Program-made: the position numbers and the translations under genes
NCBI GenBank assembly: GCA_021816765.1
Contig: JAKAXB010000005.1
Coordinates: forward strand, 1-64,000
From: Natronospirales bacterium
Lineage (GTDB): Bacteria > Pseudomonadota > Gammaproteobacteria > Natronospirales > REEB76
Length of the DNA stretch: 64,000 nucleotides
Direction of reading: 5' to 3'
Part shown: piece after piece, positions 1-64,000 of the stretch
Numbering within the stretch: the first letter of the stretch is position 1
Layout of the letters: each line of letters starts with the position of its first letter
Notes under the pieces: model-generated
What the model was told of the DNA's origin: nothing
The model's input: the letters and a program-made list of their open reading frames with translations, nothing else
The model's database searches: none

Positions 1-72
1 ATCGTCGGGAAGGTGTTCCTCCGGAAAATGCTTCCGGATCCGATCCCACTGTTCATCGCTCAAACCCTGCAT
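1..72 (-). mobile_element. IS5-type transposase, 5' end only (runs off the window)
   Basis: Reading the minus strand from ATG at 72, 24 codons give MQGLSDEQWDRIRKHFPEEH and then leave the window. A start with L-S-D-x-x-W-x-x-I/L followed by a basic stretch is the usual N-terminus of IS5/IS4-type transposases (the small N-terminal domain ahead of the DDE core). Whether the element is intact lies outside the window. No clear terminal inverted repeat was identified in 73-361, although a 6-base inverted repeat (ACCTGT-TG-ACAGGT, 127-140) is present. The family call rests on a short stretch. Confidence 0.6.
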
Positions 73-361
73 GCATCAAGTATAGACAATGATGCGTGTT
101 TTTCTATTTTGAGATAAGTTCTAGTAACCTGTTGACAGGTATGGGGGCTTTCAGGGGTCACTGAACCTTGAGGACTGCGGGGTCCCGGATTTATTTTCGG
201 CTCCGCGATCCCTGCTTCGTCGAAAGTCCAGGAACACCATCCCCGAGAAGATCACTCGCAATTTTCAGGCACTGTGTAGGAGATAGTAGCCAAGGGTCAT
301 CTACGAGGGGAACGCGAGTCTTTGAGCCGCCGCCCGCGGTGGCTGTGTGGAGCGCATTGTC
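73..361. other. Spacer between transposase fragment and lepB
   Basis: No convincing gene is seen here. The short open frames have no family resemblance and no good ribosome site. The stretch holds a small inverted repeat at 127-140 and would contain the end of the IS element plus the 3' untranslated part of lepB. No U-run terminator for lepB was found. Confidence 0.5.
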
Positions 362-1243
362 TCAATGAATCACGTCCCCAATCCGCCGCCACAGTGCTGC
401 GTTGTGAAACGCGTCAATGTTGAGCCAGACCAGCATGGCTTTGCCCACCAAGTCCCTCTGCGGGACGAATCCCCAGTAACGACTGTCAAAGCTGTCGCCG
501 CGGTTGTCGCCCATGACAAAATATTCCCGGGCGGGTACCGTCCATTCGCCATCGGGCCCTGCCGGATACTCCGAATACGTGTTGGTGAGAATGTCGTTGG
601 CTACCGTGCCGATGTGCTCAGTGCTGAGAGTGGCTCCCCGCACATCGGGGCCGGTATAGGGACCCAGGGGGCGGCTTGGCAGCCTGACCCCGTTGATGAA
701 CAAGGTGCCGTTTTGATAGCGAATGTGGTCTCCCGGCAGGCCAATCACGCGCTTGATGTAATCGGTTCCAGCCGAGTGCCGTACTTCCTGCAGGCCCATC
801 GGGCCGCAGATTGGGTTCTCTGAGCAATACCGCAATGCGGAGCGTTCCGGATAATGGAATACGATGACTTGGCCGCGCTTGGGCTCCCCGATTGAAAGAA
901 TCTTCGTATCCAGCACGGGCAGGCGCAGACCGTAGTCATAGCGGTTGACCAAGATGAAATCCCCCACCAGCAATGTTGGCACCATGGAGCCGGAGGGGAT
1001 GTGGAAAGGCTCCACCAGGAAGGAGCGGATCAGGAGTACCGCCAGCAGCACCGGAAAAAAGGATCGCGCATAGTCCACCCACCAGGGTCCCCGGGGCGTT
1101 TTGCCGCCATCCGGACTGATCCCAGTTGCCGGCGATGGCAGGTGCTCGCGTCGCCGACGGGCAAAAAATACTGCGTCTGCGAGCCATATCAGACCCGTCG
1201 CAAGGGTGATGAATGTCAGTATCGTCTCGAGATCAAAGTTCAT
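362..1243 (-). CDS. lepB: Signal peptidase I
   Basis: This is the membrane-bound serine/lysine leader peptidase that removes signal peptides from exported proteins on the periplasmic side. The 293-residue product has two hydrophobic segments (about residues 8-28 and 60-78). The catalytic serine follows in IPSGSMVPT (Ser86), and the catalytic lysine is in DYIKRVIGLPGD (Lys164). The late box GDNRGDSFDSRYWGFV is also present, so all signature boxes of the family are there. The frame is open further upstream, but the ATG at 1243 has an AGAGAGG site just ahead and gives the normal short cytoplasmic N-terminus. It stands alone rather than next to lepA and rnc, its usual partners in gammaproteobacteria, and it is divergent from the Moco operon. 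Confidence 0.95.
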   Translation of the reverse strand: MNFDLETILTFITLATGLIWLADAVFFARRRREHLPSPATGISPDGGKTPRGPWWVDYARSFFPVLLAVLLIRSFLVEPFHIPSGSMVPTLLVGDFILVNRYDYGLRLPVLDTKILSIGEPKRGQVIVFHYPERSALRYCSENPICGPMGLQEVRHSAGTDYIKRVIGLPGDHIRYQNGTLFINGVRLPSRPLGPYTGPDVRGATLSTEHIGTVANDILTNTYSEYPAGPDGEWTVPAREYFVMGDNRGDSFDSRYWGFVPQRDLVGKAMLVWLNIDAFHNAALWRRIGDVIH

Positions 1244-1369
1244 GAGGCCTCTCTTTGATGTGTTTGAGATGCGCAGGCAGGTACAGTTCCGCATTTTCTC
1301 AGGAGAGTCCCGGACTCGGCAAATGCGGCCGAGCATCTGCAGATGCAACAGACTCTTCAAACGGACGAG

Positions 1370-1398
1370 TTGGCTACTTGCAAGCGGGGGCATAGAAT
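1370..1398 (+). promoter_or_regulatory. Candidate sigma-70 promoter for the moaA operon
   Basis: TTGGCT at 1370-1375 and TAGAAT at 1393-1398 are separated by exactly 17 bases. Initiation would fall near 1405, which excludes the upstream in-frame ATG at 1343. It makes the ATG at 1406 essentially leaderless and leaves the GTG at 1430, with GGAG at 1421-1424, as the best start. The call comes from sequence match alone. Confidence 0.4.
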
Positions 1399-1429
1399 CA
1401 GGCTCATGCTTCAAACCGCTGGAGCGAGG

Positions 1430-2452
1430 GTGCGCCAAGCCGCGCCACCGCTGGATACCTTGTCACGCCCGCTCCGGGATCTGCGGATTTCGGTGACGGA
1501 CCGCTGCAATTTCCGCTGCCCCTATTGCATGCCGCAGGAGGTATTCGGTCCCGGCCATCCGTTCCTGCCGCGCGCGGCGATCCTCAGTTATGAGGAGATT
1601 GCGCGGCTGGCGCGCATTTTTGTCCGGCTTGGCGCGGTGAAAATCCGCCTGACGGGCGGGGAGCCTCTGCTCAGGCGCGATCTCGATACGCTGATTACCC
1701 GGCTTGCCGCCATCGAGGGCATCAGGGATATCAGCCTCACGACCAACGGCTCGCTTCTCGACGCGGCCAAGGCGCGTGCGCTCAAGGCGGCGGGGCTGGA
1801 CCGCGTGACCGTCAGCCTGGATGCGCTGGATCAGCCGACCTTCACGGCCATGAGTGATTCCCGGTTGCCGGTTTCACGGGTGCTGGATGCCATCACCGCG
1901 GCCGGGGACGCGGGTCTTGCCCCGGTCAAGGTGAACATGGTGGTGCGCCGGGGGCTGAACGAGGCGAGCATCGTGCCGCTGGCCGAGCGTTTCCGCCACA
2001 CTGGAATCATCGTGCGTTTTATCGAGTACATGGATGTGGGTCAGAGCAACGGCTGGCGGCTCGATGATGTGGTGCCGGCCAGCAGCATCCTTGCACAGCT
2101 TGGATCGCGTTGGCCGCTGGAACCGGCGCCGCCCCGGCATGCCGGCGAAGTGGCGCAGACCTGGCGCTACCGCGACGGCGGCGGGGAAATCGGTATCATC
2201 GCTTCCGTGACGCAGCCGTTCTGCGGCGGCTGCAACCGCGCGCGCCTGTCGAGTGATGGCAAACTGTTTACCTGCCTGTTCGCGGCGGAAGGACTGGATC
2301 TGCGCGCGCTGTTGCGCGCGGAGGCCGATGACGGGGCGATCACGGCAGCGATCCACGGCGGCTGGACGCAGCGCGTGGACCGCTACTCGGAGCTGCGCGC
2401 CCGCGCCACCGCCAAGCGTTCCAAGATCGAGATGTCCTACATTGGGGGCTGA
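1430..2452 (+). CDS. moaA: GTP 3',8-cyclase (molybdenum cofactor synthesis step 1)
   Basis: This radical-SAM enzyme converts GTP to 3',8-cyclo-H2GTP, the first step to cyclic pyranopterin monophosphate. The N-terminal 4Fe-4S site is CNFRCPYC (Cys26, Cys30, Cys33 from the GTG start), followed by the SAM-binding LTGGEPLLRRD. The C-terminal cluster is CGGCNRARLSSDGKLFTC, and the chain ends in the family's Gly-Gly tail needed for activity. The GTG at 1430 is preferred over in-frame ATGs at 1343 and 1406 because of its GGAG site and the promoter position; the product is then 340 residues, the normal size. It leads a five-gene operon with moaD one base downstream. Confidence 0.93.
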   Translation: MRQAAPPLDTLSRPLRDLRISVTDRCNFRCPYCMPQEVFGPGHPFLPRAAILSYEEIARLARIFVRLGAVKIRLTGGEPLLRRDLDTLITRLAAIEGIRDISLTTNGSLLDAAKARALKAAGLDRVTVSLDALDQPTFTAMSDSRLPVSRVLDAITAAGDAGLAPVKVNMVVRRGLNEASIVPLAERFRHTGIIVRFIEYMDVGQSNGWRLDDVVPASSILAQLGSRWPLEPAPPRHAGEVAQTWRYRDGGGEIGIIASVTQPFCGGCNRARLSSDGKLFTCLFAAEGLDLRALLRAEADDGAITAAIHGGWTQRVDRYSELRARATAKRSKIEMSYIGG

Positions 2453-2453
2453 C

Positions 2454-2723
2454 GTGACCCGGCCTGCAGAGAATATCGCGGTGGTGGTGGAGTGCTGCGG
2501 GGTGCTCGAGGAGTTGTGCGGCGGTTCCGAGTACCGGCTGCGGCTGCCGCGCTTTCCCATCAGCATCGCCGAGCTGATCGAGCGGCTCGCCGCTGAACAG
2601 CCGGCGGCCCGTGAGATGCTCGGCCGCACGGCCTGCGCTGTCGGTGACCACATCGTGAGCCGCGAGCGGCTCCTGCAACGGGGCGAGCGGCTGGTGCTGC
2701 TGCCGCCGGTGAGCGGGGGTTGA
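2454..2723 (+). CDS. moaD: Molybdopterin synthase small (sulfur carrier) subunit
   Basis: This ubiquitin-like protein carries a C-terminal thiocarboxylate that donates sulfur to precursor Z in the MoaD-MoaE synthase. The frame is open far upstream inside moaA, but GTG at 2454, one base after the moaA stop, gives an 89-residue protein of the expected length. It ends in PPVSGG, with the terminal Gly-Gly that MoeB adenylates. The alternating beta pattern and the LLPPVSGG tail match the family. The operon position between moaA and moaE supports the call. An unusual Cys-Cys pair is seen near residue 14. Confidence 0.88.
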   Translation: MTRPAENIAVVVECCGVLEELCGGSEYRLRLPRFPISIAELIERLAAEQPAAREMLGRTACAVGDHIVSRERLLQRGERLVLLPPVSGG

Positions 2724-2726
2724 TGC

Positions 2727-3182
2727 ATGGCGGATAATCTCGCGGGCTGCATCCATCTGACGCGTGCGCCGCTGGATCTCGCGGTACTCCTCGATCTCAG
2801 CCAGGGACTCGAAGATGGAGCGCTTGCCATCTTCGGCGGCACGGTGCGGCGGCATAATGACGGCAAGCAGGTCCGCGCGATCGCCTATTCGGCTTACGCG
2901 CCATTCGCGGAACGCCGGCTGCAGGAGATTGAGGCGCAGGCCGTGGCACGCTGCGGCGCGCGCCTCTGTCTGGTACGCCACCGGCTCGGCGAGCTGAGCA
3001 TCGGCGATCTCTCCGTGCTGGTGGTGGTGCGATCCGAACACCGGGCGGAGGCGTTCGCGGCGGCACGGCACGCCATCGAGGCCATCAAACACAGCGTGCC
3101 GATCTGGAAGCGCGAGGAATACAGCGACGGTACCCACGCCTACGTCATGGGATGCGAACTGCATGAAGAACATCACGGCTAA
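2727..3182 (+). CDS. moaE: Molybdopterin synthase catalytic (large) subunit
   Basis: This is the large subunit of molybdopterin synthase, which converts cyclic pyranopterin monophosphate to molybdopterin with sulfur from MoaD. The 151-residue length is normal. The hallmark VPIWKREEY near residue 125 supplies the two active-site lysine/basic positions, and GALAIFGGTVRRHN is the usual phosphate-binding loop. The start lies 3 bases after moaD. Its last 20 bases overlap the start of the moaC-type gene, so translation of the operon is probably coupled. Confidence 0.93.
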   Translation: MADNLAGCIHLTRAPLDLAVLLDLSQGLEDGALAIFGGTVRRHNDGKQVRAIAYSAYAPFAERRLQEIEAQAVARCGARLCLVRHRLGELSIGDLSVLVVVRSEHRAEAFAAARHAIEAIKHSVPIWKREEYSDGTHAYVMGCELHEEHHG

Positions 3183-4098
3183 ACCGGAAACCCTGCGCTC
3201 GGCGCGTGCCGGCGGTACGCTGTATCTGCCGGCGGAATGCGTCACGCTGTTGCGCGAACGGCGCACCGAGAAGGGCGATGCACTGGAGATCGCGCGCGCC
3301 GCCGCGATGCTGGGTGCGAAGCGCACCTGGGAACTGCTGCCGCTCTGCCATCCCCTGCCGCTCGCCAATGTGCGCGTGGATTACCGTCTCGAAGACGCAG
3401 GCCGGGTGCACATCGAGGTCGAAGTGGAGGTCATCGCCGCCACCGGGGTCGAGATGGAGGCCCTAACGGCGGTCGCGATCGCCGCACTCACGCTCTATGA
3501 CATGCTGAAACCGCATGCCGGCACCGCGCTGCAGATCAGCGACATCCGCCTGCTGGAGAAGCGCGGCGGCAAGTCCCAGTACCGGCGAGCAGCGCAACGT
3601 GCCCTGAGCGCCGCGGTGATCGTGCTTTCCGACACGGTGGCGGCGGGCGGTGCGCAGGATCAGGCCGGCGCGGCGGTCAGGGCGCGGCTTACGGAGGCGG
3701 CTATCGAGGTCAGGGGTTACGAGATACTACCCGATGATCCTGAGAAACTGGGCGTACGCCTCAAGCACTGGCTGGCACTGCACGTGGATCTGCTGCTCAC
3801 CGTCGGCGGCACCGGCGTCGGAGCGCGGGATCGCACCGTGGAGACGGTCACCCCGTTCATCGAACTGGCCCTGCCGGGCATCGTCGAAACGGCGCGCGCT
3901 TACGGCCAGCGGCGCATGCCCTACGCCATGCTGTCGCGCGCGGTGGCCGGCCTGGCCGGCAAAACCCTGCTTTTCACCCTGCCCGGGAGCACGCGCGGCG
4001 CGCTGGAGAGCCTCGAGGCCACGCTGCCGGGTCTCATGCATGTATTTGAGGCGCTGGACGGTACCACCCACGGGCGGGGCGGGCACGGGAACACCTGA
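3163..4098 (+). CDS. MoaC-MoaB/Mog fusion: cyclic pyranopterin synthase plus molybdopterin adenylyltransferase-type domain
   Basis: The 311-residue protein joins two normally separate Moco enzymes. Residues about 1-140 are MoaC, which forms cyclic pyranopterin monophosphate: LLPLCHPLPL, TGVEMEALTAV and YDMLKPHAG carry its active-site His, Glu, Asp and Lys. Residues about 150-300 are a MoaB/Mog domain, with VIVLSDTVAAG, the molybdopterin-binding TVGGTGVGARDRT and TLPGSTRGALESL. The Mog-type domain would adenylylate molybdopterin before MoeA inserts molybdate. The gene overlaps moaE by 20 bases and is one base from moeA. Bifunctional MoaC/MoaB proteins are known elsewhere; the joint is a short Arg/Ala-rich linker with no internal start that looks better. 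Confidence 0.9.
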   Translation: MKNITAKPETLRSARAGGTLYLPAECVTLLRERRTEKGDALEIARAAAMLGAKRTWELLPLCHPLPLANVRVDYRLEDAGRVHIEVEVEVIAATGVEMEALTAVAIAALTLYDMLKPHAGTALQISDIRLLEKRGGKSQYRRAAQRALSAAVIVLSDTVAAGGAQDQAGAAVRARLTEAAIEVRGYEILPDDPEKLGVRLKHWLALHVDLLLTVGGTGVGARDRTVETVTPFIELALPGIVETARAYGQRRMPYAMLSRAVAGLAGKTLLFTLPGSTRGALESLEATLPGLMHVFEALDGTTHGRGGHGNT

Positions 4099-4099
4099 G

Positions 4100-5332
4100 A
4101 TGCGGCGCGACACCGCCACCGCACCCCCGCTGAGCGTCGAGGAGGCCCGCGCCCGCATCCTCGCCAACCTCATGCCGGTGGAAGACACCGAGCTGCTGAG
4201 ACTTTCCGCAGCCAGCGGCCGGGTGCTGGCCGCGGACCTCAGCGCCCGCGAGCCGGTGCCGGGGTTCGCGAATTCCGCCATGGATGGTTATGCGCTGGCG
4301 GCACACAGCCTGCCGCAGAGCGGCGAGCGGCATCTGCGGGTCATTGGCAAGTCGCTGGCGGGGCATCCGCACACCGGTACGGTCGGTGCGGACGAGTGCG
4401 TGCGCATCATGACCGGCGCGATGCTGCCGCCGGGCTGCGACACGGTGATCATGCAGGAAGAGGTGCGCACCGCCGGCGAGGAGATCGTCATAGGCGCCGG
4501 ACACCGGGCGGGCGAGAACGTGCGGCTCCCGGGCGGCGACATACCCGGCGGCAGCCGGGTGCTCAGCGGCGGGCGGCGCCTGCGCCCCGCCGATCTGGGC
4601 GTCATCGCCTCCCTCGGCCTGGCACAGGTGCAGGTGCGCCGCCGGGTACGCGTGGCAGTGTTCGGCACCGGCGATGAATTGCGTGAGCCGGGCACGCCGC
4701 TGGCGCCCGGCCAGATCTACGAACGCAACCGCTATACGCTTGGCGCCTCGCTCGCGAACCTGGGCGCCGAAGTGCGCGATCTCGGCATCGTTCCGGATGA
4801 ACCCGCCGCCATCCGCGCCGCCATGCACCAGACGATGCAGGCCGACGCGGTGTTGACCAGCGGCGGGGTGTCGGTGGGCGACACCGACTACGTGCGGCAG
4901 ATCCTCGGGGAACTGGGCGAGGTCAGGTTCTGGCGCGTGGCCATGAAGCCCGGCAAACCGCTGGCTTTCGGCCGGCTCGGCCGTGCCTGGTTTTTCGGAC
5001 TGCCCGGTAACCCGGTGTCGGCGCTGGTCACGTTTCAGCTGTTTGTCGCGCCGGCGCTGCGAGCACTCGCCGGCGAGGCTTACCGCGAGCCGCTGACGCT
5101 GCGCGCCCGCACCCTGGGCGCGTTCGACAAGCGCCCGGGACGCGCCGAGTTCGCGCGCGGCATGCTGAGACGCGAAGCCGGCGCATGGTTGGTGGAAACG
5201 GCAGGCAGTCAGGATTCGAGTGCGCTGAGCTCCATGAGCCGCGCCGATTGCCTCATCCTGTTGCCGGCCGCAGCCGCGACAGTGCCCGCCGGCAGCGAGG
5301 TCGAGGTCATGCCGCTCGACGCATTGCCTTGA
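4100..5332 (+). CDS. moeA: Molybdopterin molybdenumtransferase
   Basis: MoeA uses adenylylated molybdopterin and molybdate to form the Mo cofactor. The 410 residues show the standard order: VPGFANSAMDGYAL near the N-terminus, IMTGAMLPPGCDTVIMQEE, the MoaB-like domain with FGTGDEL and TSGGVSVGDTDYV, then MKPGKPLAFG and GLPGNPVSALVTF, and a C-terminal beta-barrel. The frame extends upstream through the moaC/mog gene; the ATG at 4100, one base past its stop, gives the usual MoeA start. It is the last gene of the moaADEC/mog-moeA operon and converges on the fdh/mobA operon. Confidence 0.94.
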   Translation: MRRDTATAPPLSVEEARARILANLMPVEDTELLRLSAASGRVLAADLSAREPVPGFANSAMDGYALAAHSLPQSGERHLRVIGKSLAGHPHTGTVGADECVRIMTGAMLPPGCDTVIMQEEVRTAGEEIVIGAGHRAGENVRLPGGDIPGGSRVLSGGRRLRPADLGVIASLGLAQVQVRRRVRVAVFGTGDELREPGTPLAPGQIYERNRYTLGASLANLGAEVRDLGIVPDEPAAIRAAMHQTMQADAVLTSGGVSVGDTDYVRQILGELGEVRFWRVAMKPGKPLAFGRLGRAWFFGLPGNPVSALVTFQLFVAPALRALAGEAYREPLTLRARTLGAFDKRPGRAEFARGMLRREAGAWLVETAGSQDSSALSSMSRADCLILLPAAAATVPAGSEVEVMPLDALP

Positions 5333-5368
5333 CGGGCATGCGTGTAGGTTCCGGATGGTGGACGGTAT

Positions 5369-5707
5369 TCAGGTGTCTTCGCGACGGCTGTTGTGCAGAT
5401 CCACTTCCAGACTCAAGGCGATAAGGCCGCCGTGCCCGTCTGACTGTTTCGCGGCGAGACCCTGCTTGCTCGGGATACGCGCCGAGAGCTCCCGCGCCTG
5501 GGTCTTTGGCAGCCGCAGCCGCAACCCCTTGGCGGCGGTGTCGAGCACCAGCCCCGGCGCATCGTCGTCGAGCGTCACCGTATAGGTGAAGGTCCGATCG
5601 GGTGCGAACGCCGTGGCGGCGCCGATCTCGCCGTGCTCCAGCAGTGTCTCCAATTCGGTGCGACTGAGGCGCACACGGATCATGCCGGGCGCAAGCCGCA
5701 GATTCAC
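5369..5707 (-). CDS. DUF7009-like small protein, last gene of the fdh-fdhD-mobA operon
   Basis: The 112-residue protein is translated from a GTG at 5707 that overlaps the mobA stop (GTGA). It begins VNLRLAPGMIRVRLSRTELE, followed by a Thr/Phe-rich beta section (FTYTVTLDDDA) and ends with an acidic/His tail (SLEVDLHN). The start, length and beta-rich pattern resemble the DUF7009 family of short uncharacterised bacterial proteins; I recognise this by pattern only. No catalytic residues stand out. Tight coupling behind mobA and fdhD suggests a role in formate-dehydrogenase/Moco maturation, which is inference. It converges with moeA across a 36-base gap. Confidence 0.65.
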   Translation of the reverse strand: MNLRLAPGMIRVRLSRTELETLLEHGEIGAATAFAPDRTFTYTVTLDDDAPGLVLDTAAKGLRLRLPKTQARELSARIPSKQGLAAKQSDGHGGLIALSLEVDLHNSRREDT

Positions 5708-6324
5708 GGGGCAGGCACCGCGTCGCAGGCGGCGCGAAACGCCGCCCATTCTTCCGGCGTGTTGAGGCCGGCAAATTCCTGCTCGATTTCGCGCGCCATG
5801 GGCAGCACCCGTGCGTGCAGTCCGCTGCAGAAGGCGTGCAGTGAACGCTCGGCAGCCGGGCGGACGGTATCTTCCATCAAACGATTGAGCTGCGCGCGCA
5901 CGGTTTCGTCGAGCGCGAGCCCGAGGGGCAGCGGATGCTCGGCGTAGTGGCAGGCCCGGATGCCGGGACTGAGCTGCAGTAGGGTGGTAAGAGTCGGTAT
6001 GCTGAGCGCCGGCATATCCACCGGAACGATAAGCAGCCGTATGCTGTCGGGCGTGCCGGCAAGCGTTGTCACCACCGCATGAATTCCGCCGAGCGGTCCG
6101 AGCTCCGGCTGCCGATCCGGCACGCTGGTGTAACCCGTACGCGGCGGTCCGCTGACGAGCACGCGGCACGCGCCGCTTGCCTGCAGCAAGGCCGCCATAT
6201 GCTCCAGCAGGGTCCGGCCGCGATAGGGGAGCATCGCCTTGTCCCGTCCCATGCGCGCGGAGCGCCCGCCGGCGAGCACGATGCCGACAAAGCCGGCGGC
6301 CGTCGGCGCCTGCCAGTGTTTCAC
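5704..6324 (-). CDS. mobA: Molybdenum cofactor guanylyltransferase
   Basis: MobA attaches GMP to Mo-molybdopterin to make the guanine-dinucleotide cofactor used by DMSO-reductase-family enzymes such as the oxidoreductase in this operon. The nucleotide-binding start IVLAGGRSARMGRDKAML (G-G-x-S-x-R-M-G-x-D-K) and the metal-binding VPVDMPAL are present. The frame is open well upstream, but the GTG at 6324 overlaps the fdhD stop (GTGA) and gives a normal 206-residue protein. Its own stop overlaps the next gene's start in the same way. Confidence 0.92.
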   Translation of the reverse strand: MKHWQAPTAAGFVGIVLAGGRSARMGRDKAMLPYRGRTLLEHMAALLQASGACRVLVSGPPRTGYTSVPDRQPELGPLGGIHAVVTTLAGTPDSIRLLIVPVDMPALSIPTLTTLLQLSPGIRACHYAEHPLPLGLALDETVRAQLNRLMEDTVRPAAERSLHAFCSGLHARVLPMAREIEQEFAGLNTPEEWAAFRAACDAVPAP

Positions 6325-7223
6325 GTCCCCTCCGGCCAGCGGATGCGTTCGGCGCCGCTGTACACGTTGAAGCGCCCCTCGCGCAGGAAACCCACCAGGG
6401 TCACGCCGTAACGGCGCGCGAGCTCCACCGCGAGACTTGAAGGTGCGCCGACCGAGGCGAGAAACGGGATACCGGCGAGTATCGATTTGTGCACCAGCTC
6501 GAAGGCCGCCCGTCCGCTGAACAGCACCACCGAGTCGGAAGCGGGCAGGCGTCGTTCGAGCAGCAGCGTGCCCACGAGCTTGTCGGTGGCATTGTGACGC
6601 CCCACGTCTTCCCGCTGTACCAGCAGGCGTCCCTGAAGGTCGAACAGGGCGCTGGCGTGCAAACCGCCGGTGCGGGCGAACAGAGACTGGGATTTTTCGA
6701 GACTGCGGCGCATGCCGAACAGCGTCTCGGGTTCGAGCAGGAATTCCCCCCGCGGTTTCCTCGGGCAGGAGGTTTGCACCCAATCGAGTGCGGCTTTGCC
6801 GCAGATGCCGCAGCTTGCAGACGTGAAAACATGCCGCGAGAGGCGTTCGGCGTCGAAGCTGACCTGCGGCGCCAGATATACCGTGACGATGTTGTATTGC
6901 TGATCTTCCTCGACGTCGGTGCAATAGCCGATGCGCGCGACCTCGTCGGCGCTGTGCAACGCTCCCTCGGCATGCAGGAAGCCGGCCGCAAGTTCGAAAT
7001 CGTGGCCGGGAGTGCGCATCGTGACCGCGATGGAATGCTGTTTCCAGCCGTCCGCCGCCGGCACCCGCACGCGGATTTCCATGGGCTCTTCGCCCGCGAC
7101 CTCGTCGCTCCGGTCCTCACGCCTGGCATCCTGCAAGTGCGCGATCCGCACGCGCTCGATGGAGCGGCCGCGCTTCACCCGCGACCGGTCCAGCGCAAGA
7201 ATCTCATCCAGCACCGGGTCCAT
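6321..7223 (-). CDS. fdhD: Formate dehydrogenase accessory sulfurtransferase
   Basis: FdhD carries sulfur from a cysteine desulfurase to the bis-MGD cofactor of formate dehydrogenases, which is essential for activity. The 300-residue protein has the conserved TPGHDFELAAGFL segment, the sulfur-carrying Cys pair in SASCGICGKAA, and the REDVGRHNATDKLVG box with the C-terminal GRAAFELVHKS. It lies 11 bases downstream of the oxidoreductase gene, which is therefore its likely client, and its stop overlaps the mobA start. Confidence 0.95.
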   Translation of the reverse strand: MDPVLDEILALDRSRVKRGRSIERVRIAHLQDARREDRSDEVAGEEPMEIRVRVPAADGWKQHSIAVTMRTPGHDFELAAGFLHAEGALHSADEVARIGYCTDVEEDQQYNIVTVYLAPQVSFDAERLSRHVFTSASCGICGKAALDWVQTSCPRKPRGEFLLEPETLFGMRRSLEKSQSLFARTGGLHASALFDLQGRLLVQREDVGRHNATDKLVGTLLLERRLPASDSVVLFSGRAAFELVHKSILAGIPFLASVGAPSSLAVELARRYGVTLVGFLREGRFNVYSGAERIRWPEGT

Positions 7224-7234
7224 GGATCTCCGAT

Positions 7235-9562
7235 CTAGGCGGCATGTGCCGTGGTTTTTTTGTTGACCTCGCCGGTCTGCGAGCGGCGCAGGCGCGCGAT
7301 CACATCGCGGTAGGCGGGAATCTTGGCGAGGGGCGAGCGCGCGCTGCCGGACACCAGCACGTTGCCTTCGGGCCAGTACATCTCCAGCGTGCCGGGACGC
7401 ACATCGGCGGTGAATACCCGGCCGGCATAGCGGCCATAGTCGTTTTCCAGCACCACACTATCGCCGTCGTGCAGGCCGAGTCGCCCGCGGTCAGCGGCAC
7501 TGATCATGACCGCATCCCGCGGCAGTCCGGTGGCTGGATCGCTTTCCTCGTGGACGTTGCTGTTGAACTGCTTGCCGCGCCGTTGTACCACCTGGAAGTT
7601 GTCTGCGGGCGGCTGCACCCCGGCGAGCGTGGTCGGTTGGAAGTGAGCTTTGCCGTCGGCGGTCGGAAACTTCCAGCCGGCGCACAGCAGGCGCCCGCCG
7701 TACTGGAAATTGTCACCCTCCCGCGTGAGTTTTTCGATGCCGGCATACATCGGTATCACGCGGGCGATTTCGGCGCGGATGGCGGCGGTGTCGGCGAAAC
7801 CGAGTTTATCCTGCCATTCGGGTCGTATGCGTCGTGCGAGTTCCATATATACCTGCCACTCGGGACGTGCCTCGCCGATGCGCGGTCCGGGAATCTCGGG
7901 ACTGAAGATGATGCGCCGTTCGGTGGTGGTTTCGGTCACACCTCCCGGCATCTCGTAACGGGTGGCCGCGGGCAGCAGCAGCACCGCATCCTGTCCCGGC
8001 TCGATGAACATCTGGGAGGAGGGCACGATGTCGAAGTGCACGCGCAACCTGATATGCGAGTAGGCGCCCAGGACGCGCTCCGGATCGGGCAGTACCTCGT
8101 GGAAGTCGCCGCCGGTTGCAAACAGGATGTCGGTGCCGCCGCGATCGGCCACCTCGATCATCTCGGCGGTGGTGAGTCCGACCTTGCCGGGCACCGGGAA
8201 GCCCCATAGCCCGGACAGCTTGCGGGCGTTATCCTCATTGACCGCGAGTCCGCCCGGGAAGGCCGTGGCATAGGCGCCCATCTCCGCGCCGCCCTGCACC
8301 CCGGAGTGACCGCGCACCGGCATCAGGCCGCAGCCTTCGCGTCCCACGAAGCCACGGGCCAGGGCCAGGTTCACGATCGAATAGACGTTGTCCTCGCCGC
8401 AGGCGTGCTGGGTGATGCCCATACCCCAGACGAACACCGCGCGCTCGGCCTCGCCGACCATGCGCGCGAAGGCCTCCATCTCCGCTTCCGACACTCCGCT
8501 GGAGCGCTCCAGCTCCGCCCAAGGCAGCGCCCGGGCCGCGGCGATCACCTTGTCGAAGTCGGTGGTGTGCTCGCGCACGAAGCTTTCCTTCATGAGACCG
8601 AGATCGGCCAGCTTGCGTAGTGCACCATTGAAGAATGCCACGTCGCCGCCCGGGCGCACCTGGAAGAAACGGTCGGTGAGGCGCGTGCCGAACAGCGCGC
8701 TCTCCAGGTCCGAGGGCACCCAGTTCAGTTCCATGGCGGGTTCGCGAAACGGGTTCACCACCGCCACTTTGGTGCCGGCCTTGCGTGCATAGAACAGGTA
8801 CTTGGTCATCATCGGCTGGTTGTTGGCGACGTTGGAGCCGACGAACACCACCAGATCGGTGCCGATCAGGTCCTTGTAGCTGCAGGTGGTGGCGGCCACG
8901 CCGAGCGCGGCCTTGAGGCCGAAGGTGCTGGGCGAGTGACAGATGCGCGCGGCGTTGTCCACGTTGTTGGTGCCGATGGCACGCGCCATTTTCTGGAAGG
9001 CGTAATAGTTCTCGTTGGGTTCGCCGCGGCTGGTCATGTAGAAATAGGTACGCTCCGGGGAGCTGGAGCGGATGCTTGCGGCAATCAGTCCCAGCGCTTC
9101 ATCCCAGCTCACGCGCCGGAAGCCGGCTTCACCCCGGCGGCGCAACATCGGGTAGGGGATGCGGCCGAGGGCGCGCAAGGCCTTGCCGCCGAGCTTGGCG
9201 AGTGCCGCAGCGTCGGCGAGCCGCGCAGCATTGAAGGCCGGCAACGTGCTGAGGCGCAGCAGGCGCAGGCGCACGTTGCACACATGGATGTTCTCCATGG
9301 TCCAGTCGTGCATGCCGGTGGTGCCGAGCGAGCAGCCGTCGCACACGCCATGGTTGAGGATGCGCCAAGCGTAGTCGAGGTTGTCGCGGTTCTCGCGCAG
9401 CGCGCGGAATATCTCGCGGAAGTTTTCCACTTGGCGCAGGGGCAGCCAGCTTGCCCACAGGGAGGGTTGCCAATGCCGGGCGGGTGGACGTACGGGATCA
9501 ATCGGGCGCGGTGGCCGCAGGGCCTCGCGTGCCAGCGACAGGACGGCACTGAGCCTGTTCAT
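7235..9562 (-). CDS. FdhF/YdeP-type molybdopterin oxidoreductase (putative formate dehydrogenase alpha subunit)
   Basis: The 775-residue protein is of the DMSO-reductase family, in the single-subunit FdhF/YdeP branch. A Cys-rich N-terminal motif (GVCDGCSLG, then HVCNVRLRLL) replaces the usual CxxC-x3-C cluster. The Mo-ligand region reads ARICHSPSTFG, with Cys rather than selenocysteine. The C-terminal MGD-binding domain (ISAADRGRLGLHDGDSVVLENDYGRYAGRV) is complete. There is no Tat signal, so it should be cytoplasmic. ATG at 9562 has GGGAGGG in front; further upstream the open frame is untranslated leader. Linkage to fdhD and mobA suggests formate oxidation, but the branch's physiological substrate is not settled. 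Confidence 0.88.
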   Translation of the reverse strand: MNRLSAVLSLAREALRPPRPIDPVRPPARHWQPSLWASWLPLRQVENFREIFRALRENRDNLDYAWRILNHGVCDGCSLGTTGMHDWTMENIHVCNVRLRLLRLSTLPAFNAARLADAAALAKLGGKALRALGRIPYPMLRRRGEAGFRRVSWDEALGLIAASIRSSSPERTYFYMTSRGEPNENYYAFQKMARAIGTNNVDNAARICHSPSTFGLKAALGVAATTCSYKDLIGTDLVVFVGSNVANNQPMMTKYLFYARKAGTKVAVVNPFREPAMELNWVPSDLESALFGTRLTDRFFQVRPGGDVAFFNGALRKLADLGLMKESFVREHTTDFDKVIAAARALPWAELERSSGVSEAEMEAFARMVGEAERAVFVWGMGITQHACGEDNVYSIVNLALARGFVGREGCGLMPVRGHSGVQGGAEMGAYATAFPGGLAVNEDNARKLSGLWGFPVPGKVGLTTAEMIEVADRGGTDILFATGGDFHEVLPDPERVLGAYSHIRLRVHFDIVPSSQMFIEPGQDAVLLLPAATRYEMPGGVTETTTERRIIFSPEIPGPRIGEARPEWQVYMELARRIRPEWQDKLGFADTAAIRAEIARVIPMYAGIEKLTREGDNFQYGGRLLCAGWKFPTADGKAHFQPTTLAGVQPPADNFQVVQRRGKQFNSNVHEESDPATGLPRDAVMISAADRGRLGLHDGDSVVLENDYGRYAGRVFTADVRPGTLEMYWPEGNVLVSGSARSPLAKIPAYRDVIARLRRSQTGEVNKKTTAHAA

Positions 9563-9734
9563 GGTTAACCCTCCCAAGGTCTTCTTAACAGGTGATCGTG
9601 CACCGTTGTAAACCCCCGGATGACGGCTGTCCAGAGCGTCGCAGAATGGCATGCATGCAGCCGCCCGACGCGGGCTTTTGCGACGGCCGCCTGTTCCTGC
9701 CTGCGGACCCCAGCTGCAGGGCGTGGCAGAACCG

Positions 9735-9749
9735 CCTCTTGACAAGAGG
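9735..9749. promoter_or_regulatory. Operator-like palindrome over a candidate promoter
   Basis: CCTCTTG-A-CAAGAGG is a perfect 7-base inverted repeat around one base. It embeds TTGACA (9739-9744), which with TACATA at 9763-9768 (18-base spacing) would make a promoter for the transporter-modABC operon. A protein bound to the palindrome would cover the -35 box. It lies in the 267-base gap shared with the divergent oxidoreductase operon. The regulator is unknown. Confidence 0.45.
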
Positions 9750-9829
9750 GACAGAGGGGGGGTACATACCGCGACTACTTGTGCGCGTGGCGCACGTTCC
9801 TCAGGCATCTCCTGAATTAAGGGGGCGTT

Positions 9830-11032
9830 ATGCTGAACCGGTGGTGGATTGCGGCGGGGGGCGTGCTCATGCAGCTCGCTCTGGGTGCGGTGTATGCGTG
9901 GAGCGTGTTCGTCAAGCCACTGGCGACCTCGTTCGGATGGAACATTGCACAAATCACACTGACATTTTCAATTGCCATTCTAGTACTTGGGTTGGGTGCT
10001 TTTTTTGGCGGGCTGTGGATGAACCGCAAGGGACCGCGCGTGGTGGGAATCGCGGCGGGGGTTCTGTATGGACTCGGCGTGCTGCTGGCGAGTTTGTCCG
10101 CACATAAACTGGGCGTGCTGTATTTGACCTACGGCGTGCTCGGCGGCTTGGGGGTCGGTCTCGGTTATATCGTGCCGGTGGCGACCCTGGTCAAGTGGTT
10201 CCCGGACAAGCGCGGCTTGATCACCGGCATTGCGGTGGCGGGCTTTGGCGCCGGCGCGTTGATCACCGCCCCGGTTGCCGCCTGGCTGATCAACCAAGTC
10301 GGCGTACTCGAAACCTTCAGGATCCTCGGCATCATTTATTTCTTCATGGTGACCATCGGCGCGCTGGTCATGCGCAATCCGCCCGCAGGGTGGGCGCCGC
10401 AGGGCTGGACGCCCTCGGAACGCATGCAGTCGCAGCGCAGCGCACGTGATTACACCTTCAAGGAAGCACTAGGCACCTGGCAGTGGTACGCGCTGTGGGG
10501 AATCCTGTTCCTTAACGTGTTCGCCGGCATCAGCATCATTTCCCAGGCGGCGCCCATGGCCCAGCAGCTCACCGGGGTTACGGCGCTGGTCGCGGCCGGC
10601 ATGGTGGGCATCATCTCCATCGCCAACGGTACCGGGCGGCTGGCTTGGGCCTGGTTGTCGGATGCCATCGGGCGACGCAACGTGTTTATCACTATGTACC
10701 TTCTGCAGGTGCTGATCTTCTTTGCGATTCCCTACATGCATGGTTTTGCGCTGTTAACGAGTCTCGCCTTTATCGTGCTGCTCTGCTACGGCGGCGGGTT
10801 TGGCACCATGCCGGCATTTGCCACCGACTATTTCGGTTCGAAGAACATCGGACCAATCTATGGGCTGATGCTGACTGCCTGGGGCTTTGGCGGGGTGCTG
10901 GGGCCGATGCTCACCGCTTTCCTGCGTGAGAGCACCGGCGGCTACGCACAGGCACTGCACATCATTGCGGTGGTTCTGCTGCTCGCCACGATTCTTCCGA
11001 TCGTGGTGCGGCGCCCGGCAAGCAGCGCCTAG
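9830..11032 (+). CDS. MFS transporter of the oxalate/formate antiporter (OFA) family
   Basis: The 400-residue inner-membrane protein has twelve predicted helices. It has the OFA-type opening WWIAAGGVLMQLALGAVYAW, the loop motif KWFPDKRGLITGIAVAGFG, and the second-half FGTMPAFATDYFGSKNIG. These features match OxlT-like carboxylate carriers. It is divergent from the FdhF-type oxidoreductase and directly upstream of modA (the stop overlaps an alternative GTG start for modA). It may therefore bring formate or oxalate to the molybdoenzyme; the substrate is inferred from context. GGGGG lies 4-9 bases before its ATG. Confidence 0.85.
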   Translation: MLNRWWIAAGGVLMQLALGAVYAWSVFVKPLATSFGWNIAQITLTFSIAILVLGLGAFFGGLWMNRKGPRVVGIAAGVLYGLGVLLASLSAHKLGVLYLTYGVLGGLGVGLGYIVPVATLVKWFPDKRGLITGIAVAGFGAGALITAPVAAWLINQVGVLETFRILGIIYFFMVTIGALVMRNPPAGWAPQGWTPSERMQSQRSARDYTFKEALGTWQWYALWGILFLNVFAGISIISQAAPMAQQLTGVTALVAAGMVGIISIANGTGRLAWAWLSDAIGRRNVFITMYLLQVLIFFAIPYMHGFALLTSLAFIVLLCYGGGFGTMPAFATDYFGSKNIGPIYGLMLTAWGFGGVLGPMLTAFLRESTGGYAQALHIIAVVLLLATILPIVVRRPASSA

Positions 11033-11076
11033 TGCAGGTGAGCCGCGCGCATCGGATCCATCCGCAACGGAACGGA

Positions 11077-11886
11077 ATGTTTGCCGGAAAGTGGGCAAGG
11101 TGGTGCGCGGTTATCCTGCTCGCGTTTTCTTTTAACGCGGGTGCGGATGCGCAGGTACGGGTTCCGCAGGAGGCACTACGGGTCGCCGTAGCGGCTGATT
11201 TCTACAGGCCGCTTCAGGTAGTGGCCAGCGCCTTCACCCGCGAGTCCGGTATCCGTGTCATTGTGAGCCCCGGTTCTTCCGGCGGACTCTATGCCCAGAT
11301 CACGAACGCGGCTCCTTATGATATTTTTCTGTCGGCGGATGCGGAATATCCGCGCCGGCTTGTGGCAGCCGGGCTGGCCGCGGGCCCGAGCCGCTTCACT
11401 TACGCTCTCGGCGTGCTGGTGCTGTGGGGCGGGCAGGCTCGCCCACCGGCCGGGCCGGCGGCGCTTCGCGATGCGCGCTTCGCGCATGTGGCGCTGGCCA
11501 ATCCACGCCTCGCACCCTACGGGCGGGCGGCGCAGGAAGTGCTTGCGCGGCTCGGCGTTCTTGAACCGCTGCGCTCACGGCTCGTCTTCGGCGAGGATGT
11601 GGGGCAGACGCTGCAATTCGCCCTGAGCGGCGCGGCGCAGTATGCCTTCGTATCGCGTGCGCAGCTGCTGGCCGCCGGTCTGTGGCAGCGCGGCTCGCAC
11701 TGGCTTGTGCCGGCAACTCTGTACACGCCGATTGAACAGCAGGCAGTGTTGCTGGTACACGCCCGGGATCCGGAGGCGGCACGCCGGTTCCTGCGATTTC
11801 TGCGCGGACCGGCCCGCCCCCTAATCATGCGACTCGGCTACCGCCTGCCGCAAGCTGCAGGATTCCAACCGCCTGCCCACCGGTGA
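11077..11886 (+). CDS. modA: Molybdate ABC transporter, periplasmic binding protein
   Basis: A signal peptide (about residues 1-25 from ATG 11077: charged start, AVILLAFSF core, ADA cut site) leads into LRVAVAADFYRPLQVVASAF and VIVSPGSSGGLYAQI. These are the oxyanion-binding loops of ModA, whose Ser side chains and backbone amides hold molybdate. DIFLSADAEYP and SGAAQYAFVSRAQL are also family marks. A GTG at 11032 overlapping the MFS stop is an alternative start, but it would put 15 extra residues before the signal peptide. The stop overlaps the modB GTG start (GTGA). Confidence 0.92.
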   Translation: MFAGKWARWCAVILLAFSFNAGADAQVRVPQEALRVAVAADFYRPLQVVASAFTRESGIRVIVSPGSSGGLYAQITNAAPYDIFLSADAEYPRRLVAAGLAAGPSRFTYALGVLVLWGGQARPPAGPAALRDARFAHVALANPRLAPYGRAAQEVLARLGVLEPLRSRLVFGEDVGQTLQFALSGAAQYAFVSRAQLLAAGLWQRGSHWLVPATLYTPIEQQAVLLVHARDPEAARRFLRFLRGPARPLIMRLGYRLPQAAGFQPPAHR

Positions 11887-12563
11887 GCACTTCGACACCA
11901 TTCGCGATGTTTGATTGGTCACCTCTGGTTCTGAGTCTGGAACTCGCCGTGGTCACGACCGTCTTGCTACTGCTCGCCGGAATCCCGCTCGCCTGGTGGC
12001 TGGTGCGGCGCAAGACTCTTGTGCGCCGCGTCGCCTACGCGCTGGTGGCTCTGCCGCTCGCCCTGCCGCCAACCGTGCTCGGTTTTTATCTGCTACTGGC
12101 GCTCGGTCCGCACGGACCGCTGGGCGCGCTTGCGGTGCACTGGACCGGTGCGAGCTTTGCGTTTACTTTCTCCGGTCTGGTGATCGCCTCCATGGTGTAT
12201 TCTCTGCCGCTGGTGGTGCAGCCGCTGACTTCAGGGTTTGAGCGGCTGGATGCACGCCACCTGGAGACCGCGGCACTGCTCGGTGCCGGTCCCTGGGATC
12301 GGCTGGTGAGCGTAGTGGTGCCGTTATTGCGCGCCGACCTGCTGACAGCCAGCGTGCTCGGCTTTATCCATACTTTCGGCGAGTTCGGTGTGGTGCTGAT
12401 GGTTGGCGGTGATATCCCCGGCCGGACGCGCGTGCTGTCACTGGCGATTTACGATCACGTGCAGGCGCTCGAATACCACCAGGCGGATCTGCTGTCGGCG
12501 GTCGCTGTCGGCATGAGCTTCACGGCGCTGCTGCTGCTTTATCTTGCGCAGGGGCGGCGCTGA
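11883..12563 (+). CDS. modB: Molybdate ABC transporter, permease
   Basis: The 226-residue inner-membrane permease has five to six helices and the ABC-coupling (EAA) loop, here ETAALLGAGPWDRLVSVVVPLLRADL. The PLALPPTVLGFYLL and FAHTFGEFGVVLMVGG-like segments (FIHTFGEFGVVLMVGG here) are the ModB signatures. Translation starts at a GTG overlapping the modA stop. It is followed after 5 bases by the ATPase gene. Confidence 0.94.
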   Translation: MSTSTPFAMFDWSPLVLSLELAVVTTVLLLLAGIPLAWWLVRRKTLVRRVAYALVALPLALPPTVLGFYLLLALGPHGPLGALAVHWTGASFAFTFSGLVIASMVYSLPLVVQPLTSGFERLDARHLETAALLGAGPWDRLVSVVVPLLRADLLTASVLGFIHTFGEFGVVLMVGGDIPGRTRVLSLAIYDHVQALEYHQADLLSAVAVGMSFTALLLLYLAQGRR

Positions 12564-12568
12564 CCGGC

Positions 12569-13645
12569 GTGCTCGCGTTCTGCGTGCGGCTGCGGCAGGG
12601 GGCATTTGTGCTGGAGGCGCAGGGCGATTTGCCGGCGCAGGGGCGCAGCGTAATCTTCGGACCTTCCGGTGCGGGCAAGACCACGCTGCTCAGGCTCCTT
12701 GCTGGCCTCAATCATGGCGCGGAGGCGCGGGTTTTTTACCGGGATGAACTCTGGGAGGACCGGGATCGGCACATTTTCATCCCGCCGCACCGCCGCCGCG
12801 TCGGCTTGGTATTTCAGCATCCGGTTTTCCTGCCCGGCTGCACGGTGGAGGAAGCGTTGCGCTACGCATGGCGCCGCTGCCCGGCTGCGGAGCGTCGCGT
12901 CGGCTTTGCCGATACTGTCGAGCGCTTCAGGCTCGGTCCGCTGCTCTTGCGGAAGGCGGACACCCTCTCTGGCGGGGAGCGCCAGCGCGTGGCGCTGGTG
13001 CGGGCACTGCTTGCTTCACCACGTCTGCTGCTGCTTGATGAGCCGTTCTCCGGGATTGACGAGGAGGCGCGTGCGGCGCTGCTGCATGAGCTTGAAGAAC
13101 TGCAGGCCGCCCTGGTTTTGCCCATGGTGTACGTAACCCATGCGGCACGGGAGGCGGTGCTTTTCGGCGAGCATTTGTTGCTGCTGGAGGATGGCCGGGT
13201 CCGCGCCTTGGGTCCGGCGGATGACTTGATGGCGGATGTTTCCTTGCCGCTCGCCCGCCGCCCCGATGCGGCGGTCGCGATCAATGCCGAATTTGTCCAG
13301 CACGATGCACAGGACCGGGTGAGCCGCCTGACTTTTGCCGGCGGCGAATTCTGGGTGAGCGAAAATCTCCCGCGCGCACGCGGCGTCCGGCGACGCGTGC
13401 TCGTGCATGCCCGGGATGTGAGCCTGGCGCGCGAGCGCCCGCAGGCGACGAGCATACTCAATGTCCTGCCGGCACGCGTCGTCGCGCTCGCTGAACTGCC
13501 GGATGCCGCAGTCGTGGTTTCCCTGCGCATCGGCGCCAGCCCCCTGCTCGCCCGCGTGAGCCGTCGTTCGGCGCGTGAGCTGGGTCTGCAGCCGGGATTT
13601 TCCGTGTATGCACAGATCAAGAGCGTGGCGATGCTGAGCAGTTGA
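12569..13645 (+). CDS. modC: Molybdate ABC transporter, ATPase
   Basis: ModC powers molybdate uptake. It shows Walker A GPSGAGKTTLL (residues about 31-41), the signature LSGGERQRVAL, Walker B LLLLDEPFSGID and the H-loop YVTHAAREA. Beyond residue about 285 comes the ModC-specific molybdate-binding (TOBE/Mop) domain, with ILNVLPARVV and LLARVSRRSARELGLQPG. The GTG start lies 5 bases past modB. At 358 residues it is the normal size. No stem-loop terminator is visible in the 26 bases separating it from the convergent moeB. Confidence 0.94.
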   Translation: MLAFCVRLRQGAFVLEAQGDLPAQGRSVIFGPSGAGKTTLLRLLAGLNHGAEARVFYRDELWEDRDRHIFIPPHRRRVGLVFQHPVFLPGCTVEEALRYAWRRCPAAERRVGFADTVERFRLGPLLLRKADTLSGGERQRVALVRALLASPRLLLLDEPFSGIDEEARAALLHELEELQAALVLPMVYVTHAAREAVLFGEHLLLLEDGRVRALGPADDLMADVSLPLARRPDAAVAINAEFVQHDAQDRVSRLTFAGGEFWVSENLPRARGVRRRVLVHARDVSLARERPQATSILNVLPARVVALAELPDAAVVVSLRIGASPLLARVSRRSARELGLQPGFSVYAQIKSVAMLSS

Positions 13646-13671
13646 GCGGTGCGGTATACGCCAAATTGTTA

Positions 13672-14415
13672 TTACGCCACCGGCCGATTCCGGCATGCCG
13701 GGCAGTCGGGCCGGCGGTCAATGGCGAACACAGTGATACGGCCGTTGCGCGCATCGTAGCGCAGCAGCCGTCCGGTTAAAGGTATGCCGGTTCCGGTCAG
13801 GAGTTTCAGCGTCTCCACGGCTTGCAGACTCCCGATCACCCCCACAAGGGGACCGAGCACGCCGCCGCGTTCGCAGTTCTCGATCGATTCCCGGGTATCC
13901 GGGTGCAGACAGGTGAGGCAGGGACTCTCGCATCTGCGCAGATCAAAAATGGCGAGCCGCCCCTCCCAGCGTAAAGCCGCGCCGGAAACCAACGGGCGGC
14001 GGTGGGTGATGCAGGCCGCATTGACCGCGGCCCGCGTGACGAAGTTATCGCTGCCGTCGAGCACAATATCGCTCGTCGCGACGGCTGTCTCAAGCGCCGC
14101 TCCGGCGAGCCGTGTATCGAGTACCTCGACTCCAATTGAAGGGTTGAGTGCCAGCAGTGCAGCGTGCGCCACCTGTACCTTGCGTTGTCCCAAGTCCGCC
14201 GTCCGGTACAAGATTTGACGTTGCAGGTTGGTTTCATCCACGGTGTCGAAGTCAGCGAGCAGTAACCGGCCGATGCCGGCGGCGGCGAGGTACAGCGCGG
14301 CGGCAGAACCCAGCCCCCCCAGCCCGACGATGAGTGCGCTCGCACGGGCGAGTCGTGCCTGCGCGGTTTCCCCGAAGTCAGGCAGCACCAGGTGCCTGGC
14401 ATAACGATGGCTCAT
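13672..14415 (-). CDS. moeB: Molybdopterin-synthase adenylyltransferase
   Basis: MoeB adenylates the C-terminal Gly of MoaD so that it can be sulfurated. The 247-residue protein begins RYARHLVLPDFG and carries the ATP-binding loop VGLGGLGSAAALYLAAAGIG and DFDTVDETNLQRQILY. It has DGSDNFVTRAAVN, and two zinc-binding Cys pairs, CLTC and CPAC. The frame is open 31 codons further, but the ATG at 14415 places the family start correctly. ThiF could look alike; the chain of Moco genes makes MoeB the better name. Confidence 0.9.
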   Translation of the reverse strand: MSHRYARHLVLPDFGETAQARLARASALIVGLGGLGSAAALYLAAAGIGRLLLADFDTVDETNLQRQILYRTADLGQRKVQVAHAALLALNPSIGVEVLDTRLAGAALETAVATSDIVLDGSDNFVTRAAVNAACITHRRPLVSGAALRWEGRLAIFDLRRCESPCLTCLHPDTRESIENCERGGVLGPLVGVIGSLQAVETLKLLTGTGIPLTGRLLRYDARNGRITVFAIDRRPDCPACRNRPVA

Positions 14416-15115
14416 GTTCTCAGGCCGGTAGGACAAAAAGTTCTCGCTATAGAGGCTTCCTGGTTGCGAGAATCCTGAATTGCGGTGATGCCGCTGGATT
14501 AAAGTCATCTAATGATACGCCGCTGATATTGAGCCCGATATCCCAGGCACAGGCTCCGCCAAAGTCCCTAGAATACATAAGTTTCGTGCCGTACCTTGAG
14601 TGTAGTGCAAGGGCCCACGGAAACACCACACACCCGGCATAAGTGGAGCCGCCAACCAAGGGCATCGCAATCAACACCGCCGCATTCTGTGCAGCCGAGA
14701 GTAAAACCCAACAGAAACGCTGAACATTCGGCAAGAGGTTCTCCAAATCTCGCACGGTCTAATGCAATGAAGGAGAATATTTCAGATAAATCAATGAGGC
14801 ACGACCTGTCTGGCTCGCTGCCAAGTGTTCCTGGTCTGACAAAGCACGGTCATCCCAATGTGTTGCCCGGGTCCGTACATTCCTGTGCGGGCGCTTATCC
14901 GGATTGACCGGCTTGTTTGCTTGGCCGGACGATAGAAAACCGTATGCTTCCTGTACCCATCAACAGCCTGTTTTTCAAGCACTTACCTCCCAAGTTTGTA
15001 TAATGGCGGTAGAGGGCGGGCCTCGCCGCAGTCGCGGGCACACAGGTTTTCTCAAGTCTTTGATATACTTGGAAAATCATGTAATCGGGTGGATGACCCC
15101 AAGCGGCCGTTCTTG
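14416..15115. other. Gene-poor gap between moeB and tRNA-Leu
   Basis: About 700 bases without a recognisable gene. Base composition looks less GC-rich than the flanking genes. A 102-codon minus-strand frame (14447-14755) is listed separately as doubtful. Near the right end are two -10-like elements, TATAAT at 14999-15004 and TATACT at 15064-15069; the latter is 46 bases before tRNA-Leu and could start the tRNA/tig transcript, though neither has a clear -35 box. Confidence 0.5.
14447..14755 (-). CDS. Doubtful hypothetical ORF
   Basis: A 102-codon frame opens at a GTG (14755) directly after an in-frame stop, with no good ribosome site. The product has a hydrophobic stretch around residues 17-50 and a C-terminus (SLDDFNPAASPQFRILATRK) vaguely like the tail of a SAM methyltransferase; I cannot place it in a family. 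It may be a remnant of a lost gene or chance coding. It lies in the gap of different composition. Confidence 0.18.
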   Translation of the reverse strand: MRDLENLLPNVQRFCWVLLSAAQNAAVLIAMPLVGGSTYAGCVVFPWALALHSRYGTKLMYSRDFGGACAWDIGLNISGVSLDDFNPAASPQFRILATRKPL

Positions 15116-15200
15116 GCGAAAGTGGCGGAACTGGTAGACGCGCTGGATTTAGGTTCCAGTGGGGCAACCCGTGAGAGTTCGAGTCTCTCCTTTCGCACCA
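15116..15200 (+). tRNA. tRNA-Leu (anticodon UAG)
   Basis: The 85-base cloverleaf has acceptor stem GCGAAAG/CTTTCGC, discriminator A and an encoded CCA (15198-15200). It has the long variable arm of a class II tRNA and the T arm GAGAGTTCGAGTCTCTC. The anticodon loop TTTAGGT reads CUA leucine codons. It lies 73 bases ahead of the trigger-factor start and may share a transcript with it. Confidence 0.97.
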
Positions 15201-15273
15201 GTGCGCGGCGGCAGGCTTTTTGAAACTATGCGATCCGGCTCCAGCCGGGTTGCTTAATCGAGGTAATCAGTCC

Positions 15274-16599
15274 ATGCAGGTTTCAGTCGAGACTACCGGC
15301 GGTCTTGAACGCCGCATGAAAGTGCAGGTGCCGGCTGAGCGTGTGGAACGCGAGGTGGAGCAGCGGCTCAAATCACTGGGCAAGCGCGCCAAGATCAACG
15401 GCTTTCGTCCGGGCAAGGTGCCGCTTGAAGTGGTAAAGAAACGCTTTGGCAACGAGGTTCGGCAGGAGGTGTTGGGGGATATATTGCGTGATACCTGCAA
15501 TGAAGCCTTCCTGCAGGAGAAACTGACTCCTGCCGGTGGTCCACGCATTGATTCAGTGAGTAACGCACCCGGCAAGGATTTGGAATATACCGCCACTTTC
15601 GAAATCTATCCCGAGATCAAATTGGCCGGCATCGAAACCATCAAAGTGGAACGTCCGGTGGCGGAAGTCACCGAGGCTGATATTGATGCCATGGTGGATA
15701 ACCTGCGTCACCAGCGCGCCGCCTGGGAAGCCGTGCAGCGCGGTGCGCAAAAAGGCGATCGCGTGCAGCTTGACTTCGAGGGCAGCGTGGATGGCGGGGT
15801 GTTTCCGGGCGGCAAGGGTGAGAATGCCACTGTGGTGCTGGGTGAAGGCCGCATGCTGGAGGATTTTGAGAAGGGTCTGGACAATATCCGCGCGGAGGAA
15901 ACCCGCGAGTTCGATGCGCATTTCCCCGATGACTATCATGTCAAGGAGGTGGCGGGTAAAACAGCGCACTTCAGGGTGGCAGCGCATCGCGTGGAGAGGG
16001 AAAAGCTGCCCGAGTTGGATGAGATTTTCTGCAACAGCTTCGGTGTCACGGAAGGTGGTATTGCCGCGTTGCGTGCCGAAGTGACTGAGAATATGCGGCG
16101 TGAGATGCGGGAAGGTGTGCGCCGCCGCATGAAAGATCAGGTGCTGGAAGCGCTGCTCGCCGCGAACCCGGTGGAGATCCCCGGGGCTCTGCTGGATGAG
16201 GAAATCGAGCACATGCGTCAGGCAGCGCTGACGCGCATGGGTGTCAAGGATGGCAAAAAGGGAGGGGGGCTGCCGCGCGAGCTTTTCATGGAGCAGGCAA
16301 AGCGGCGTGTTGCTCTCGGTCTGCTCATCGGTGAGATCATCGGCAAGCAACAGCTGCATGTGGATGAGAAGCGCATGGACGAACGCCTGCAACACATGGC
16401 CAGCGATTACAGTAATCCGGCGGAAGCTATGCGCAGCATGCGCTCAAATCCGGCGGTGCTGCGCCAACTGGAAACGCTCGTACTGGAGGACCAGGCGGTG
16501 GATTGGCTGCTGGAGAAGGTGGCTGTCACCGATAAGCCCACCACCTTCCAGGAATTGATGCACTTCCACGAACACGGTGATGTGCATACCCATGACTGA
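15274..16599 (+). CDS. tig: Trigger factor
   Basis: This ribosome-bound chaperone and peptidyl-prolyl isomerase meets nascent chains at the exit tunnel. The N-terminal ribosome-binding signature is INGFRPGKVPLEVVKKRFG (residues about 39-57). The FKBP-type domain follows (GDRVQLDFEGSVDGGVFPGGKGEN), then the long helical chaperone arms to residue 441. ATG at 15274 has GAGGT in front; the frame's earlier start overlaps the tRNA leader. The order tig-clpP-clpX-lon is the classical gammaproteobacterial one. The C-terminus is His-rich (HFHEHGDVHTHD). Confidence 0.96.
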   Translation: MQVSVETTGGLERRMKVQVPAERVEREVEQRLKSLGKRAKINGFRPGKVPLEVVKKRFGNEVRQEVLGDILRDTCNEAFLQEKLTPAGGPRIDSVSNAPGKDLEYTATFEIYPEIKLAGIETIKVERPVAEVTEADIDAMVDNLRHQRAAWEAVQRGAQKGDRVQLDFEGSVDGGVFPGGKGENATVVLGEGRMLEDFEKGLDNIRAEETREFDAHFPDDYHVKEVAGKTAHFRVAAHRVEREKLPELDEIFCNSFGVTEGGIAALRAEVTENMRREMREGVRRRMKDQVLEALLAANPVEIPGALLDEEIEHMRQAALTRMGVKDGKKGGGLPRELFMEQAKRRVALGLLIGEIIGKQQLHVDEKRMDERLQHMASDYSNPAEAMRSMRSNPAVLRQLETLVLEDQAVDWLLEKVAVTDKPTTFQELMHFHEHGDVHTHD

Positions 16600-16624
16600 A
16601 ACCACTGACTAGACAGAGGATGAC

Positions 16625-17245
16625 ATGAACAAAGCCGGAGAAATTCAAGGGCTTAATCTTGTTCCCATGGTCGTGGAGCAGACCGCACGCGGGGAACGTG
16701 CCTACGACATATATTCGCGCCTGCTCAAGGAGCGGATAGTGTTCATCGTGGGTGCCATTGACGATTACGTGGCGAACCTGGTGGTAGCGCAGTTGCTGTT
16801 TCTGGAATCTGAGAACCCGGACAAGGACATCAGCCTGTATATCAACTCGCCGGGAGGGGTGGTAACCGCGGGCTTGTCCATCTACGACACCATGCAGTTC
16901 GTGAAACCGGATGTGTCCACGATTTGTGTCGGTCAGGCGGCCAGCGCCGGGGCACTGCTGCTGGCGGGCGGCGCCAAAGGCAAGCGCTACTGCCTGCCGC
17001 ATTCCCGCATGATGATTCACCAGCCCTCCGGAGGGGCGCAGGGTCAGGCCACGGATATAGATATTCATGCCCGGGAAATCCTGCACCTGCGTGAGCGTCT
17101 GAATGAGATCATGGCCAAGCATACCGGCCAACCTATCGAGCGAATTCAACAGGATACGGAACGCGACCGCTTCCTGGGCGGGGAGGAAGCGGTCAAGTAC
17201 GGACTGATTGACTCCATACGGGAAAGGCGCGCCGTCAAGCTATAG
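16625..17245 (+). CDS. clpP: ATP-dependent Clp protease proteolytic subunit
   Basis: ClpP is the barrel-forming serine peptidase partner of ClpX/ClpA. The catalytic triad is visible: Ser107 in [11 protein letters not shown], His132 in [10 protein letters not shown] and Asp181 in [17 protein letters not shown] is the oxyanion region. The 206 residues are the normal size, with a short N-terminal propeptide expected. It lies 25 bases after tig and is followed by a 134-base gap holding a heat-shock-type promoter for clpX. Confidence 0.97.
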
Positions 17246-17300
17246 ATTTAGGAGGGAACGGAAACCGGCCGGGAGCATCCAAGGGATTATGGATAGCGCT

Positions 17301-17329
17301 CTTGAAGCGGTCGGTAAAAATCCCCATAG
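17301..17329 (+). promoter_or_regulatory. Sigma-32 (heat-shock) type promoter for clpX
   Basis: CTTGAAG (17301-17307), 14 bases, CCCCATAG (17322-17329) closely matches the RpoH consensus CTTGAAA-N13-15-CCCCATNT. Transcription would begin about 45 bases before the clpX ATG at 17380. Heat-shock control of clpX is well established in related bacteria. Confidence 0.75.
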
Positions 17330-17379
17330 TATTTCCCCGGGGCAGGGCGTTCAGGCGAAATCCGAGGTAATCTTAAGAC

Positions 17380-18666
17380 ATGGCAGATGAAACGCGCGGT
17401 AAAGGCGAGGACGGCGGCAAGCTGTTGTACTGCTCCTTTTGCGGCAAGAGCCAGCATGAGGTGCGCAAGCTTATTGCCGGCCCATCTGTGTATGTGTGCG
17501 ACGAGTGCGTCGAACTGTGTAATGACATTATCCGCGAGGAGATGCAGGAGCAGGCACAGACCACCCGTAACAAACTGCCACGACCGCAGGAAATCAAGTC
17601 GGTGCTGGACCAGTATGTCATCGGCCAGGAGCGCGCCAAGAAGATTCTTTCCGTCGCCGTTTACAACCACTACAAGCGCCTGGAAGTGCGCAATACGCGC
17701 AACAAGGACGATGTGGAACTCGCCAAGAGCAACATTCTTCTCATCGGGCCCACCGGTTCCGGCAAGACGCTGCTGGCGGAGACACTTGCACGCCTGCTGA
17801 ATGTGCCCTTCACCATAGCCGATGCCACCACGCTCACGGAAGCGGGCTATGTGGGGGAGGATGTGGAGAATATCATTCAGAAGCTCCTGCAGAAGTGCGA
17901 CTATGATGTGGAAAAGGCCCAGACCGGTATAGTTTATATAGACGAGATCGATAAGATTTCCCGCAAGTCGGATAATCCATCCATCACCCGCGACGTATCC
18001 GGCGAAGGTGTGCAGCAGGCGCTGCTGAAACTCATTGAGGGCACCATCGCCTCGGTACCGCCCCAAGGCGGACGCAAGCATCCACAGCAGGAATTCCTGC
18101 AGGTGGATACCACTAATATCCTGTTCCTTTGTGGTGGCGCATTCGCAGGGCTCGATAAGGTTATTCGTAACCGCACCGAGAAGAGCGGCATCGGCTTTAT
18201 GGCCGAGGTCAAAGGCAAGGCCGAAGCCAAGAACGTGGGCGAGGTGTTACAGGATGTGGAACCCGAAGACCTTATCAGGTTCGGCCTGATTCCGGAGTTC
18301 GTGGGGCGCCTGCCGGTGGTGGCGACCCTTGATGAGCTGGACGAGAATGCGCTGGTGCGTATCCTCACTGAGCCCAAGAATGCCATCACCAAGCAGTATC
18401 AGAAGTTGTTCGACATGGAAAGCTGTGATCTCGAAATCCGCGAGGATGCACTGCGCAGTACTGCCCGTCGCGCCATGGAACGTAAAACCGGTGCCCGCGG
18501 CTTACGCACGGTTCTGGAGCATGTGCTGCTCGATATCATGTACGAGCTGCCGTCTATGGAGCATGTCTCCAAGGTGGTGGTTGATGAATCGGTCATCAGC
18601 GGTGAAAACAAGCCTTACATCATCTACGAACGCGAGAAGAAACAGCTTGCCGCCTCGGACGGCTGA
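17380..18666 (+). CDS. clpX: ATP-dependent Clp protease ATP-binding subunit
   Basis: ClpX is the AAA+ unfoldase that feeds ClpP. The N-terminal zinc-binding domain has Cys18, Cys21, Cys40 and Cys43. Walker A is GPTGSGKT (residues 123-130) and Walker B is [10 protein letters not shown] near 188. The ClpP-docking IGF loop is at residues 271-273 and the arginine-finger region [12 protein letters not shown] is present. The 428 residues match the family. A sigma-32-like promoter lies in front, and lon follows after 108 bases. Confidence 0.97.
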
Positions 18667-18682
18667 AACAGCCGACCAACCA

Positions 18683-18710
18683 GTTGAAAGTTGCGGCATC
18701 CGCCCACATT
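18683..18710 (+). promoter_or_regulatory. Candidate sigma-32 promoter for lon
   Basis: GTTGAAA (18683-18689) followed 12-13 bases later by GCCCACATT (18702-18710) is a weaker match to the RpoH consensus than the clpX site. A TTGACC box at 18716-18721 with TAGTCT 17 bases on could add a housekeeping promoter. The lon GTG start is at 18775. The call is by sequence match and by the known heat-shock control of lon. Confidence 0.45.
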
Positions 18711-18774
18711 CTTTATTGACCGGCCGCAAGCTTGCCGGTAGTCTCTTAATCCGGGTATTTATGCAGGATTCAGT

Positions 18775-21213
18775 GTGATCAGCGAAACGCATCAATCCGA
18801 TCTGCTTGAGGGTCAGCCTGTTCTTGTGCCGGTACTGCCGCTGCGCGATGTGGTGGTGTACCCGCACATGGTGATTCCGCTTTTCGTAGGGCGCGACAAG
18901 TCCATCAAGGCCCTGGACCATGGTATGCAGGCGGGCAAGCAAATTCTGCTGCTGGCGCAGAAAACCCCGGAAGTGGACGATCCCAGAGAAGGTGACCTGA
19001 ACCGTGTCGGTACTCTGGCCACCATCCTGCAACTGGTAAAGTTGCCCGACGGCACCGTGAAGGTGCTGGTGGAAGGCGGAGACCGGGCGCGCGTCCTGCA
19101 AATGAACGACGGGCAGTATTTTTCCGCACTGGTGACCGTAGTGCGTCCACGTGGCCAGTACGACGAACGCGAAGTGGACGTACTCATGCGCTCGGCACTG
19201 TCCCTTTTTGATCAGTACGTCAAGCTCAATAAAAAGATTCCACCGGAATTGCTGACCTCCCTCGCGGGCATTGACGCGCCAGGTCGTCTTGCGGACACCA
19301 TCGCGGCGCATATGCAGCTCAAACTCGATGAAAAACAGAAGATTCTCGAGCTGGAGGATGTGCGTGAACGGCTCGAATATGTCATGGCCCTCATTGAGGG
19401 TGAAATTGACATCCTGCAGATCGAGAAGCGCATTCGCGGGCGCGTAAAGCAGCAAATGGAAAAAAGTCAGCGCGAGTACTATCTGAATGAGCAAATGAAG
19501 GCCATTCAGAAGGAACTCGGCGAGCTGGAAGACGCCCCCAACGAGCTTGAAGAGCTGGAAAAGAAAATCCAGAAATCGGGCATGTCAAAGGAAGCCAGGG
19601 GCAAGGCCATGTCCGAATACAACAAGCTCAAGCTCATGTCGCCCATGTCCGCGGAAGCGACCGTGGTGCGTAACTACATTGACTGGCTGGTGAACGTGCC
19701 GTGGCGAAAGCGCACGCGCGTGCGCCATGACCTTGAAGCTGCGGAAAAAGTGCTGGAAGAGGATCATTACGGTCTGGACAAGGTCAAGGAACGGATTCTT
19801 GAATATCTGGCCGTACAACAGCGCGTGAACAAACTCAAGGGACCTATCCTGTGTCTCGTGGGTCCGCCCGGAGTGGGCAAAACCTCCCTGGGCCAGAGCA
19901 TTGCCCGGGCCACCAACCGCAAGTTTGTGCGCATGTCCCTGGGCGGCGTGCGCGATGAGGCGGAGATCCGCGGCCATCGCCGTACTTACATAGGCTCCAT
20001 GCCCGGCAAGATACTGCAGAACATGGCCAAAGTGAGCGTGCGTAATCCGCTGTTCCTGCTGGACGAAGTGGACAAGATGTCCATGGATTTTCGCGGGGAT
20101 CCCTCATCGGCGCTGCTCGAGGTTCTGGATCCAGAACAGAACAACACCTTCAACGATCACTATCTGGAAGTGGATTTCGATCTTTCCGAGGTGCTGTTCG
20201 TGGCCACCGCCAATACCATGAACATTCCGGCGCCGCTGCTGGATCGCATGGAGGTGATCCGTCTGCCGGGGTACACGGAGGATGAAAAAATCAACATTGC
20301 CATGCGCTACCTGGCGCCGAAACAGATGCGCAACAACGGTCTGAAGCCCGCCGAACTGGTCATCGGCGGAAGTGCCATTACGGATATCATCCGTTACTAC
20401 ACGCGCGAGGCAGGTGTGCGCAACCTGGAGCGCGAGATTTCCAAGATCTGCCGCAAGGTAGTGAAAGGTCTGCTGCTCAAGCCGCGTGACAAGCAGGTGC
20501 ATGTACTACCGCGCAACCTGGATGATTATCTGGGTGTGCGCCGCTTCCGCTATGGACGTGCCGAGGACCACGACCAGGTGGGGCAAGTCACTGGTCTCGC
20601 CTGGACCGAAGTGGGCGGCGAACTCCTCACCATCGAGGCCACCGTGGTGCCCGGCAAGGGCAAGTTGATCCATACCGGACAATTGGGCGGTGTCATGCAG
20701 GAGTCCATCCAGGCTGCCATGACTGTAGTGCGCAGCCGCGCATCTCTGCTGGGTATCGAACCGGACTTCCATCAGAAATATGATGTGCATATCCATGTGC
20801 CTGAAGGCGCCACACCCAAGGATGGACCCAGTGCCGGTATCGGCATGTGCACTGCGCTGGTGTCGGCACTTACTAAGATTCCCGTACGCGCGGATGTAGC
20901 CATGACCGGCGAAATCACCCTGCGCGGTGAAGTGCTTCCCATAGGCGGTCTCAAGGAAAAGTTGCTGGCAGCGCATCGAGGTGGTCTCGGTATCGTGCTG
21001 ATTCCACAGGAAAATGAGAAAGATTTGGTGGAGATACCGAAGAACATCAAGGGTGCACTCGATGTGCGGCCGGTGCGCTGGATAGATGATGTATTCAAAT
21101 TGGCGCTGCAGCACATTCCAGAGCCCAAAACCATCGGGCAGGCGGAGGAATCGGGCCCGCAGGCGGATCTGGTCGCCCCGAAAAATGAACCGGAAAGTGT
21201 GCGGGCCCATTAG
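18775..21213 (+). CDS. lon: ATP-dependent protease Lon
   Basis: Lon is a cytoplasmic AAA+ serine protease that degrades misfolded and regulatory proteins. The order is an N-terminal substrate-recognition domain ([20 protein letters not shown]), a coiled coil ([16 protein letters not shown]), Walker [11 protein letters not shown], Walker [11 protein letters not shown] and the protease domain. The catalytic dyad is Ser686 ([10 protein letters not shown]) and Lys729 ([10 protein letters not shown]). The 812 residues are slightly longer than the E. coli protein because of a polar tail. The GTG start has AGGA upstream; an overlapping ATG at 18761 meets an early stop. Confidence 0.97.
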
Positions 21214-21223
21214 CCCTTTCAAG

Positions 21224-21253
21224 TTGACAAGCGCGCGCGGCCACCTGTATAAA
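21224..21253 (+). promoter_or_regulatory. Sigma-70 promoter for hupB
   Basis: TTGACA (21224-21229), an 18-base GC-rich spacer, and TATAAA (21248-21253). Both hexamers are close to consensus. The site lies just after the lon stop, giving hupB a leader of about 135 bases and transcription independent of lon. Confidence 0.6.
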
Positions 21254-21397
21254 CCCTGCGAATTACCGCGGGCAGAACGTTGAAACAGCTTGTATGCTGT
21301 ATTGTTACACACAGCGAGCAAGCAAAATGTGTATTTGATACCCCAACTGAGGGGACTCTTCATTATCAACACTGAGGCAACCAGGGGACACAACACC

Positions 21398-21670
21398 ATG
21401 AACAAGGCTGAATTGATCAACGCGGTGGCCGAAGCCACCAAACTTTCCCACGCGGATGCGGACCGTGCCGTGCAGGCCGTGCTTCACTCCATTACCGGAG
21501 CGCTCAGGATAGGCGACCAAGTTGTATTGGTGGGCTTTGGCACATTCGCGGTGAAGCAGCGTGCCGCCCGCACCGGCCGTAACCCGCAGACCGGTCAGAC
21601 CATCCAGATCGCAGCGAGCAAGGTTCCAGGCTTCAAGGCTGGCAAAGCCCTGAAGGATGCCGTAAACTGA
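21398..21670 (+). CDS. hupB: DNA-binding protein HU-beta
   Basis: The 90-residue nucleoid protein bends and packages [20 protein letters not shown] is the dimerisation helix start, [20 protein letters not shown] is the DNA-clamping beta arm with its conserved Arg and Pro, and [15 protein letters not shown] is the C-terminal helix. The ATG at 21398 has AGGGGA in front; the longer upstream frame has no such support. It follows lon, as in many gammaproteobacteria, under its own promoter. Confidence 0.96.
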
Positions 21671-21683
21671 AGCGCTCTCTCGG

Positions 21684-21759
21684 GGGTGCTTAGCTCAGCT
21701 GGGAGAGCATCGCCTTTACACGGCGAGGGTCGGGGGTTCGATCCCCTCAGCACCCACCA
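21684..21759 (+). tRNA. tRNA-Val (anticodon UAC)
   Basis: A 76-base cloverleaf with acceptor stem GGGTGCT/AGCACCC, discriminator A and an encoded CCA at 21757-21759. The anticodon loop TTTACAC reads GUA. It is 13 bases after hupB and 8 bases before tRNA-Asp, probably in one transcript. Confidence 0.97.
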
Positions 21760-21767
21760 CCCGCTGC

Positions 21768-21844
21768 GGAGTGGTAGTTCAGCTGGTTAGAATACCGGCC
21801 TGTCACGCCGGGGGTCGCGGGTTCGAGTCCCGTCCACTCCGCCA
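21768..21844 (+). tRNA. tRNA-Asp (anticodon GUC)
   Basis: A 77-base cloverleaf with acceptor stem GGAGTGG/CCACTCC, discriminator G and an encoded CCA at 21842-21844. The anticodon loop TGTCACG has GTC at the anticodon. It ends 14 bases before a strong terminator. Confidence 0.97.
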
Positions 21845-21858
21845 AACTGAAGTCCCGC

Positions 21859-21887
21859 AAAAGGGCGCCCGCATGGCGCCCTTTTTT
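21859..21887 (+). terminator. Rho-independent terminator after the hupB/tRNA unit
   Basis: AAAAGGGCGCC (21859-21869) pairs with GGCGCCCTTTT (21875-21885) around a 5-base loop, ending in a run of six T. It separates the hupB-tRNA transcript from ppiD. Confidence 0.92.
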
Positions 21888-21934
21888 GCTGACTTTGTGA
21901 TTAATCTATTGTCAGGCTTCCAGGGTGACTCGTC

Positions 21935-23854
21935 ATGGTGATACAAGCGTTCCGAGACAATATACCCAAATGGCTCACAGGTATTATCCTGGCATTGATC
22001 ATCGGACCGTTCGCGCTGTGGGGCATAAATTCCTACTTCTCTGCTTCGGGCAACACATCGGTTGCCAAGGTTAATGGTACGGAAATTTCCCCACAGGATT
22101 TTCAGCAGGCTTATCAGGGGCGTTATCAGCAGCTACAACAGATATTCGGCGCCGCGTTTCAGCCGGGGATGATCAACGAAAAACAGTTGCGCGATGAGGT
22201 GTTGCAACAACTCATCAATGAAACCCTGCTAGACCAGGAGGTGGGCAAACAGCATTACGGCGTCAGCGATGCCCAGCTGGTTGCGGCGGTGCAGCAGATA
22301 TCGGCGTTTCAGGTGGATGGCAAGTTTTCTTCGCGAGTGTATCAGTCAACCCTGACTAATGTCGGCATGACGCCTGCCATATTTGAACAGCGCGAGCGCC
22401 AGAGCCTCGCTGTAAGTCAACTGCAGAATGCCATCCAGAACAGTGCATTTGCCACGCCCCAGGAGCTGGCAAATAACCTGGCAGTGAAGGATGAACAGCG
22501 TCGGATTGCCTACCTCACTGTTTCCGCGAAGCAGTATCTTGATCGGGCCAAAGTATCCGATGCCGACATTGCTGCCTATTACAAGACACATACCAGCCAA
22601 TTCATGACACCGGAAAAAGTCACGCTGGATTATGTGGAACTGAATGAGGCGCAGATGGCAAAAAGTGTGCAGGCAAGCGATGCGCAGTTGCAGGCCATAT
22701 ACCGACAGCAGATCAGCTCGTTTAAGCAGGACGAAGCACGCAAGGCGCAGCACATTCTCATTGCCGTAAGCGGCAATAATCCGAAGGCGGCTGCCGCCGC
22801 CAAAGCCAAGGCGGAAGATATCCTCAAGCAGATCAGAGCCGGCGCGAATTTTTCCAAATTGGCTGAAAAATATTCCGACGACCCGGGTTCCGCAAAAAAC
22901 GGCGGCAATCTAGGCTGGATCCAGCGCGGTCAGATGGTGAAGCCCTTCGAAGACGCGCTCTTCAGCATTCCCAAGGTGGGTGATGTGGTGGGGCCCATCC
23001 GCACCCAGTACGGGTATCACATTATCAAGCTGGACGGCATCCGCGCGCCCACTACCCAGCCATTCTCCCAAGTACGCAGCCAGTTACTGGCCGCGTATCA
23101 GAAGAAGAAAGCAGATGATGAATACTATGCCCTCGGTGACAAGCTGGCGAACCTGGCCTACGAACATCCGGATTCTCTGCAGACGGTGAGCAGGCAACTC
23201 AACCTGCCCATTGGCACCGTTGCCGATGTGACGCGCGACAGCGGTACTGGCATTGCTGCCAATCCTGCAGTGCGGCAGAAGGCCTTCAGCAGTGAAGTGC
23301 TCAATCAGGGGATGAACAGCAACCCCATTAAGATCGGACCCCATTACGTGGTTGTGATCCGTGTGAAGCGGCACGTGCCGAGTGAACAACGGCCTCTGAC
23401 CGAGGTACGCGACCAGATTGTTAGTGTTCTCAAACAGCAGCAAGCGGTGCAGCAGGCCGAGCAGAACGCGGTTGCATTGAAGCGCGCCGTCCAATCGGGT
23501 AAAGACCCGATGCAAGTGGCAAAAAAGTATGCCGCCACATTTACACAGCCGAAGTTTGTCAGCCGTAACGATGCAAGTGTACCCGCAGCGGTGCTTATGG
23601 CTGCTTTCAGTGCTCCCAGGCCTGCGAGCGGCGGGTTGGTGGTGGGTAGGGTGGCGCTTGCTGACGGCGATCAGGCGGTGTTTGTGCTGACGGGAGTGAA
23701 AGCAGGTGATGTCATGAGCTTGACGAAGGAACAGCAGATAGCGCAGTTACGGGAACTTGGCCGTCTCAATGGCGAGGCGGAATTTGCCGCCTACCTGGCC
23801 AACCTGCGCCAGCACGCAGAAATAAAAGTTTATCCCGCTAATATCCAGGAGTAA
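21935..23854 (+). CDS. ppiD: Peptidyl-prolyl cis-trans isomerase D (periplasmic folding chaperone)
   Basis: PpiD is anchored in the inner membrane and helps exported proteins as they leave the Sec channel. The 639-residue chain has one N-terminal membrane helix (residues about 13-33, LTGIILALIIGPFALWGI) and a SurA-like chaperone region. The parvulin domain (residues about 268-366) carries RKAQHILIAV, AEKYSDDPGSAKNGGNLGW and GPIRTQYGYHIIKL, and a long C-terminal domain follows. The hupB-ppiD order is typical of the group. A bidirectional terminator follows. Confidence 0.94.
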   Translation: MVIQAFRDNIPKWLTGIILALIIGPFALWGINSYFSASGNTSVAKVNGTEISPQDFQQAYQGRYQQLQQIFGAAFQPGMINEKQLRDEVLQQLINETLLDQEVGKQHYGVSDAQLVAAVQQISAFQVDGKFSSRVYQSTLTNVGMTPAIFEQRERQSLAVSQLQNAIQNSAFATPQELANNLAVKDEQRRIAYLTVSAKQYLDRAKVSDADIAAYYKTHTSQFMTPEKVTLDYVELNEAQMAKSVQASDAQLQAIYRQQISSFKQDEARKAQHILIAVSGNNPKAAAAAKAKAEDILKQIRAGANFSKLAEKYSDDPGSAKNGGNLGWIQRGQMVKPFEDALFSIPKVGDVVGPIRTQYGYHIIKLDGIRAPTTQPFSQVRSQLLAAYQKKKADDEYYALGDKLANLAYEHPDSLQTVSRQLNLPIGTVADVTRDSGTGIAANPAVRQKAFSSEVLNQGMNSNPIKIGPHYVVVIRVKRHVPSEQRPLTEVRDQIVSVLKQQQAVQQAEQNAVALKRAVQSGKDPMQVAKKYAATFTQPKFVSRNDASVPAAVLMAAFSAPRPASGGLVVGRVALADGDQAVFVLTGVKAGDVMSLTKEQQIAQLRELGRLNGEAEFAAYLANLRQHAEIKVYPANIQE

Positions 23855-23875
23855 GTGCAGCAACCGTGTCTTTGG

Positions 23876-23909
23876 AAAAAACCAAGCTCGCCATACGGGC
23901 CTGGTTTTT
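23876..23909. terminator. Bidirectional terminator between ppiD and fabI
   Basis: AAAAACCAAGCTCG pairs with CGGGCCTGGTTTTT across the loop CCATA (one mismatch and one G-T pair). Both flanks give U-runs, on the plus strand after ppiD and on the minus strand after fabI. Confidence 0.8.
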
Positions 23910-23924
23910 GATTGAAACAGGTTG

Positions 23925-24704
23925 TCAGATACTCATGCCCACGTGACTGTAGCCGGCATCCACATAGAGGATTTCACCGGTGATGCCTGCCGCCAGATCC
24001 GAGCACAGGAACGCCGCTGCGTTGCCCACGTCTTCGATGGTGATATTGCGTTTGAGCGGTGCCAATGTTTCTACATGCTCAAGAATCTTGCGGAAGCCGC
24101 CGATGCCTGCCGCCGCGAGCGTTTTGATGGGACCCGCGGAAATACCATTGACACGGGTACCCTCGGGGCCGAGGGCATTGGCGAGAAAGCGCACATTGGC
24201 TTCCAGGCTCGCCTTGGCGGGGCCCATGACATTGTAATTGGGAATCGCCCGCACCGCGCCCAGATAGGAGAGGGTTACAAGGACGCCGTGGCGCCCCCGC
24301 ATCAGCGGGCGGCCCGCCTTGGCGAGAGCCACCAGACTGTAGGCGCTGATATCGTGGGCGATGCGAAAGCCTTCGCGGGTCACCACATCGGCATAGTTGC
24401 CGGCCAACTGTTCCCTCGGGGCAAAGGCCACGGAGTGTACGATGATATCGAGCCCGTCCCAGTGCCGCTCCAGGGATGCGAAGGCTGTTTCGATTTCAGC
24501 ATCGCTGGTCACGTCCATGGGCAAGGTGAACTGGGAGCCGAATTCTTCGGCCATATTCACCACCCGCTCCCTGAGACGGTCACCCTGGTAAGTGAAGGCA
24601 AGTTCCGCTCCCTCGCGTTTACAAGCACAGGCGATGCCATAGGCGATGGAACGTTCACTGGCAAGGCCGACGATCAGCGCACGTTTACCCGCGAGAAATC
24701 CCAT
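23925..24704 (-). CDS. fabI: Enoyl-[acyl-carrier-protein] reductase (NADH), FabI type
   Basis: FabI catalyses the last reduction of each fatty-acid elongation cycle. It is a 259-residue short-chain-dehydrogenase relative. The dinucleotide-binding segment is [16 protein letters not shown]. The active site has Tyr147 and Tyr157 with Lys164 in [21 protein letters not shown], the FabI spacing Y-x6-K with the extra upstream Tyr. The chain ends in the GYSHVGM-type C-terminus. It is convergent with ppiD. Confidence 0.96.
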
Positions 24705-24753
24705 GGGAGCTCCTTGGAAACGACCGCACTATACCCTGGAAAACGGGTCCGGT

Positions 24754-26454
24754 TTAGCTGCTGGCCGCCTGATCCGCCACATCCACATACAGTTTAAGGC
24801 GTTCACCGGGATGGATGTAATGGTGTTCGTTGATGTCGTTCCAGTCGGCGATTTCCGCTATGCTCACACGGAAGCGTGTGGAAATGGAATACAGTGAATC
24901 GCCTTCGCGCACGGTGTAATAGACAGTGCGCTGAGTATCCTGTGGCCCCGGTCCGATTTCGTAGGCGGTATTTATCGCACGTGCACCGCGCCGCCAAATT
25001 ACGAGTTTCTGACCCACATGCAGCACACTGCGGGTGTTGAGGCGGTTCCACCGGGCCAGTGCGGCCACTTTGGTGCCATAACGGCGCGCGATAGTCCACA
25101 GGGATTCGCCGTTTCTTACGCTGTGCACAATTCGTCCGTGGGATTCATAACGATCAGGCGCGTAATGACTTATGCGTGCAACCCGGGCTTCAGCATGCAG
25201 CACGCTATCCGCCAGCGTCCTGCGATCCACGGGTATGAGCAGCATCTGATGCAGGCGGATGAGGGTACCGTGGATGCCGTTGAGTTGTCTGAGCACGGCG
25301 ACGGTGGTGTGGTAGTCGCGTGCGAGTCCACCGAGGGTATCGCCCTTGCGCACGTCATGCGTGGCCCATTGCACACGGCTATGCGGCGGCAATGTTGCGA
25401 GCGCTTTTTCGAACGCGGCCTGTTTGTCGAGCGGCACAAACAGGCTGTAGGGGCCGTCCGGGTCCGTGGCCCAGCGATTGAAACCCGGATTCAGCAGGTA
25501 CATCTGTTGCGTAGTGATGCCCGCAAGCCTGGCGGCGGTGGCGAGATCAATCTGACCGTGCGTATTCACCCGGGCGAGATAGGGTTTATTGGGAATGGGC
25601 GGCAGTTCTACGCCATAGTGCCCGGGGGTGGCCACCAGTCGGCAGATGGCGAGCAATCTCGGTACATAGGCGCGGGTCTCCGCCGGCAGGTCCAGATGCC
25701 AGAAGTCGGTGGGCAGACCGAGGCGCTGGTTGCGTTTGATGGCCCAGCTCACCGTGCCACTGCCGGAGTCATAAGCGGCGAGCGCCAGCAGCCAGTCACC
25801 ATTGAATTCGTTGTGCAGATATTGCAGGTAGTCGAGTGCGGCACGCGTGGAGGCGGCCACATCGCGCCGCCCGTCGTACCACCAGTTCTGCTTCAGGTCG
25901 AAATGCCGTCCGGTGCCGTGAATGAACTGCCAAAGTCCCGCGGCACGGGCATTGGAATAAGCAAATGGATCATACGCACTTTCCACCACCGGCAGTAGCG
26001 CTATATCGAGCGGCATTTTGCGAGCCTTGATCTGCTGCACGATATAGTAAAGATAGGGTTGTGCGCGATTGGCCACCCGCTGCAGGTATTGGCCATGGTG
26101 GATGTACCAGTTCAGCTCACCTTGCACCCGGCCGTCGCCACCGGTGGCTGACAGCGATAGATGCTTGCCGAGATAATTCCAGAGGTTGTTGTATTTGATT
26201 TCAGCGGGAGTGATGGTAAGGTCTTCCCACTGGACGAGGGGTGAGTGATCGTTGAGATCCGGAATGGGCGTGTCGGCGTCGGCGCTGATTGCAGTATTCG
26301 TGCTGGCGGCGGCGGGAGCCGCCGTGGCAGATGCGGCGGCCGGAGCGGCAGTGCGAGCCGCGCTTGCTGCAGCCCCGTGGTGGAGGGTCGCGCAGCCGCC
26401 CAGCAGCAGGCCGCAGGCGCACAGAAAAGCAAGCAAGGTCGTGCGTCGGGTCAT
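24754..26454 (-). CDS. mltD: Membrane-bound lytic murein transglycosylase D with three LysM domains
   Basis: MltD cleaves peptidoglycan between MurNAc and GlcNAc with formation of 1,6-anhydro ends. The 566-residue protein is a lipoprotein (signal and lipobox LLLGGC, Cys21), followed by a low-complexity Ala-rich linker (about 22-60). The SLT domain has the catalytic Glu in LLPVVESAYDPFAYSNARAAGLWQF. Three LysM peptidoglycan-binding repeats follow (around residues 365-410, 440-490 and 512-558, for example YTVREGDSLYSISTRF). It lies 49 bases upstream of fabI in the same direction. Confidence 0.93.
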   Translation of the reverse strand: MTRRTTLLAFLCACGLLLGGCATLHHGAAASAARTAAPAAASATAAPAAASTNTAISADADTPIPDLNDHSPLVQWEDLTITPAEIKYNNLWNYLGKHLSLSATGGDGRVQGELNWYIHHGQYLQRVANRAQPYLYYIVQQIKARKMPLDIALLPVVESAYDPFAYSNARAAGLWQFIHGTGRHFDLKQNWWYDGRRDVAASTRAALDYLQYLHNEFNGDWLLALAAYDSGSGTVSWAIKRNQRLGLPTDFWHLDLPAETRAYVPRLLAICRLVATPGHYGVELPPIPNKPYLARVNTHGQIDLATAARLAGITTQQMYLLNPGFNRWATDPDGPYSLFVPLDKQAAFEKALATLPPHSRVQWATHDVRKGDTLGGLARDYHTTVAVLRQLNGIHGTLIRLHQMLLIPVDRRTLADSVLHAEARVARISHYAPDRYESHGRIVHSVRNGESLWTIARRYGTKVAALARWNRLNTRSVLHVGQKLVIWRRGARAINTAYEIGPGPQDTQRTVYYTVREGDSLYSISTRFRVSIAEIADWNDINEHHYIHPGERLKLYVDVADQAASS

Positions 26455-26468
26455 TGGTGATGGCTCGT

Positions 26469-27239
26469 TCAGGTAAAGTTATCTTTCCAGTTTCGGATCA
26501 CTGCAAATACCTCTACTGGGTCGTGAATTTCATGACCGGCATGCCGCGTGGCGGCAGCCGCCACTGCGGGCTCCCTGCAACGCAGGAAGGGGTTCACCCG
26601 GCGTTCCCTGGCCAGCGAACTCGGCAAGGTCGGCACATTCCGGGCCCGCCGCGCCGCGGCCTCTTCAGCATAGCGCAGGATATCCTGATTGCTGGGTTCT
26701 ACCGCTTGGGCGAACCGCAGGTTAGCCTCCGTGTACTCGTGACCACAGCAGATCGCTGTTGCATCCGGCAGGGCCGCGAGCTTGGCCAGTGAGCGGCTCA
26801 TCTGCCCGGCGGTACCCTCGAAAAGCCGCCCGCACCCCGCACTGAAAAGCGTGTCGCCGCAGAATACTATATTGTGGCCGTAGTAGGCGATATGCCCGGC
26901 GGTATGTCCGGGGATTCCCAGTACCTGGAAGCCGGCTTCCAGTGGCGCAATGTCCACTTGTTGGCCTTCATGGAGTGCCTGGGTCACGGCTGCCATGGGC
27001 TCATCTGCGGGGCCGAAAACCGGACAGCCGAATTTCTCCGCAAGTGCCCCCGCGCCGCCCATGTGGTCCGCATGGTGGTGGGTCACGAGCACTGCGACGA
27101 GTCGCAGCCTGCGCTCCGCGAGGGCACGGAATACCGGCTCCGCGTCGCCGGGATCCACCGCCGCCGCGGTGTTCATTCCGGCCAGCAGCCAGATGTAGTT
27201 GTCACGAAAGGCCGGCAGGGCCACGAGTTCAAAGGACAT
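26469..27239 (-). CDS. gloB: Hydroxyacylglutathione hydrolase (glyoxalase II)
   Basis: GloB hydrolyses S-lactoylglutathione to lactate and glutathione, the second step of methylglyoxal detoxification. The metallo-beta-lactamase motif THHHADHMGG supplies two-metal ligands. GHTAGHIAYY and CGDTLFSAGCGRLFEG add further ligands, and CGHEYTEANLRFA is the glyoxalase II signature. The 256 residues match the family. gloB, a yafS-like gene, rnhA and dnaQ are adjacent here in the same order as in E. coli. Confidence 0.95.
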   Translation of the reverse strand: MSFELVALPAFRDNYIWLLAGMNTAAAVDPGDAEPVFRALAERRLRLVAVLVTHHHADHMGGAGALAEKFGCPVFGPADEPMAAVTQALHEGQQVDIAPLEAGFQVLGIPGHTAGHIAYYGHNIVFCGDTLFSAGCGRLFEGTAGQMSRSLAKLAALPDATAICCGHEYTEANLRFAQAVEPSNQDILRYAEEAAARRARNVPTLPSSLARERRVNPFLRCREPAVAAAATRHAGHEIHDPVEVFAVIRNWKDNFT

Positions 27240-27321
27240 GTGTGTATGGTAGCGGAGCGCTCGCCGTCCTCCAAACCGGTGATTATTATGCTACTGTCCC
27301 GCGGCAGATCATCACCGGAGC

Positions 27322-28032
27322 ATGCTGGCGTGTTGCGTCATGCAGGCTGAACTCGATTCCTGGTTTTCCGAACGTATGGGCTCCTACCTGCTGCGGCAGG
27401 AGCGCGCCGTGCTGGCCGAGGCGCTGCCGACCATTTTTGGCTTTTTTCTGGTGCAGGCCGGTCTCTGGGGCCCCGAGGACACCCTGTTGCAGGACAGCCC
27501 CATCCGTGCACGCTTCGTACTTGGAAAACACTCGTCCGTGGGAGTGCAGGTGCGCGGGTATCCCGGTTACCTGCCATTCGCCAGCGATGCCGTGGACGCA
27601 CTGTTATTGCCGCATACGCTGGAGCGCGCCAACGATCCGCACCAGATACTGCGTGAAGCCGAACGCGTCCTCACCGGTGAGGGGCATCTTATAGTGCTGG
27701 GATTTCACCCCTGGGGGCTGTGGAGTCTGCGGCAGCGATTGGGTCCGGTGACGCCCTGGGCAGGACACTATGTGCGTGCCGGGCGTTTGCAGGAGTGGTT
27801 GGCGGTGCTCGGCTTTGAAACCGTGCGGCTGCGTCATTATCTTTTTCGTCCACCGTTCCAGCACCGCCTGTTGGTGCGTAGTGCGTTTTTCGACCGGCTC
27901 CACTGGCGGCTGAGCGCGAGCGCCTATATGCTGGTGGCGCGCAAGCGCGTGTTTGCCGTGACGCCGTTGCGTCTCAAACGCGCCAAACCGCGCCGCGTAT
28001 TTGCGGGCGTGGCAAAACCCACTATACGGTGA
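27322..28032 (+). CDS. SAM-dependent methyltransferase-like protein (YafS family)
   Basis: The 236-residue protein belongs to the family found between gloB and rnhA in E. coli (YafS). It has the class I methyltransferase late motifs YLPFASDAVDALLLPHTLE, DPHQILREAERVLTGEGHLIVLGFHP and a C-terminal ARKR stretch. The glycine-rich SAM loop normally found near the start is not evident, as in YafS itself, so activity is uncertain. The ATG at 27340 is an alternative start. It is divergent from gloB, with rnhA starting 7 bases after its stop. Confidence 0.82.
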   Translation: MLACCVMQAELDSWFSERMGSYLLRQERAVLAEALPTIFGFFLVQAGLWGPEDTLLQDSPIRARFVLGKHSSVGVQVRGYPGYLPFASDAVDALLLPHTLERANDPHQILREAERVLTGEGHLIVLGFHPWGLWSLRQRLGPVTPWAGHYVRAGRLQEWLAVLGFETVRLRHYLFRPPFQHRLLVRSAFFDRLHWRLSASAYMLVARKRVFAVTPLRLKRAKPRRVFAGVAKPTIR

Positions 28033-28038
28033 ATTTTC

Positions 28039-28491
28039 GTGAGTGAAGTGGATATCTATACGGATGGTGCATGCCGTGGTAATCCGGGTCCGGGCGGCTG
28101 GGCGGCGGTATTACGCGGCACTGACTATGAGAAAATTTTGCAAGGAGCGGAAGCAGAGACCACGAACAATCGCATGGAACTCACGGCGGCCGTGCGTGCA
28201 TTGGATGCGCTCGGGCAGCCCCGTCGCGTGACGCTCTATACCGATTCGGAGTATGTGCAAAGAGGTATCAGCGAATGGCTGCCGGTATGGAAGACGCGTG
28301 GCTGGAAAACCGCCGCCAGGAAGCCGGTGAAGAATCAGGATTTGTGGCAGCAGTTGGATGCGGCGGCTGGCCGGCATGTGGTGAAATGGCGCTGGGTACG
28401 CGGGCACGCGGGCAATCCGGGTAACGAGGAGGTGGACCGGCTCGCTAACGCAGCTATAGATGATCTGTTGCGAGTAAAGAGTGCGGAATGA
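28039..28491 (+). CDS. rnhA: Ribonuclease HI
   Basis: RNase HI removes the RNA strand of RNA-DNA hybrids. The carboxylate triad is Asp9 ([17 protein letters not shown]), Glu47 (NNRMELTAA) and Asp69 (LYTDSEYV). The basic handle [20 protein letters not shown] and the catalytic His in [11 protein letters not shown] are also present. The GTG start gives 150 residues. It lies just upstream of dnaQ, the classic arrangement. Confidence 0.97.
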
Positions 28492-28564
28492 GGAATGAGC
28501 GTATGGATTGTGTGATCAATACCCGGCGGGATCCGATAACGTTACAACCGGAAGCGGCGGTAAC

Positions 28565-29269
28565 ATGCGGCAGGTAATCCTGGATACCGAAACCACGGGT
28601 CTGGAACCTGCTGAGGGTCATCGCATCATCGAAATCGGCTGCATTGAGCTGGTGGACCGGCGTCCTACGGGCCGCACGTTCCATGAATATGTAAATCCGG
28701 GCCGTGACGTGGATGCAGGCGCCCTCGAGATCCATAACATCAGCAACGAATTCCTGGCCAACAAACCGCACTTTGCGGATATCGTTGCAGCGTTCCTAAA
28801 GTTCATTGATGGAGGCGAGTTAATTATTCATAACGCCGCTTTTGATGTGGCGTTCATCAATAATGAATTGCGAATCCTGGGTGATGCCTCCGCGGATATC
28901 ACGCAACGCTGCGGCGTGCTGGATACCCTGGAGCTTGCACGGCGTCTGCATCCGGGGCAGAAGAACGGCCTGGATGCACTCTGCAAACGCTACAACGTGG
29001 ATAACTCCTCGCGGCAATTTCACGGCGCACTGCTGGACGCCCAGATTCTCGCCGATGTCTATCTCGCCATGACCGGCGGGCAGGCGGCATTGTTGCTGGA
29101 TCCCTCGGTTGAAAGCCGGCGTCTGGGCAACAACAGGTTGCAGCATGTCGAGCGCGATGGTCTGGCGCTCAAAGTCATTCCTGCCTCGGATACCGAGCTG
29201 AAAGCGCATCAGGCCCGTCTCGAAGCCATCAGCAAAGCCAGCGGAGGCAAGTGTCTGTGGCGGGATTAA
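28565..29269 (+). CDS. dnaQ: DNA polymerase III epsilon subunit (3'-5' proofreading exonuclease)
   Basis: DnaQ proofreads for the replicative polymerase. Exo I is ILDTETTGLEP (Asp7, Glu9), Exo II is IIHNAAFDVAFINNE, and Exo III has the HGALLDAQILADVY segment with catalytic His and Asp. A flexible tail after residue about 185 would bind the polymerase alpha subunit. The upstream in-frame start at 28508 adds 19 residues ahead of the family start, so ATG 28565 was chosen. The product is 234 residues. Confidence 0.95.
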   Translation: MRQVILDTETTGLEPAEGHRIIEIGCIELVDRRPTGRTFHEYVNPGRDVDAGALEIHNISNEFLANKPHFADIVAAFLKFIDGGELIIHNAAFDVAFINNELRILGDASADITQRCGVLDTLELARRLHPGQKNGLDALCKRYNVDNSSRQFHGALLDAQILADVYLAMTGGQAALLLDPSVESRRLGNNRLQHVERDGLALKVIPASDTELKAHQARLEAISKASGGKCLWRD

Positions 29270-29293
29270 ACAGGCGTTCGCGGTAAAGTTTCC

Positions 29294-30763
29294 ATGACAT
29301 TGCGCACCGCACTTTTCACTTCCCGAAAACTTTTCCTGGGTACCGCTCCGGATTGGTACAAGCTTTGTATCGTTGCGTTCCTCATCATCAACCCACTGGT
29401 GTTCGTCAGTTCAGGTGTGTTCGCGGCGGGCTGGCTGCTGGTGATCGAATTTATTTTTACGCTGGCCATGGCACTGCGCTGCTATCCGCTACAGGCCGGC
29501 GGTTTGCTGGCCCTGGAAGCCATCCTGCTCGGCATGGTCGGACCCGTACCCGTGTACCGGGAGGTGGCAGGCAACCTGCCCGTTATCCTGCTGCTCATGT
29601 TCATGGTGTCGGGTATTTTCTTCATGCAGGATTTGCTGTTGGCGGTATTCACACGCCTGCTGCTTGGCATCCGCCGCAAGTGGCTGCTGAGCCTGCTGTT
29701 TTGCCTGGTGTCGGCCTTTCTCGCGGCATTTCTCGATGCCCTGACAGTGACCGCGGTACTGATTACTGTGGCCGGCGGGTTTTATGCGGTATATCACCGG
29801 GTGGCGGAACAGGGGGCCGGCCGGGAAGCGGGAGTCTCAGATATGGAGAACTTCCGCGCATTCCTTCGCAGTCTGATGATGCACGCTGCGGTGGGCACGA
29901 CGCTGGGCGGTGTAAGCACGCTGGTGGGCCAACCACAAAATCTTCTGATCGGGGAGACCATGGGCTGGAGTTTTTCCGAATTTTTACTGCGCATGATGCC
30001 GGTAACGTTGCCGGTGATCGGTATTGGTCTATTGACCGTGATCCTTCTGGAGAAGCTGCGATTATTCGGCTACGGCGCCGAATTGCCGGACGACGTGCGC
30101 CAGGTGCTGCAAGCGCACGTGCACTCGAATGCTGAGCAGGACGGGGTGCGCAAGCATGTGGTGATAGCGATTCAGGCGATCGTGGGCGTGTTGTTGATCG
30201 TGGCGCTGGCGTTGCACCTGGCTGAAGTGGGACTTATCGGACTGGCGTTGCTGGTGACGGTCACGGCGTTTACCGGGATTACCGAAGAGCGCCGTCTCGC
30301 CCATGCTTTCCGGGAAGCCATGCCTTTCACCTCGCTGCTGGTGGTGTTTTTCGCAGTGGTAGCCGTTATCCATCAGGCCGGTCTGTTCACCCCCGTAATC
30401 GACTGGGTGCTGGGATTCGAGGGCAGAACGCAGATCGCGCTGCTGTACGCCGCCAACGGGCTGCTTTCTGCGGTAAGCGACAACGTTTTCGTGGCTACGG
30501 TCTATATCAAACAGGTGCAGGGGGCTTTTCTTGCCCACCACATCAGCCGTGGGCAATTCGAGCTGTTCGCGGTGGCCATTAATGCCGGTACGAATATCCC
30601 GAGTGTCGCCACGCCCAACGGTCAGGCGGCCTTTCTGTTTCTTTTGACCTCGGGTATCGCACCCCTGATCCGCCTGTCTTACCTGCGCATGGTGTGGATG
30701 GCATTGCCCTATACCATTGTACTGACGCTGACGGGCCTGCTGGCGCTGTTATTTCTCGTTTAG
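29294..30763 (+). CDS. nhaB: Na+/H+ antiporter NhaB
   Basis: NhaB expels Na+ in exchange for protons across the inner membrane. The 489 residues form about twelve hydrophobic helices. The NhaB-type beginning ([23 protein letters not shown]) is clear, as are [34 protein letters not shown] and [17 protein letters not shown] with their buried Asp/Asn. [13 protein letters not shown] is present near the end. The family is mainly gammaproteobacterial. Confidence 0.95.
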
Positions 30764-30855
30764 GAACCTCGAATCGGCTACACTTGATTTGTCGCACGAC
30801 CGTCTCCGCTTGGCGGAGTTGCGGCATCCAACATGCACGCAGGAGGAAAATCGCA

Positions 30856-31494
30856 ATGAGAATGCTCCGGGTATTATTGACTTCGTTACTTGTGCTTGCT
30901 CCTCTGGCGGCGCATGCGAATCCACAGTATCAGCCCATGCAGGAGCAATCCATGCAGGCACCGCAGGTTCAATCCTCACAGGATGTTTTCAGTTACAGCT
31001 ATCTGCAGGTCAATCGTCTTTCGGAGCACTCTGATTTTTTCAATGACCGTTCCACCGGCAATGGCCTCAGGTTTTCTTATGGCCTTGCCAGCGGGGTTTA
31101 CCTTTTCGGTCAATGGAATCAGCTTGATTTCTCCGCTTTGCCGGGTCATCAGGTTGTTACAGGCGTCGGCGTCGGTGCGCATCAGGCTTACAGCCCGACT
31201 ACCTCATTTTTCATCAGTCTGGAGTATCTGCACGATCGCCTGAGCAGCGGCATCTTGAATGGCGCGATGGATAAATACTGGCGGGTGAACTACGGTTTTC
31301 GGCGCCATATCGGCAGTCTTTTTGAACTCGATGGCTCCATCTTCACGGATCGCAATACGAATTTCGGCAGCCGCCCGTTTGGCGAACATCTCGGTATAGG
31401 ATTAAATATGACTAAATTCGGCATCATGCTGGCGGGTGAACATACGGCGGATGGCAATCGCATCGAAGCCTACCTCAACTGGTACTACCGCTGA
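30856..31494 (+). CDS. Outer-membrane beta-barrel protein, Ax21-like
   Basis: The 212-residue product has a signal peptide (residues 1-22, MRMLRVLLTSLLVLAPLAAH and an AxA-type cut) and a Gln/Met-rich linker. Alternating aromatic/polar strands follow (FSYSYLQVNRL, GLRFSYGLASGVYLFGQWNQ, TGVGVGAHQAYS, TSFFISLEYLHDRL), and the last residues are YLNWYYR. This pattern fits a small porin-like barrel of the Ax21/OmpA-like kind; the exact family is not certain. AGGAGG lies 11 bases before ATG 30856, which rules out the longer frame beginning in nhaB. Confidence 0.65.
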   Translation: MRMLRVLLTSLLVLAPLAAHANPQYQPMQEQSMQAPQVQSSQDVFSYSYLQVNRLSEHSDFFNDRSTGNGLRFSYGLASGVYLFGQWNQLDFSALPGHQVVTGVGVGAHQAYSPTTSFFISLEYLHDRLSSGILNGAMDKYWRVNYGFRRHIGSLFELDGSIFTDRNTNFGSRPFGEHLGIGLNMTKFGIMLAGEHTADGNRIEAYLNWYYR

Positions 31495-31550
31495 GCGCTG
31501 CTGAACCGGGCGGCCAGAGTCCGTTCTTCGGTCAAGGATGCACATACCTC

Positions 31551-32780
31551 ATGCCACATCACCGGGATTTCTCCCGCGCACTCGATGTCGGGCTGCCTGA
31601 GCGGGCGCGACGCATCTACGGCGCCGTGAGCCGGCGGCTGGGTTTGGAGCGCTGGTTTCCCCACGGACTGCTGGCGGCTTTGACCGCACTGTTCGCGGTC
31701 AGCAAGATCCTGCAGGGTCTGCCACCGTCGCTCCAATTCTCCCTGGCTGACGTCGTGGGCCGCGGGCATGCAACGCTGGCGCGGGCGGCGCTGCACGGAG
31801 TGCCGAGTGCGGTGTTCGGTGCCTTTGTACTCATTCTGGCCGCGGGCCTGGCGCTGCGCTCACGCTTCGCCTGGGCCATGGTGATACTGATGCTTGCGGC
31901 CAACCTTTTCCTGTCCGTGAGCCACACCGCGGCGGTGTCCGGATTGATGCTCGGCTACAACGCCTTGCTGCTCCTGCTGCTGCTCGTCGCCTACCAGGTG
32001 TTCTCACGCAGCAGCCTTGCGAGCGGCACGTTGTTTGCCGTCACCAGCATGGTCGCGGTGCTGTTGTACGGCGTATTCGGCAGCTACCGGCTGGGGGCCG
32101 ACTTCAATCCACCGATCACCGATTTCCCGACGGCGCTGTATTTTTCCGTGGAGACCATGTCCACGGTGGGCTACGGCGATATCACACCCAGGACCGTCGA
32201 GGCCCGGCTGTTCGTGGTATCTGTGATTGTGCTCGGTATCAGCGTGTTCGCCGCCTCGTTGAGCGCGGTGCTGATGCCCCTCATCAACCGCCGTATCGCA
32301 CGGCTTCTGGGTGCGAAGGAGGAAGGCATGCAAAGGTCAGGGCATTTCATCATCGTCGGTGACACCGCGCTCGCGCGCAACACCTATCAGGCGCTGCGCG
32401 AACGCAAGCAGCATGTCACATTTGTCCAGAGCAGCGCCGACGCGCGGGTGGAAGAGGGTGCCGATCTGGTGGTGGGGGATGCGAGTGATCTGGAAGTGTT
32501 GCGCGAGGCAGGTGCGCAGCATGCCAAGGCGGTGCTGGCGCTTTCCGACGACGACTCCGTCAATGCCTTCGTGGTGCTCGCCATGCGCGAGCTGGCGGAA
32601 AATGTCAAGACCGTGGCAGCGGTTAACCGCAGCCGCAACCTGGCGAGCCTCAAGCGCGTGCATCCGGATCTCATCATCGCGCCGCAGATCCTCGGCGGGG
32701 AAATGCTTGCCATGGCGCTCTCCGGCGAGCAACTCGATTCCGGCGACCTGCTCGACCGGCTGCTGCACTTCCGCTCCTGA
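31551..32780 (+). CDS. kch: Voltage-gated potassium channel, Kch type
   Basis: The 409-residue protein has six hydrophobic segments and the pore helix TALYFSVETMSTVGYGDITP, with the K+ selectivity filter TVGYGD. It ends in an RCK (TrkA-N) domain that begins GHFIIVGDTALARNTYQAL and carries VLALSDDDSVNAFVVLAMRELAENVKTVAAV. Order, length and the phrase HPDLIIAPQILGGEMLA agree with E. coli Kch. The S4 arginine ladder is weak, as in Kch. It is not in an obvious operon; gltX follows after 52 bases. Confidence 0.9.
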   Translation: MPHHRDFSRALDVGLPERARRIYGAVSRRLGLERWFPHGLLAALTALFAVSKILQGLPPSLQFSLADVVGRGHATLARAALHGVPSAVFGAFVLILAAGLALRSRFAWAMVILMLAANLFLSVSHTAAVSGLMLGYNALLLLLLLVAYQVFSRSSLASGTLFAVTSMVAVLLYGVFGSYRLGADFNPPITDFPTALYFSVETMSTVGYGDITPRTVEARLFVVSVIVLGISVFAASLSAVLMPLINRRIARLLGAKEEGMQRSGHFIIVGDTALARNTYQALRERKQHVTFVQSSADARVEEGADLVVGDASDLEVLREAGAQHAKAVLALSDDDSVNAFVVLAMRELAENVKTVAAVNRSRNLASLKRVHPDLIIAPQILGGEMLAMALSGEQLDSGDLLDRLLHFRS

Positions 32781-32832
32781 GGCGCGACGCTTCGGATAGA
32801 ATAGGCCGCCCCAAGACGCCGGCCTGCCGCCC

Positions 32833-34239
32833 ATGACCGTCCGCACCCGTTTCGCTCCCAGTCCCACCGGTTACCTGCATATCGGCGGCGCCCGTACCGC
32901 GCTATTCTGCTGGTTGTATGCACGGCATCATCACGGACAGTTTATCCTGCGCATCGAGGACACCGATCGCGAGCGCTCCACGCCCGAGGCGGTACAGGCC
33001 ATCCTCGATGGAATCGCCTGGCTGGGTATGAAGGAGGATGAAGGTCCGTTCTATCAGACGCAGCATTTTGAGCGTTACCGGGAGGTGGCGCAGAAACTGC
33101 TCAATGCCCGGCATGCCTACCATTGCTACTGCAGCAAGGAAGAGCTGGAGCAGATGCGCAATGAGCAGCTTGCCCGCAAGCAGAAGCCCCGCTACGACGG
33201 ACGTTGCAGGACCCACCCTGTATCGCGTGCAGGTGTGCAGCCGGTAATCCGCTTCAAGAACCCGCAAAGCGGTCAGACAACGGTAAACGATTTGGTGCGC
33301 GGCCGGGTGGTATTCGAGAACAGTGAACTGGATGACCTCATCATCGCGCGCTCCGATGGCACGCCCACCTACAACTTTACCGTGGTGGTGGACGACATGG
33401 ACATGCATATCACTCACGTGATTCGCGGCGACGATCATCTCAACAACACACCGCGTCAAATCAATATATTCAATGCTTTGGGCGCGAAGCCGCCGGAATA
33501 CGCACACCTGCCCATGATCCTCGGCCCGGACGGGGCCAAGCTATCCAAGCGTCACGGGGCCGTGAGTGTGATGCAATACCGTGAGGACGGTTATCTTCCC
33601 GAGGCCGTAATTAATTATCTGGTACGGCTTGGCTGGTCCCATGGCGATCAGGAGATATTCACCCGCGAGGAAATGATCCGGTTTTTCGACATCGCTGACG
33701 TGAACAAGTCTGCGTCCGCCATCAATCCCGATAAGCTGCTGTGGCTCAATCAGCACTACATCAAAAGCGGCGACCCTGACAGGCTTGCCGCCGAGTTGGG
33801 CTGGCATCTGATGCGCATCGGCATCACGGTGACGGATACGGTAAAGCTCGCGGCCGTGGTGCGCGCCCAGGCGGAGCGCGCCAGGACACTCAAGGAAATG
33901 GCGGAAGCCAGCCGTTTCTTCTTCGAGGAGTTCACGGACTACGATGCCAAGGCGGCGGTGAAAAATTTCACCGTGGAAACGCTGCCGGCATTGCGTGAAA
34001 TACGTGCGCGGCTGGCTGCGATCGAGGAGTGGTCCGCACCGGCGATCCACCGGGTGTTGGAAGGTACGGTAGCGGCATTAGGCGTCAAGCTCGGCAAAGT
34101 CGCCCAGCCGGTGCGTGTCGCCGTTTCGGGAGGCGGCGTATCACCGCCCATTGATGTCACCCTGGAGTTGCTTGGCCGCGAGTGCAGCTTGCGCCGGCTC
34201 GACCGGGCCATCGGCTGGATTGAAACGGGAAGATCCTGA
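32833..34239 (+). CDS. gltX: Glutamate--tRNA ligase
   Basis: This class I aminoacyl-tRNA synthetase charges tRNA-Glu. The HIGH motif is SPTGYLHIGGARTALF and the KMSKS-type motif is KLSKRHGAVSV. The glutamate-specific region YNFTVVVDDMDMHITHVIRG and a C-terminal anticodon-binding domain are present. The 468 residues are normal. It precedes tRNA-Ala by 58 bases, and a tRNA-Glu gene lies only about 300 bases further on. Confidence 0.96.
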   Translation: MTVRTRFAPSPTGYLHIGGARTALFCWLYARHHHGQFILRIEDTDRERSTPEAVQAILDGIAWLGMKEDEGPFYQTQHFERYREVAQKLLNARHAYHCYCSKEELEQMRNEQLARKQKPRYDGRCRTHPVSRAGVQPVIRFKNPQSGQTTVNDLVRGRVVFENSELDDLIIARSDGTPTYNFTVVVDDMDMHITHVIRGDDHLNNTPRQINIFNALGAKPPEYAHLPMILGPDGAKLSKRHGAVSVMQYREDGYLPEAVINYLVRLGWSHGDQEIFTREEMIRFFDIADVNKSASAINPDKLLWLNQHYIKSGDPDRLAAELGWHLMRIGITVTDTVKLAAVVRAQAERARTLKEMAEASRFFFEEFTDYDAKAAVKNFTVETLPALREIRARLAAIEEWSAPAIHRVLEGTVAALGVKLGKVAQPVRVAVSGGGVSPPIDVTLELLGRECSLRRLDRAIGWIETGRS

Positions 34240-34297
34240 TTTTCAAGTCTTTTGGTTGACAGGTATGAACTCAAGCCGGAAAATACGCGCCCCGCGT

Positions 34298-34373
34298 GGG
34301 GCCATAGCTCAGCTGGGAGAGCGCCTGCATGGCATGCAGGAGGTCGCCGGTTCGATCCCGGCTGGCTCCACCA
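34298..34373 (+). tRNA. tRNA-Ala (anticodon GGC)
   Basis: A 76-base cloverleaf with acceptor stem GGGGCCA/TGGCTCC (one G-T pair), discriminator A and an encoded CCA at 34371-34373. The anticodon loop ATGGCAT has GGC. An 18-base copy of its 3' end is found 129 bases downstream. Confidence 0.96.
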
Positions 34374-34503
34374 GAGTTTGTTATGACTGGTGACAGCGAG
34401 CTCTCCTTGGCGGGCAGACCCGCCGCATCATCCATGATGCGGCACGCGGCGGGGCAAAGCCGTGCTTTGCCTATTTCCACCTCGCCCCGGCTGGCTCCAC
34501 CAG
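34357..34503 (+). repeat. Direct repeat of the tRNA-Ala 3' end flanking a triple-hairpin segment
   Basis: CCCGGCTGGCTCCACCAG occurs at 34357-34374 (tRNA-Ala T stem to CCA plus one base) and again at 34486-34503. Between the copies lie three adjoining hairpins: GGCGGG/CCCGCC (34409-34424), CCGCATCAT/ATGATGCGG (34423-34442) and GGCAAAGC/GCTTTGCC (34453-34471). A duplicated tRNA 3' end is the usual mark left by site-specific integration, but unequal recombination between tRNA genes would look the same. No integrase is present. Confidence 0.7.
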
Positions 34504-34554
34504 CGCTGCGAGAGGGCGGTCGCCAAGAGCCGCTTTTATTGTTTCTGCAGGCCT

Positions 34555-34630
34555 GTCCCCATCGTCTAGAGGCCTAGGACATCGCCCTTTCACGGCGGTA
34601 ACAGGGGTTCGACTCCCCTTGGGGACGCCA
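34555..34630 (+). tRNA. tRNA-Glu (anticodon UUC)
   Basis: A 76-base cloverleaf with acceptor stem GTCCCCA/TGGGGAC, discriminator G and an encoded CCA at 34628-34630. The anticodon loop CTTTCAC has TTC. It shares a region with tRNA-Ala and lies downstream of gltX, which charges it. Confidence 0.96.
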
Positions 34631-34664
34631 TTTTCACGGGTGATTCAGCTAAAGAAAAAATCCC

Positions 34665-34686
34665 TTGCACAACGCCGCTTGTGCAA
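34665..34686. repeat. Inverted repeat after tRNA-Glu
   Basis: TTGCACAA (34665-34672) and TTGTGCAA (34679-34686) form a perfect 8-bp stem with a 6-base loop. No U-run follows on the plus strand, so it is not a standard terminator for the tRNA. Reading the minus strand, six T follow after 4 bases. Confidence 0.6.
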
Positions 34687-34729
34687 AAGCCTGTCCGCTG
34701 GGCAGGGCTTTGCGCCGGTGGGGGTGGAG

Positions 34730-34844
34730 TATAATGCGCGCCCTTAGATACAGGCAGGGCGAAATCTAATCGCCCCAATGTCAGTAACGCAGGCCAAGCA
34801 CAACACCGGCTGGTGCTCGCAATGAGACCGGCCGGTTGTGTTTT
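34730..34844 (+). promoter_or_regulatory. kup promoter (-10) and structured leader with terminator-like hairpin
   Basis: TATAAT at 34730-34735 is followed by a GC-rich discriminator, as in strongly growth-controlled promoters; the -35 region (about 34707-34712) is weak. In the transcript a 14-bp stem with a 2-base bulge forms from 34799-34814 and 34827-34840, with a 12-base loop and four U directly after. This sits 28 bases before the kup GTG start. It could be an attenuator or a partial terminator; its ligand or regulator is unknown. Confidence 0.45.
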
Positions 34845-34871
34845 GGGAGTCCCTGGACAGGGGAGACACGG

Positions 34872-36872
34872 GTGAACAGCACCGAGACCGACAGTGCGTC
34901 ACGCACAGGCCAGATGCATGCCTTCAACGGCGACGCGTCATCCATGGACCGCAAGCGCCTGGTTGCCCTGAGCCTCGGGGCGCTCGGCGTGGTGTTCGGC
35001 GACATCGGCACGAGCCCGTTGTATGCCATCAGCAGCTCATTCTATGGCGGTTACGGTCTGAGCACGACGCCCGAGAACGTGCTGGGCGTGATTTCATTGG
35101 TATTCTGGTCACTGATAATCATTGTCTGCATCAAGTACCAGTTGTTTGTATTGCGCGCCGATAACAAGGGCGAGGGCGGCATCCTGGCATTGCTGGCTTC
35201 CCTTGATCCGTGGCGCACGCGCCGCAGCCGGCGCTCGCGCATACTCATCGCCTTGGGGATATTCGGCGCCGCACTCCTCTATGGCGACGGCATGATCACG
35301 CCGGCTATCTCGGTGCTGAGCGCCGTGGAAGGACTGCAGGTGGCCATACCCTCACTGGATCGTGGGGTGATCCTCCTTATCACCGTGGCTGTTCTTGTTG
35401 GGCTGTTTGTATTCCAGAAGGGCGGTACCAAGCGGGTGGGTTTCGTGTTCGGTCCGATTATGGTGCTGTGGTTTGCGGTGATCAGCATCCTCGGGTTGCT
35501 GGCCATCATCCGCTATCCGGCCGTGCTGGCGGCCGCTAATCCCGTCTATGCGCTGCATTTCATCTTTCATCATGGCTTTGCCGACATCGTGGTGCTGGGC
35601 GCCGTATTCCTGTGCGTGACAGGCGCCGAGGCGCTGTATGCTGATATCGGACATTTTGGGAAATTGCCCATAAGATTGTCATGGTTTATCTACGTGATGC
35701 CGGCGCTGATGCTAAATTACTTCGGCCAGGGTGCGGCAATACTCGCGAATCCCGGCCGGTCCACTCAACAGCTCTTCTATAATCTGGTACCGAATTCCGG
35801 CTGGTTCCTGTATCCGCTGGTGATACTGGCCACGGCGGCCACGGTGATTGCTTCCCAGGCGGTGATTTCCGGTGCCTTCTCACTCATGGGCCAGGCCATC
35901 CAGTTTGGCCAGAGTCCGCGCCTGACCATTGTGCGTACCTCGCCGGACCAGGAAGGGCAGATTTATATCCCCTCACTCAACTGGATCCTGATGTTGGCGA
36001 CCATCGCCATCGTGCTGGGTTTCCGCACCTCGGACAATCTGGCGGCGGCCTACGGAGTGGCGGTGAGTTCCACCATGCTGATTACCACCATGTTGCTGTT
36101 CCTGGCGATGCGGGATCGCTGGCACTGGAACATCGCGGTGATCATACCGGTCATCGGTTCCTTCTGCGTCGTGGATCTGATGTTCTTTCTGGCCAATATT
36201 TTCAAGATCTGGGATGGCGGCTGGTTGCCGTTGTTGGTGGCCGTTATCGGATTCACCATTATGTCCACCTGGAGCACCGGGCGGCAGAATCTTATCGATC
36301 GTCTGCGTACCATCACCGAACCGCTGGACGTGTTTCTCGAACGGATACGCATCGAGCAACCGGTACGCGTACGCGGCACAGGCATTTTCATGACTGCTCC
36401 CAACCTGGGTACGCCGCCGATGCTGCAGCATCATCTGGAACACAATCAGGTGTTGCACGCACAGGTGGTACTGCTCACGGTGCTGACGGAGGACGTACCC
36501 TTCGTGCATCCATCCCATCGCCTGGAAGTGGAAAAGCTGGACCAGGGTTTCTTTCGCGTACTGGTGCATTACGGCTTCATGCAGATTCCCAATGTGCCCC
36601 GGGCCCTGCGGCGCGCCAAGGATTTAGGTCTGGTAATCGATCCCGAGACTGTCACGTATTACATCGGCCGTGAGACCCTGGTGCCCACCAAGCAGGTGCC
36701 GGGCATGATGGCCTGGCGCGAGAAATTGTTCGTCTTCATGTCGCGAAACGCCATCCGCGCCACCGATTTCTACCAGATCCCGCCGGATCGCACCGTGGAA
36801 CTGGGTATCCGCATGGGTTTTGCCGAAATCCGTCGCGCCGGCCACCCGCCACCGCCGATTTCCAGGCTCTGA
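34872..36872 (+). CDS. kup: Low-affinity potassium transport system protein Kup
   Basis: Kup is a K+/H+ symporter of the KUP/HAK/KT family in the inner membrane. The 666 residues begin with a polar stretch, then ALGVVFGDIGTSPLYA, the family signature. Twelve helices and a C-terminal cytoplasmic domain of about 200 residues follow. NKGEGGILALLA and GDGMITPAISVLSAVEG are present with their conserved charges. GTG at 34872 is chosen because AGGGGAG lies 6 bases before it; ATGs at 34914 and 34944 are alternatives. dedA follows after 7 bases. Confidence 0.93.
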   Translation: MNSTETDSASRTGQMHAFNGDASSMDRKRLVALSLGALGVVFGDIGTSPLYAISSSFYGGYGLSTTPENVLGVISLVFWSLIIIVCIKYQLFVLRADNKGEGGILALLASLDPWRTRRSRRSRILIALGIFGAALLYGDGMITPAISVLSAVEGLQVAIPSLDRGVILLITVAVLVGLFVFQKGGTKRVGFVFGPIMVLWFAVISILGLLAIIRYPAVLAAANPVYALHFIFHHGFADIVVLGAVFLCVTGAEALYADIGHFGKLPIRLSWFIYVMPALMLNYFGQGAAILANPGRSTQQLFYNLVPNSGWFLYPLVILATAATVIASQAVISGAFSLMGQAIQFGQSPRLTIVRTSPDQEGQIYIPSLNWILMLATIAIVLGFRTSDNLAAAYGVAVSSTMLITTMLLFLAMRDRWHWNIAVIIPVIGSFCVVDLMFFLANIFKIWDGGWLPLLVAVIGFTIMSTWSTGRQNLIDRLRTITEPLDVFLERIRIEQPVRVRGTGIFMTAPNLGTPPMLQHHLEHNQVLHAQVVLLTVLTEDVPFVHPSHRLEVEKLDQGFFRVLVHYGFMQIPNVPRALRRAKDLGLVIDPETVTYYIGRETLVPTKQVPGMMAWREKLFVFMSRNAIRATDFYQIPPDRTVELGIRMGFAEIRRAGHPPPPISRL

Positions 36873-36879
36873 GGGTCGG

Positions 36880-37512
36880 ATGCTCGCCAAACTGATCGCG
36901 CTTGTCGCCGGTTTCATCATCGCTACCATCTCCACGCTGGGCTATGGCGGTATCGTGCTGCTCATGGCCATTGAGAGCGCCTGCATCCCGCTGCCGTCGG
37001 AAATCATCCTGCCGTTCTCCGGGTACCTGGTGTTCCGTGGGGAACTTACCCTGTGGCTGGTGGCGGTGGCGGGCGCAGTGGGCTGCGTTCTGGGCTCGCT
37101 GCTGGCGTACTGGGTGGGCGCATGGGGCGGACGGCCACTGGTGGAGAAATACGGCCGCTATATACTGGTATCCCGCCATGACTTGGATTTGGCAGACCGC
37201 TGGTTCGCCCGTCGCGGTGACATCATCATTCTCATCGGCCGGCTGTTGCCTCTGGTCCGCACCTTTATTGCCTTCCCGGCGGGGGTGGCGCGCATGCCCC
37301 TGGTCAAGTTCATCCTGTATACCTTCGTTGGCTCGCTGATCTGGTGTTGGGCGCTCGCCTGGGTGGGTTTGCGGCTCGGCCAGCACTGGGACACTCTCGG
37401 ACCCTGGTTCCACCGCTTTGATGCGCTCATCGTGATCCTCATCCTGCTGGGCGCCGCGTGGTATGTGTGGCGCCACCTGCATAACCTGCGGCGCCCGCCC
37501 GCCTCGGGTTGA
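36880..37512 (+). CDS. DedA family membrane protein
   Basis: The 210-residue inner-membrane protein has the DedA signatures ESACIPLPSEIILPFSGYL and GRLLPLVRTFIAFPAGVARM and four to six hydrophobic segments. Family members are thought to move lipid carriers across the membrane and support proton-motive-force balance. ATG 36880 has GAGGG just upstream. It lies 7 bases after kup, so the two are likely co-transcribed. Its TGA stop is inside a small hairpin (TGACAGG-CTA-CCTGTCA, 37510-37526). Confidence 0.92.
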   Translation: MLAKLIALVAGFIIATISTLGYGGIVLLMAIESACIPLPSEIILPFSGYLVFRGELTLWLVAVAGAVGCVLGSLLAYWVGAWGGRPLVEKYGRYILVSRHDLDLADRWFARRGDIIILIGRLLPLVRTFIAFPAGVARMPLVKFILYTFVGSLIWCWALAWVGLRLGQHWDTLGPWFHRFDALIVILILLGAAWYVWRHLHNLRRPPASG

Positions 37513-37570
37513 CAGGCTACCTGTCAGAGTCAATAATGCTCCCCAGCGCCGATTTGATACTCAGCTTGCG

Positions 37571-37651
37571 GGCGCTTAATAAATACGGCTAAAGCGGGCT
37601 CTGACGAACCTGCTCTAGCGCCTACCGGGATAAACGCTGAGCGGGTTTTTT
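37571..37651 (+). terminator. Terminator after kup-dedA with an overlapping alternative fold
   Basis: AACCTGCTCTAGCG (37607-37620) pairs with CGCTGAGCGGGTT (37635-37647), giving a 13-bp stem with one bulge, followed by six T. An alternative fold uses part of the same arm: GGCGCT (37571-37576) with AGCGCC (37617-37622), enclosing AGCGGG/CCTGCT (37593-37598 with 37609-37614). The two folds exclude each other, as in attenuators, although the stem may simply end the kup-dedA transcript. Confidence 0.7.
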
Positions 37652-37668
37652 GTTGCCTGAAATACGCC

Positions 37669-37808
37669 TGTCTCCACTGGAGTCAGTGCAGCGTAACAGG
37701 AGAACAAAACGCAACGCCGTCTAACAGATCCGCCGAATCAAGCACTTGCCTGCTTGATTGGCAGGCGATGCGCCCCTGCCAAGTGACAACTTGCAAGGCG
37801 ATACGGCG
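37669..37808 (+). promoter_or_regulatory. Structured leader RNA candidate upstream of metF
   Basis: A closing stem CGCCGT/ACGGCG (37715-37720 with 37803-37808) encloses three consecutive hairpins: AATCAAGCA/TGCTTGATT (37736-37759), GGCAGG/CCTGCC (37760-37780) and CAAGT/ACTTG (37780-37793). Just upstream, CCTGT/ACAGG (37669-37700) encloses CTCC/GGAG. This looks like a four-way junction ending 32 bases before the metF ATG. It does not show the conserved cores of the SAM-I, SAM-II, SAH or cobalamin riboswitches as I know them. Stems were found by eye only. Confidence 0.45.
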
Positions 37809-37840
37809 CACACCGGCTGCCAAAGCGTCAGGAGCAGAAT

Positions 37841-38779
37841 ATGAATCCGCTTTCCACCGTCTGGGACCGTAGCGCGTTCCCCGCGCAGCCCGCGGTATCC
37901 TTCGAGTTCTTTCCACCAAGCACGCCGGAGATGCAGCATAAGCTCTGGCAGGCGCTCAAGCGTCTTGCAGTGTTATCACCGCGCTTCGTGTCGGTGACCT
38001 ATGGCGCCGGCGGCTCCACCCGCGAGCGCACCCATGACACGGTGGTGGCCATCCGGCGGGAGACGGGATTGCGTCCCGCCGCGCATCTCACCTGCGTAGG
38101 GGCGAGCAAGACCGAGATCGAATCTATCGCGCGCCGCTACTGGCACGCCGGCATCCGTCATGTGGTCGCCCTGCGCGGCGATCCACCGGAAGGCGGGGGG
38201 CATTTCACGCCGCATGCGCGCGGTTATACCTACGCGGCGGAGCTGGTGACGGGCCTGAAGCGCGTGGCGGATTTCGAAATCAGTGTGGCCGCGCATCCTG
38301 AAGTGCATCCCGATGCGCTCTCGCCCCAGGCGGACCTGGAAAATCTCAAGCGCAAACAGGATGCGGGCGCAGCCCGCGCCATTACCCAATTTTTCTTCGA
38401 CGTGGATGTGTTTCTGCGCTTCCGTGACGCCGCCGCGGCCGCCGCGGTCAGCATGCCGTTGGTACCGGGCATCCTGCCGGTCATGAACTTCCAGCAGGTA
38501 CAGAAATTCAGTGCCCGCTGCGGCGCCAGCGTGCCGCTATGGCTCGCGAAATTCTTTGATGGCCTGGACCAGGATCCGGAAACGCGCAAACTGGTAGCAG
38601 CCCACGTGGCCGGTGAACAGTGTCGCCGGCTGCAAGCCGAGGGCGTGCACGAATTCCACTTCTATACCCTGAATCGTCCGGAACTCACGCGCGCCATCTG
38701 CCATCTGCTCGGCATCCGTGCAAGCGAGCGGAATCTTGAGGATGACGCGTCGCGGGGCAGCGCCGTAGCCGGTAGCTGA
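37841..38779 (+). CDS. metF: Methylenetetrahydrofolate reductase
   Basis: MetF reduces 5,10-methylene-THF to 5-methyl-THF, the methyl donor for MetH. It is a 312-residue FAD-binding TIM barrel. [13 protein letters not shown] holds the catalytic Glu, [13 protein letters not shown] the next strand, and [10 protein letters not shown] the folate-binding Asp loop. [10 protein letters not shown] and the QFFFDVD segment follow. It has GGAG ahead of the ATG and its stop overlaps the metH start (TGATG), so the two steps of methionine synthesis are co-expressed. Confidence 0.96.
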
Positions 38780-41700
38780 TGCATTCCATGTCCTGTAAAA
38801 ATATTCTCGACGCGCTACTCAAGAAACGCATCCTGCTCCTGGATGGAGCCATGGGTACCATGATCCAGGGTTACCAGCTTCCGGAGCAGGCATTCCGCGG
38901 CGAGCGCTTCAGAAACCACCCGCGCGATCTCAAAGGCAACAACGACCTGCTGGTGCTTACCCGGCCGCAGGTGGTCGCGGAAATCCAGCAGGCGTATCTC
39001 GACGCCGGTGCGGACATTATCGAGACCAATACCTTCAACTCCACCGCCATTTCCCAGTCGGACTACGGTACCGAATCGCTGGTTTACGAGCTGAACCGGG
39101 AAGCCGCACGGCTTGCCAGGCAGCTGACGCAGAAAACCACCGCGCGCACGCCGGACAAACCGCGATTTGTGGCCGGCATCCTCGGGCCCACCAGCCGTAC
39201 CGCCTCCCTGTCACCGGATGTGAACGACCCCGGCTTCCGCAATGTCAACTTTGACGAGTTGCGGACGACCTATGCCGAAGCCATACGCGGCCTGCTGGAC
39301 GGCGGCGCCGACCTGCTCATGGTGGAAACCGTGTTTGATACGCTCAACTGCAAGGCAGCGCTGTTCGCCATTGAGGAGCATTTCGAAAAGATCGGCACGC
39401 GGGTACCCGTGATGATCTCCGCCACCATCACCGACCTGAGTGGCCGTACCCTGTCTGGACAGACGCCGGAAGCCTTCTGGAACTCGGTACGGCACGTGCG
39501 GCCTTTCAGTGTCGGCCTCAACTGTGCCCTGGGCGCCGAGCAGCTGCGTCCCTACGTGGAAGAGCTGTCCAATCTCGCTGACTGCCATGTGAGCGCCCAT
39601 CCGAATGCAGGGTTGCCCAACGCCTTCGGCGGTTACGATGAGACACCGGAACATATGGCGCGGCTCATTGATGAATGGGCTGGAAGCGGTTTCATCAACA
39701 TCGTGGGCGGCTGCTGCGGCACTACTCCGGCGCATATCCGGGCACTGGCGGAGGTAGTGGCGAGACATGAACCACGGCAGGTACCCCGCATCCAACCGCA
39801 ATGCCGGCTGAGTGGATTCGAAGCCCTCAATATCGGGCCCGAAAGTCTGTTCGTGAATGTAGGCGAGCGCACCAATGTCACCGGCTCGGCCAAATTCAAG
39901 AAGTTGATTCTTGATGGCGATTACGAGACGGCGTTGGACGTGGCGCGCGAGCAGGTGAGGAGCGGCGCGCAGATGATTGACGTCAATATGGATGAGGGCA
40001 TGCTGGATGGGCAGGCCGCCATGGTGCGCTTCCTGAGCCTCGCAGCCTGTGAGCCGGACATTGCCCGCGTACCAGTGATGATTGACTCCTCCCGCTGGGA
40101 GATCATCGAGGCGGCACTGAAATGCCTGCAGGGCAAGTGCGTCATCAATTCCATCAGCCTCAAGGAAGGAGAAGAGAAATTCCTGCAACAGGCGAAGCTG
40201 GCGCGCCGCTATGGCGCCGCCGTAGTGGTCATGGCCTTCGACGAGCAGGGCCAGGCGGATACCCTGGCGCGGCGCGTGGCGGTGTGCGAACGTGCCTATC
40301 AACTGCTTACGCAGAAAGCCGGCTTGCCGGCGGAAGACATCATCTTTGACCCCAACATCTTTGCCGTCGGCACCGGTATCGAGGCGCATGCCAACTACGC
40401 CGTGGATTACATCCAGGCGGTGGAGAAAATCAAGGCACAGTTGCCGCAGGTGCTCATCAGCGGCGGCGTGAGCAACGTGTCGTTTTCGTTCCGCGGCAAC
40501 AACCAGGTGCGCGAAGCCATGCACGCGGCTTTCCTGTACCGCGCCATTCGCGCCGGTATGGATATGGGCATCGTCAATGCCGGTCAACTGGCGGTGTATG
40601 AGGAAATTCCCAAGGACCTGCTGCAACGTGTGGAAGACGTGCTTCTTAACCGCCGGCCGGATGCCGCCGAGCGGCTGGTGAACTTCGCGGAAACCCTTGA
40701 GCAGGGCGGCAGGAAGCGCGAAACCGACTTCACCTGGCGCACCGCACCGGTACGGGAACGGCTGATGCACGCCCTGGTGCAGGGCATCACCGACTATATT
40801 GAAGAGGATACGGAAGAAGCGCGCCGACAGGCCGAGCGCCCTCTGGACGTCATCGAAGGGCCGCTCATGGACGGCATGAACGTGGTGGGCGACCTGTTCG
40901 GCGCCGGCAAAATGTTCCTGCCGCAAGTGGTGAAATCCGCCCGTGTGATGAAGAAAGCCGTGGCCCACCTGATTCCTCATATAGAGGCGCAGAAGGGTTC
41001 TGGCAGCCGGGCGAAGGGCAGGATATTGCTGGCCACGGTCAAGGGTGACGTGCATGACATCGGCAAGAATATCGTCGGCGTGGTGCTTGCCTGCAATAAT
41101 TACGAGATCATGGATCTGGGCGTGATGGTGCCGGCGCAGAAGATACTTGACACTGCCAGCGCTGAGAAAGTGGACATCATCGGCTTATCCGGTCTCATCA
41201 CGCCGTCCCTGGATGAGATGGCCCATGTGGCCAGGGAGATGCAACGCGGTGGTTTTACCATCCCGCTGCTGATCGGCGGCGCCACCACCTCGCGCGCGCA
41301 CACGGCTGTGAAGATCGCGCCCCATTATTCAGGTCCGGCAATCTACGTGAAGGATGCCTCCCGCGCAGTAGGCGTGGCCACGAGCCTGTTGGGCGGCGGC
41401 GAAGCAGCCTTTGTGGAGGCCGTCAAGCGGGAATATGACGAGGTACGCGTGCAGCACGCGGGCCGCGAGGACCACACGAAATGGCTTACCCTGGAACGGG
41501 CACGCGACAATTGCACCCCCATCGCATGGCAAGGATACACACCGTGCAAACCGCGTGCTCTCGGTGTGGAAGTGTTCAACGAGTATCCACTGGAGGATAT
41601 CCGGCAATATGTTGACTGGACGCCGTTCTTCCATGTGTGGCAACTAAAGGCGAGCTACCCGAGGATTCTGGACGACGCGGAGAAGGGCGATGCGGCGCGC

Positions 41701-42465
41701 AAACTGTTCGCCGACGCGCAAGCGATGCTGGAGCGTATCATCGCGGAGAAATGGCTGCGGGCCAGTGCCGTGTATGGCCTGTTTCCGGCCAACACCGTGA
41801 ATGGTGATGATATTGACGTATTCCGCGACGCCAACCGCGATGAAAAACTGATCACCTTTCATTTCCTGCGCCAGCAGCAGGAAAAACCGCCCGGTAAGCC
41901 CAACCAGTGCCTGGTGGACTTCGTGGCACCCCATGCGCAAGGTATCGAGGATTATCTCGGCGCGTTCGCCGTGACCACGGGTCTCGGCATCGAGGAGCCC
42001 CTGCAGCGCTTCAGCGCCGACAACGACGATTACAGCGCCATTCTGCTCAAGTCACTGGCGGACCGCCTGGCGGAAGCCTTCGCCGAACTGCTGCACGCAC
42101 GCGTGCGCAGGGAATTCTGGGGGTATTCCTCGGATGAGCATCTCGACAACGCGGCGCTGATCCAGGAGCAATATAATGGTATCCGCCCGGCACCCGGCTA
42201 TCCCGCCTGCCCGGAGCATACCGAGAAGGGTGGCATCTGGGAACTCCTGGATGCGGAACGCCGCACCGGCATCAGGCTCACGGAGCACTATGCCATGTGG
42301 CCGGCGGCGGCGGTGAGCGGCTTCTATTTTTCACATCCCCAGTCCCGCTATTTTGCCGTGGGCAAGATCAATCGCGACCAGGTGGCGGACTACGCGCGTC
42401 GCAAGGGTATGGATGTCTCCACCGCCGAGCGCTGGCTCGCCCCGAACCTGGGATATGCACCCTGA
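38779..42465 (+). CDS. metH: Cobalamin-dependent methionine synthase
   Basis: MetH transfers the methyl group from 5-methyl-THF to homocysteine through methylcobalamin. The 1228 residues carry all four modules: the homocysteine domain ([11 protein letters not shown], zinc Cys in GLNCALGAE and [11 protein letters not shown]) and the pterin-binding domain from about residue 355 ([16 protein letters not shown]). The B12 domain has DVHDIGKN with the cobalt-ligating His759, as in E. coli, and the C-terminal reactivation domain binds SAM ([12 protein letters not shown]). B12 dependence implies cobalamin uptake or synthesis elsewhere in the genome. Confidence 0.97.
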
Positions 42466-42596
42466 GGGGCGGGTCGCTTGCCTCCCTGTTCGCGGTTTTT
42501 CACCTTAGTGGCCGTCAACCTCTCCCGGGCAGGCCCGTTGTTGGGCTGAAGCCGGCAACCGCCGGTTGTAACCACAAATTTCCAGGGGAGATGACC

Positions 42597-42923
42597 ATGA
42601 ATCGCAAAACCTTTGCCCTGCTGGCCGCGGGCCTGTTCGCGCTCTCAGCCTCGAGTCTGAGCCTCGCGGAGCAGACCGTGAAACAGGACACGCATCATAT
42701 CCGGCGTGATAATCGTGATATCCGGCGCGATACCCGTGGCATCCACCACGACAAGCAACAGCGCCGCCGGGATATCCGGCAGGGCAAATACCATGCTGCC
42801 AGGGCGCAGACTCGCGATATCCGGCACGACAAACGCGATCGTCACCACGACAAGATGCAGCGTCATCACGAGCGTCGCATGCGTCGCCACGAAGTGCACC
42901 AGCATCATCACGACCGCGGTTGA
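42597..42923 (+). CDS. His/Arg/Asp-rich repeat protein, secreted
   Basis: The 108-residue product has a signal peptide (MNRKTFALLAAGLFALSASS and an LAEQ cut). The mature chain is almost entirely charged: repeats of the type DIRRDTRGIHHDK and DIRHDKRDRHHDK, with about 15 His and a high Arg content, ending in a HQHHHDRG tail. GATATCCGGC recurs in the DNA at each repeat, so the gene grew by internal duplication. AGGGGAG is spaced correctly for the ATG at 42597, not the one at 42591. Metal binding in the periplasm is an inference from the His content. I know no named family for it. Confidence 0.72.
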   Translation: MNRKTFALLAAGLFALSASSLSLAEQTVKQDTHHIRRDNRDIRRDTRGIHHDKQQRRRDIRQGKYHAARAQTRDIRHDKRDRHHDKMQRHHERRMRRHEVHQHHHDRG

Positions 42924-43355
42924 TTTGACGTATCCAAACTGATGGCCATGATCGCCGGCGCCCGGTCACTCAGCGATGGAAGTTGCTGTGAGGCCTGGCG
43001 CTGGCGGTTTTATTTCTGCTGTGTGGCACGGTTCTGGCCTCCATCGAAGCTCAGGAATCGCGGATGGCATGGACGCCGCCGCGGATCTTTCCGGTTTGCT
43101 GAAACCTGGTGCTCTTCGTCACTCCCGTGCAAACGCTGCCCCGGCTCGAACGGAGGCGGGAATCTATCTTGCAGATTCCGATGAAAGAGGCGGAAACCAT
43201 CATCGAGCGGGAAAGCACGATTCATCTTGCGCGGCGGGGTGCGATGGATTCATCCCACTACCGGATCAGCCGCCGACACTGTTCCCACCCTTGGAAAGCC
43301 TGCGTCAGGCGTTGGCATGATGTAGTAATCCAATAAACAAGGATTACGTCCCGAG
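42924..43355. other. Stretch without a recognisable intact gene
   Basis: Several short frames overlap here without family resemblance. In one plus-strand frame a membrane-type stretch (LALAVLFLLCGTVLASI, from about 43000) is followed by a stop, and the same frame continues open to about 43336. This could be a decayed small membrane-protein gene. No start codon or ribosome site supports present-day translation. Confidence 0.35.
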
Positions 43356-43487
43356 ATGCTCGCACTCAACTGGAGCGGAAAAGAAGCCATCGTCAAGCAC
43401 CGCAAGGAAGTATCATATTGGTTGCTGGAGCCGGCGCCGGAATTCTCGCTTCCGGTTCGCCCTTTTATACCGAGTCTGCGGATTTGA
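43356..43487 (+). pseudogene. N-terminal stub of a Type III-like DNA methyltransferase (Mod)
   Basis: A 43-codon frame starting ATG at 43356 reads LNWSGKEAIVKHRKEV, then WLLEPAPEFS, before losing similarity and stopping. The pattern L-N-W-x-G-K-E-A-V/I-V-x-H-x-K/R-E-V followed by LLEPVPELS is the N-terminal signature I know from site-specific DNA-adenine methyltransferases of Type III-like systems (normally above 500 residues). The DPPY catalytic region is absent downstream. It is therefore a truncated relic rather than a working gene. Similarity was judged from memory of the family. Confidence 0.5.
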
Positions 43488-43741
43488 GTGAGACAACCCG
43501 ACGGCAAGTTTTGTGCCACGACTCTATTCCGGGCTTGCCGGGAATCTGTTTAAGGCGTGAGCGGAATCGCACGCCCTGTTACCGCATGCTGAAAAAAAAT
43601 CGAAATACACCGTGCTCGATTGCTGGTAACAGGCAGACCAGGGAGTTTTTGCCAGTAGATGCTTGAGATGGGATGTCGTATCTGGGATAGTACCCTGGTC
43701 CGTCCAGCCAGACGGGCGCCGTCATTCAACTGGGGGTTTCT

Positions 43742-46408
43742 ATGCTGCGTTCCGTAATTCGTATCCTGTCTGTACTCCTGTTGCTTTCTATCGGCTTGCC
43801 GCTGGCAAGCTTCGCCAAGGGTGCCGACCACGATGTGTTGCGTGCCACGCTGAAGAACGGTCTGCGGGTGGTGATCGTGAAAAACACCCTGGCGCCGGTA
43901 GTGACTACCGAAGTGAATTACCGGGTGGGCTCCAACGAGGCGCCGGCGGGTTTTCCGGGCACAGCGCACGCGCTGGAGCACATGATGTTCCGCGGCAGTC
44001 CGGGCCTCTCGAAGGATCAACTGGCGGAGATTTCGGCGGCCATGGGCGGCGATTTTGACGCTGACACCACCCAGACGGTGACCCAGTACTATTTCACCGC
44101 GCCGGCTTCGGACTTGGACGTGGCGCTGCATATCGAGTCGCTGCGCATGCGCGGTCTCGATCTCAGCGAGCACGAATGGCAGAAAGAGCGCGGCGCCATC
44201 GAGCAGGAGGTGGCGCGGGATCTTTCCAATCCCGAGTACGTATTCTACTCGCAACTGCTGGCGGCCCTGTTCCAAGGCACGCCCTATGCCCATGATGCCC
44301 TGGGCACTCGCCCGTCCTTTCAGGCCACTGGTGCGCCGCTGCTGCGCAGGTTCTACCGCAACTGGTACGCGCCCAACAACGCCATCCTGGTGATCGTGGG
44401 GGACGTGGAGCCACGCACCGCTCTGGCGCAGGTGGAGAAGCTGTTCGCCGGCATTCCAGCGAGGCGGCTCCCGGCCCGGCCGGCGGTAAAGCTCGAACCG
44501 GTGACGGCCGAGACCCTGCACCTGCCTACGGACCTGCCCTATGGGTTGGCGCTGATTTCCTACCGCTTGCCGGGCATGACGGCGAAAGACTACGCCGCGA
44601 GTGAGATTCTCGGCGACGTGCTGGCGAGCCAGCGCGGCAGCCTGTATGCGCTGGTGCCCGAGGGCAAGGCGCTGTATGCCGGCTTCCAGGAGGCGGCGTT
44701 CCCGGACACCGGCCTCGGTTTCGCCGTGGGGGTGTTCCCCAGGGGCGGCGATTCAGCGGCGCTGATGAAACAGATGCAGGGGGTGCTGGCCGATACCCTG
44801 AAGCATGGCGTGCCGGCGGATCTGGTGGCGGCGGCCAAGCGTCAGGAAATCGCCCAGCTGGAGTTCCAGAAAAATTCGGTGTCGGGCCTGGCCAACGCCT
44901 GGTCCACGGCGCTCGCCTTCCAGGGGCTGGAATCCCCGGAGCAGATGGCGGCCGCCTTCCGCGCCGTGACCGTGGCAGACGTGAATCGCGTGGCGCATGC
45001 CTACCTCAATCCGCAGCACGCCATCACCGCCGTCCTCACGCCGGAATCCTCCGGCAAGCCGGTGGCCGGCAAGGGCTTCGGTGGTGCCGAGTCCTTCAAC
45101 ACCGCCCCGGAAAAGCCGGTGCCGCTGCCGGCCTGGGCGGAGCAGGCGCTGGCGCGCATCAGCCTGCCGAAATCCACCGTGCATCCGTACGTGACCACGC
45201 TTGCCAACGGTCTCAAGCTTATCGTGCAACCGGAAAGCGTGAGCGATACGGTGTCGGTGTTCGGCCGCATCCGCAACAAGCCGGTGATGGAGGAGACCAA
45301 GGGCCGGGATGGGGCGGCAAGCGTGCTGGATGAACTGTTCCCGTACGGTACCACCACACTGGACCGGCTGGCCTTTGCCAAAGCACTGGATGACATCGCC
45401 GCCACCGAAAGCGCCGGGGCGAACTTCTCGGTGCAAAGTCCAGCCGCCCATTTTGACCAGGCGGTACAGCTGCTGGCCGAGAATGAACTGCACCCGGCGC
45501 TACCGCAACCGGCCTTCAGGGTGGTGCAGATGCAGACCGCGCGGCTGGTGGCCGGTCGTCTGCAGAGTCCGGGTTATCTGTTCTTCCGGGCACTCACCCG
45601 GGGACTGGTGCCGGCGGGGGATCCCTCCCTGCGCGAGGCCACGCCCCAGTCGGTCATGGGCCTGACGCTCGCCGATGTGAAGCAGTACTACGCCCGCGCC
45701 TTCCGCCCGGACCTCACCACCCTAGTGGTGATGGGACAGGTGACGCCGGCGGAAGCGAAGCGCGTGGTGGAGAAATATTTCGGCGGCTGGAAGGCGAAGG
45801 GACCCAGGCCCGCTACCGAACTGCCGGCTATCCCCTTGAGCCCGCCTTCCCAGGCAGTGGTTCCGGACAAGACCAGCGTGCAGGACACGGTGGTGCTGGC
45901 CGAAAGCCTCGGCATGAATTTGTTCGGTGCGGATCGCTACGCCCTGGAGCTTGGCAACCAGGTGCTGGGTCGGGGGTTCTACGCCTCACGCCTGTACCGC
46001 GATCTGCGGGAGAAAACCGGCCTGGTGTACACCGTGGACTCGAGCTTCGAATGGAGTCCCACCCGCGGCTTTTACCGGGTGGAGTACGGCTGCGATCCGG
46101 ACAAGGTGGCGAAAGCCCGGGCCATCGTGATACGGGACCTCAAACAGATGCAGACCCAGCCCCTGACGCGGGTGGAACTCAACCGCGCCAAGGCCATGCT
46201 GCTGCGGAGCATCCCGCTGCGGGAGGAGAGTGTGGACCGCATCGCCGGCAGCCTGCTGACCTATTCGACCGAAGGTCTGCCCCTGGATGAGCCCGGGGTG
46301 GCGGCGCGCCATTACCTGAAGCTTACCGCCATGCAAGTGCAGGCAGCCTACCGCAAGTGGCTCCGCCCTGATCATTTTGTGGAAGTGGTGAGGGGGCCCA
46401 ATCCGTGA
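43742..46408 (+). CDS. M16 family zinc metallopeptidase (pitrilysin-like)
   Basis: The 888-residue exported peptidase has a signal peptide (residues about 1-25, ILSVLLLLSIGLPLASFAKG) and two homologous M16 halves. The inverted zinc motif HALEH (His76, Glu79, His80) and the downstream Glu in AIEQEVARDL (about 154-156) are intact in the first half. The second half (from about residue 480) lacks the motif, as is normal, and keeps the R-Y-pair type substrate-binding segment near ASRLYRDLREKTGLVYTVDS. The natural substrate is unknown. A strong terminator follows. Confidence 0.92.
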   Translation: MLRSVIRILSVLLLLSIGLPLASFAKGADHDVLRATLKNGLRVVIVKNTLAPVVTTEVNYRVGSNEAPAGFPGTAHALEHMMFRGSPGLSKDQLAEISAAMGGDFDADTTQTVTQYYFTAPASDLDVALHIESLRMRGLDLSEHEWQKERGAIEQEVARDLSNPEYVFYSQLLAALFQGTPYAHDALGTRPSFQATGAPLLRRFYRNWYAPNNAILVIVGDVEPRTALAQVEKLFAGIPARRLPARPAVKLEPVTAETLHLPTDLPYGLALISYRLPGMTAKDYAASEILGDVLASQRGSLYALVPEGKALYAGFQEAAFPDTGLGFAVGVFPRGGDSAALMKQMQGVLADTLKHGVPADLVAAAKRQEIAQLEFQKNSVSGLANAWSTALAFQGLESPEQMAAAFRAVTVADVNRVAHAYLNPQHAITAVLTPESSGKPVAGKGFGGAESFNTAPEKPVPLPAWAEQALARISLPKSTVHPYVTTLANGLKLIVQPESVSDTVSVFGRIRNKPVMEETKGRDGAASVLDELFPYGTTTLDRLAFAKALDDIAATESAGANFSVQSPAAHFDQAVQLLAENELHPALPQPAFRVVQMQTARLVAGRLQSPGYLFFRALTRGLVPAGDPSLREATPQSVMGLTLADVKQYYARAFRPDLTTLVVMGQVTPAEAKRVVEKYFGGWKAKGPRPATELPAIPLSPPSQAVVPDKTSVQDTVVLAESLGMNLFGADRYALELGNQVLGRGFYASRLYRDLREKTGLVYTVDSSFEWSPTRGFYRVEYGCDPDKVAKARAIVIRDLKQMQTQPLTRVELNRAKAMLLRSIPLREESVDRIAGSLLTYSTEGLPLDEPGVAARHYLKLTAMQVQAAYRKWLRPDHFVEVVRGPNP

Positions 46409-46437
46409 TCAAGGGGTGAGGGAGTGAGGAAAGAGCG

Positions 46438-46467
46438 AAAAAAGGCCGGCGGATCCGCCGGCCTTTT
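46438..46467. terminator. Terminator after the M16 peptidase
   Basis: AAAGGCCGGCGGATCCGCCG continuing to CCTTTT forms a fully self-complementary hairpin, with the A-run on the left and T-run on the right. It can end transcripts from both directions. Confidence 0.88.
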
Positions 46468-46586
46468 CCTGGTCTTGTGTTTTGCCAGCGTGGAAGGCGG
46501 TCTCTGTCGCGATGGATCCGAGAAACCGTGGCGGGAACCGCTACCCCACCAGTGCGCATTTTTCTCAAAAAGTCCATGCAAAACCG

Positions 46587-46615
46587 TTGACTCGCCAAAA
46601 TCCGGGGACTAGCAT
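46587..46615 (+). promoter_or_regulatory. Promoter candidate for the mgtA unit
   Basis: TTGACT (46587-46592) and TAGCAT (46610-46615) are spaced by exactly 17 bases. Initiation near 46622 would give the micro-ORF at 46647 a leader of about 25 bases and mgtA one of about 268 bases. Confidence 0.45.
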
Positions 46616-46646
46616 GCGCGCCGGTTTGATCACAGGAGGATGCCCA

Positions 46647-46712
46647 GTGGGCAGTTGCAGTAGTCGCTGTAAACACAAAACCCGCCTCGCGGACACCGCC
46701 TCCCTCGTCTGA
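46647..46712 (+). CDS. Candidate 21-residue leader peptide upstream of mgtA
   Basis: A GTG at 46647 has a near-perfect AGGAGG (46634-46639) 7 bases upstream and opens a 22-codon frame ending in TGA at 46712. The peptide holds two Cys in CSSRCKHK and a basic centre. It lies in a 481-base gap, 177 bases before mgtA, behind a good promoter. In enteric bacteria mgtA is controlled through a translated leader (mgtL), so a leader role is conceivable, though there is no proline-rich stretch like mgtL. Evidence is the ribosome site and promoter only. Confidence 0.35.
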   Translation: MGSCSSRCKHKTRLADTASLV

Positions 46713-46889
46713 TTGTTCTCTTTGCGCGTGGGCCGGTGCCGTCAGGTACTCAGGATATCCACGCGGCTGATGTTTGGACCAAATTTAATAGAGCAGTTGA
46801 TTCCCGGCATTGCCGCCGATCCCTGGCGTGGGTGCATGGTATGGCCGTGTCCGGCTGTGGCGTACGCCTGAACCCTGGATGGGTGTGGC

Positions 46890-49598
46890 ATGGAAATGAA
46901 GGTATTGGGCAAACTGCTGAAGGCGGGCAATACGGGCCGCGCTAATGGTGAGGCGGCGCGCGCTCGCGCGGCCGCACGCCTGATCGAAGTGAGCGGCATG
47001 GGCGCGGAAGACGTCCTCGAACAGTTCATCACCGGTATCCGGGGGCTGCTGGAGAGTGAGGCCGAAAAGCGCCTGGCCGAACATGGTTCCAATACCATCG
47101 CCCGTCAGAAGAAGAAGGGCTTCCTGCGCCAACTGGTGGGACGCCTGCTCAACCCGCTCAACCTGCTGCTCATCGTCCTGTCCGTTACTTCATTCGTCAC
47201 CGGAGATCTGGACGGAGGCATCATCATTGCCTTCATGGTGGTGCTCTCCGTGGTGTTGACGTGGGTCCAGGAAGCGCGTTCCAACGGTGCCGCGGAAAAA
47301 CTGCGCGCCATGGTGAAAACCACCGCTTCGGTGCTGCGCAGGGAGGAAGTGGAAGCACCGCAGGAAATCACCGGGGGCAAAGAGAATCAGGCCGGCCCGC
47401 ATACCATCGAGAAACCGGTGCGCAGGCAGGTGCCGATAGAGGAACTGGTTCCCGGCGACCTGGTGCAATTATCCGCCGGGGACATGATTCCCGCAGATGT
47501 GCGTCTGCTGTCAGCCAAGGATCTGTTCATCAACCAATCCGCACTCACCGGTGAATCCCTGCCGGTGGAGAAATTCGCCGTCGCGGTGGAGATGGCCGGC
47601 AGCATTCCACTCGAGGTCAGTAATCTGTGCTTCATGGGCACCAACGTGGTGAGCGGTACCGCCATCGCACTGGTGGTGATGACCGGCGGCAGCACTTATT
47701 TCGGTTCATTGGCAAAAACGCTCGACAGTGAACGTGTCCTGACCAGCTTCGACAGGGGTATCCATCGTTTCACCTGGCTGATGATCCGTTTCATGGCGGT
47801 GATGGTGCCGCTGGTATTTATCATTAACGGCGTCACCAAAGGTGACTGGGGCGAGGCGTTCCTGTTCGCATTGGCCGTGGCCGTCGGTCTCACGCCGGAA
47901 ATGCTGCCCGTGATCCTGAGTACCAACCTCGCCAAGGGCGCGCTCGCCATGTCACGCAGGAAAGTGATCGTCAAGCGCCTCAGCTCCATCCAGAATTTCG
48001 GCGCCATGAATATATTGTGCACCGATAAGACCGGTACGCTGACCCAGGACAAGGTATTCCTGGAAAAGCATGTGGACATCAACGGCAATGATAATGAGCG
48101 CGTGCTGGAACTGGCCTTCCTGAACAGTTATTACCAATCAGGCCTGCGCAATCTGCTGGACGTGGCGGTGCTGGAAAAGGTCGAAATGTATGCGGATCTG
48201 CACCCGGAGGCCAATTATCGCAAGGTGGACGAGATCCCCTTCGATTTCCAGCGCCGGCGCATGTCGGTGGTGGTGGAGGAGGAACACGAGCGGCACGTGC
48301 TCATCTGCAAGGGCGCAGTCGAGGAAATCTTCAGCATCTGCACCCGCGCCGAGGTGGAGGGATCATCCAAGCCATTGGTGCCGGATGATCTGCTGCATCT
48401 GCAAGGCTTGACGCGGGCACTCAACGAAGACGGTTTCCGCGTCATCGCGGTGGCTTATAAAGAAATCATCGAAACCAAGCGGGTCTATTCCAAGGACGAT
48501 GAATGCGACATGGTGCTGCTGGGTTATATCGCCTTCCTGGATCCACCCAAGGAAAGCGCCGCCCAGGCCATCGCCGTGCTGCGCCAGAACGGCGTCAGGG
48601 TGAAAGTGCTGACCGGCGACAACGACGCGGTCACCCGCAAGATCTGTTCGGAAGTGGGTCTGGAAGTGGAGCACATCATCCTGGGTGCCGACGTGGCGCG
48701 TATGACGGATGAAGCACTGGCGGATGTGGCGGAAGTCGTGGACGTGTTCGCCAAGCTGTCGCCCGAACAGAAGGCGCGCGTGATCCGCGCGCTGCATCTC
48801 AAGAACCACGTGGTGGGGTTCCTCGGCGACGGCATCAACGACGGCCCGGCGCTCAAGGCCGCCGACGTGGGCATTTCCGTGGACACGGCCGTGGATATCG
48901 CCAAGGAATCCGCCGACATCATCCTGCTGGAGAAGAGCCTGATGGTGCTGGAGGAGGGCGTCATCGAGGGCCGCAAGGTGTTCGGCAACATCGTAAAGTA
49001 CATCAAGATGGGAGCCAGCTCCAACTTCGGCAACATGTTCAGTGTACTGGGAGCGAGCATCTTCCTGCCGTTCGTGCCCATGGCGCCGATTCAGATACTG
49101 GTCAACAATCTGCTGTATGATTTTTCCCAGACCGCCATTCCCACGGACAATGTGGATGCTGAATACGTGGAGAAGCCGCGCCAGTGGGATTTGCGCAATA
49201 TCGGCTGGTACATGGTGGTGATCGGACCACTGAGTTCGGTGTTTGACTATGTCACCTTCGGCATTCTGATCTTTTTCTTCCACGGCTGGCATAATGCACC
49301 GTTGTTTCAGACCGCCTGGTTCGTGGAATCCATCCTCACCCAGACACTCATCGTGCACGTGATCCGCACCGCCAAGGTGCCGTTCATCCAGAGCCGGCCC
49401 AGCTGGCCGCTGCTCGGCACCACCTCTCTCATCTGTGCGATAGGCGTCTGGCTGCCGTTCAGCTGGCTTGCACACGGGTTCAGCATGGTGCCGGTGCCAC
49501 TGTCGTTCCTGCTGGTCATGCCGTTCATCATGGTGGCCTACATTGCGCTGACCCAATGGGCCAAGGGCAAGCTGGTGCGCCGCTTTGGCCTGAACTAG
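46890..49598 (+). CDS. mgtA: Magnesium-translocating P-type ATPase
   Basis: MgtA is a P-type IIIB ATPase that imports Mg2+ at the inner membrane. The 902 residues show ALTGESLPVEK (actuator), CTDKTGTLTQDK with the phosphorylated Asp379, the nucleotide-binding CKGAVEEI, VLTGDNDAV and GDGINDGPALKAADVG (hinge). About ten helices are predicted, with VGLTPEMLPVILSTNLAKGA in helix 4. It starts at ATG 46890, downstream of a micro-ORF and promoter. Its stop is only 3 bases from the convergent sensor kinase stop. Confidence 0.95.
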   Translation: MEMKVLGKLLKAGNTGRANGEAARARAAARLIEVSGMGAEDVLEQFITGIRGLLESEAEKRLAEHGSNTIARQKKKGFLRQLVGRLLNPLNLLLIVLSVTSFVTGDLDGGIIIAFMVVLSVVLTWVQEARSNGAAEKLRAMVKTTASVLRREEVEAPQEITGGKENQAGPHTIEKPVRRQVPIEELVPGDLVQLSAGDMIPADVRLLSAKDLFINQSALTGESLPVEKFAVAVEMAGSIPLEVSNLCFMGTNVVSGTAIALVVMTGGSTYFGSLAKTLDSERVLTSFDRGIHRFTWLMIRFMAVMVPLVFIINGVTKGDWGEAFLFALAVAVGLTPEMLPVILSTNLAKGALAMSRRKVIVKRLSSIQNFGAMNILCTDKTGTLTQDKVFLEKHVDINGNDNERVLELAFLNSYYQSGLRNLLDVAVLEKVEMYADLHPEANYRKVDEIPFDFQRRRMSVVVEEEHERHVLICKGAVEEIFSICTRAEVEGSSKPLVPDDLLHLQGLTRALNEDGFRVIAVAYKEIIETKRVYSKDDECDMVLLGYIAFLDPPKESAAQAIAVLRQNGVRVKVLTGDNDAVTRKICSEVGLEVEHIILGADVARMTDEALADVAEVVDVFAKLSPEQKARVIRALHLKNHVVGFLGDGINDGPALKAADVGISVDTAVDIAKESADIILLEKSLMVLEEGVIEGRKVFGNIVKYIKMGASSNFGNMFSVLGASIFLPFVPMAPIQILVNNLLYDFSQTAIPTDNVDAEYVEKPRQWDLRNIGWYMVVIGPLSSVFDYVTFGILIFFFHGWHNAPLFQTAWFVESILTQTLIVHVIRTAKVPFIQSRPSWPLLGTTSLICAIGVWLPFSWLAHGFSMVPVPLSFLLVMPFIMVAYIALTQWAKGKLVRRFGLN

Positions 49599-49601
49599 CC
49601 G

Positions 49602-51014
49602 TTATCTTTGCGTAAAGCCGAGGCTCACACGCAGGCCGGGATGATTGTCCGCGAGGCTGAGCGTGGCAGCGTGCTGATCCGCCACCGCCTTGACCAGGGA
49701 CAGTCCCAAGCCGTTTCCGGGGGTACCGCGACTGGCGTCCAGACGCACAAAACGTTGCAGCACCTTGTCGCGCATGGCTTCGGGAATACCGGGGCCGGTA
49801 TCCGCCACGCTGACCATCACGCGGCCCTGCTGTTGTGCAAGCGACAGGGATACCATGCCGCCGCGCGGAGTGTATTTAATGGCATTGTCCAGCAGGTTGC
49901 CCACCGCCTGGGCCAGCAACTGGCGGTTACCGCGCACCGCGGGGACGACGCCGATGTCGGTTTTGAATGTCAAACCCTGATCTTCCGCCGCGGCTTCATA
50001 CAATTCCGCGGCATCTTGGCATACGGTGGCGAGATCCACCGCGCTCCACTCGCGGCGTGCGCCGGATTCGATCTGCGCGATGCTCAGGATGGCGTTCAAT
50101 GTCGCCACGATGCCATCCGTTTCCTCAATGGCTTGCTGCAAGGCTTCCTTCTGCCGCGCGGGATCGTCGCGCTTCAGCAGCGCCATTTCCGCGCGGCCGC
50201 GCAGCCGGGTGAGGGGGCTGCGCAGGTCGTGGGCCACGTTTTCCGTCACCTCGCGGGCGCTTTTCATGAGCTGCTCAATGCGCTCCAGCATGGCATTGAG
50301 CTTGCCGGCCAGTGCATCGAACTCATCCAGGCGGTGTTCTTCGGGGATGCGCTGCGATAAATCACCGGCCATGATGGTATCGGCGGTGCGTGTCACACTC
50401 TGTAAACGCCGCGCCACGCCGCGACCCACCAGCGCGCCGCCGATCAGGCCTACGCACAGTACCAGCACAATGGCGGCGAGGGTGAGCGCCAGGATGGTGT
50501 TGCGCAGTTCGATGAGCTCGTACAAGGACTGGCCCACCAACAGGTGATAATTACCCGGCAGTGCCACCGCAACGGCGCGTAACTGGAAGTGACGATTCCT
50601 GGCATCCAGTGCCGGATTTGAGCGGTGCTCCGTGAGTGTCAACGTGGCCCAGGACAGAGTGGAAGTACCGATGCCCTGCGGCCAGCGTGACAGCGAACCG
50701 GCCAGCGGCCGAAAATGCGCATCGGTAAGCAGATACTGGCGCGGGCCGGCATCACCGGTATCGCTGCTGGCGAGGCCCTTGGTGGTGCTCAGGGCGGCGA
50801 TGGTCTGCTGCAGCCCGGTGATGCCTTTCAGCTGATACAGGCGTGTGAGCGCACTCAGTTCGGCGCGCAAACCGGCATCGATCTGGGTGCGCAACTGTGA
50901 AATGGTGACTGCGTAAATAATGCCGAAGCAGATGATGGTGAGCAGGCATACAAAACCGGCATAACGCATGGCCAGCCGGAAGGCCGTGGTGTGCAGCAGG
51001 CTAATCCGGTTCAC
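49602..51014 (-). CDS. Sensor histidine kinase (OmpR-type two-component system)
   Basis: The 470-residue inner-membrane kinase has two membrane helices (about 18-38 and 170-195) around a periplasmic domain of about 130 residues. A HAMP linker (RRLQSVTRTADTIMAGDLSQRI), the phospho-acceptor H-box ENVAHDLRSPLTRLRG, the N-box GNLLDNAIKYTPRGG and the G-boxes VADTGPGIPEAM and GNGLGLSLVKAV follow. GTG at 51014 overlaps the end of its response regulator gene by 14 bases. The signal sensed is unknown; the pump genes divergent to it suggest it controls them. Confidence 0.92.
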   Translation of the reverse strand: MNRISLLHTTAFRLAMRYAGFVCLLTIICFGIIYAVTISQLRTQIDAGLRAELSALTRLYQLKGITGLQQTIAALSTTKGLASSDTGDAGPRQYLLTDAHFRPLAGSLSRWPQGIGTSTLSWATLTLTEHRSNPALDARNRHFQLRAVAVALPGNYHLLVGQSLYELIELRNTILALTLAAIVLVLCVGLIGGALVGRGVARRLQSVTRTADTIMAGDLSQRIPEEHRLDEFDALAGKLNAMLERIEQLMKSAREVTENVAHDLRSPLTRLRGRAEMALLKRDDPARQKEALQQAIEETDGIVATLNAILSIAQIESGARREWSAVDLATVCQDAAELYEAAAEDQGLTFKTDIGVVPAVRGNRQLLAQAVGNLLDNAIKYTPRGGMVSLSLAQQQGRVMVSVADTGPGIPEAMRDKVLQRFVRLDASRGTPGNGLGLSLVKAVADQHAATLSLADNHPGLRVSLGFTQR

Positions 51015-51678
51015 GCAGACAGTATCCGGCGCCGCGCACGGTACAGATCAGAGGGTGAGCCGATTGCTTGTCTATCTTGGTGCGCAGGCGGCTCATGTGC
51101 ACGTCAATGACGTTGGTCTGGGGATCGAAGTGATAGCCCCATACTTGTTCCAGCAGCATGGTGCGCGTCACTGTCTGCCCCACATGCAGCATGAGATATT
51201 CCAGCAGGCGGAATTCGCGCGCCTGCAGCGGGATGGGTTGGCCGTCGCGTTTCACGCTGCGCTTGAGGCGGTCCATCTCCAGGTCCGCCACCCGCAGCAC
51301 CATGTCGGCGGCAGGCATGCCGCGGCGGCGAGCGACGGCGTCAATTCTTGCCAGGAGTTCCGCAAAGGCAAACGGCTTGGCAAGATAGTCATCGCCGCCG
51401 CTTTGCAGACCGATGACACGGTCATCCACGTCGGCGAGGGCGGTGAGGAACAGGGCGGGGGTGTTATTGCCGCTGCTGCGCAACTCACGCACCAGACTGA
51501 GGCCGTCCAGTCCCGGCAGCATGCGGTCCACGATGAGTGCGTCGTAGCCAAAGGCTTGCGCTTTGCTGAGCCCGTCCGGACCGGTGGCAGCGTGTTCAGC
51601 CATATGACCGCTCTCCTCCAGTCCCTTGACAAGGTAACTGGCGGTTTCCGGATCGTCTTCGATGATCAGCAGGTGCAT
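51001..51678 (-). CDS. Response regulator, OmpR/PhoB family
   Basis: The receiver domain starts MHLLIIEDDPETASYLVKGL. The phosphorylated Asp lies in DALIVDRMLPGLDG and the switch Lys in LAKPFAFAEL. A winged-helix DNA-binding domain follows (LQAREFRLLEYLMLHVGQTVTR, then VIDVHMSRLRTKID). The 225 residues start at ATG 51678; a GTG at 51714 would add 12 unrelated residues. It is divergent from the OMF-adaptor-RND operon, with a palindrome in the gap. Confidence 0.93.
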   Translation of the reverse strand: MHLLIIEDDPETASYLVKGLEESGHMAEHAATGPDGLSKAQAFGYDALIVDRMLPGLDGLSLVRELRSSGNNTPALFLTALADVDDRVIGLQSGGDDYLAKPFAFAELLARIDAVARRRGMPAADMVLRVADLEMDRLKRSVKRDGQPIPLQAREFRLLEYLMLHVGQTVTRTMLLEQVWGYHFDPQTNVIDVHMSRLRTKIDKQSAHPLICTVRGAGYCLREPD

Positions 51679-51728
51679 GGGAGAAGGATAGGGCAATCCC
51701 TGCCCGTCGGCCACTGCATCCCGGCAAG

Positions 51729-51744
51729 ATTAACAACTGTTAAT
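51729..51744. promoter_or_regulatory. Operator-like palindrome between two-component genes and RND operon
   Basis: ATTAACA-AC-TGTTAAT is a perfect 7-base inverted repeat in an AT-rich patch of the 149-base divergent gap. It can also be read as TTAACA/TGTTAA half-sites. It is placed to control both directions. The binding protein is unknown; the adjoining response regulator is the first candidate, although OmpR-type regulators more often use direct repeats. Confidence 0.45.
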
Positions 51745-51827
51745 TTTCAAAGAAGAGCGGCATCGGCCCGTAAAACTTAGAATAACACCACGCGTGCTTT
51801 CGACGGAATGACATCTTGGGGCTGCTG

Positions 51828-53219
51828 ATGCGCATCGGGCCAAAAAACCGGTTGTGGGTTGCCTGCCTGCTTTCGGGCAGCCTCGCCGGCTGCGCGCTGT
51901 ACCACGCCAAACCACTGCCGCGGAAACCTGACCTGCGGGCCGGGATCGCGCCGCTGCGCGTGGATGTGAGCAACATTCACCTGCCCGGACTGAAGCCGCA
52001 CCCCTTTGATCCCGCCAAGGGCCTCGACATGACCGACATGGCCATCCTGGCGGTGGTGAACAATCCGGCACTGCGCACCGCCCGTGCCCAGGCGCGTGCC
52101 GGCGAGGCGCAAGCGTTCGTGGCCGGACTTCTGCCGGGACCCCAGATCAACTACAGCCTGGATCAGCCCACCCACCAGGCTTCGCAATACACCAATGCCT
52201 ACAGCGCCGGACTCGCTTACGATCTCACTGCACTTCTGACCCATGGCGCGGCAAAAGCCGCTGCCCGCGCCAGCGCCAAACAAGTGGATCTGAACCTGCT
52301 GTGGCAGGAATGGCAGGTGGCGCAGCAGGCACGCTTTTTATTCGTGGCTTGCCTGGAGAACGGCCGCAAGCTGGCATTGCTGGAGAAGCTGCGCGACAGC
52401 ATGCAAAGCCGCTATGCGGCGGAGCGGCGTGCTTATACGGCGGGTAACGTATCTCTTACCAGTCTGGGCCTTGATCTTGCCGCTCTCCAGAATGTGCAGA
52501 CCCTTGCCGGCAGCGTGACCACCGGCCGCAATGCCGCTTGCCGCTCGCTTGATGAAATCCTCGGACTGGATCCCGGCGCCACACTGAATCTCGTGGCAGG
52601 CGACGACGCCAGGATCAGCCCCAGTCGCAGCGTGCTGGAGAAAGCGCTGGCGATGCTCCCGGAGCGGCGTCCCGACCTGCTGGCGTTGCAATACGGTTAC
52701 AAGAGCCAGGATGAGAACGTGTGGCGCGCGGTGCTGGCGCAGTTTCCCGGCATCAATTTCGGTATCACCCGCGGCCAGGATACCAGCGACGTGCACACCA
52801 CCGGGTTCAGCGTGAATATCAGTTTTCCGTTCCTCACAGGCAGTACGGCGGTGGTGCACGCGGCGTCAGCCACCCGCAACGCGCTGTGGCAGCAGTACCA
52901 GCAGCGGCTGGACGAGGCGGTGAGTGAGGTGCAACTGATACGCGCAGATCTCAGCGTGCTGGAGCGTGAGCTGGCCGATGCCCGTGCCACCGTACCGGAT
53001 GCGCGGCAGATGCTTACCAGTGCCCGGGCCGCCTATGCGCACGGTGATCTGACCGCTCCCGCCTATTACGATCTCAGCATGGCGGTATTGAATCGCGAGC
53101 TGGGGACCATGGACCTCGAGGCCCAGCAGCAGCAACTGCAGATTGCGCTGGAAACCCTGCTGGGCCTGCCGCCGCAGGACCTGCAACACCCCGTGCCTGC
53201 CGATGAGGGTCAGTCATGA
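51828..53219 (+). CDS. Outer-membrane efflux protein (TolC/OMF type)
   Basis: The 463-residue outer-membrane factor of an RND pump has a lipoprotein-type signal (ACLLSGSLAGC, Cys23 as lipid site), as in the OprM/CusC branch. Two repeats of long helices with periodic Ala/Gln and short beta strands (FSVNISFPFLTGSTA) make the trans-periplasmic channel. ATG 51828 is preferred to a TTG at 51816. The gene is the first of a three-gene operon; its stop overlaps the adaptor ATG (ATGA). Confidence 0.88.
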   Translation: MRIGPKNRLWVACLLSGSLAGCALYHAKPLPRKPDLRAGIAPLRVDVSNIHLPGLKPHPFDPAKGLDMTDMAILAVVNNPALRTARAQARAGEAQAFVAGLLPGPQINYSLDQPTHQASQYTNAYSAGLAYDLTALLTHGAAKAAARASAKQVDLNLLWQEWQVAQQARFLFVACLENGRKLALLEKLRDSMQSRYAAERRAYTAGNVSLTSLGLDLAALQNVQTLAGSVTTGRNAACRSLDEILGLDPGATLNLVAGDDARISPSRSVLEKALAMLPERRPDLLALQYGYKSQDENVWRAVLAQFPGINFGITRGQDTSDVHTTGFSVNISFPFLTGSTAVVHAASATRNALWQQYQQRLDEAVSEVQLIRADLSVLERELADARATVPDARQMLTSARAAYAHGDLTAPAYYDLSMAVLNRELGTMDLEAQQQQLQIALETLLGLPPQDLQHPVPADEGQS

Positions 53220-54262
53220 AACGCTTGCTCCTATACATATGTGTGTGCACCGCATTGACCATGCCACTCTCGCCCGTACATAGCCAGCAAAGTGCCGCCA
53301 CTCCCCCGGTGAGCGCGCTGGTACAGACCGCCAGGGTGGGCGAACGCCTGGTTGCCGATACCCTGCGGGCATTCGGCACCATCGAGCCCGGTCCCCGCCA
53401 ACTCAAGGTGATCGCCGCGCCGCGCGCCAGTGAAGTACAACTGGATGTGGTGGCCGGCGTGCGCGTGAAACGCGGCGCGCCACTGGTGACGCTGATGCCG
53501 ACACCGGATGCCGCCGTGGCCTATGCCCAGGCGAAATCCCAAGCCGGCTATGCACGATCGGCACTGCGGCGCACCCGCGCGCTGTTCCAGGAGCATCTCG
53601 CCACCCGCAACCAGGTGGCGGCCGCCGAGAAAGCCCTGCTGGACGCGCAGGCGAATCTGGCCGCCCAGCGGCAGATGGGTGGCGGTCACGCGACCGTGAT
53701 GCGTGCGCCGGCGGACGGCGTCATCACCGCGGTGGCGGTGACCAGCGGCGCACGGGTGGCGGCCAATACCACGCTCCTGACCCTGGCGGAACAGGGGAAT
53801 CTGTACGCGCGCCTCGGTGTGGATCCCGAAAGGGCACCGGCGGTCCGGATCGGCATGCCGGTGACGCTGCGCACCGTGTTCGATCCGCGGATTACCTTGC
53901 AGGCCAGGGTCAACCAAGTGGGCGGCATGGTGGCGCCCGTCAGTGGGCTGGTGAATGTGCTGGTGCCGCTGACCGGCAAGGCGGCCGCGGACTTCCTGCC
54001 GGGCAGCCAGGTGACGGCGGAAATCGCCCTCAGCAGCAGCCGTTCCCTGGCCGTGCCGCGCTCCGCGGTACTGCGGGATGCGCAAGGCGCCTACGTGTTT
54101 ATCGTGAAGGATCACGTGGCGCATCGCGTGCAGGTGCACGCTGGCACCGATGACGGCACCTGGATCGCCGTACGAGGCGACCTGCATGCCGGCGAGCAGG
54201 TGGTGACGCTCGGCAATTACGAACTCCGGAACGGCATGGCGGTACGGGAGCAGGCGCCTTGA
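53216..54262 (+). CDS. RND efflux periplasmic adaptor (membrane fusion protein)
   Basis: The 348-residue adaptor connects the RND permease to the outer-membrane channel. It has a signal peptide (residues 1-23), then the split lipoyl half (VIAAPRASEVQLDVVAGVRVKRGAPLVTL), an alpha-hairpin (about residues 95-145) and the second lipoyl half VMRAPADGVITAVAVTSGARV. A beta-barrel and the membrane-proximal end (VTLGNYELRNGMAV) complete it. There is no Cys for lipidation. It overlaps genes on both sides by 4 bases. Confidence 0.9.
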   Translation: MKRLLLYICVCTALTMPLSPVHSQQSAATPPVSALVQTARVGERLVADTLRAFGTIEPGPRQLKVIAAPRASEVQLDVVAGVRVKRGAPLVTLMPTPDAAVAYAQAKSQAGYARSALRRTRALFQEHLATRNQVAAAEKALLDAQANLAAQRQMGGGHATVMRAPADGVITAVAVTSGARVAANTTLLTLAEQGNLYARLGVDPERAPAVRIGMPVTLRTVFDPRITLQARVNQVGGMVAPVSGLVNVLVPLTGKAAADFLPGSQVTAEIALSSSRSLAVPRSAVLRDAQGAYVFIVKDHVAHRVQVHAGTDDGTWIAVRGDLHAGEQVVTLGNYELRNGMAVREQAP

Positions 54263-57200
54263 ATTTCACGGCGTTCCTGCAACGCCACCGTCGCTCGCTG
54301 CTGTTCCTGACGGCGGCGCTTGCCGTCGGCGGCGTGCTGAGCGCCTTCCATCTGCCGGTGGCCATGCTGCCTTACGTGCAACCGCCGCGCATCGTGGTCA
54401 TGCTGGACGCAGGCGACCGCCCCGCCTCGCAGATGGAGCTGCAGATCACGCGCCCCGTGGAAACGGCGGTGCGCGACATTCCAGGCGTACGATCGGTGCG
54501 CTCCATCACCAGCCGCGGCAGCGCCGAGATTTCCGTGAATTTCACCTGGGGCCAGGGCATGGCCCGGGCACTGCTGGAGGTGTCCTCCAAGATCAGCCTG
54601 ATGCTGCCGGACCTGCCGGCGAGCACGCGTTTCACCGTGCGGCGGCGCGACCCCACGGCGTTTCCCGTCATTGCCTACAGTCTGACGTCCAACACGGAAA
54701 GTCTGGTGCAACTGCGGGATATCGGTCTCTACCAGTTGCGGCCCTTGCTGTCACGCGTACGCGGTGTGGCACGGGTGGGCGTGCAGGGTGGTCAGCAGGC
54801 GGAATACCACGTGGACGTGGATCCGGCCAGGCTGCGCGCGCTGCATCTATCCCTTGCCGATGTGATGCATGCCGTCTCGGCGAACAACACGCTTACCGCC
54901 GTGGGCCGCCTGCAGGACCACTACAAGTTATACCTGCTGGTCTCCAGGACGCGGCTCAAGGACATCAGGCGTCTGAAACAGGTGGTACTGCGCCACGGAA
55001 CCGATGGCCTGGTGACCGTGGGCGACGTGGCCAGGGTGACGCTCTCCACCGTGCCCCAGTGGATCAGCGTCACCGCCAATGGCCACAGTGCGGTGCTGCT
55101 CAACATCTTTCAGCAACCCGCCGCCAATACCGTACAGATAGATCGGGATATCGCACGCCAGCTTGCGGCTTATCGCACCAAGCTGCCGCCGGATGTGCAC
55201 ATCAGCAAGTGGTATGACCAGAGCAGTCTCATCGTGTCCTCGGCCCACAGTGTGCGCGATGCGATTTTTATCGGCGTGGTGCTGGCGGCGCTGGTACTGC
55301 TGGTGTTTCTGCGCAACCTCAAGGTCACCTTCATCAGTATTCTGATTGTGCCCTCGGCCCTCGCCATTACGGTGTTGCTGCTCTATGCCATGCATTTGAG
55401 TTTCAACATCATGACCCTGGGCGGCATCGCCGCCGCGGTAGGGCTGGTGATAGATGACGTGGTGGTCATGTGCGAGCACATCATCCGGCGCTTCCGCGAG
55501 GCCCGGCATCAGCCGCCGCATGAGCGGGTCATGTGGGCGGCGAAGGAATTCACCCGGCCGCTCATGGGTTCCTCCGCCTCCACCATCATCATTTTCATCC
55601 CCCTGGCTTTCCTCGGCGGTATCACCGGCGCGTTCTTCAAATCGCTGGCGCTGACCATGGCCAGTACCCTCATCATCTCGTTCCTGCTGGCCTGGCTGGT
55701 GGTGCCGGTGCTGGCCGGCTGGCTGCTCAAAGACACGGATTCCCATGCGGAAAAATTCGGCTGGCTGGCACGCCATGCCCACAGGTTCTATGGCTGGCTC
55801 ATGCCGCGCTTGTTGCGCCGGCCCGTGTGGCTGCTGGCGGGGCTGATTCCCTTCACGGTATTGGGATATATCGGCTACCGGGAAGTGGGTACGGGCTTCC
55901 TGCCGCACATGGATCAGGGTGGGTTCACGCTGGATTATCGCGCGGCACCCGGCACCTCCCTGGCGGAGACCGACCGTCTGTTGCACCAGGTCGGGCGGAT
56001 ATTGCGGCATAACCCCAACGTGGAGAGTTATTCGCGGCGCACCGGCGCGCAATTGGGCGGCGGTGTCACCGAGGCCAACACCGGCGATTTCTTCGTGCAC
56101 CTGAAGCCCTTTCCGCGGGAATCCGTGGAGAAGATCATGAACGAGGTGCGCGCCGCCATCCACACACAGGTTCCCGGCCTGCGGATTGATCTGTCGCAGC
56201 TTCTGGAGGATATGATCGGCGACATGACGGCTGTGCCCCAGCCGGTGGAAATCAAGCTGTTCAGCGACAACACCGATGAAATACTCAAGCTCGCTCCCAA
56301 GGTGGCGCATGCCATCAGCAAGGTACCGGGCATCGTGGATGTGAACAGTGGTGTGGTGTACGCGGGTGATGCCCTGGATATCCATGTGGACAGCATCAAG
56401 GCCGGTCTGCTGGGTCTCGATCCGGCGAGTGTCACGCAGCAACTGGATACCTATCTGCAAGGTACGGTGGCGACGCAGGTGCAGCAGGGGATCAAGTTCG
56501 TGGGCATCCGCGTGTGGATGCCGCCGGACCTGCGCCTGCGCACCGGCCAGTTGGCACAACTGCCGATCCGTGCATCGGGCGGCCAGGTCTTCCCCCTGGG
56601 CCGTATCGCCACCATCACCACGGTCACCGGCCAGCCGGAGATCGACAGCGATAATCTGAAACACCTGTTCGCCGTGACCGCACGCATCAGCGGCCGCAGC
56701 CTCGGTTCCACAGTGAATGATGTAAAACGCGTACTGGCGACGCCGGGGCTGATCCCGAAAAACGTGGAAGTGCAACTGGGCGGTCTCTACAAGCAGCAGC
56801 AGATCGCTTTCCGCGGTCTGACGGTGGTGTTTCTGGCGGCGGTAGTGCTCATCTTTGTATTGCTGCTGTTTTTGTACGAGAGCTTCCGCGTGGTGATCAC
56901 CATCCTCACGGCGCCGCTGCTGGCGGCGGCCAGCGTGTTTTTTGCGCTGTGGCTCACGGGTATTGAGCTCAATATCACCGCCATGATGGGCCTCACCATG
57001 ATCATCGGCATCGTCACGGAAGTGGCGATTTTCTATTTTTCCGAGTTCGTGGAGTTGAAGCATGCGCAGAACTTCGAGCAGGCGCTGGTGGAGGCGGGGC
57101 TGAACCGCATGCGCCCCATCGCCCTGACCACCCTCACCACCATACTCGCCTTGTTGCCGCTGGCCCTCAACCTGGGCCGTGGAGCCGCTATGCAGCAGCC

Positions 57201-57360
57201 GCTCGCTGTCGCCATCATCGCCGGCGAGAGTGTGCAATTGCCGCTGGTGTTGATCGTGATGCCGGTGATTTATTATCTGCTGGTACGTGGCCGGCGGGGG
57301 GGGAATATGCCATCCGCAGGCCTCGGAACGTCCGGGACGCCGTATCATGGTAATGTTTGA
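54259..57360 (+). CDS. RND family efflux permease
   Basis: The 1033-residue inner-membrane pump has twelve helices and two large periplasmic loops. Helix 4 holds the proton-relay pair in [21 protein letters not shown]. In helix 10, where AcrB has the relay Lys, the sequence reads [19 protein letters not shown], with Glu in the equivalent place. [15 protein letters not shown] and [17 protein letters not shown] are general RND marks. The start is TTG at 54259 overlapping the adaptor stop (TTGA). The substrate is not predictable; metal or organic solutes are both possible. Confidence 0.9.
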
Positions 57361-57383
57361 CGCAGCAGCTCATGAGTCACGGG

Positions 57384-58055
57384 ATGCATATCCTGATCGC
57401 CGAAGATGAAGCCAAGACCAGTGCCTATCTGGTGAAGGGGCTCACGGAAAACGGCTTTACCGTGGATACGGCGGCGGACGGGCGCACGGCTCTGCGTCTC
57501 GCCCATGCCCATGTCTATGACGCGGTGGTGCTCGACGTGATGTTGCCGGCGCTGGACGGCTGGTCGGTAGTGCAGTCCCTGCGCGCGACGGGGAGCCGTA
57601 CACCGGTGCTGTTTCTTACGGCGCGCGACCGGGTTGAGGACCGGGTGCGGGGTCTGGAACTCGGCGGTGATGATTATCTGGTCAAGCCGTTCGCGTTTTC
57701 CGAATTGCTTGCGCGACTGCGCTCGCTGCTGCGGCGCGGAGCGCAACTCCAGTCCGAACTGCTGCGGGTGGCGGATCTGGTGATTGATCCGGTGGCACAT
57801 CGTGCCGAACGGGCCGGACAGGTACTGTACCTGACGCCGAAGGAATTCGCGCTATTGGCACTGCTGGCGCGTGGTACGGGCCGGGTGTTTGCGCGCACTT
57901 ACATCGCCGAGAATGTATGGGGTGTGGACTTTGATACCCAGACCAACGTGGTGGATGTGGTGATACGCCGTCTGCGCACCAAGGTGGATACACCATTCGA
58001 TGATCCATTGATTCACACTGTGCGCGGCGTGGGCTATGTTCTGGAAAAACGCTGA
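57384..58055 (+). CDS. Heavy-metal-type response regulator (CusR/CopR-like)
   Basis: The 223-residue regulator begins [20 protein letters not shown]. Its phosphorylated Asp is in [15 protein letters not shown], with [27 protein letters not shown], the run shared with CusR/CopR. The C-terminal winged helix ends [17 protein letters not shown] 57384 is chosen; TTG 57357 (overlapping the RND stop) and ATG 57372 are alternatives. It overlaps the kinase start by 20 bases. It follows pump one and precedes pump two, so it may serve either. Confidence 0.9.
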
Positions 58056-59511
58056 TTTTCACACTCGGTGGGTGACGCGCTCCATCAGCGCACGCCTTAC
58101 GCTGTTTTATACGCTGACCTCACTGATCGCGGTTGCCGCATTCACAACGGTTCTCTACTGGAAACTGACGATCAACTTTGACGCAGAGCATCTGCGTTTC
58201 CTGCGCGCCAAGGCGCAGGAACTGGTCGAGGATTTTCAGGACGGCGGCAACCAACCCAGTGCGTTGCTGAGTGAAATTGACAAGGAAACCGCCGGTACCA
58301 AGCTGCGGCAATACGAGGCGCGGGTGCTAGCCCTGCAGAGTGCCGTGCTCGGCGAGACCCCGGGGATGAGCACACCGCTGCCGCCGGATATATTTCCTGT
58401 ACCGGTAGCACCGGATGCGATCACCAAAGAGGCCATCCGTAACTGGAACGCCGGCAGGCATCACTATGTGCTGGTGGCATTCAGCACGCATGCGCCGGGT
58501 ATCTCGGGAAGCACCTACACGGTACAGCTCGCCCTGGATGTGTCACGCGATGACACATTGCTTGCCGATTATCGGCATGGACTGGGGATATTCCTATTGT
58601 TGCTCCTGCCGGTGCTGGTGCTCGCCGGCCGCTTTGCCACAAAACGCGGATTGCGGCCGCTGGAACGCATTACCAGGGCCGCGAATGCCGTGACCCCCGC
58701 GAATCTTACCGACCGCATACCGCTGGATCCGCCCTGGCCACCGGAACTGGCGAACCTGGTGGGGGTGTTCAATGAAATGATGGAACGGCTGGATGAGGCG
58801 TTCGCACGTCTCGCCCGTTTCTCCGCGGACCTCGCCCATGAATTGCGTAATCCGCTCAATAACCTCATGGGGGAATTGGAGGTATGCCTGACGCGCGAGC
58901 GCAGTGCCGATGAATACCGGGCAACCCTGGTTTCAGGCCTGGAGGAATGCCGGCGGCTTGCGGCGCTCATTGAGAACCTGCTGTTCATCGCCCGGGCGGA
59001 GAACGCGGAGAAATCCGTGAGTACCGAACGGTTTGACACCCGCGAGGCCTGTGAACATGTATTGGCCTACCATACAGCTTCCGCCGCCAGCCACGGTGTG
59101 CGCCTGGTGTGCGAAGGTGATGCCTGGCTCCATGCTGACCCGTTGCTGTTCCGCCAGGCACTGGGCAATCTGCTTGCCAACGCCATCCGTTATTCGCCGC
59201 CGGACAGCGAGGTCCGCGTGCTGGTGCGGGGGTTCGCTGCCGGCGGTGTTGAGATAGAGGTGCGCGATCAGGGCGAGGGCATTGCGCCGGAACACCTGCC
59301 GTATGTGTTCGACCGTTTCTATCAGGCCGACCCGGCACGGGCGCGGCGCGGCCAGGGCACGGGACTGGGGCTCGCCATCGTGCGCTCCATCATGGAACTG
59401 CACGGCGGCGAGGCAAGTCTCGACAGCCGGCCGGGCGAGGGCAGCGTGGCGCGCCTGCGTTTCCCGGGCAGGATGTCCGGCACGGAGATGACAGAACTGT
59501 CATCTGTCTGA
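58036..59511 (+). CDS. Heavy-metal sensor histidine kinase (CusS-like)
   Basis: The 491-residue kinase has two membrane helices (about 20-40 and 180-200), a periplasmic sensor of about 135 residues and a HAMP region ([18 protein letters not shown]). The H-box is [20 protein letters not shown], the N-box [16 protein letters not shown] and the ATP lids [13 protein letters not shown] and [21 protein letters not shown]-box wording and periplasmic size fit the CusS/CopS metal-sensor branch. It ends 37 bases before the second pump operon. Confidence 0.91.
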
Positions 59512-59548
59512 GCGGCAATTTTCACGCGGCGGACTGTAAACTGCCTGG

Positions 59549-60946
59549 ATGCGGTGCAGGCGTGTTGCATTATTGCTGCTGATAATCGCGGTGCTGGCTG
59601 GCTGCGCCACTTTTCACAATCGGCCCCTTGCCCCCGGGAATACCCTGGCGACGTTTGACGCCCGGCGTCTCGACAGTGCCGAGACGCGTCATGCCGTAGA
59701 GGCAAGCCTGCGGCACAGCGTCGCGCCCTGGCCGCCGCGGCGCTGGACTCTCGCGCTGCTGACGCCGGTGGCACTTCACTACAGCGCCGTGCTTGCGGCG
59801 GCCGAGGCGCATGCCCGCGCCGTCAACGCCGGTATTCAAATTGCCAGTGAATACCCCAATCCACAATTCAGTTTCGCACCGGGTTATAACACCAGCAGCC
59901 CCGCCGGTGAATCACCCTGGATTTTTGACTACGCGCTGAGCTTTCCCATTCCCACCGCCGGGCGCCGCGCCGCGGCTATCCGACAGGCGCAGGCACTCAG
60001 CACGGCGGCTGACTTCGACGTGGCAGGGACCGCATGGCAGGTGCGCAATCGCTTACGCAGCCGCCTGCTTGATCTGTATGCGGCCGGACAGCAAGTGGCA
60101 TTGCTGCGGCAACAAGCTGCCGATCAGCGGGAAACGTCGAATCTCCTGCAGGCACGGTATGTTTCCGGGGAGATTTCCGCACCTGCATGGCTGGAGGCGC
60201 GCAGTGCCTATCAGGCGATTCAGTACGCCCTGGTCAGCGCCAAAACCCGGGCAACCACCGCGCGGGATGCCCTGGCCGCGGCGTTGGGCGTGCCGGCGGC
60301 AGCGCTTCAAGGCATGCATTTCGCATTCAATGGATTCACCCGGCCGCTCGGCGTGGCGCCCAAAATCGCGGTGCAGCGCAATGCGTTGCTGAATCGTGCG
60401 GATATCCTCGCCGCCCTGGCGCGCTACGCGGCAAGCCAGTATGCCCTGCAAAGGGAAATCGCCCGCCAATATCCCAGCCTGCAAATTGGTCCCGGCTTCC
60501 GGTGGGATCAAGGTCAGGATAAATGGTCGCTGGGCATCGGCATCTCGCTGCCGATTTTCAATCATAACCAGGGAGCGGTGGCGGCCGCTGAAGCACGCCG
60601 CCGCGAAGCCGCCGCGCAGTTCGAGGTAGTACAGAATCGCGTCATCGCCCGGGTGACCCGGGCCATGGCCGCCTATCGTGGCGCACGTGACAGCCTGTCG
60701 CTGGCCACGCAGGCGGCGGATAGCGCCGCACAAGCGGCGCAGGCGGTAACGGCGCAATTCAAGGCTGGGGAAACCGATGCGCTTGCCCTGTTTTTCGCCA
60801 GACAAACCGCGCTGCGCAGCGCACTCGCTCATCTCAATGCACTCATCCGCGCGCAAACGGCCCTCACCCGGTTGGAAAACGCCCTGCAACAACCCTTGAA
60901 CGGCACACACGCGCCGCGTGTTGCGCTGCCAAAGGAGCACTCATGA
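59549..60946 (+). CDS. Outer-membrane efflux protein (TolC/CusC type), second pump
   Basis: This 465-residue outer-membrane factor has a lipoprotein signal (LLLLIIAVLAGC, Cys19). SEYPNPQFSFAPGYN is typical of the CzcC/CusC branch, and FDYALSFPIPTAGRRAAAIRQA and LGIGISLPIFNHNQGAVAAAEA are the paired channel motifs. Long Ala-rich helices follow both. Its stop overlaps the next gene's ATG by 4 bases. It is only distantly like the OMF at 51828, so the two pumps are not a recent duplication. Confidence 0.9.
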   Translation: MRCRRVALLLLIIAVLAGCATFHNRPLAPGNTLATFDARRLDSAETRHAVEASLRHSVAPWPPRRWTLALLTPVALHYSAVLAAAEAHARAVNAGIQIASEYPNPQFSFAPGYNTSSPAGESPWIFDYALSFPIPTAGRRAAAIRQAQALSTAADFDVAGTAWQVRNRLRSRLLDLYAAGQQVALLRQQAADQRETSNLLQARYVSGEISAPAWLEARSAYQAIQYALVSAKTRATTARDALAAALGVPAAALQGMHFAFNGFTRPLGVAPKIAVQRNALLNRADILAALARYAASQYALQREIARQYPSLQIGPGFRWDQGQDKWSLGIGISLPIFNHNQGAVAAAEARRREAAAQFEVVQNRVIARVTRAMAAYRGARDSLSLATQAADSAAQAAQAVTAQFKAGETDALALFFARQTALRSALAHLNALIRAQTALTRLENALQQPLNGTHAPRVALPKEHS

Positions 60947-61887
60947 AGCATTACTCCCGCTTTTCCTGGCTGGCCATCCTGTTGACAGGTGTCCTCGGCA
61001 TGCCGCTCGGGGTCTTTGCCGCCGGATCCCCCTCTGCCGCGCCTGCCGCCATGCAGGTGACGGTTGCCGGAAAGGTTCAGCGCGCCAGCGGCATGGAAGT
61101 CGAGCGACTCGCGGCGGTGCGCTATCGTCCGCAGGTGACCGGATACGGGCTGGTCGTGGACCTGACGCCGCTGCTTACACTGCGTGCCCGATTGCGGGCG
61201 GCCGGGGTGGCGCTTTCGGCCGCAGAGCAGGAATACCTGCGGCTCAAGGGACTGAACCGGCACGGTCAGAACATCTCCGCAAAACGCCTGCAGGCGGCGC
61301 GTGCAGTCTGGCAGGGTGCTCGCGCCCAGGTGGCCGTGCTGCGCGTGCGCGCACTCCAGCATTGGGGAAGCACGCTTACCCGCTGGCTGGAGAGCCGCGG
61401 TAACCCCGGACTGGAGGGATTGGCTGATGGCAGGCGGCAGCTCTTGCGCATCAGCGCATCACAGGCGAGCTACCAGGTGAAGCCGCCGGTGCACATTGAG
61501 ATCGGGGGCGGGGCACGCGCCACGCTGGTTTCCATCGCACCCCGGGTCAACCCGGAAATCCAGGCGCCGACGTATTTTTATCTGGCTGAATCCGCCATGC
61601 CGGTCGGCTTTCAGTTCACTGCCGGCTTCCCGATTTCGCAGAAGGTACTCACGGGAGTACGGATACCGGGAGCCGCCGTGATCTGGTATGCCGGCGCCGC
61701 CTGGGTCTATGTGCGCACTACCGCCACGGGATTTGAGCGCCGGCTGATCACGACCCAATATCCCGATGCGGGCGGCTGGTTTGTTCCCGCGGGCGTTCCT
61801 CCCGGAGAGCAACTGGTGACACAGGGTGCGGAACTGCTGTTCGCGGATGAATTCTCCGGCCATTCTTCGGGAGGCGGTGGTGGTTAA
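60943..61887 (+). CDS. Short RND adaptor-like periplasmic protein
   Basis: The 314-residue protein has a signal peptide (residues 1-26) and an alpha-hairpin of Ala/Arg/Leu heptads (about residues 75-145). Beta-rich domains follow (SYQVKPPVHIEIGGGARATLVSIAP, GFQFTAGFPISQKVLTGVRIPGAAVIW) and a poly-Gly end. The lipoyl halves of normal adaptors are reduced, and no His/Met/Cys metal site is obvious. Its position between an OMF and an HME-RND gene makes it the pump adaptor. The family is recognised by context more than by sequence. Confidence 0.75.
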   Translation: MKHYSRFSWLAILLTGVLGMPLGVFAAGSPSAAPAAMQVTVAGKVQRASGMEVERLAAVRYRPQVTGYGLVVDLTPLLTLRARLRAAGVALSAAEQEYLRLKGLNRHGQNISAKRLQAARAVWQGARAQVAVLRVRALQHWGSTLTRWLESRGNPGLEGLADGRRQLLRISASQASYQVKPPVHIEIGGGARATLVSIAPRVNPEIQAPTYFYLAESAMPVGFQFTAGFPISQKVLTGVRIPGAAVIWYAGAAWVYVRTTATGFERRLITTQYPDAGGWFVPAGVPPGEQLVTQGAELLFADEFSGHSSGGGGG

Positions 61888-61926
61888 CCGCGTCGTGTCT
61901 ACGCACACCAGCACAGGCCCTGCCCG

Positions 61927-64000
61927 ATGCTGAACAGTATCGTGCGCTTCGCTGTCCGCTTCCGGGGAGTGGTGATTGCGCTCGCCTGCGTGGTGGCCGG
62001 CTACGGTCTGTGGACGGTATTTCACACCCGTCTTGATGTCTTCCCGGAATTTGCGCCACCCATCATCACTATCGAGACCTCAGCCCCCGGGCTTTCCCCC
62101 GAGCAGGTGGAGGCTCTGGTGACTCAACCGCTGGAGGATGCGCTGAATGGCGCCGGCGGGCTCCGCAATCTGCGCTCGCAGTCCATCCAGGGTTTGTCCT
62201 ACCTCACCCTGACGTTTGCCAGCAGCAGCAATATTTACCAGGACCGGCAGTCAGTCAGTGAACGCCTGGGGGCGGTGGCGGCCGCGCTGCCTGTCGGTGT
62301 GAAACCGCCGGTGATGCTGCCGCTCATCTCGGCCACCAAACTGGTGGCGATCATTGGACTCAGCTCCAGGACCCGCTCGCTGATGTACCTGCGTACCCTC
62401 GCGGATTGGGTGCTCAAGCCGCAATTGCTGAGCGTGCCGGGCGTAGCGGGCATGGCGATTTTCAGCAAAGACAAGCAGCAATTGCAGATCCAGGTGCATG
62501 CGCATGCGCTGGTCCAATACGGACTTTCCCTGAATGACATCGTGCGGGCTGCGCGACGGGCCACGGGCGTGCGCGGCGGCGGCTTTATCGAAACCAGGAA
62601 TCAGAACATCCTTCTGGCACCCCACGGCCAGGCCGTGACTCCCGCCGAGCTCGCCCAAGTGGTGCTGCGTCACGCGCACGGCGAGACCCTGCATCTGGGG
62701 GATGTCGCCAGGGTTCTGTACGCACCGGCACCACCCGTCGGCGCGGCCATGATTGACGGCAAGCCGGGCGTGATGATCAAGATCGCCATGCAGTATGGCG
62801 CCAATACCGTCACGGTGACCCACGCAGTCAATCAGCGTCTTAAACAACTGACCCCGGTTCTGGAAAAAGACGGCGTTCATGTTTATCCGGACCTGTTCGA
62901 ACCCGCGAGTTTCGTGCATACCGCTCTCGGCAACATCGAACGTTCACTGGCAATCGGCGCGGTGCTGGTGGTAATCGTTCTTTTCCTGTTTCTGTTCAAC
63001 GCGCGTACTACCATCATTTCCGTGGTCGCCATTCCGCTGTCGCTGCTCACTGCCGTCATCTTCCTGAACTGGCTGGGCGACGGCATCAATATCATGACGC
63101 TCGCCGGACTCGCCATCGCGCTGGGCGAGGTGGTGGATGACGCCATCATTGACGTGGAGAACATTTTCCGGCGGTTGCGCGAAAACCGCACGCGCTCCGC
63201 GCCGCGACCGCTCCTGCGTGTGGTGTTTGACGCCTCCCTGGAGGTGCGCAGTGCCGTGGTGTATGCGACCTTCACAGTGGTGCTGATCTTTTTGCCGGTG
63301 CTCACGCTTACGGGTGTGACAGGCCGGTTGTTCAGTCCGCTGGCTTTTGCTTATATCGCCTCCATTCTCGCCTCACTGCTGGTGGCGCTTACCGTGACTC
63401 CGGCACTTTGTTGCGTGCTGCTGGCCCGTCAGCCACTGGATAAACAGGAGCCACGTTACATCCGTTGGCTGAAACGGCATTACCAGGACTGGCTGACGGG
63501 AATCCGGAAACATGCGGGCTTCGTGATGCTCGCGGTGGCGGTGCTGTGTGCGGCCGCGCTTGCCGCCATTCCATTTTTCAAGGGACAGTACCTGCCGGAG
63601 ATGAGAGAAGGGCATTTCATCGTTCACATGCAACTGGATCCCGGTGCCTCCCTGGACGAAGGCTTGCGCATGGGAAATCGCGTTACGGCTGCCATCGCAT
63701 CGGTTCCGGGGGTGGAATCCGTCGCCCAGCGAGTGGGGCGTGCAAATCTTTTGAGCGGGCCCGCGCCCAGCTATAAAAGTGAAATCCAGGTGAACTTGAA
63801 GAAATCGTTGTCGGGTAATGCTCAGGCAAGAATACTCAAACAGTTTGATTCGTTATTGCGCAGGTTCACCGGCGCGAAATTTACCGTCAACACTTTCCTG
63901 ACCGAGCGTATCCATGAAACCCTCAGCGGCTATTATGCGCCTGTGGTGGTGAACATCTTTGGCAACAGCCTGGCCACACTCGACCGGGCGGCGCAACAGG
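61927..64000 (+). CDS. HME-type RND efflux permease (CzcA/CusA-like), 3' end outside the window
   Basis: The frame is open from ATG 61927 to the window end, about 690 residues or two thirds of a typical RND permease. RLDVFPEFAPPIITIETSAPG and LSPEQVEALVTQPLE are the CzcA/CusA-type opening. Helix 4 is LAIALGEVVDDAIIDVENIFRRLREN, with the relay Asp pair and the heavy-metal-efflux wording. The periplasmic Met-rich substrate sites cannot be judged. It lies 39 bases after the adaptor-like gene in the operon that follows the CusRS-like regulators. Confidence 0.9.
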   Translation, partial: MLNSIVRFAVRFRGVVIALACVVAGYGLWTVFHTRLDVFPEFAPPIITIETSAPGLSPEQVEALVTQPLEDALNGAGGLRNLRSQSIQGLSYLTLTFASSSNIYQDRQSVSERLGAVAAALPVGVKPPVMLPLISATKLVAIIGLSSRTRSLMYLRTLADWVLKPQLLSVPGVAGMAIFSKDKQQLQIQVHAHALVQYGLSLNDIVRAARRATGVRGGGFIETRNQNILLAPHGQAVTPAELAQVVLRHAHGETLHLGDVARVLYAPAPPVGAAMIDGKPGVMIKIAMQYGANTVTVTHAVNQRLKQLTPVLEKDGVHVYPDLFEPASFVHTALGNIERSLAIGAVLVVIVLFLFLFNARTTIISVVAIPLSLLTAVIFLNWLGDGINIMTLAGLAIALGEVVDDAIIDVENIFRRLRENRTRSAPRPLLRVVFDASLEVRSAVVYATFTVVLIFLPVLTLTGVTGRLFSPLAFAYIASILASLLVALTVTPALCCVLLARQPLDKQEPRYIRWLKRHYQDWLTGIRKHAGFVMLAVAVLCAAALAAIPFFKGQYLPEMREGHFIVHMQLDPGASLDEGLRMGNRVTAAIASVPGVESVAQRVGRANLLSGPAPSYKSEIQVNLKKSLSGNAQARILKQFDSLLRRFTGAKFTVNTFLTERIHETLSGYYAPVVVNIFGNSLATLDRAAQQ

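What the first reader, a model, noticed from the sequence alone, without database searches (positions are those of the whole stretch)
37571..37840. Densely structured leader in front of metF-metH that fits no riboswitch core I know
Within 270 bases there are a terminator with a mutually exclusive alternative fold (37571-37651), a nested hairpin (37669-37700), and a stem CGCCGT/ACGGCG enclosing three adjoining perfect hairpins (37715-37808) that ends 32 bases before metF. The arrangement resembles a multi-branch aptamer controlling the methionine-cycle operon. Conserved cores of SAM-I, SAM-II, SAH and cobalamin riboswitches were looked for and not seen. Pairing by eye in GC-rich DNA overestimates structure, and the first terminator may simply serve kup-dedA.
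Basis: partly seen in the sequence, partly recalled or inferred. Interest (0 to 1): 0.6.

Follow-up and report, generated by a model that had tools for sequence, protein, structure and literature searches.

The report
SAM-II riboswitch with terminator before metF-metH

Summary
The leader is real, but it is not a new aptamer. A full-length SAM-II aptamer (Rfam RF00521) lies at 37545-37598, just behind a strong promoter (TTGACA-17-AATAAT, 37509-37537). Rfam scores it 33.4 bits, just under its cut-off of 36, but it is the only good match in the genome (next 15.3). RF00521 also rings in 106 of 274 genomes of the class and in none of 14 controls. The core occurs before metF in ten of eleven genomes of the genus. 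P1 shows compensatory changes.

The aptamer's 3' strand GCTAAAGCGGG can pair with CCTGCTCTAGC, which alternatively forms the 5' arm of an intrinsic terminator; this three-strand switch recurs through the class. Predicted: SAM present, transcription stops; SAM scarce, metF-metH is read.

The 'three hairpins' (37715-37808) contain a fragment of a dispersed hairpin repeat (about five copies in this genome), absent here in relatives. It interrupts a probable, decayed second SAM-II-like aptamer at the metF ribosome-binding site. Such tandem pairs are already published. New member of a known kind.

The parts
37509..37537 (+). sigma-70-type promoter TTGACA-17-AATAAT; its -35 overlaps the dedA stop codon
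   Evidence: 11 of 12 matches; 0.4 such sites expected in the region; similar promoters in genus-mates; promoter-like site before 22 of 79 SAM-II elements against 19 of 4000 random windows
37545..37550 (+). SAM-II P1 stem, 5' strand (AGCGCC)
37551..37556 (+). SAM-II L1 GAUUUG (third strand of the binding-site triplex in the known structures)
   Evidence: invariant in 48 sequences
37560..37567 (+). 5' strand of the P2/P2a pseudoknot (CUC-A-GCUU)
   Evidence: pair counts
37571..37576 (+).
37588..37598 (+). strand A, GCTAAAGCGGG: 3' strand of the aptamer pseudoknot and 5' strand of the antiterminator
37609..37619 (+). strand B, CCTGCTCTAGC: pairs with A (antiterminator) or with C (terminator)
   Evidence: recurs in the class
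37607..37651 (+). intrinsic terminator: arms 37607-37620 and 37635-37647 (strand C), then T6 (37646-37651)
   Evidence: -20.4 kcal/mol; terminator pair varies U-G 37, C-G 8, U-A 6 across relatives
37658..37700 (+). nested hairpin, shared in position only with the nearest genus-mate; probably spacer
   Evidence: absent from other relatives
37715..37834 (+). probable decayed second SAM-II-like aptamer at the ribosome-binding site: P1' 37715-37718/37797-37800, P2a' 37784-37787/37827-37830, core GCCAAAG 37819-37825
   Evidence: weak here (E 0.11 in 196 bases); homologous elements in relatives
   Evidence: site without the insertion in L010 and L019
37830..37834 (+). Shine-Dalgarno AGGAG of metF
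37841..38779 (+). metF, methylenetetrahydrofolate reductase
   Evidence: TIGR00676 above its cut-off
38779..42465 (+). metH, cobalamin-dependent methionine synthase
   Evidence: TIGR02082 above its cut-off

Best explanation
The metF-metH leader carries a SAM-II riboswitch with an intrinsic-terminator expression platform. Transcription starts a few bases before P1 (inferred from the promoter). When SAM is plentiful it stabilises the P1 stem and the P2/P2a pseudoknot, which holds strand A (37588-37598); strand B (37609-37619) is then free to pair with strand C (37635-37647) and the terminator stops transcription before metF. When SAM is scarce, A pairs with B, the terminator cannot form, and metF-metH is transcribed. 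The sequence, the pairings and their conservation are shown; SAM binding and the switching itself are inferred from the family. Further down, at the metF ribosome-binding site, lies what is most likely a degenerate second SAM-II-like aptamer, broken in this genome by a repeat and by a U-to-C change in the core; it is probably inactive here (inferred).
For: RF00521 full-length match, 33.4 bits, E 6.4e-6, the only good match in the genome, next 15.3 bits. RF00521 in 106 of 274 genomes of the class, 24 above cut-off, none of 14 controls. The core is conserved in relatives across the class, before metZ/metY-type, metF, metK and metN-type genes. P1 cells 98% paired with two-sided changes at 4 of 6 pairs; P1 plus pseudoknot 91.4% paired against 24-56% when slid. 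A-B and B-C pairing in the window. In 59 of 79 relatives a U-run terminator overlaps the antiterminator strand; in 40 of 79 the A-B duplex reaches the top 1% of shuffles. Terminator pair U-G 37, C-G 8, U-A 6. Promoter next to P1. Literature: a promoter a few bases before P1 and terminators are usual for SAM-II (PMC1273637); the S. meliloti metZ SAM-II is predicted to terminate on SAM binding and makes a short RNA (PMC9373788).
Against: The score is 2.6 bits under Rfam's cut-off. P2a in the window is only 3 pairs, one of them G-U. The terminator has a longer loop than the simple scan accepts, so one search lists none. Vienna cannot fold the pseudoknot, so the ligand-bound state was not computed. 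No binding or expression data exist for this organism. Model R1 was trained partly on this sequence, so its 79 bits are not independent. The A-B conservation is partly forced, because A is fixed by the aptamer.
Confidence: 0.93

Rival explanations
1. A new multi-branch aptamer class is formed by the hairpins at 37669-37808 and senses a methionine-cycle metabolite.
For: Dense predicted pairing and closeness to metF.
Against: The hairpins are a dispersed repeat, missing at this place in G001 and G011; several genus-mates with the same operon lack the whole stretch; no covarying multi-branch unit found; a known aptamer explains the leader.
Confidence: 0.02
2. The first terminator simply ends kup-dedA and there is no regulation.
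For: It lies downstream of dedA in the same direction.
Against: A near-consensus promoter and a class-wide conserved aptamer lie between dedA and the terminator; the same unit precedes metZ-, metK- and metN-type genes elsewhere.
Confidence: 0.03
3. The second SAM-II-like element at the ribosome-binding site still works here, so metF has double control: termination first, then translation block.
For: P1' (CGCC/GGCG) and P2a' (TGAC/GTCA, abutting AGGAG) can still pair; tandem pairs are clear in G263, G165 and isolate 48_S62.
Against: A 59-base repeat sits between P1' and L1; the U that pairs with the SAM adenine is C here (GCCAAAG; role of that U in SAM-V from PMC6061858); model score is only E 0.11 in 196 bases; G001 has also lost the core.
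Confidence: 0.08
4. The aptamer is a specificity variant that binds another ligand (for example SAH).
For: It is sub-cut-off for Rfam, and variant classes of other SAM riboswitches exist (PMC10853860).
Against: All positions invariant in the 48-sequence alignment are kept; the gene context is methionine and SAM synthesis.
Confidence: 0.03

Closest known systems
SAM-II riboswitch (Rfam RF00521, SAM_alpha, metA motif)
   Same: P1 hairpin plus pseudoknot, GAUUUG, CUUGC and GCUAAAG core, promoter just upstream, terminator downstream, methionine genes
   Different: Shorter P2a (3 pairs) and other outer letters, so it scores just under Rfam's cut-off; it controls metF-metH, whereas a survey of about 200 genomes found SAM_alpha only in Rhizobiales and Rhodobacterales, core target metY (PMC4239095)
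Tandem SAM-II/SAM-II and SAM-II/SAM-V 'bi-mechanism' riboswitches (PMC9481103)
   Same: First aptamer with a terminator, second element at the ribosome-binding site
   Different: Here the second unit is highly diverged and interrupted by a repeat, probably dead
SAM-V riboswitch (RF01826)
   Same: Sits at the Shine-Dalgarno; the relatives' second elements have a hairpin after P1 as SAM-V does
   Different: RF01826 finds nothing at the place in six genomes
metXZ element of beta-proteobacteria (PMC4239095) and Rfam RF02424
   Same: Pseudoknot plus terminator before metX/metZ; RF02424 matches SAM-II elements on the opposite strand
   Different: Published as a separate element and as an sRNA; identity with SAM-II for metXZ is a lead, not tested

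Membership tests
SAM-II riboswitch (RF00521) | Covariance-model match over the whole aptamer | tested here: met
   Full-length match 1-79, 33.4 bits, E 6.4e-6; under the curated 36 bits, but the sole genome-wide match and supported by relatives up to 48 bits
SAM-II riboswitch (RF00521) | P1 stem with compensatory change | tested here: met
   98.3% of cells paired; 4 of 6 pairs with two-sided changes
SAM-II riboswitch (RF00521) | P2 pseudoknot between the loop and the 3' strand | tested here: met
   Inner pairs 90% and outer pairs 78% of cells paired, two outer pairs with two-sided changes; far above slid controls. In the window P2a is C-G, U-G, C-G
SAM-II riboswitch (RF00521) | Conserved core nucleotides GAUUUG, CUUGC, GCUAAAG | tested here: met
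   All present
SAM-II riboswitch (RF00521) | Methionine/SAM genes downstream, expression platform present | tested here: met
   metF-metH; terminator and antiterminator
SAM-II riboswitch (RF00521) | Selective SAM binding and SAM-dependent gene control | not testable with these tools
   Needs in-line probing or transcription assay
SAM-V riboswitch (RF01826), for the second element | Covariance-model match at the ribosome-binding site | tested here: not met
   No match at the place in G000, G001, G002, G005, G010, G011 up to E 10
Tandem SAM-II pair | Second SAM-II aptamer downstream of the first | tested here: inconclusive
   Clear in G263, G165 and G290/48_S62 (genome-wide E 6.5e-6, 2.8e-4, 1.3e-3); weak in genus-mates (local E 1e-4 to 0.012); 0.11 in the window
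   Repeat insertion, not conserved at this place
Cobalamin, SAM-I, SAH riboswitches | Rfam match in the leader | tested here: not met
   None at gathering score in the window nor up to E 10 in 37480-37900

The most novel reading that the evidence does not exclude
Probability: 0.45. Interest if true: 0.4.

Novelty: new member of a known kind. Interest (0 to 1): 0.28.

Why it matters
It settles the leader as a known switch, and shows that SAM-II is common in Gammaproteobacteria (in the GTDB sense) although most copies fall just under Rfam's cut-off: 106 of 274 sampled genomes, only 24 above cut-off. A published survey of about 200 proteobacterial genomes had SAM_alpha in two alphaproteobacterial orders only. 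That fills a gap in how methionine synthesis is regulated in these lineages and argues for a revised Rfam model. The broken second aptamer offers a comparison of single and double control within one genus.

Tried and rejected
Rfam at gathering scores finds no riboswitch in the window; only the permissive search of the short stretch showed SAM-II. The multi-branch aptamer idea was dropped once the hairpins proved to be a repeat. SAM-V for the second element: no match. The RF02424 (Bp2_287) hit on the minus strand was examined and is the antisense of SAM-II, not an sRNA lead here. An exact-pattern count of the repeat found few copies; the structure model found more. Shared motif AAGTGACAACTTGC: not a dispersed repeat, as forward counts do not exceed the control. 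A spermidine-type specificity variant was considered; those are SAM-I variants. My first regex for the second element missed it and was corrected.

Full report
WHAT IS THERE. metF (37841-38779) and metH (38779-42465) are confirmed; upstream lie kup and a DedA-family gene (undecaprenyl-phosphate-transporter type) ending at 37512. A TTGACA-17-AATAAT promoter overlaps the dedA stop.

THE APTAMER. A permissive Rfam search of 37480-37900 gives one strong match: RF00521 (SAM-II), 37536-37613, full length, 33.4 bits, E 6.4e-6. It is under the curated 36 bits, which is why the window-wide scan at gathering scores is silent. Genome-wide it is the sole good match (next 15.3 bits).

RELATIVES. DNA search finds the core 37545-37597 in the genus, the order and further in the class. 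RF00521 rings in 106 of 274 genomes of the class, 24 above cut-off, 0 of 14 controls. A model from 48 aligned members (A1; R1) finds one element in ten of eleven genomes of the genus and in most of the order. R1 is trained partly on these sequences, so its scores are not independent. P1 and the pseudoknot are 91.4% paired against 24-56% for slid versions, with two-sided changes in six pairs. Downstream genes cluster as metZ/metY-type (43), metF (17, enriched by sampling), metK (6) and single others including metN-type (gene names other than metF and metH by sequence reading).

THE SWITCH. Strand A (37588-37598, GCTAAAGCGGG) is the aptamer's 3' strand. It is complementary to B (37609-37619, CCTGCTCTAGC; hairpin -15.9 kcal/mol), and B is complementary to C (37635-37647), followed by T6 (-20.4 kcal/mol). 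The same three strands recur in the class, typically GCTAAAGCG / CCTGCTTTAGC / GCTGA-GCGGGTTTTT. In 59 of 79 relatives a terminator overlaps B, and in 40 the A-B duplex is in the top 1% of shuffles. One terminator pair occurs as U-G, C-G and U-A. The pairings are shown; that SAM chooses between them is inferred from the family (PMC1273637, PMC9373788).

THE HAIRPINS NEARER metF. G006, G008 and G009 start metF 15-25 bases after the terminator, so this part is dispensable. The stretch 37721-37779 is absent in G001 and G011, where the flanks adjoin. It belongs to a repeat: six copies align with 28 invariant columns (A3), and a model finds about five copies in this genome, two of them new and strong (C35, C38, about 60 bits), and up to about 14 in G011 (some rows are the same copy read on the other strand).

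A SECOND, DECAYED APTAMER. Flanks of the insertion match a motif in G010, G002, G005, G011 and G001 at the same place: (A)AGTGACAACTTGC ... GCTAAAGCGTCAGGAG, directly before the metF start. It resembles a second SAM-II: a short P1' with changing sequence (best single-genome p 0.006; combined 0.0009, but the genomes are related), P2a' TGAC/GTCA abutting the Shine-Dalgarno, and a hairpin between P1' and GCTAAAG. R1 scores these weakly (local E 1.2e-4, 0.008, 0.012; the latter two rest on the 3' half) and the window at 0.11. Three other lineages have clear tandem seconds: G263 (all five of its SAM-II elements), G165, and isolate 48_S62, where it precedes metF. In the window the core reads GCCAAAG; the replaced U corresponds, by alignment, to the one that pairs with SAM's adenine in SAM-V (PMC6061858). 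I therefore think it is a relic (about 0.45 for the whole story).

WHAT IS KNOWN. SAM-II is published (PMC1273637), as are tandem SAM-II pairs mixing terminator and ribosome-site control (44 examples, PMC9481103). Earlier surveys had SAM-II as sporadic in gamma-proteobacteria (PMC2258182) or only in Rhizobiales and Rhodobacterales (PMC4239095). So this is a new member of a known kind.

Noticed in passing
Rfam RF02424 (Bp2_287) matches, L199-L218: All 27 places found with RF02424, a 'Burkholderia sRNA' family, read as SAM-II elements on the opposite strand: 25 overlap RF00521 matches and 2 show the core by reading (L206, L214). The family looks modelled on the wrong strand of a SAM-II riboswitch with terminator.
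   Followed up: partly
window 37723-37780; L196, L195, L193, L194, L002: Dispersed repeat with several successive hairpins (core TCCGNCGAATCAAGCA...TGCTTGATTCGCG, then GCGGTGC...GCACCGC with compensatory changes), about five copies in this genome and more in G011; no known family recognised.
   Followed up: partly
L038 (G263): One genome with five tandem SAM-II doublets, each second unit about 100 bases after the first.
   Followed up: no
L014 1400-1480, L039, L162: Another repeat (GCGTTGCGGTGC..TGCTCATTTACT..AAGTAAACT..) follows the SAM-II terminator in three genomes of different genera.
   Followed up: no
L058 (G013): A SAM-II element stands upstream of a LysR-type, CysB-like gene (identified by eye), an unusual target.
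   Followed up: no
L078, L125: Two alphaproteobacterial MAGs have SAM-II nearly identical to the gammaproteobacterial form before metF, which may reflect transfer or a shared ancestral form.
   Followed up: no
PMC4239095, metXZ element: The 'novel' beta-proteobacterial metXZ RNA (pseudoknot plus terminator before metX/metZ) may itself be SAM-II; its alignment was not available here.
   Followed up: no
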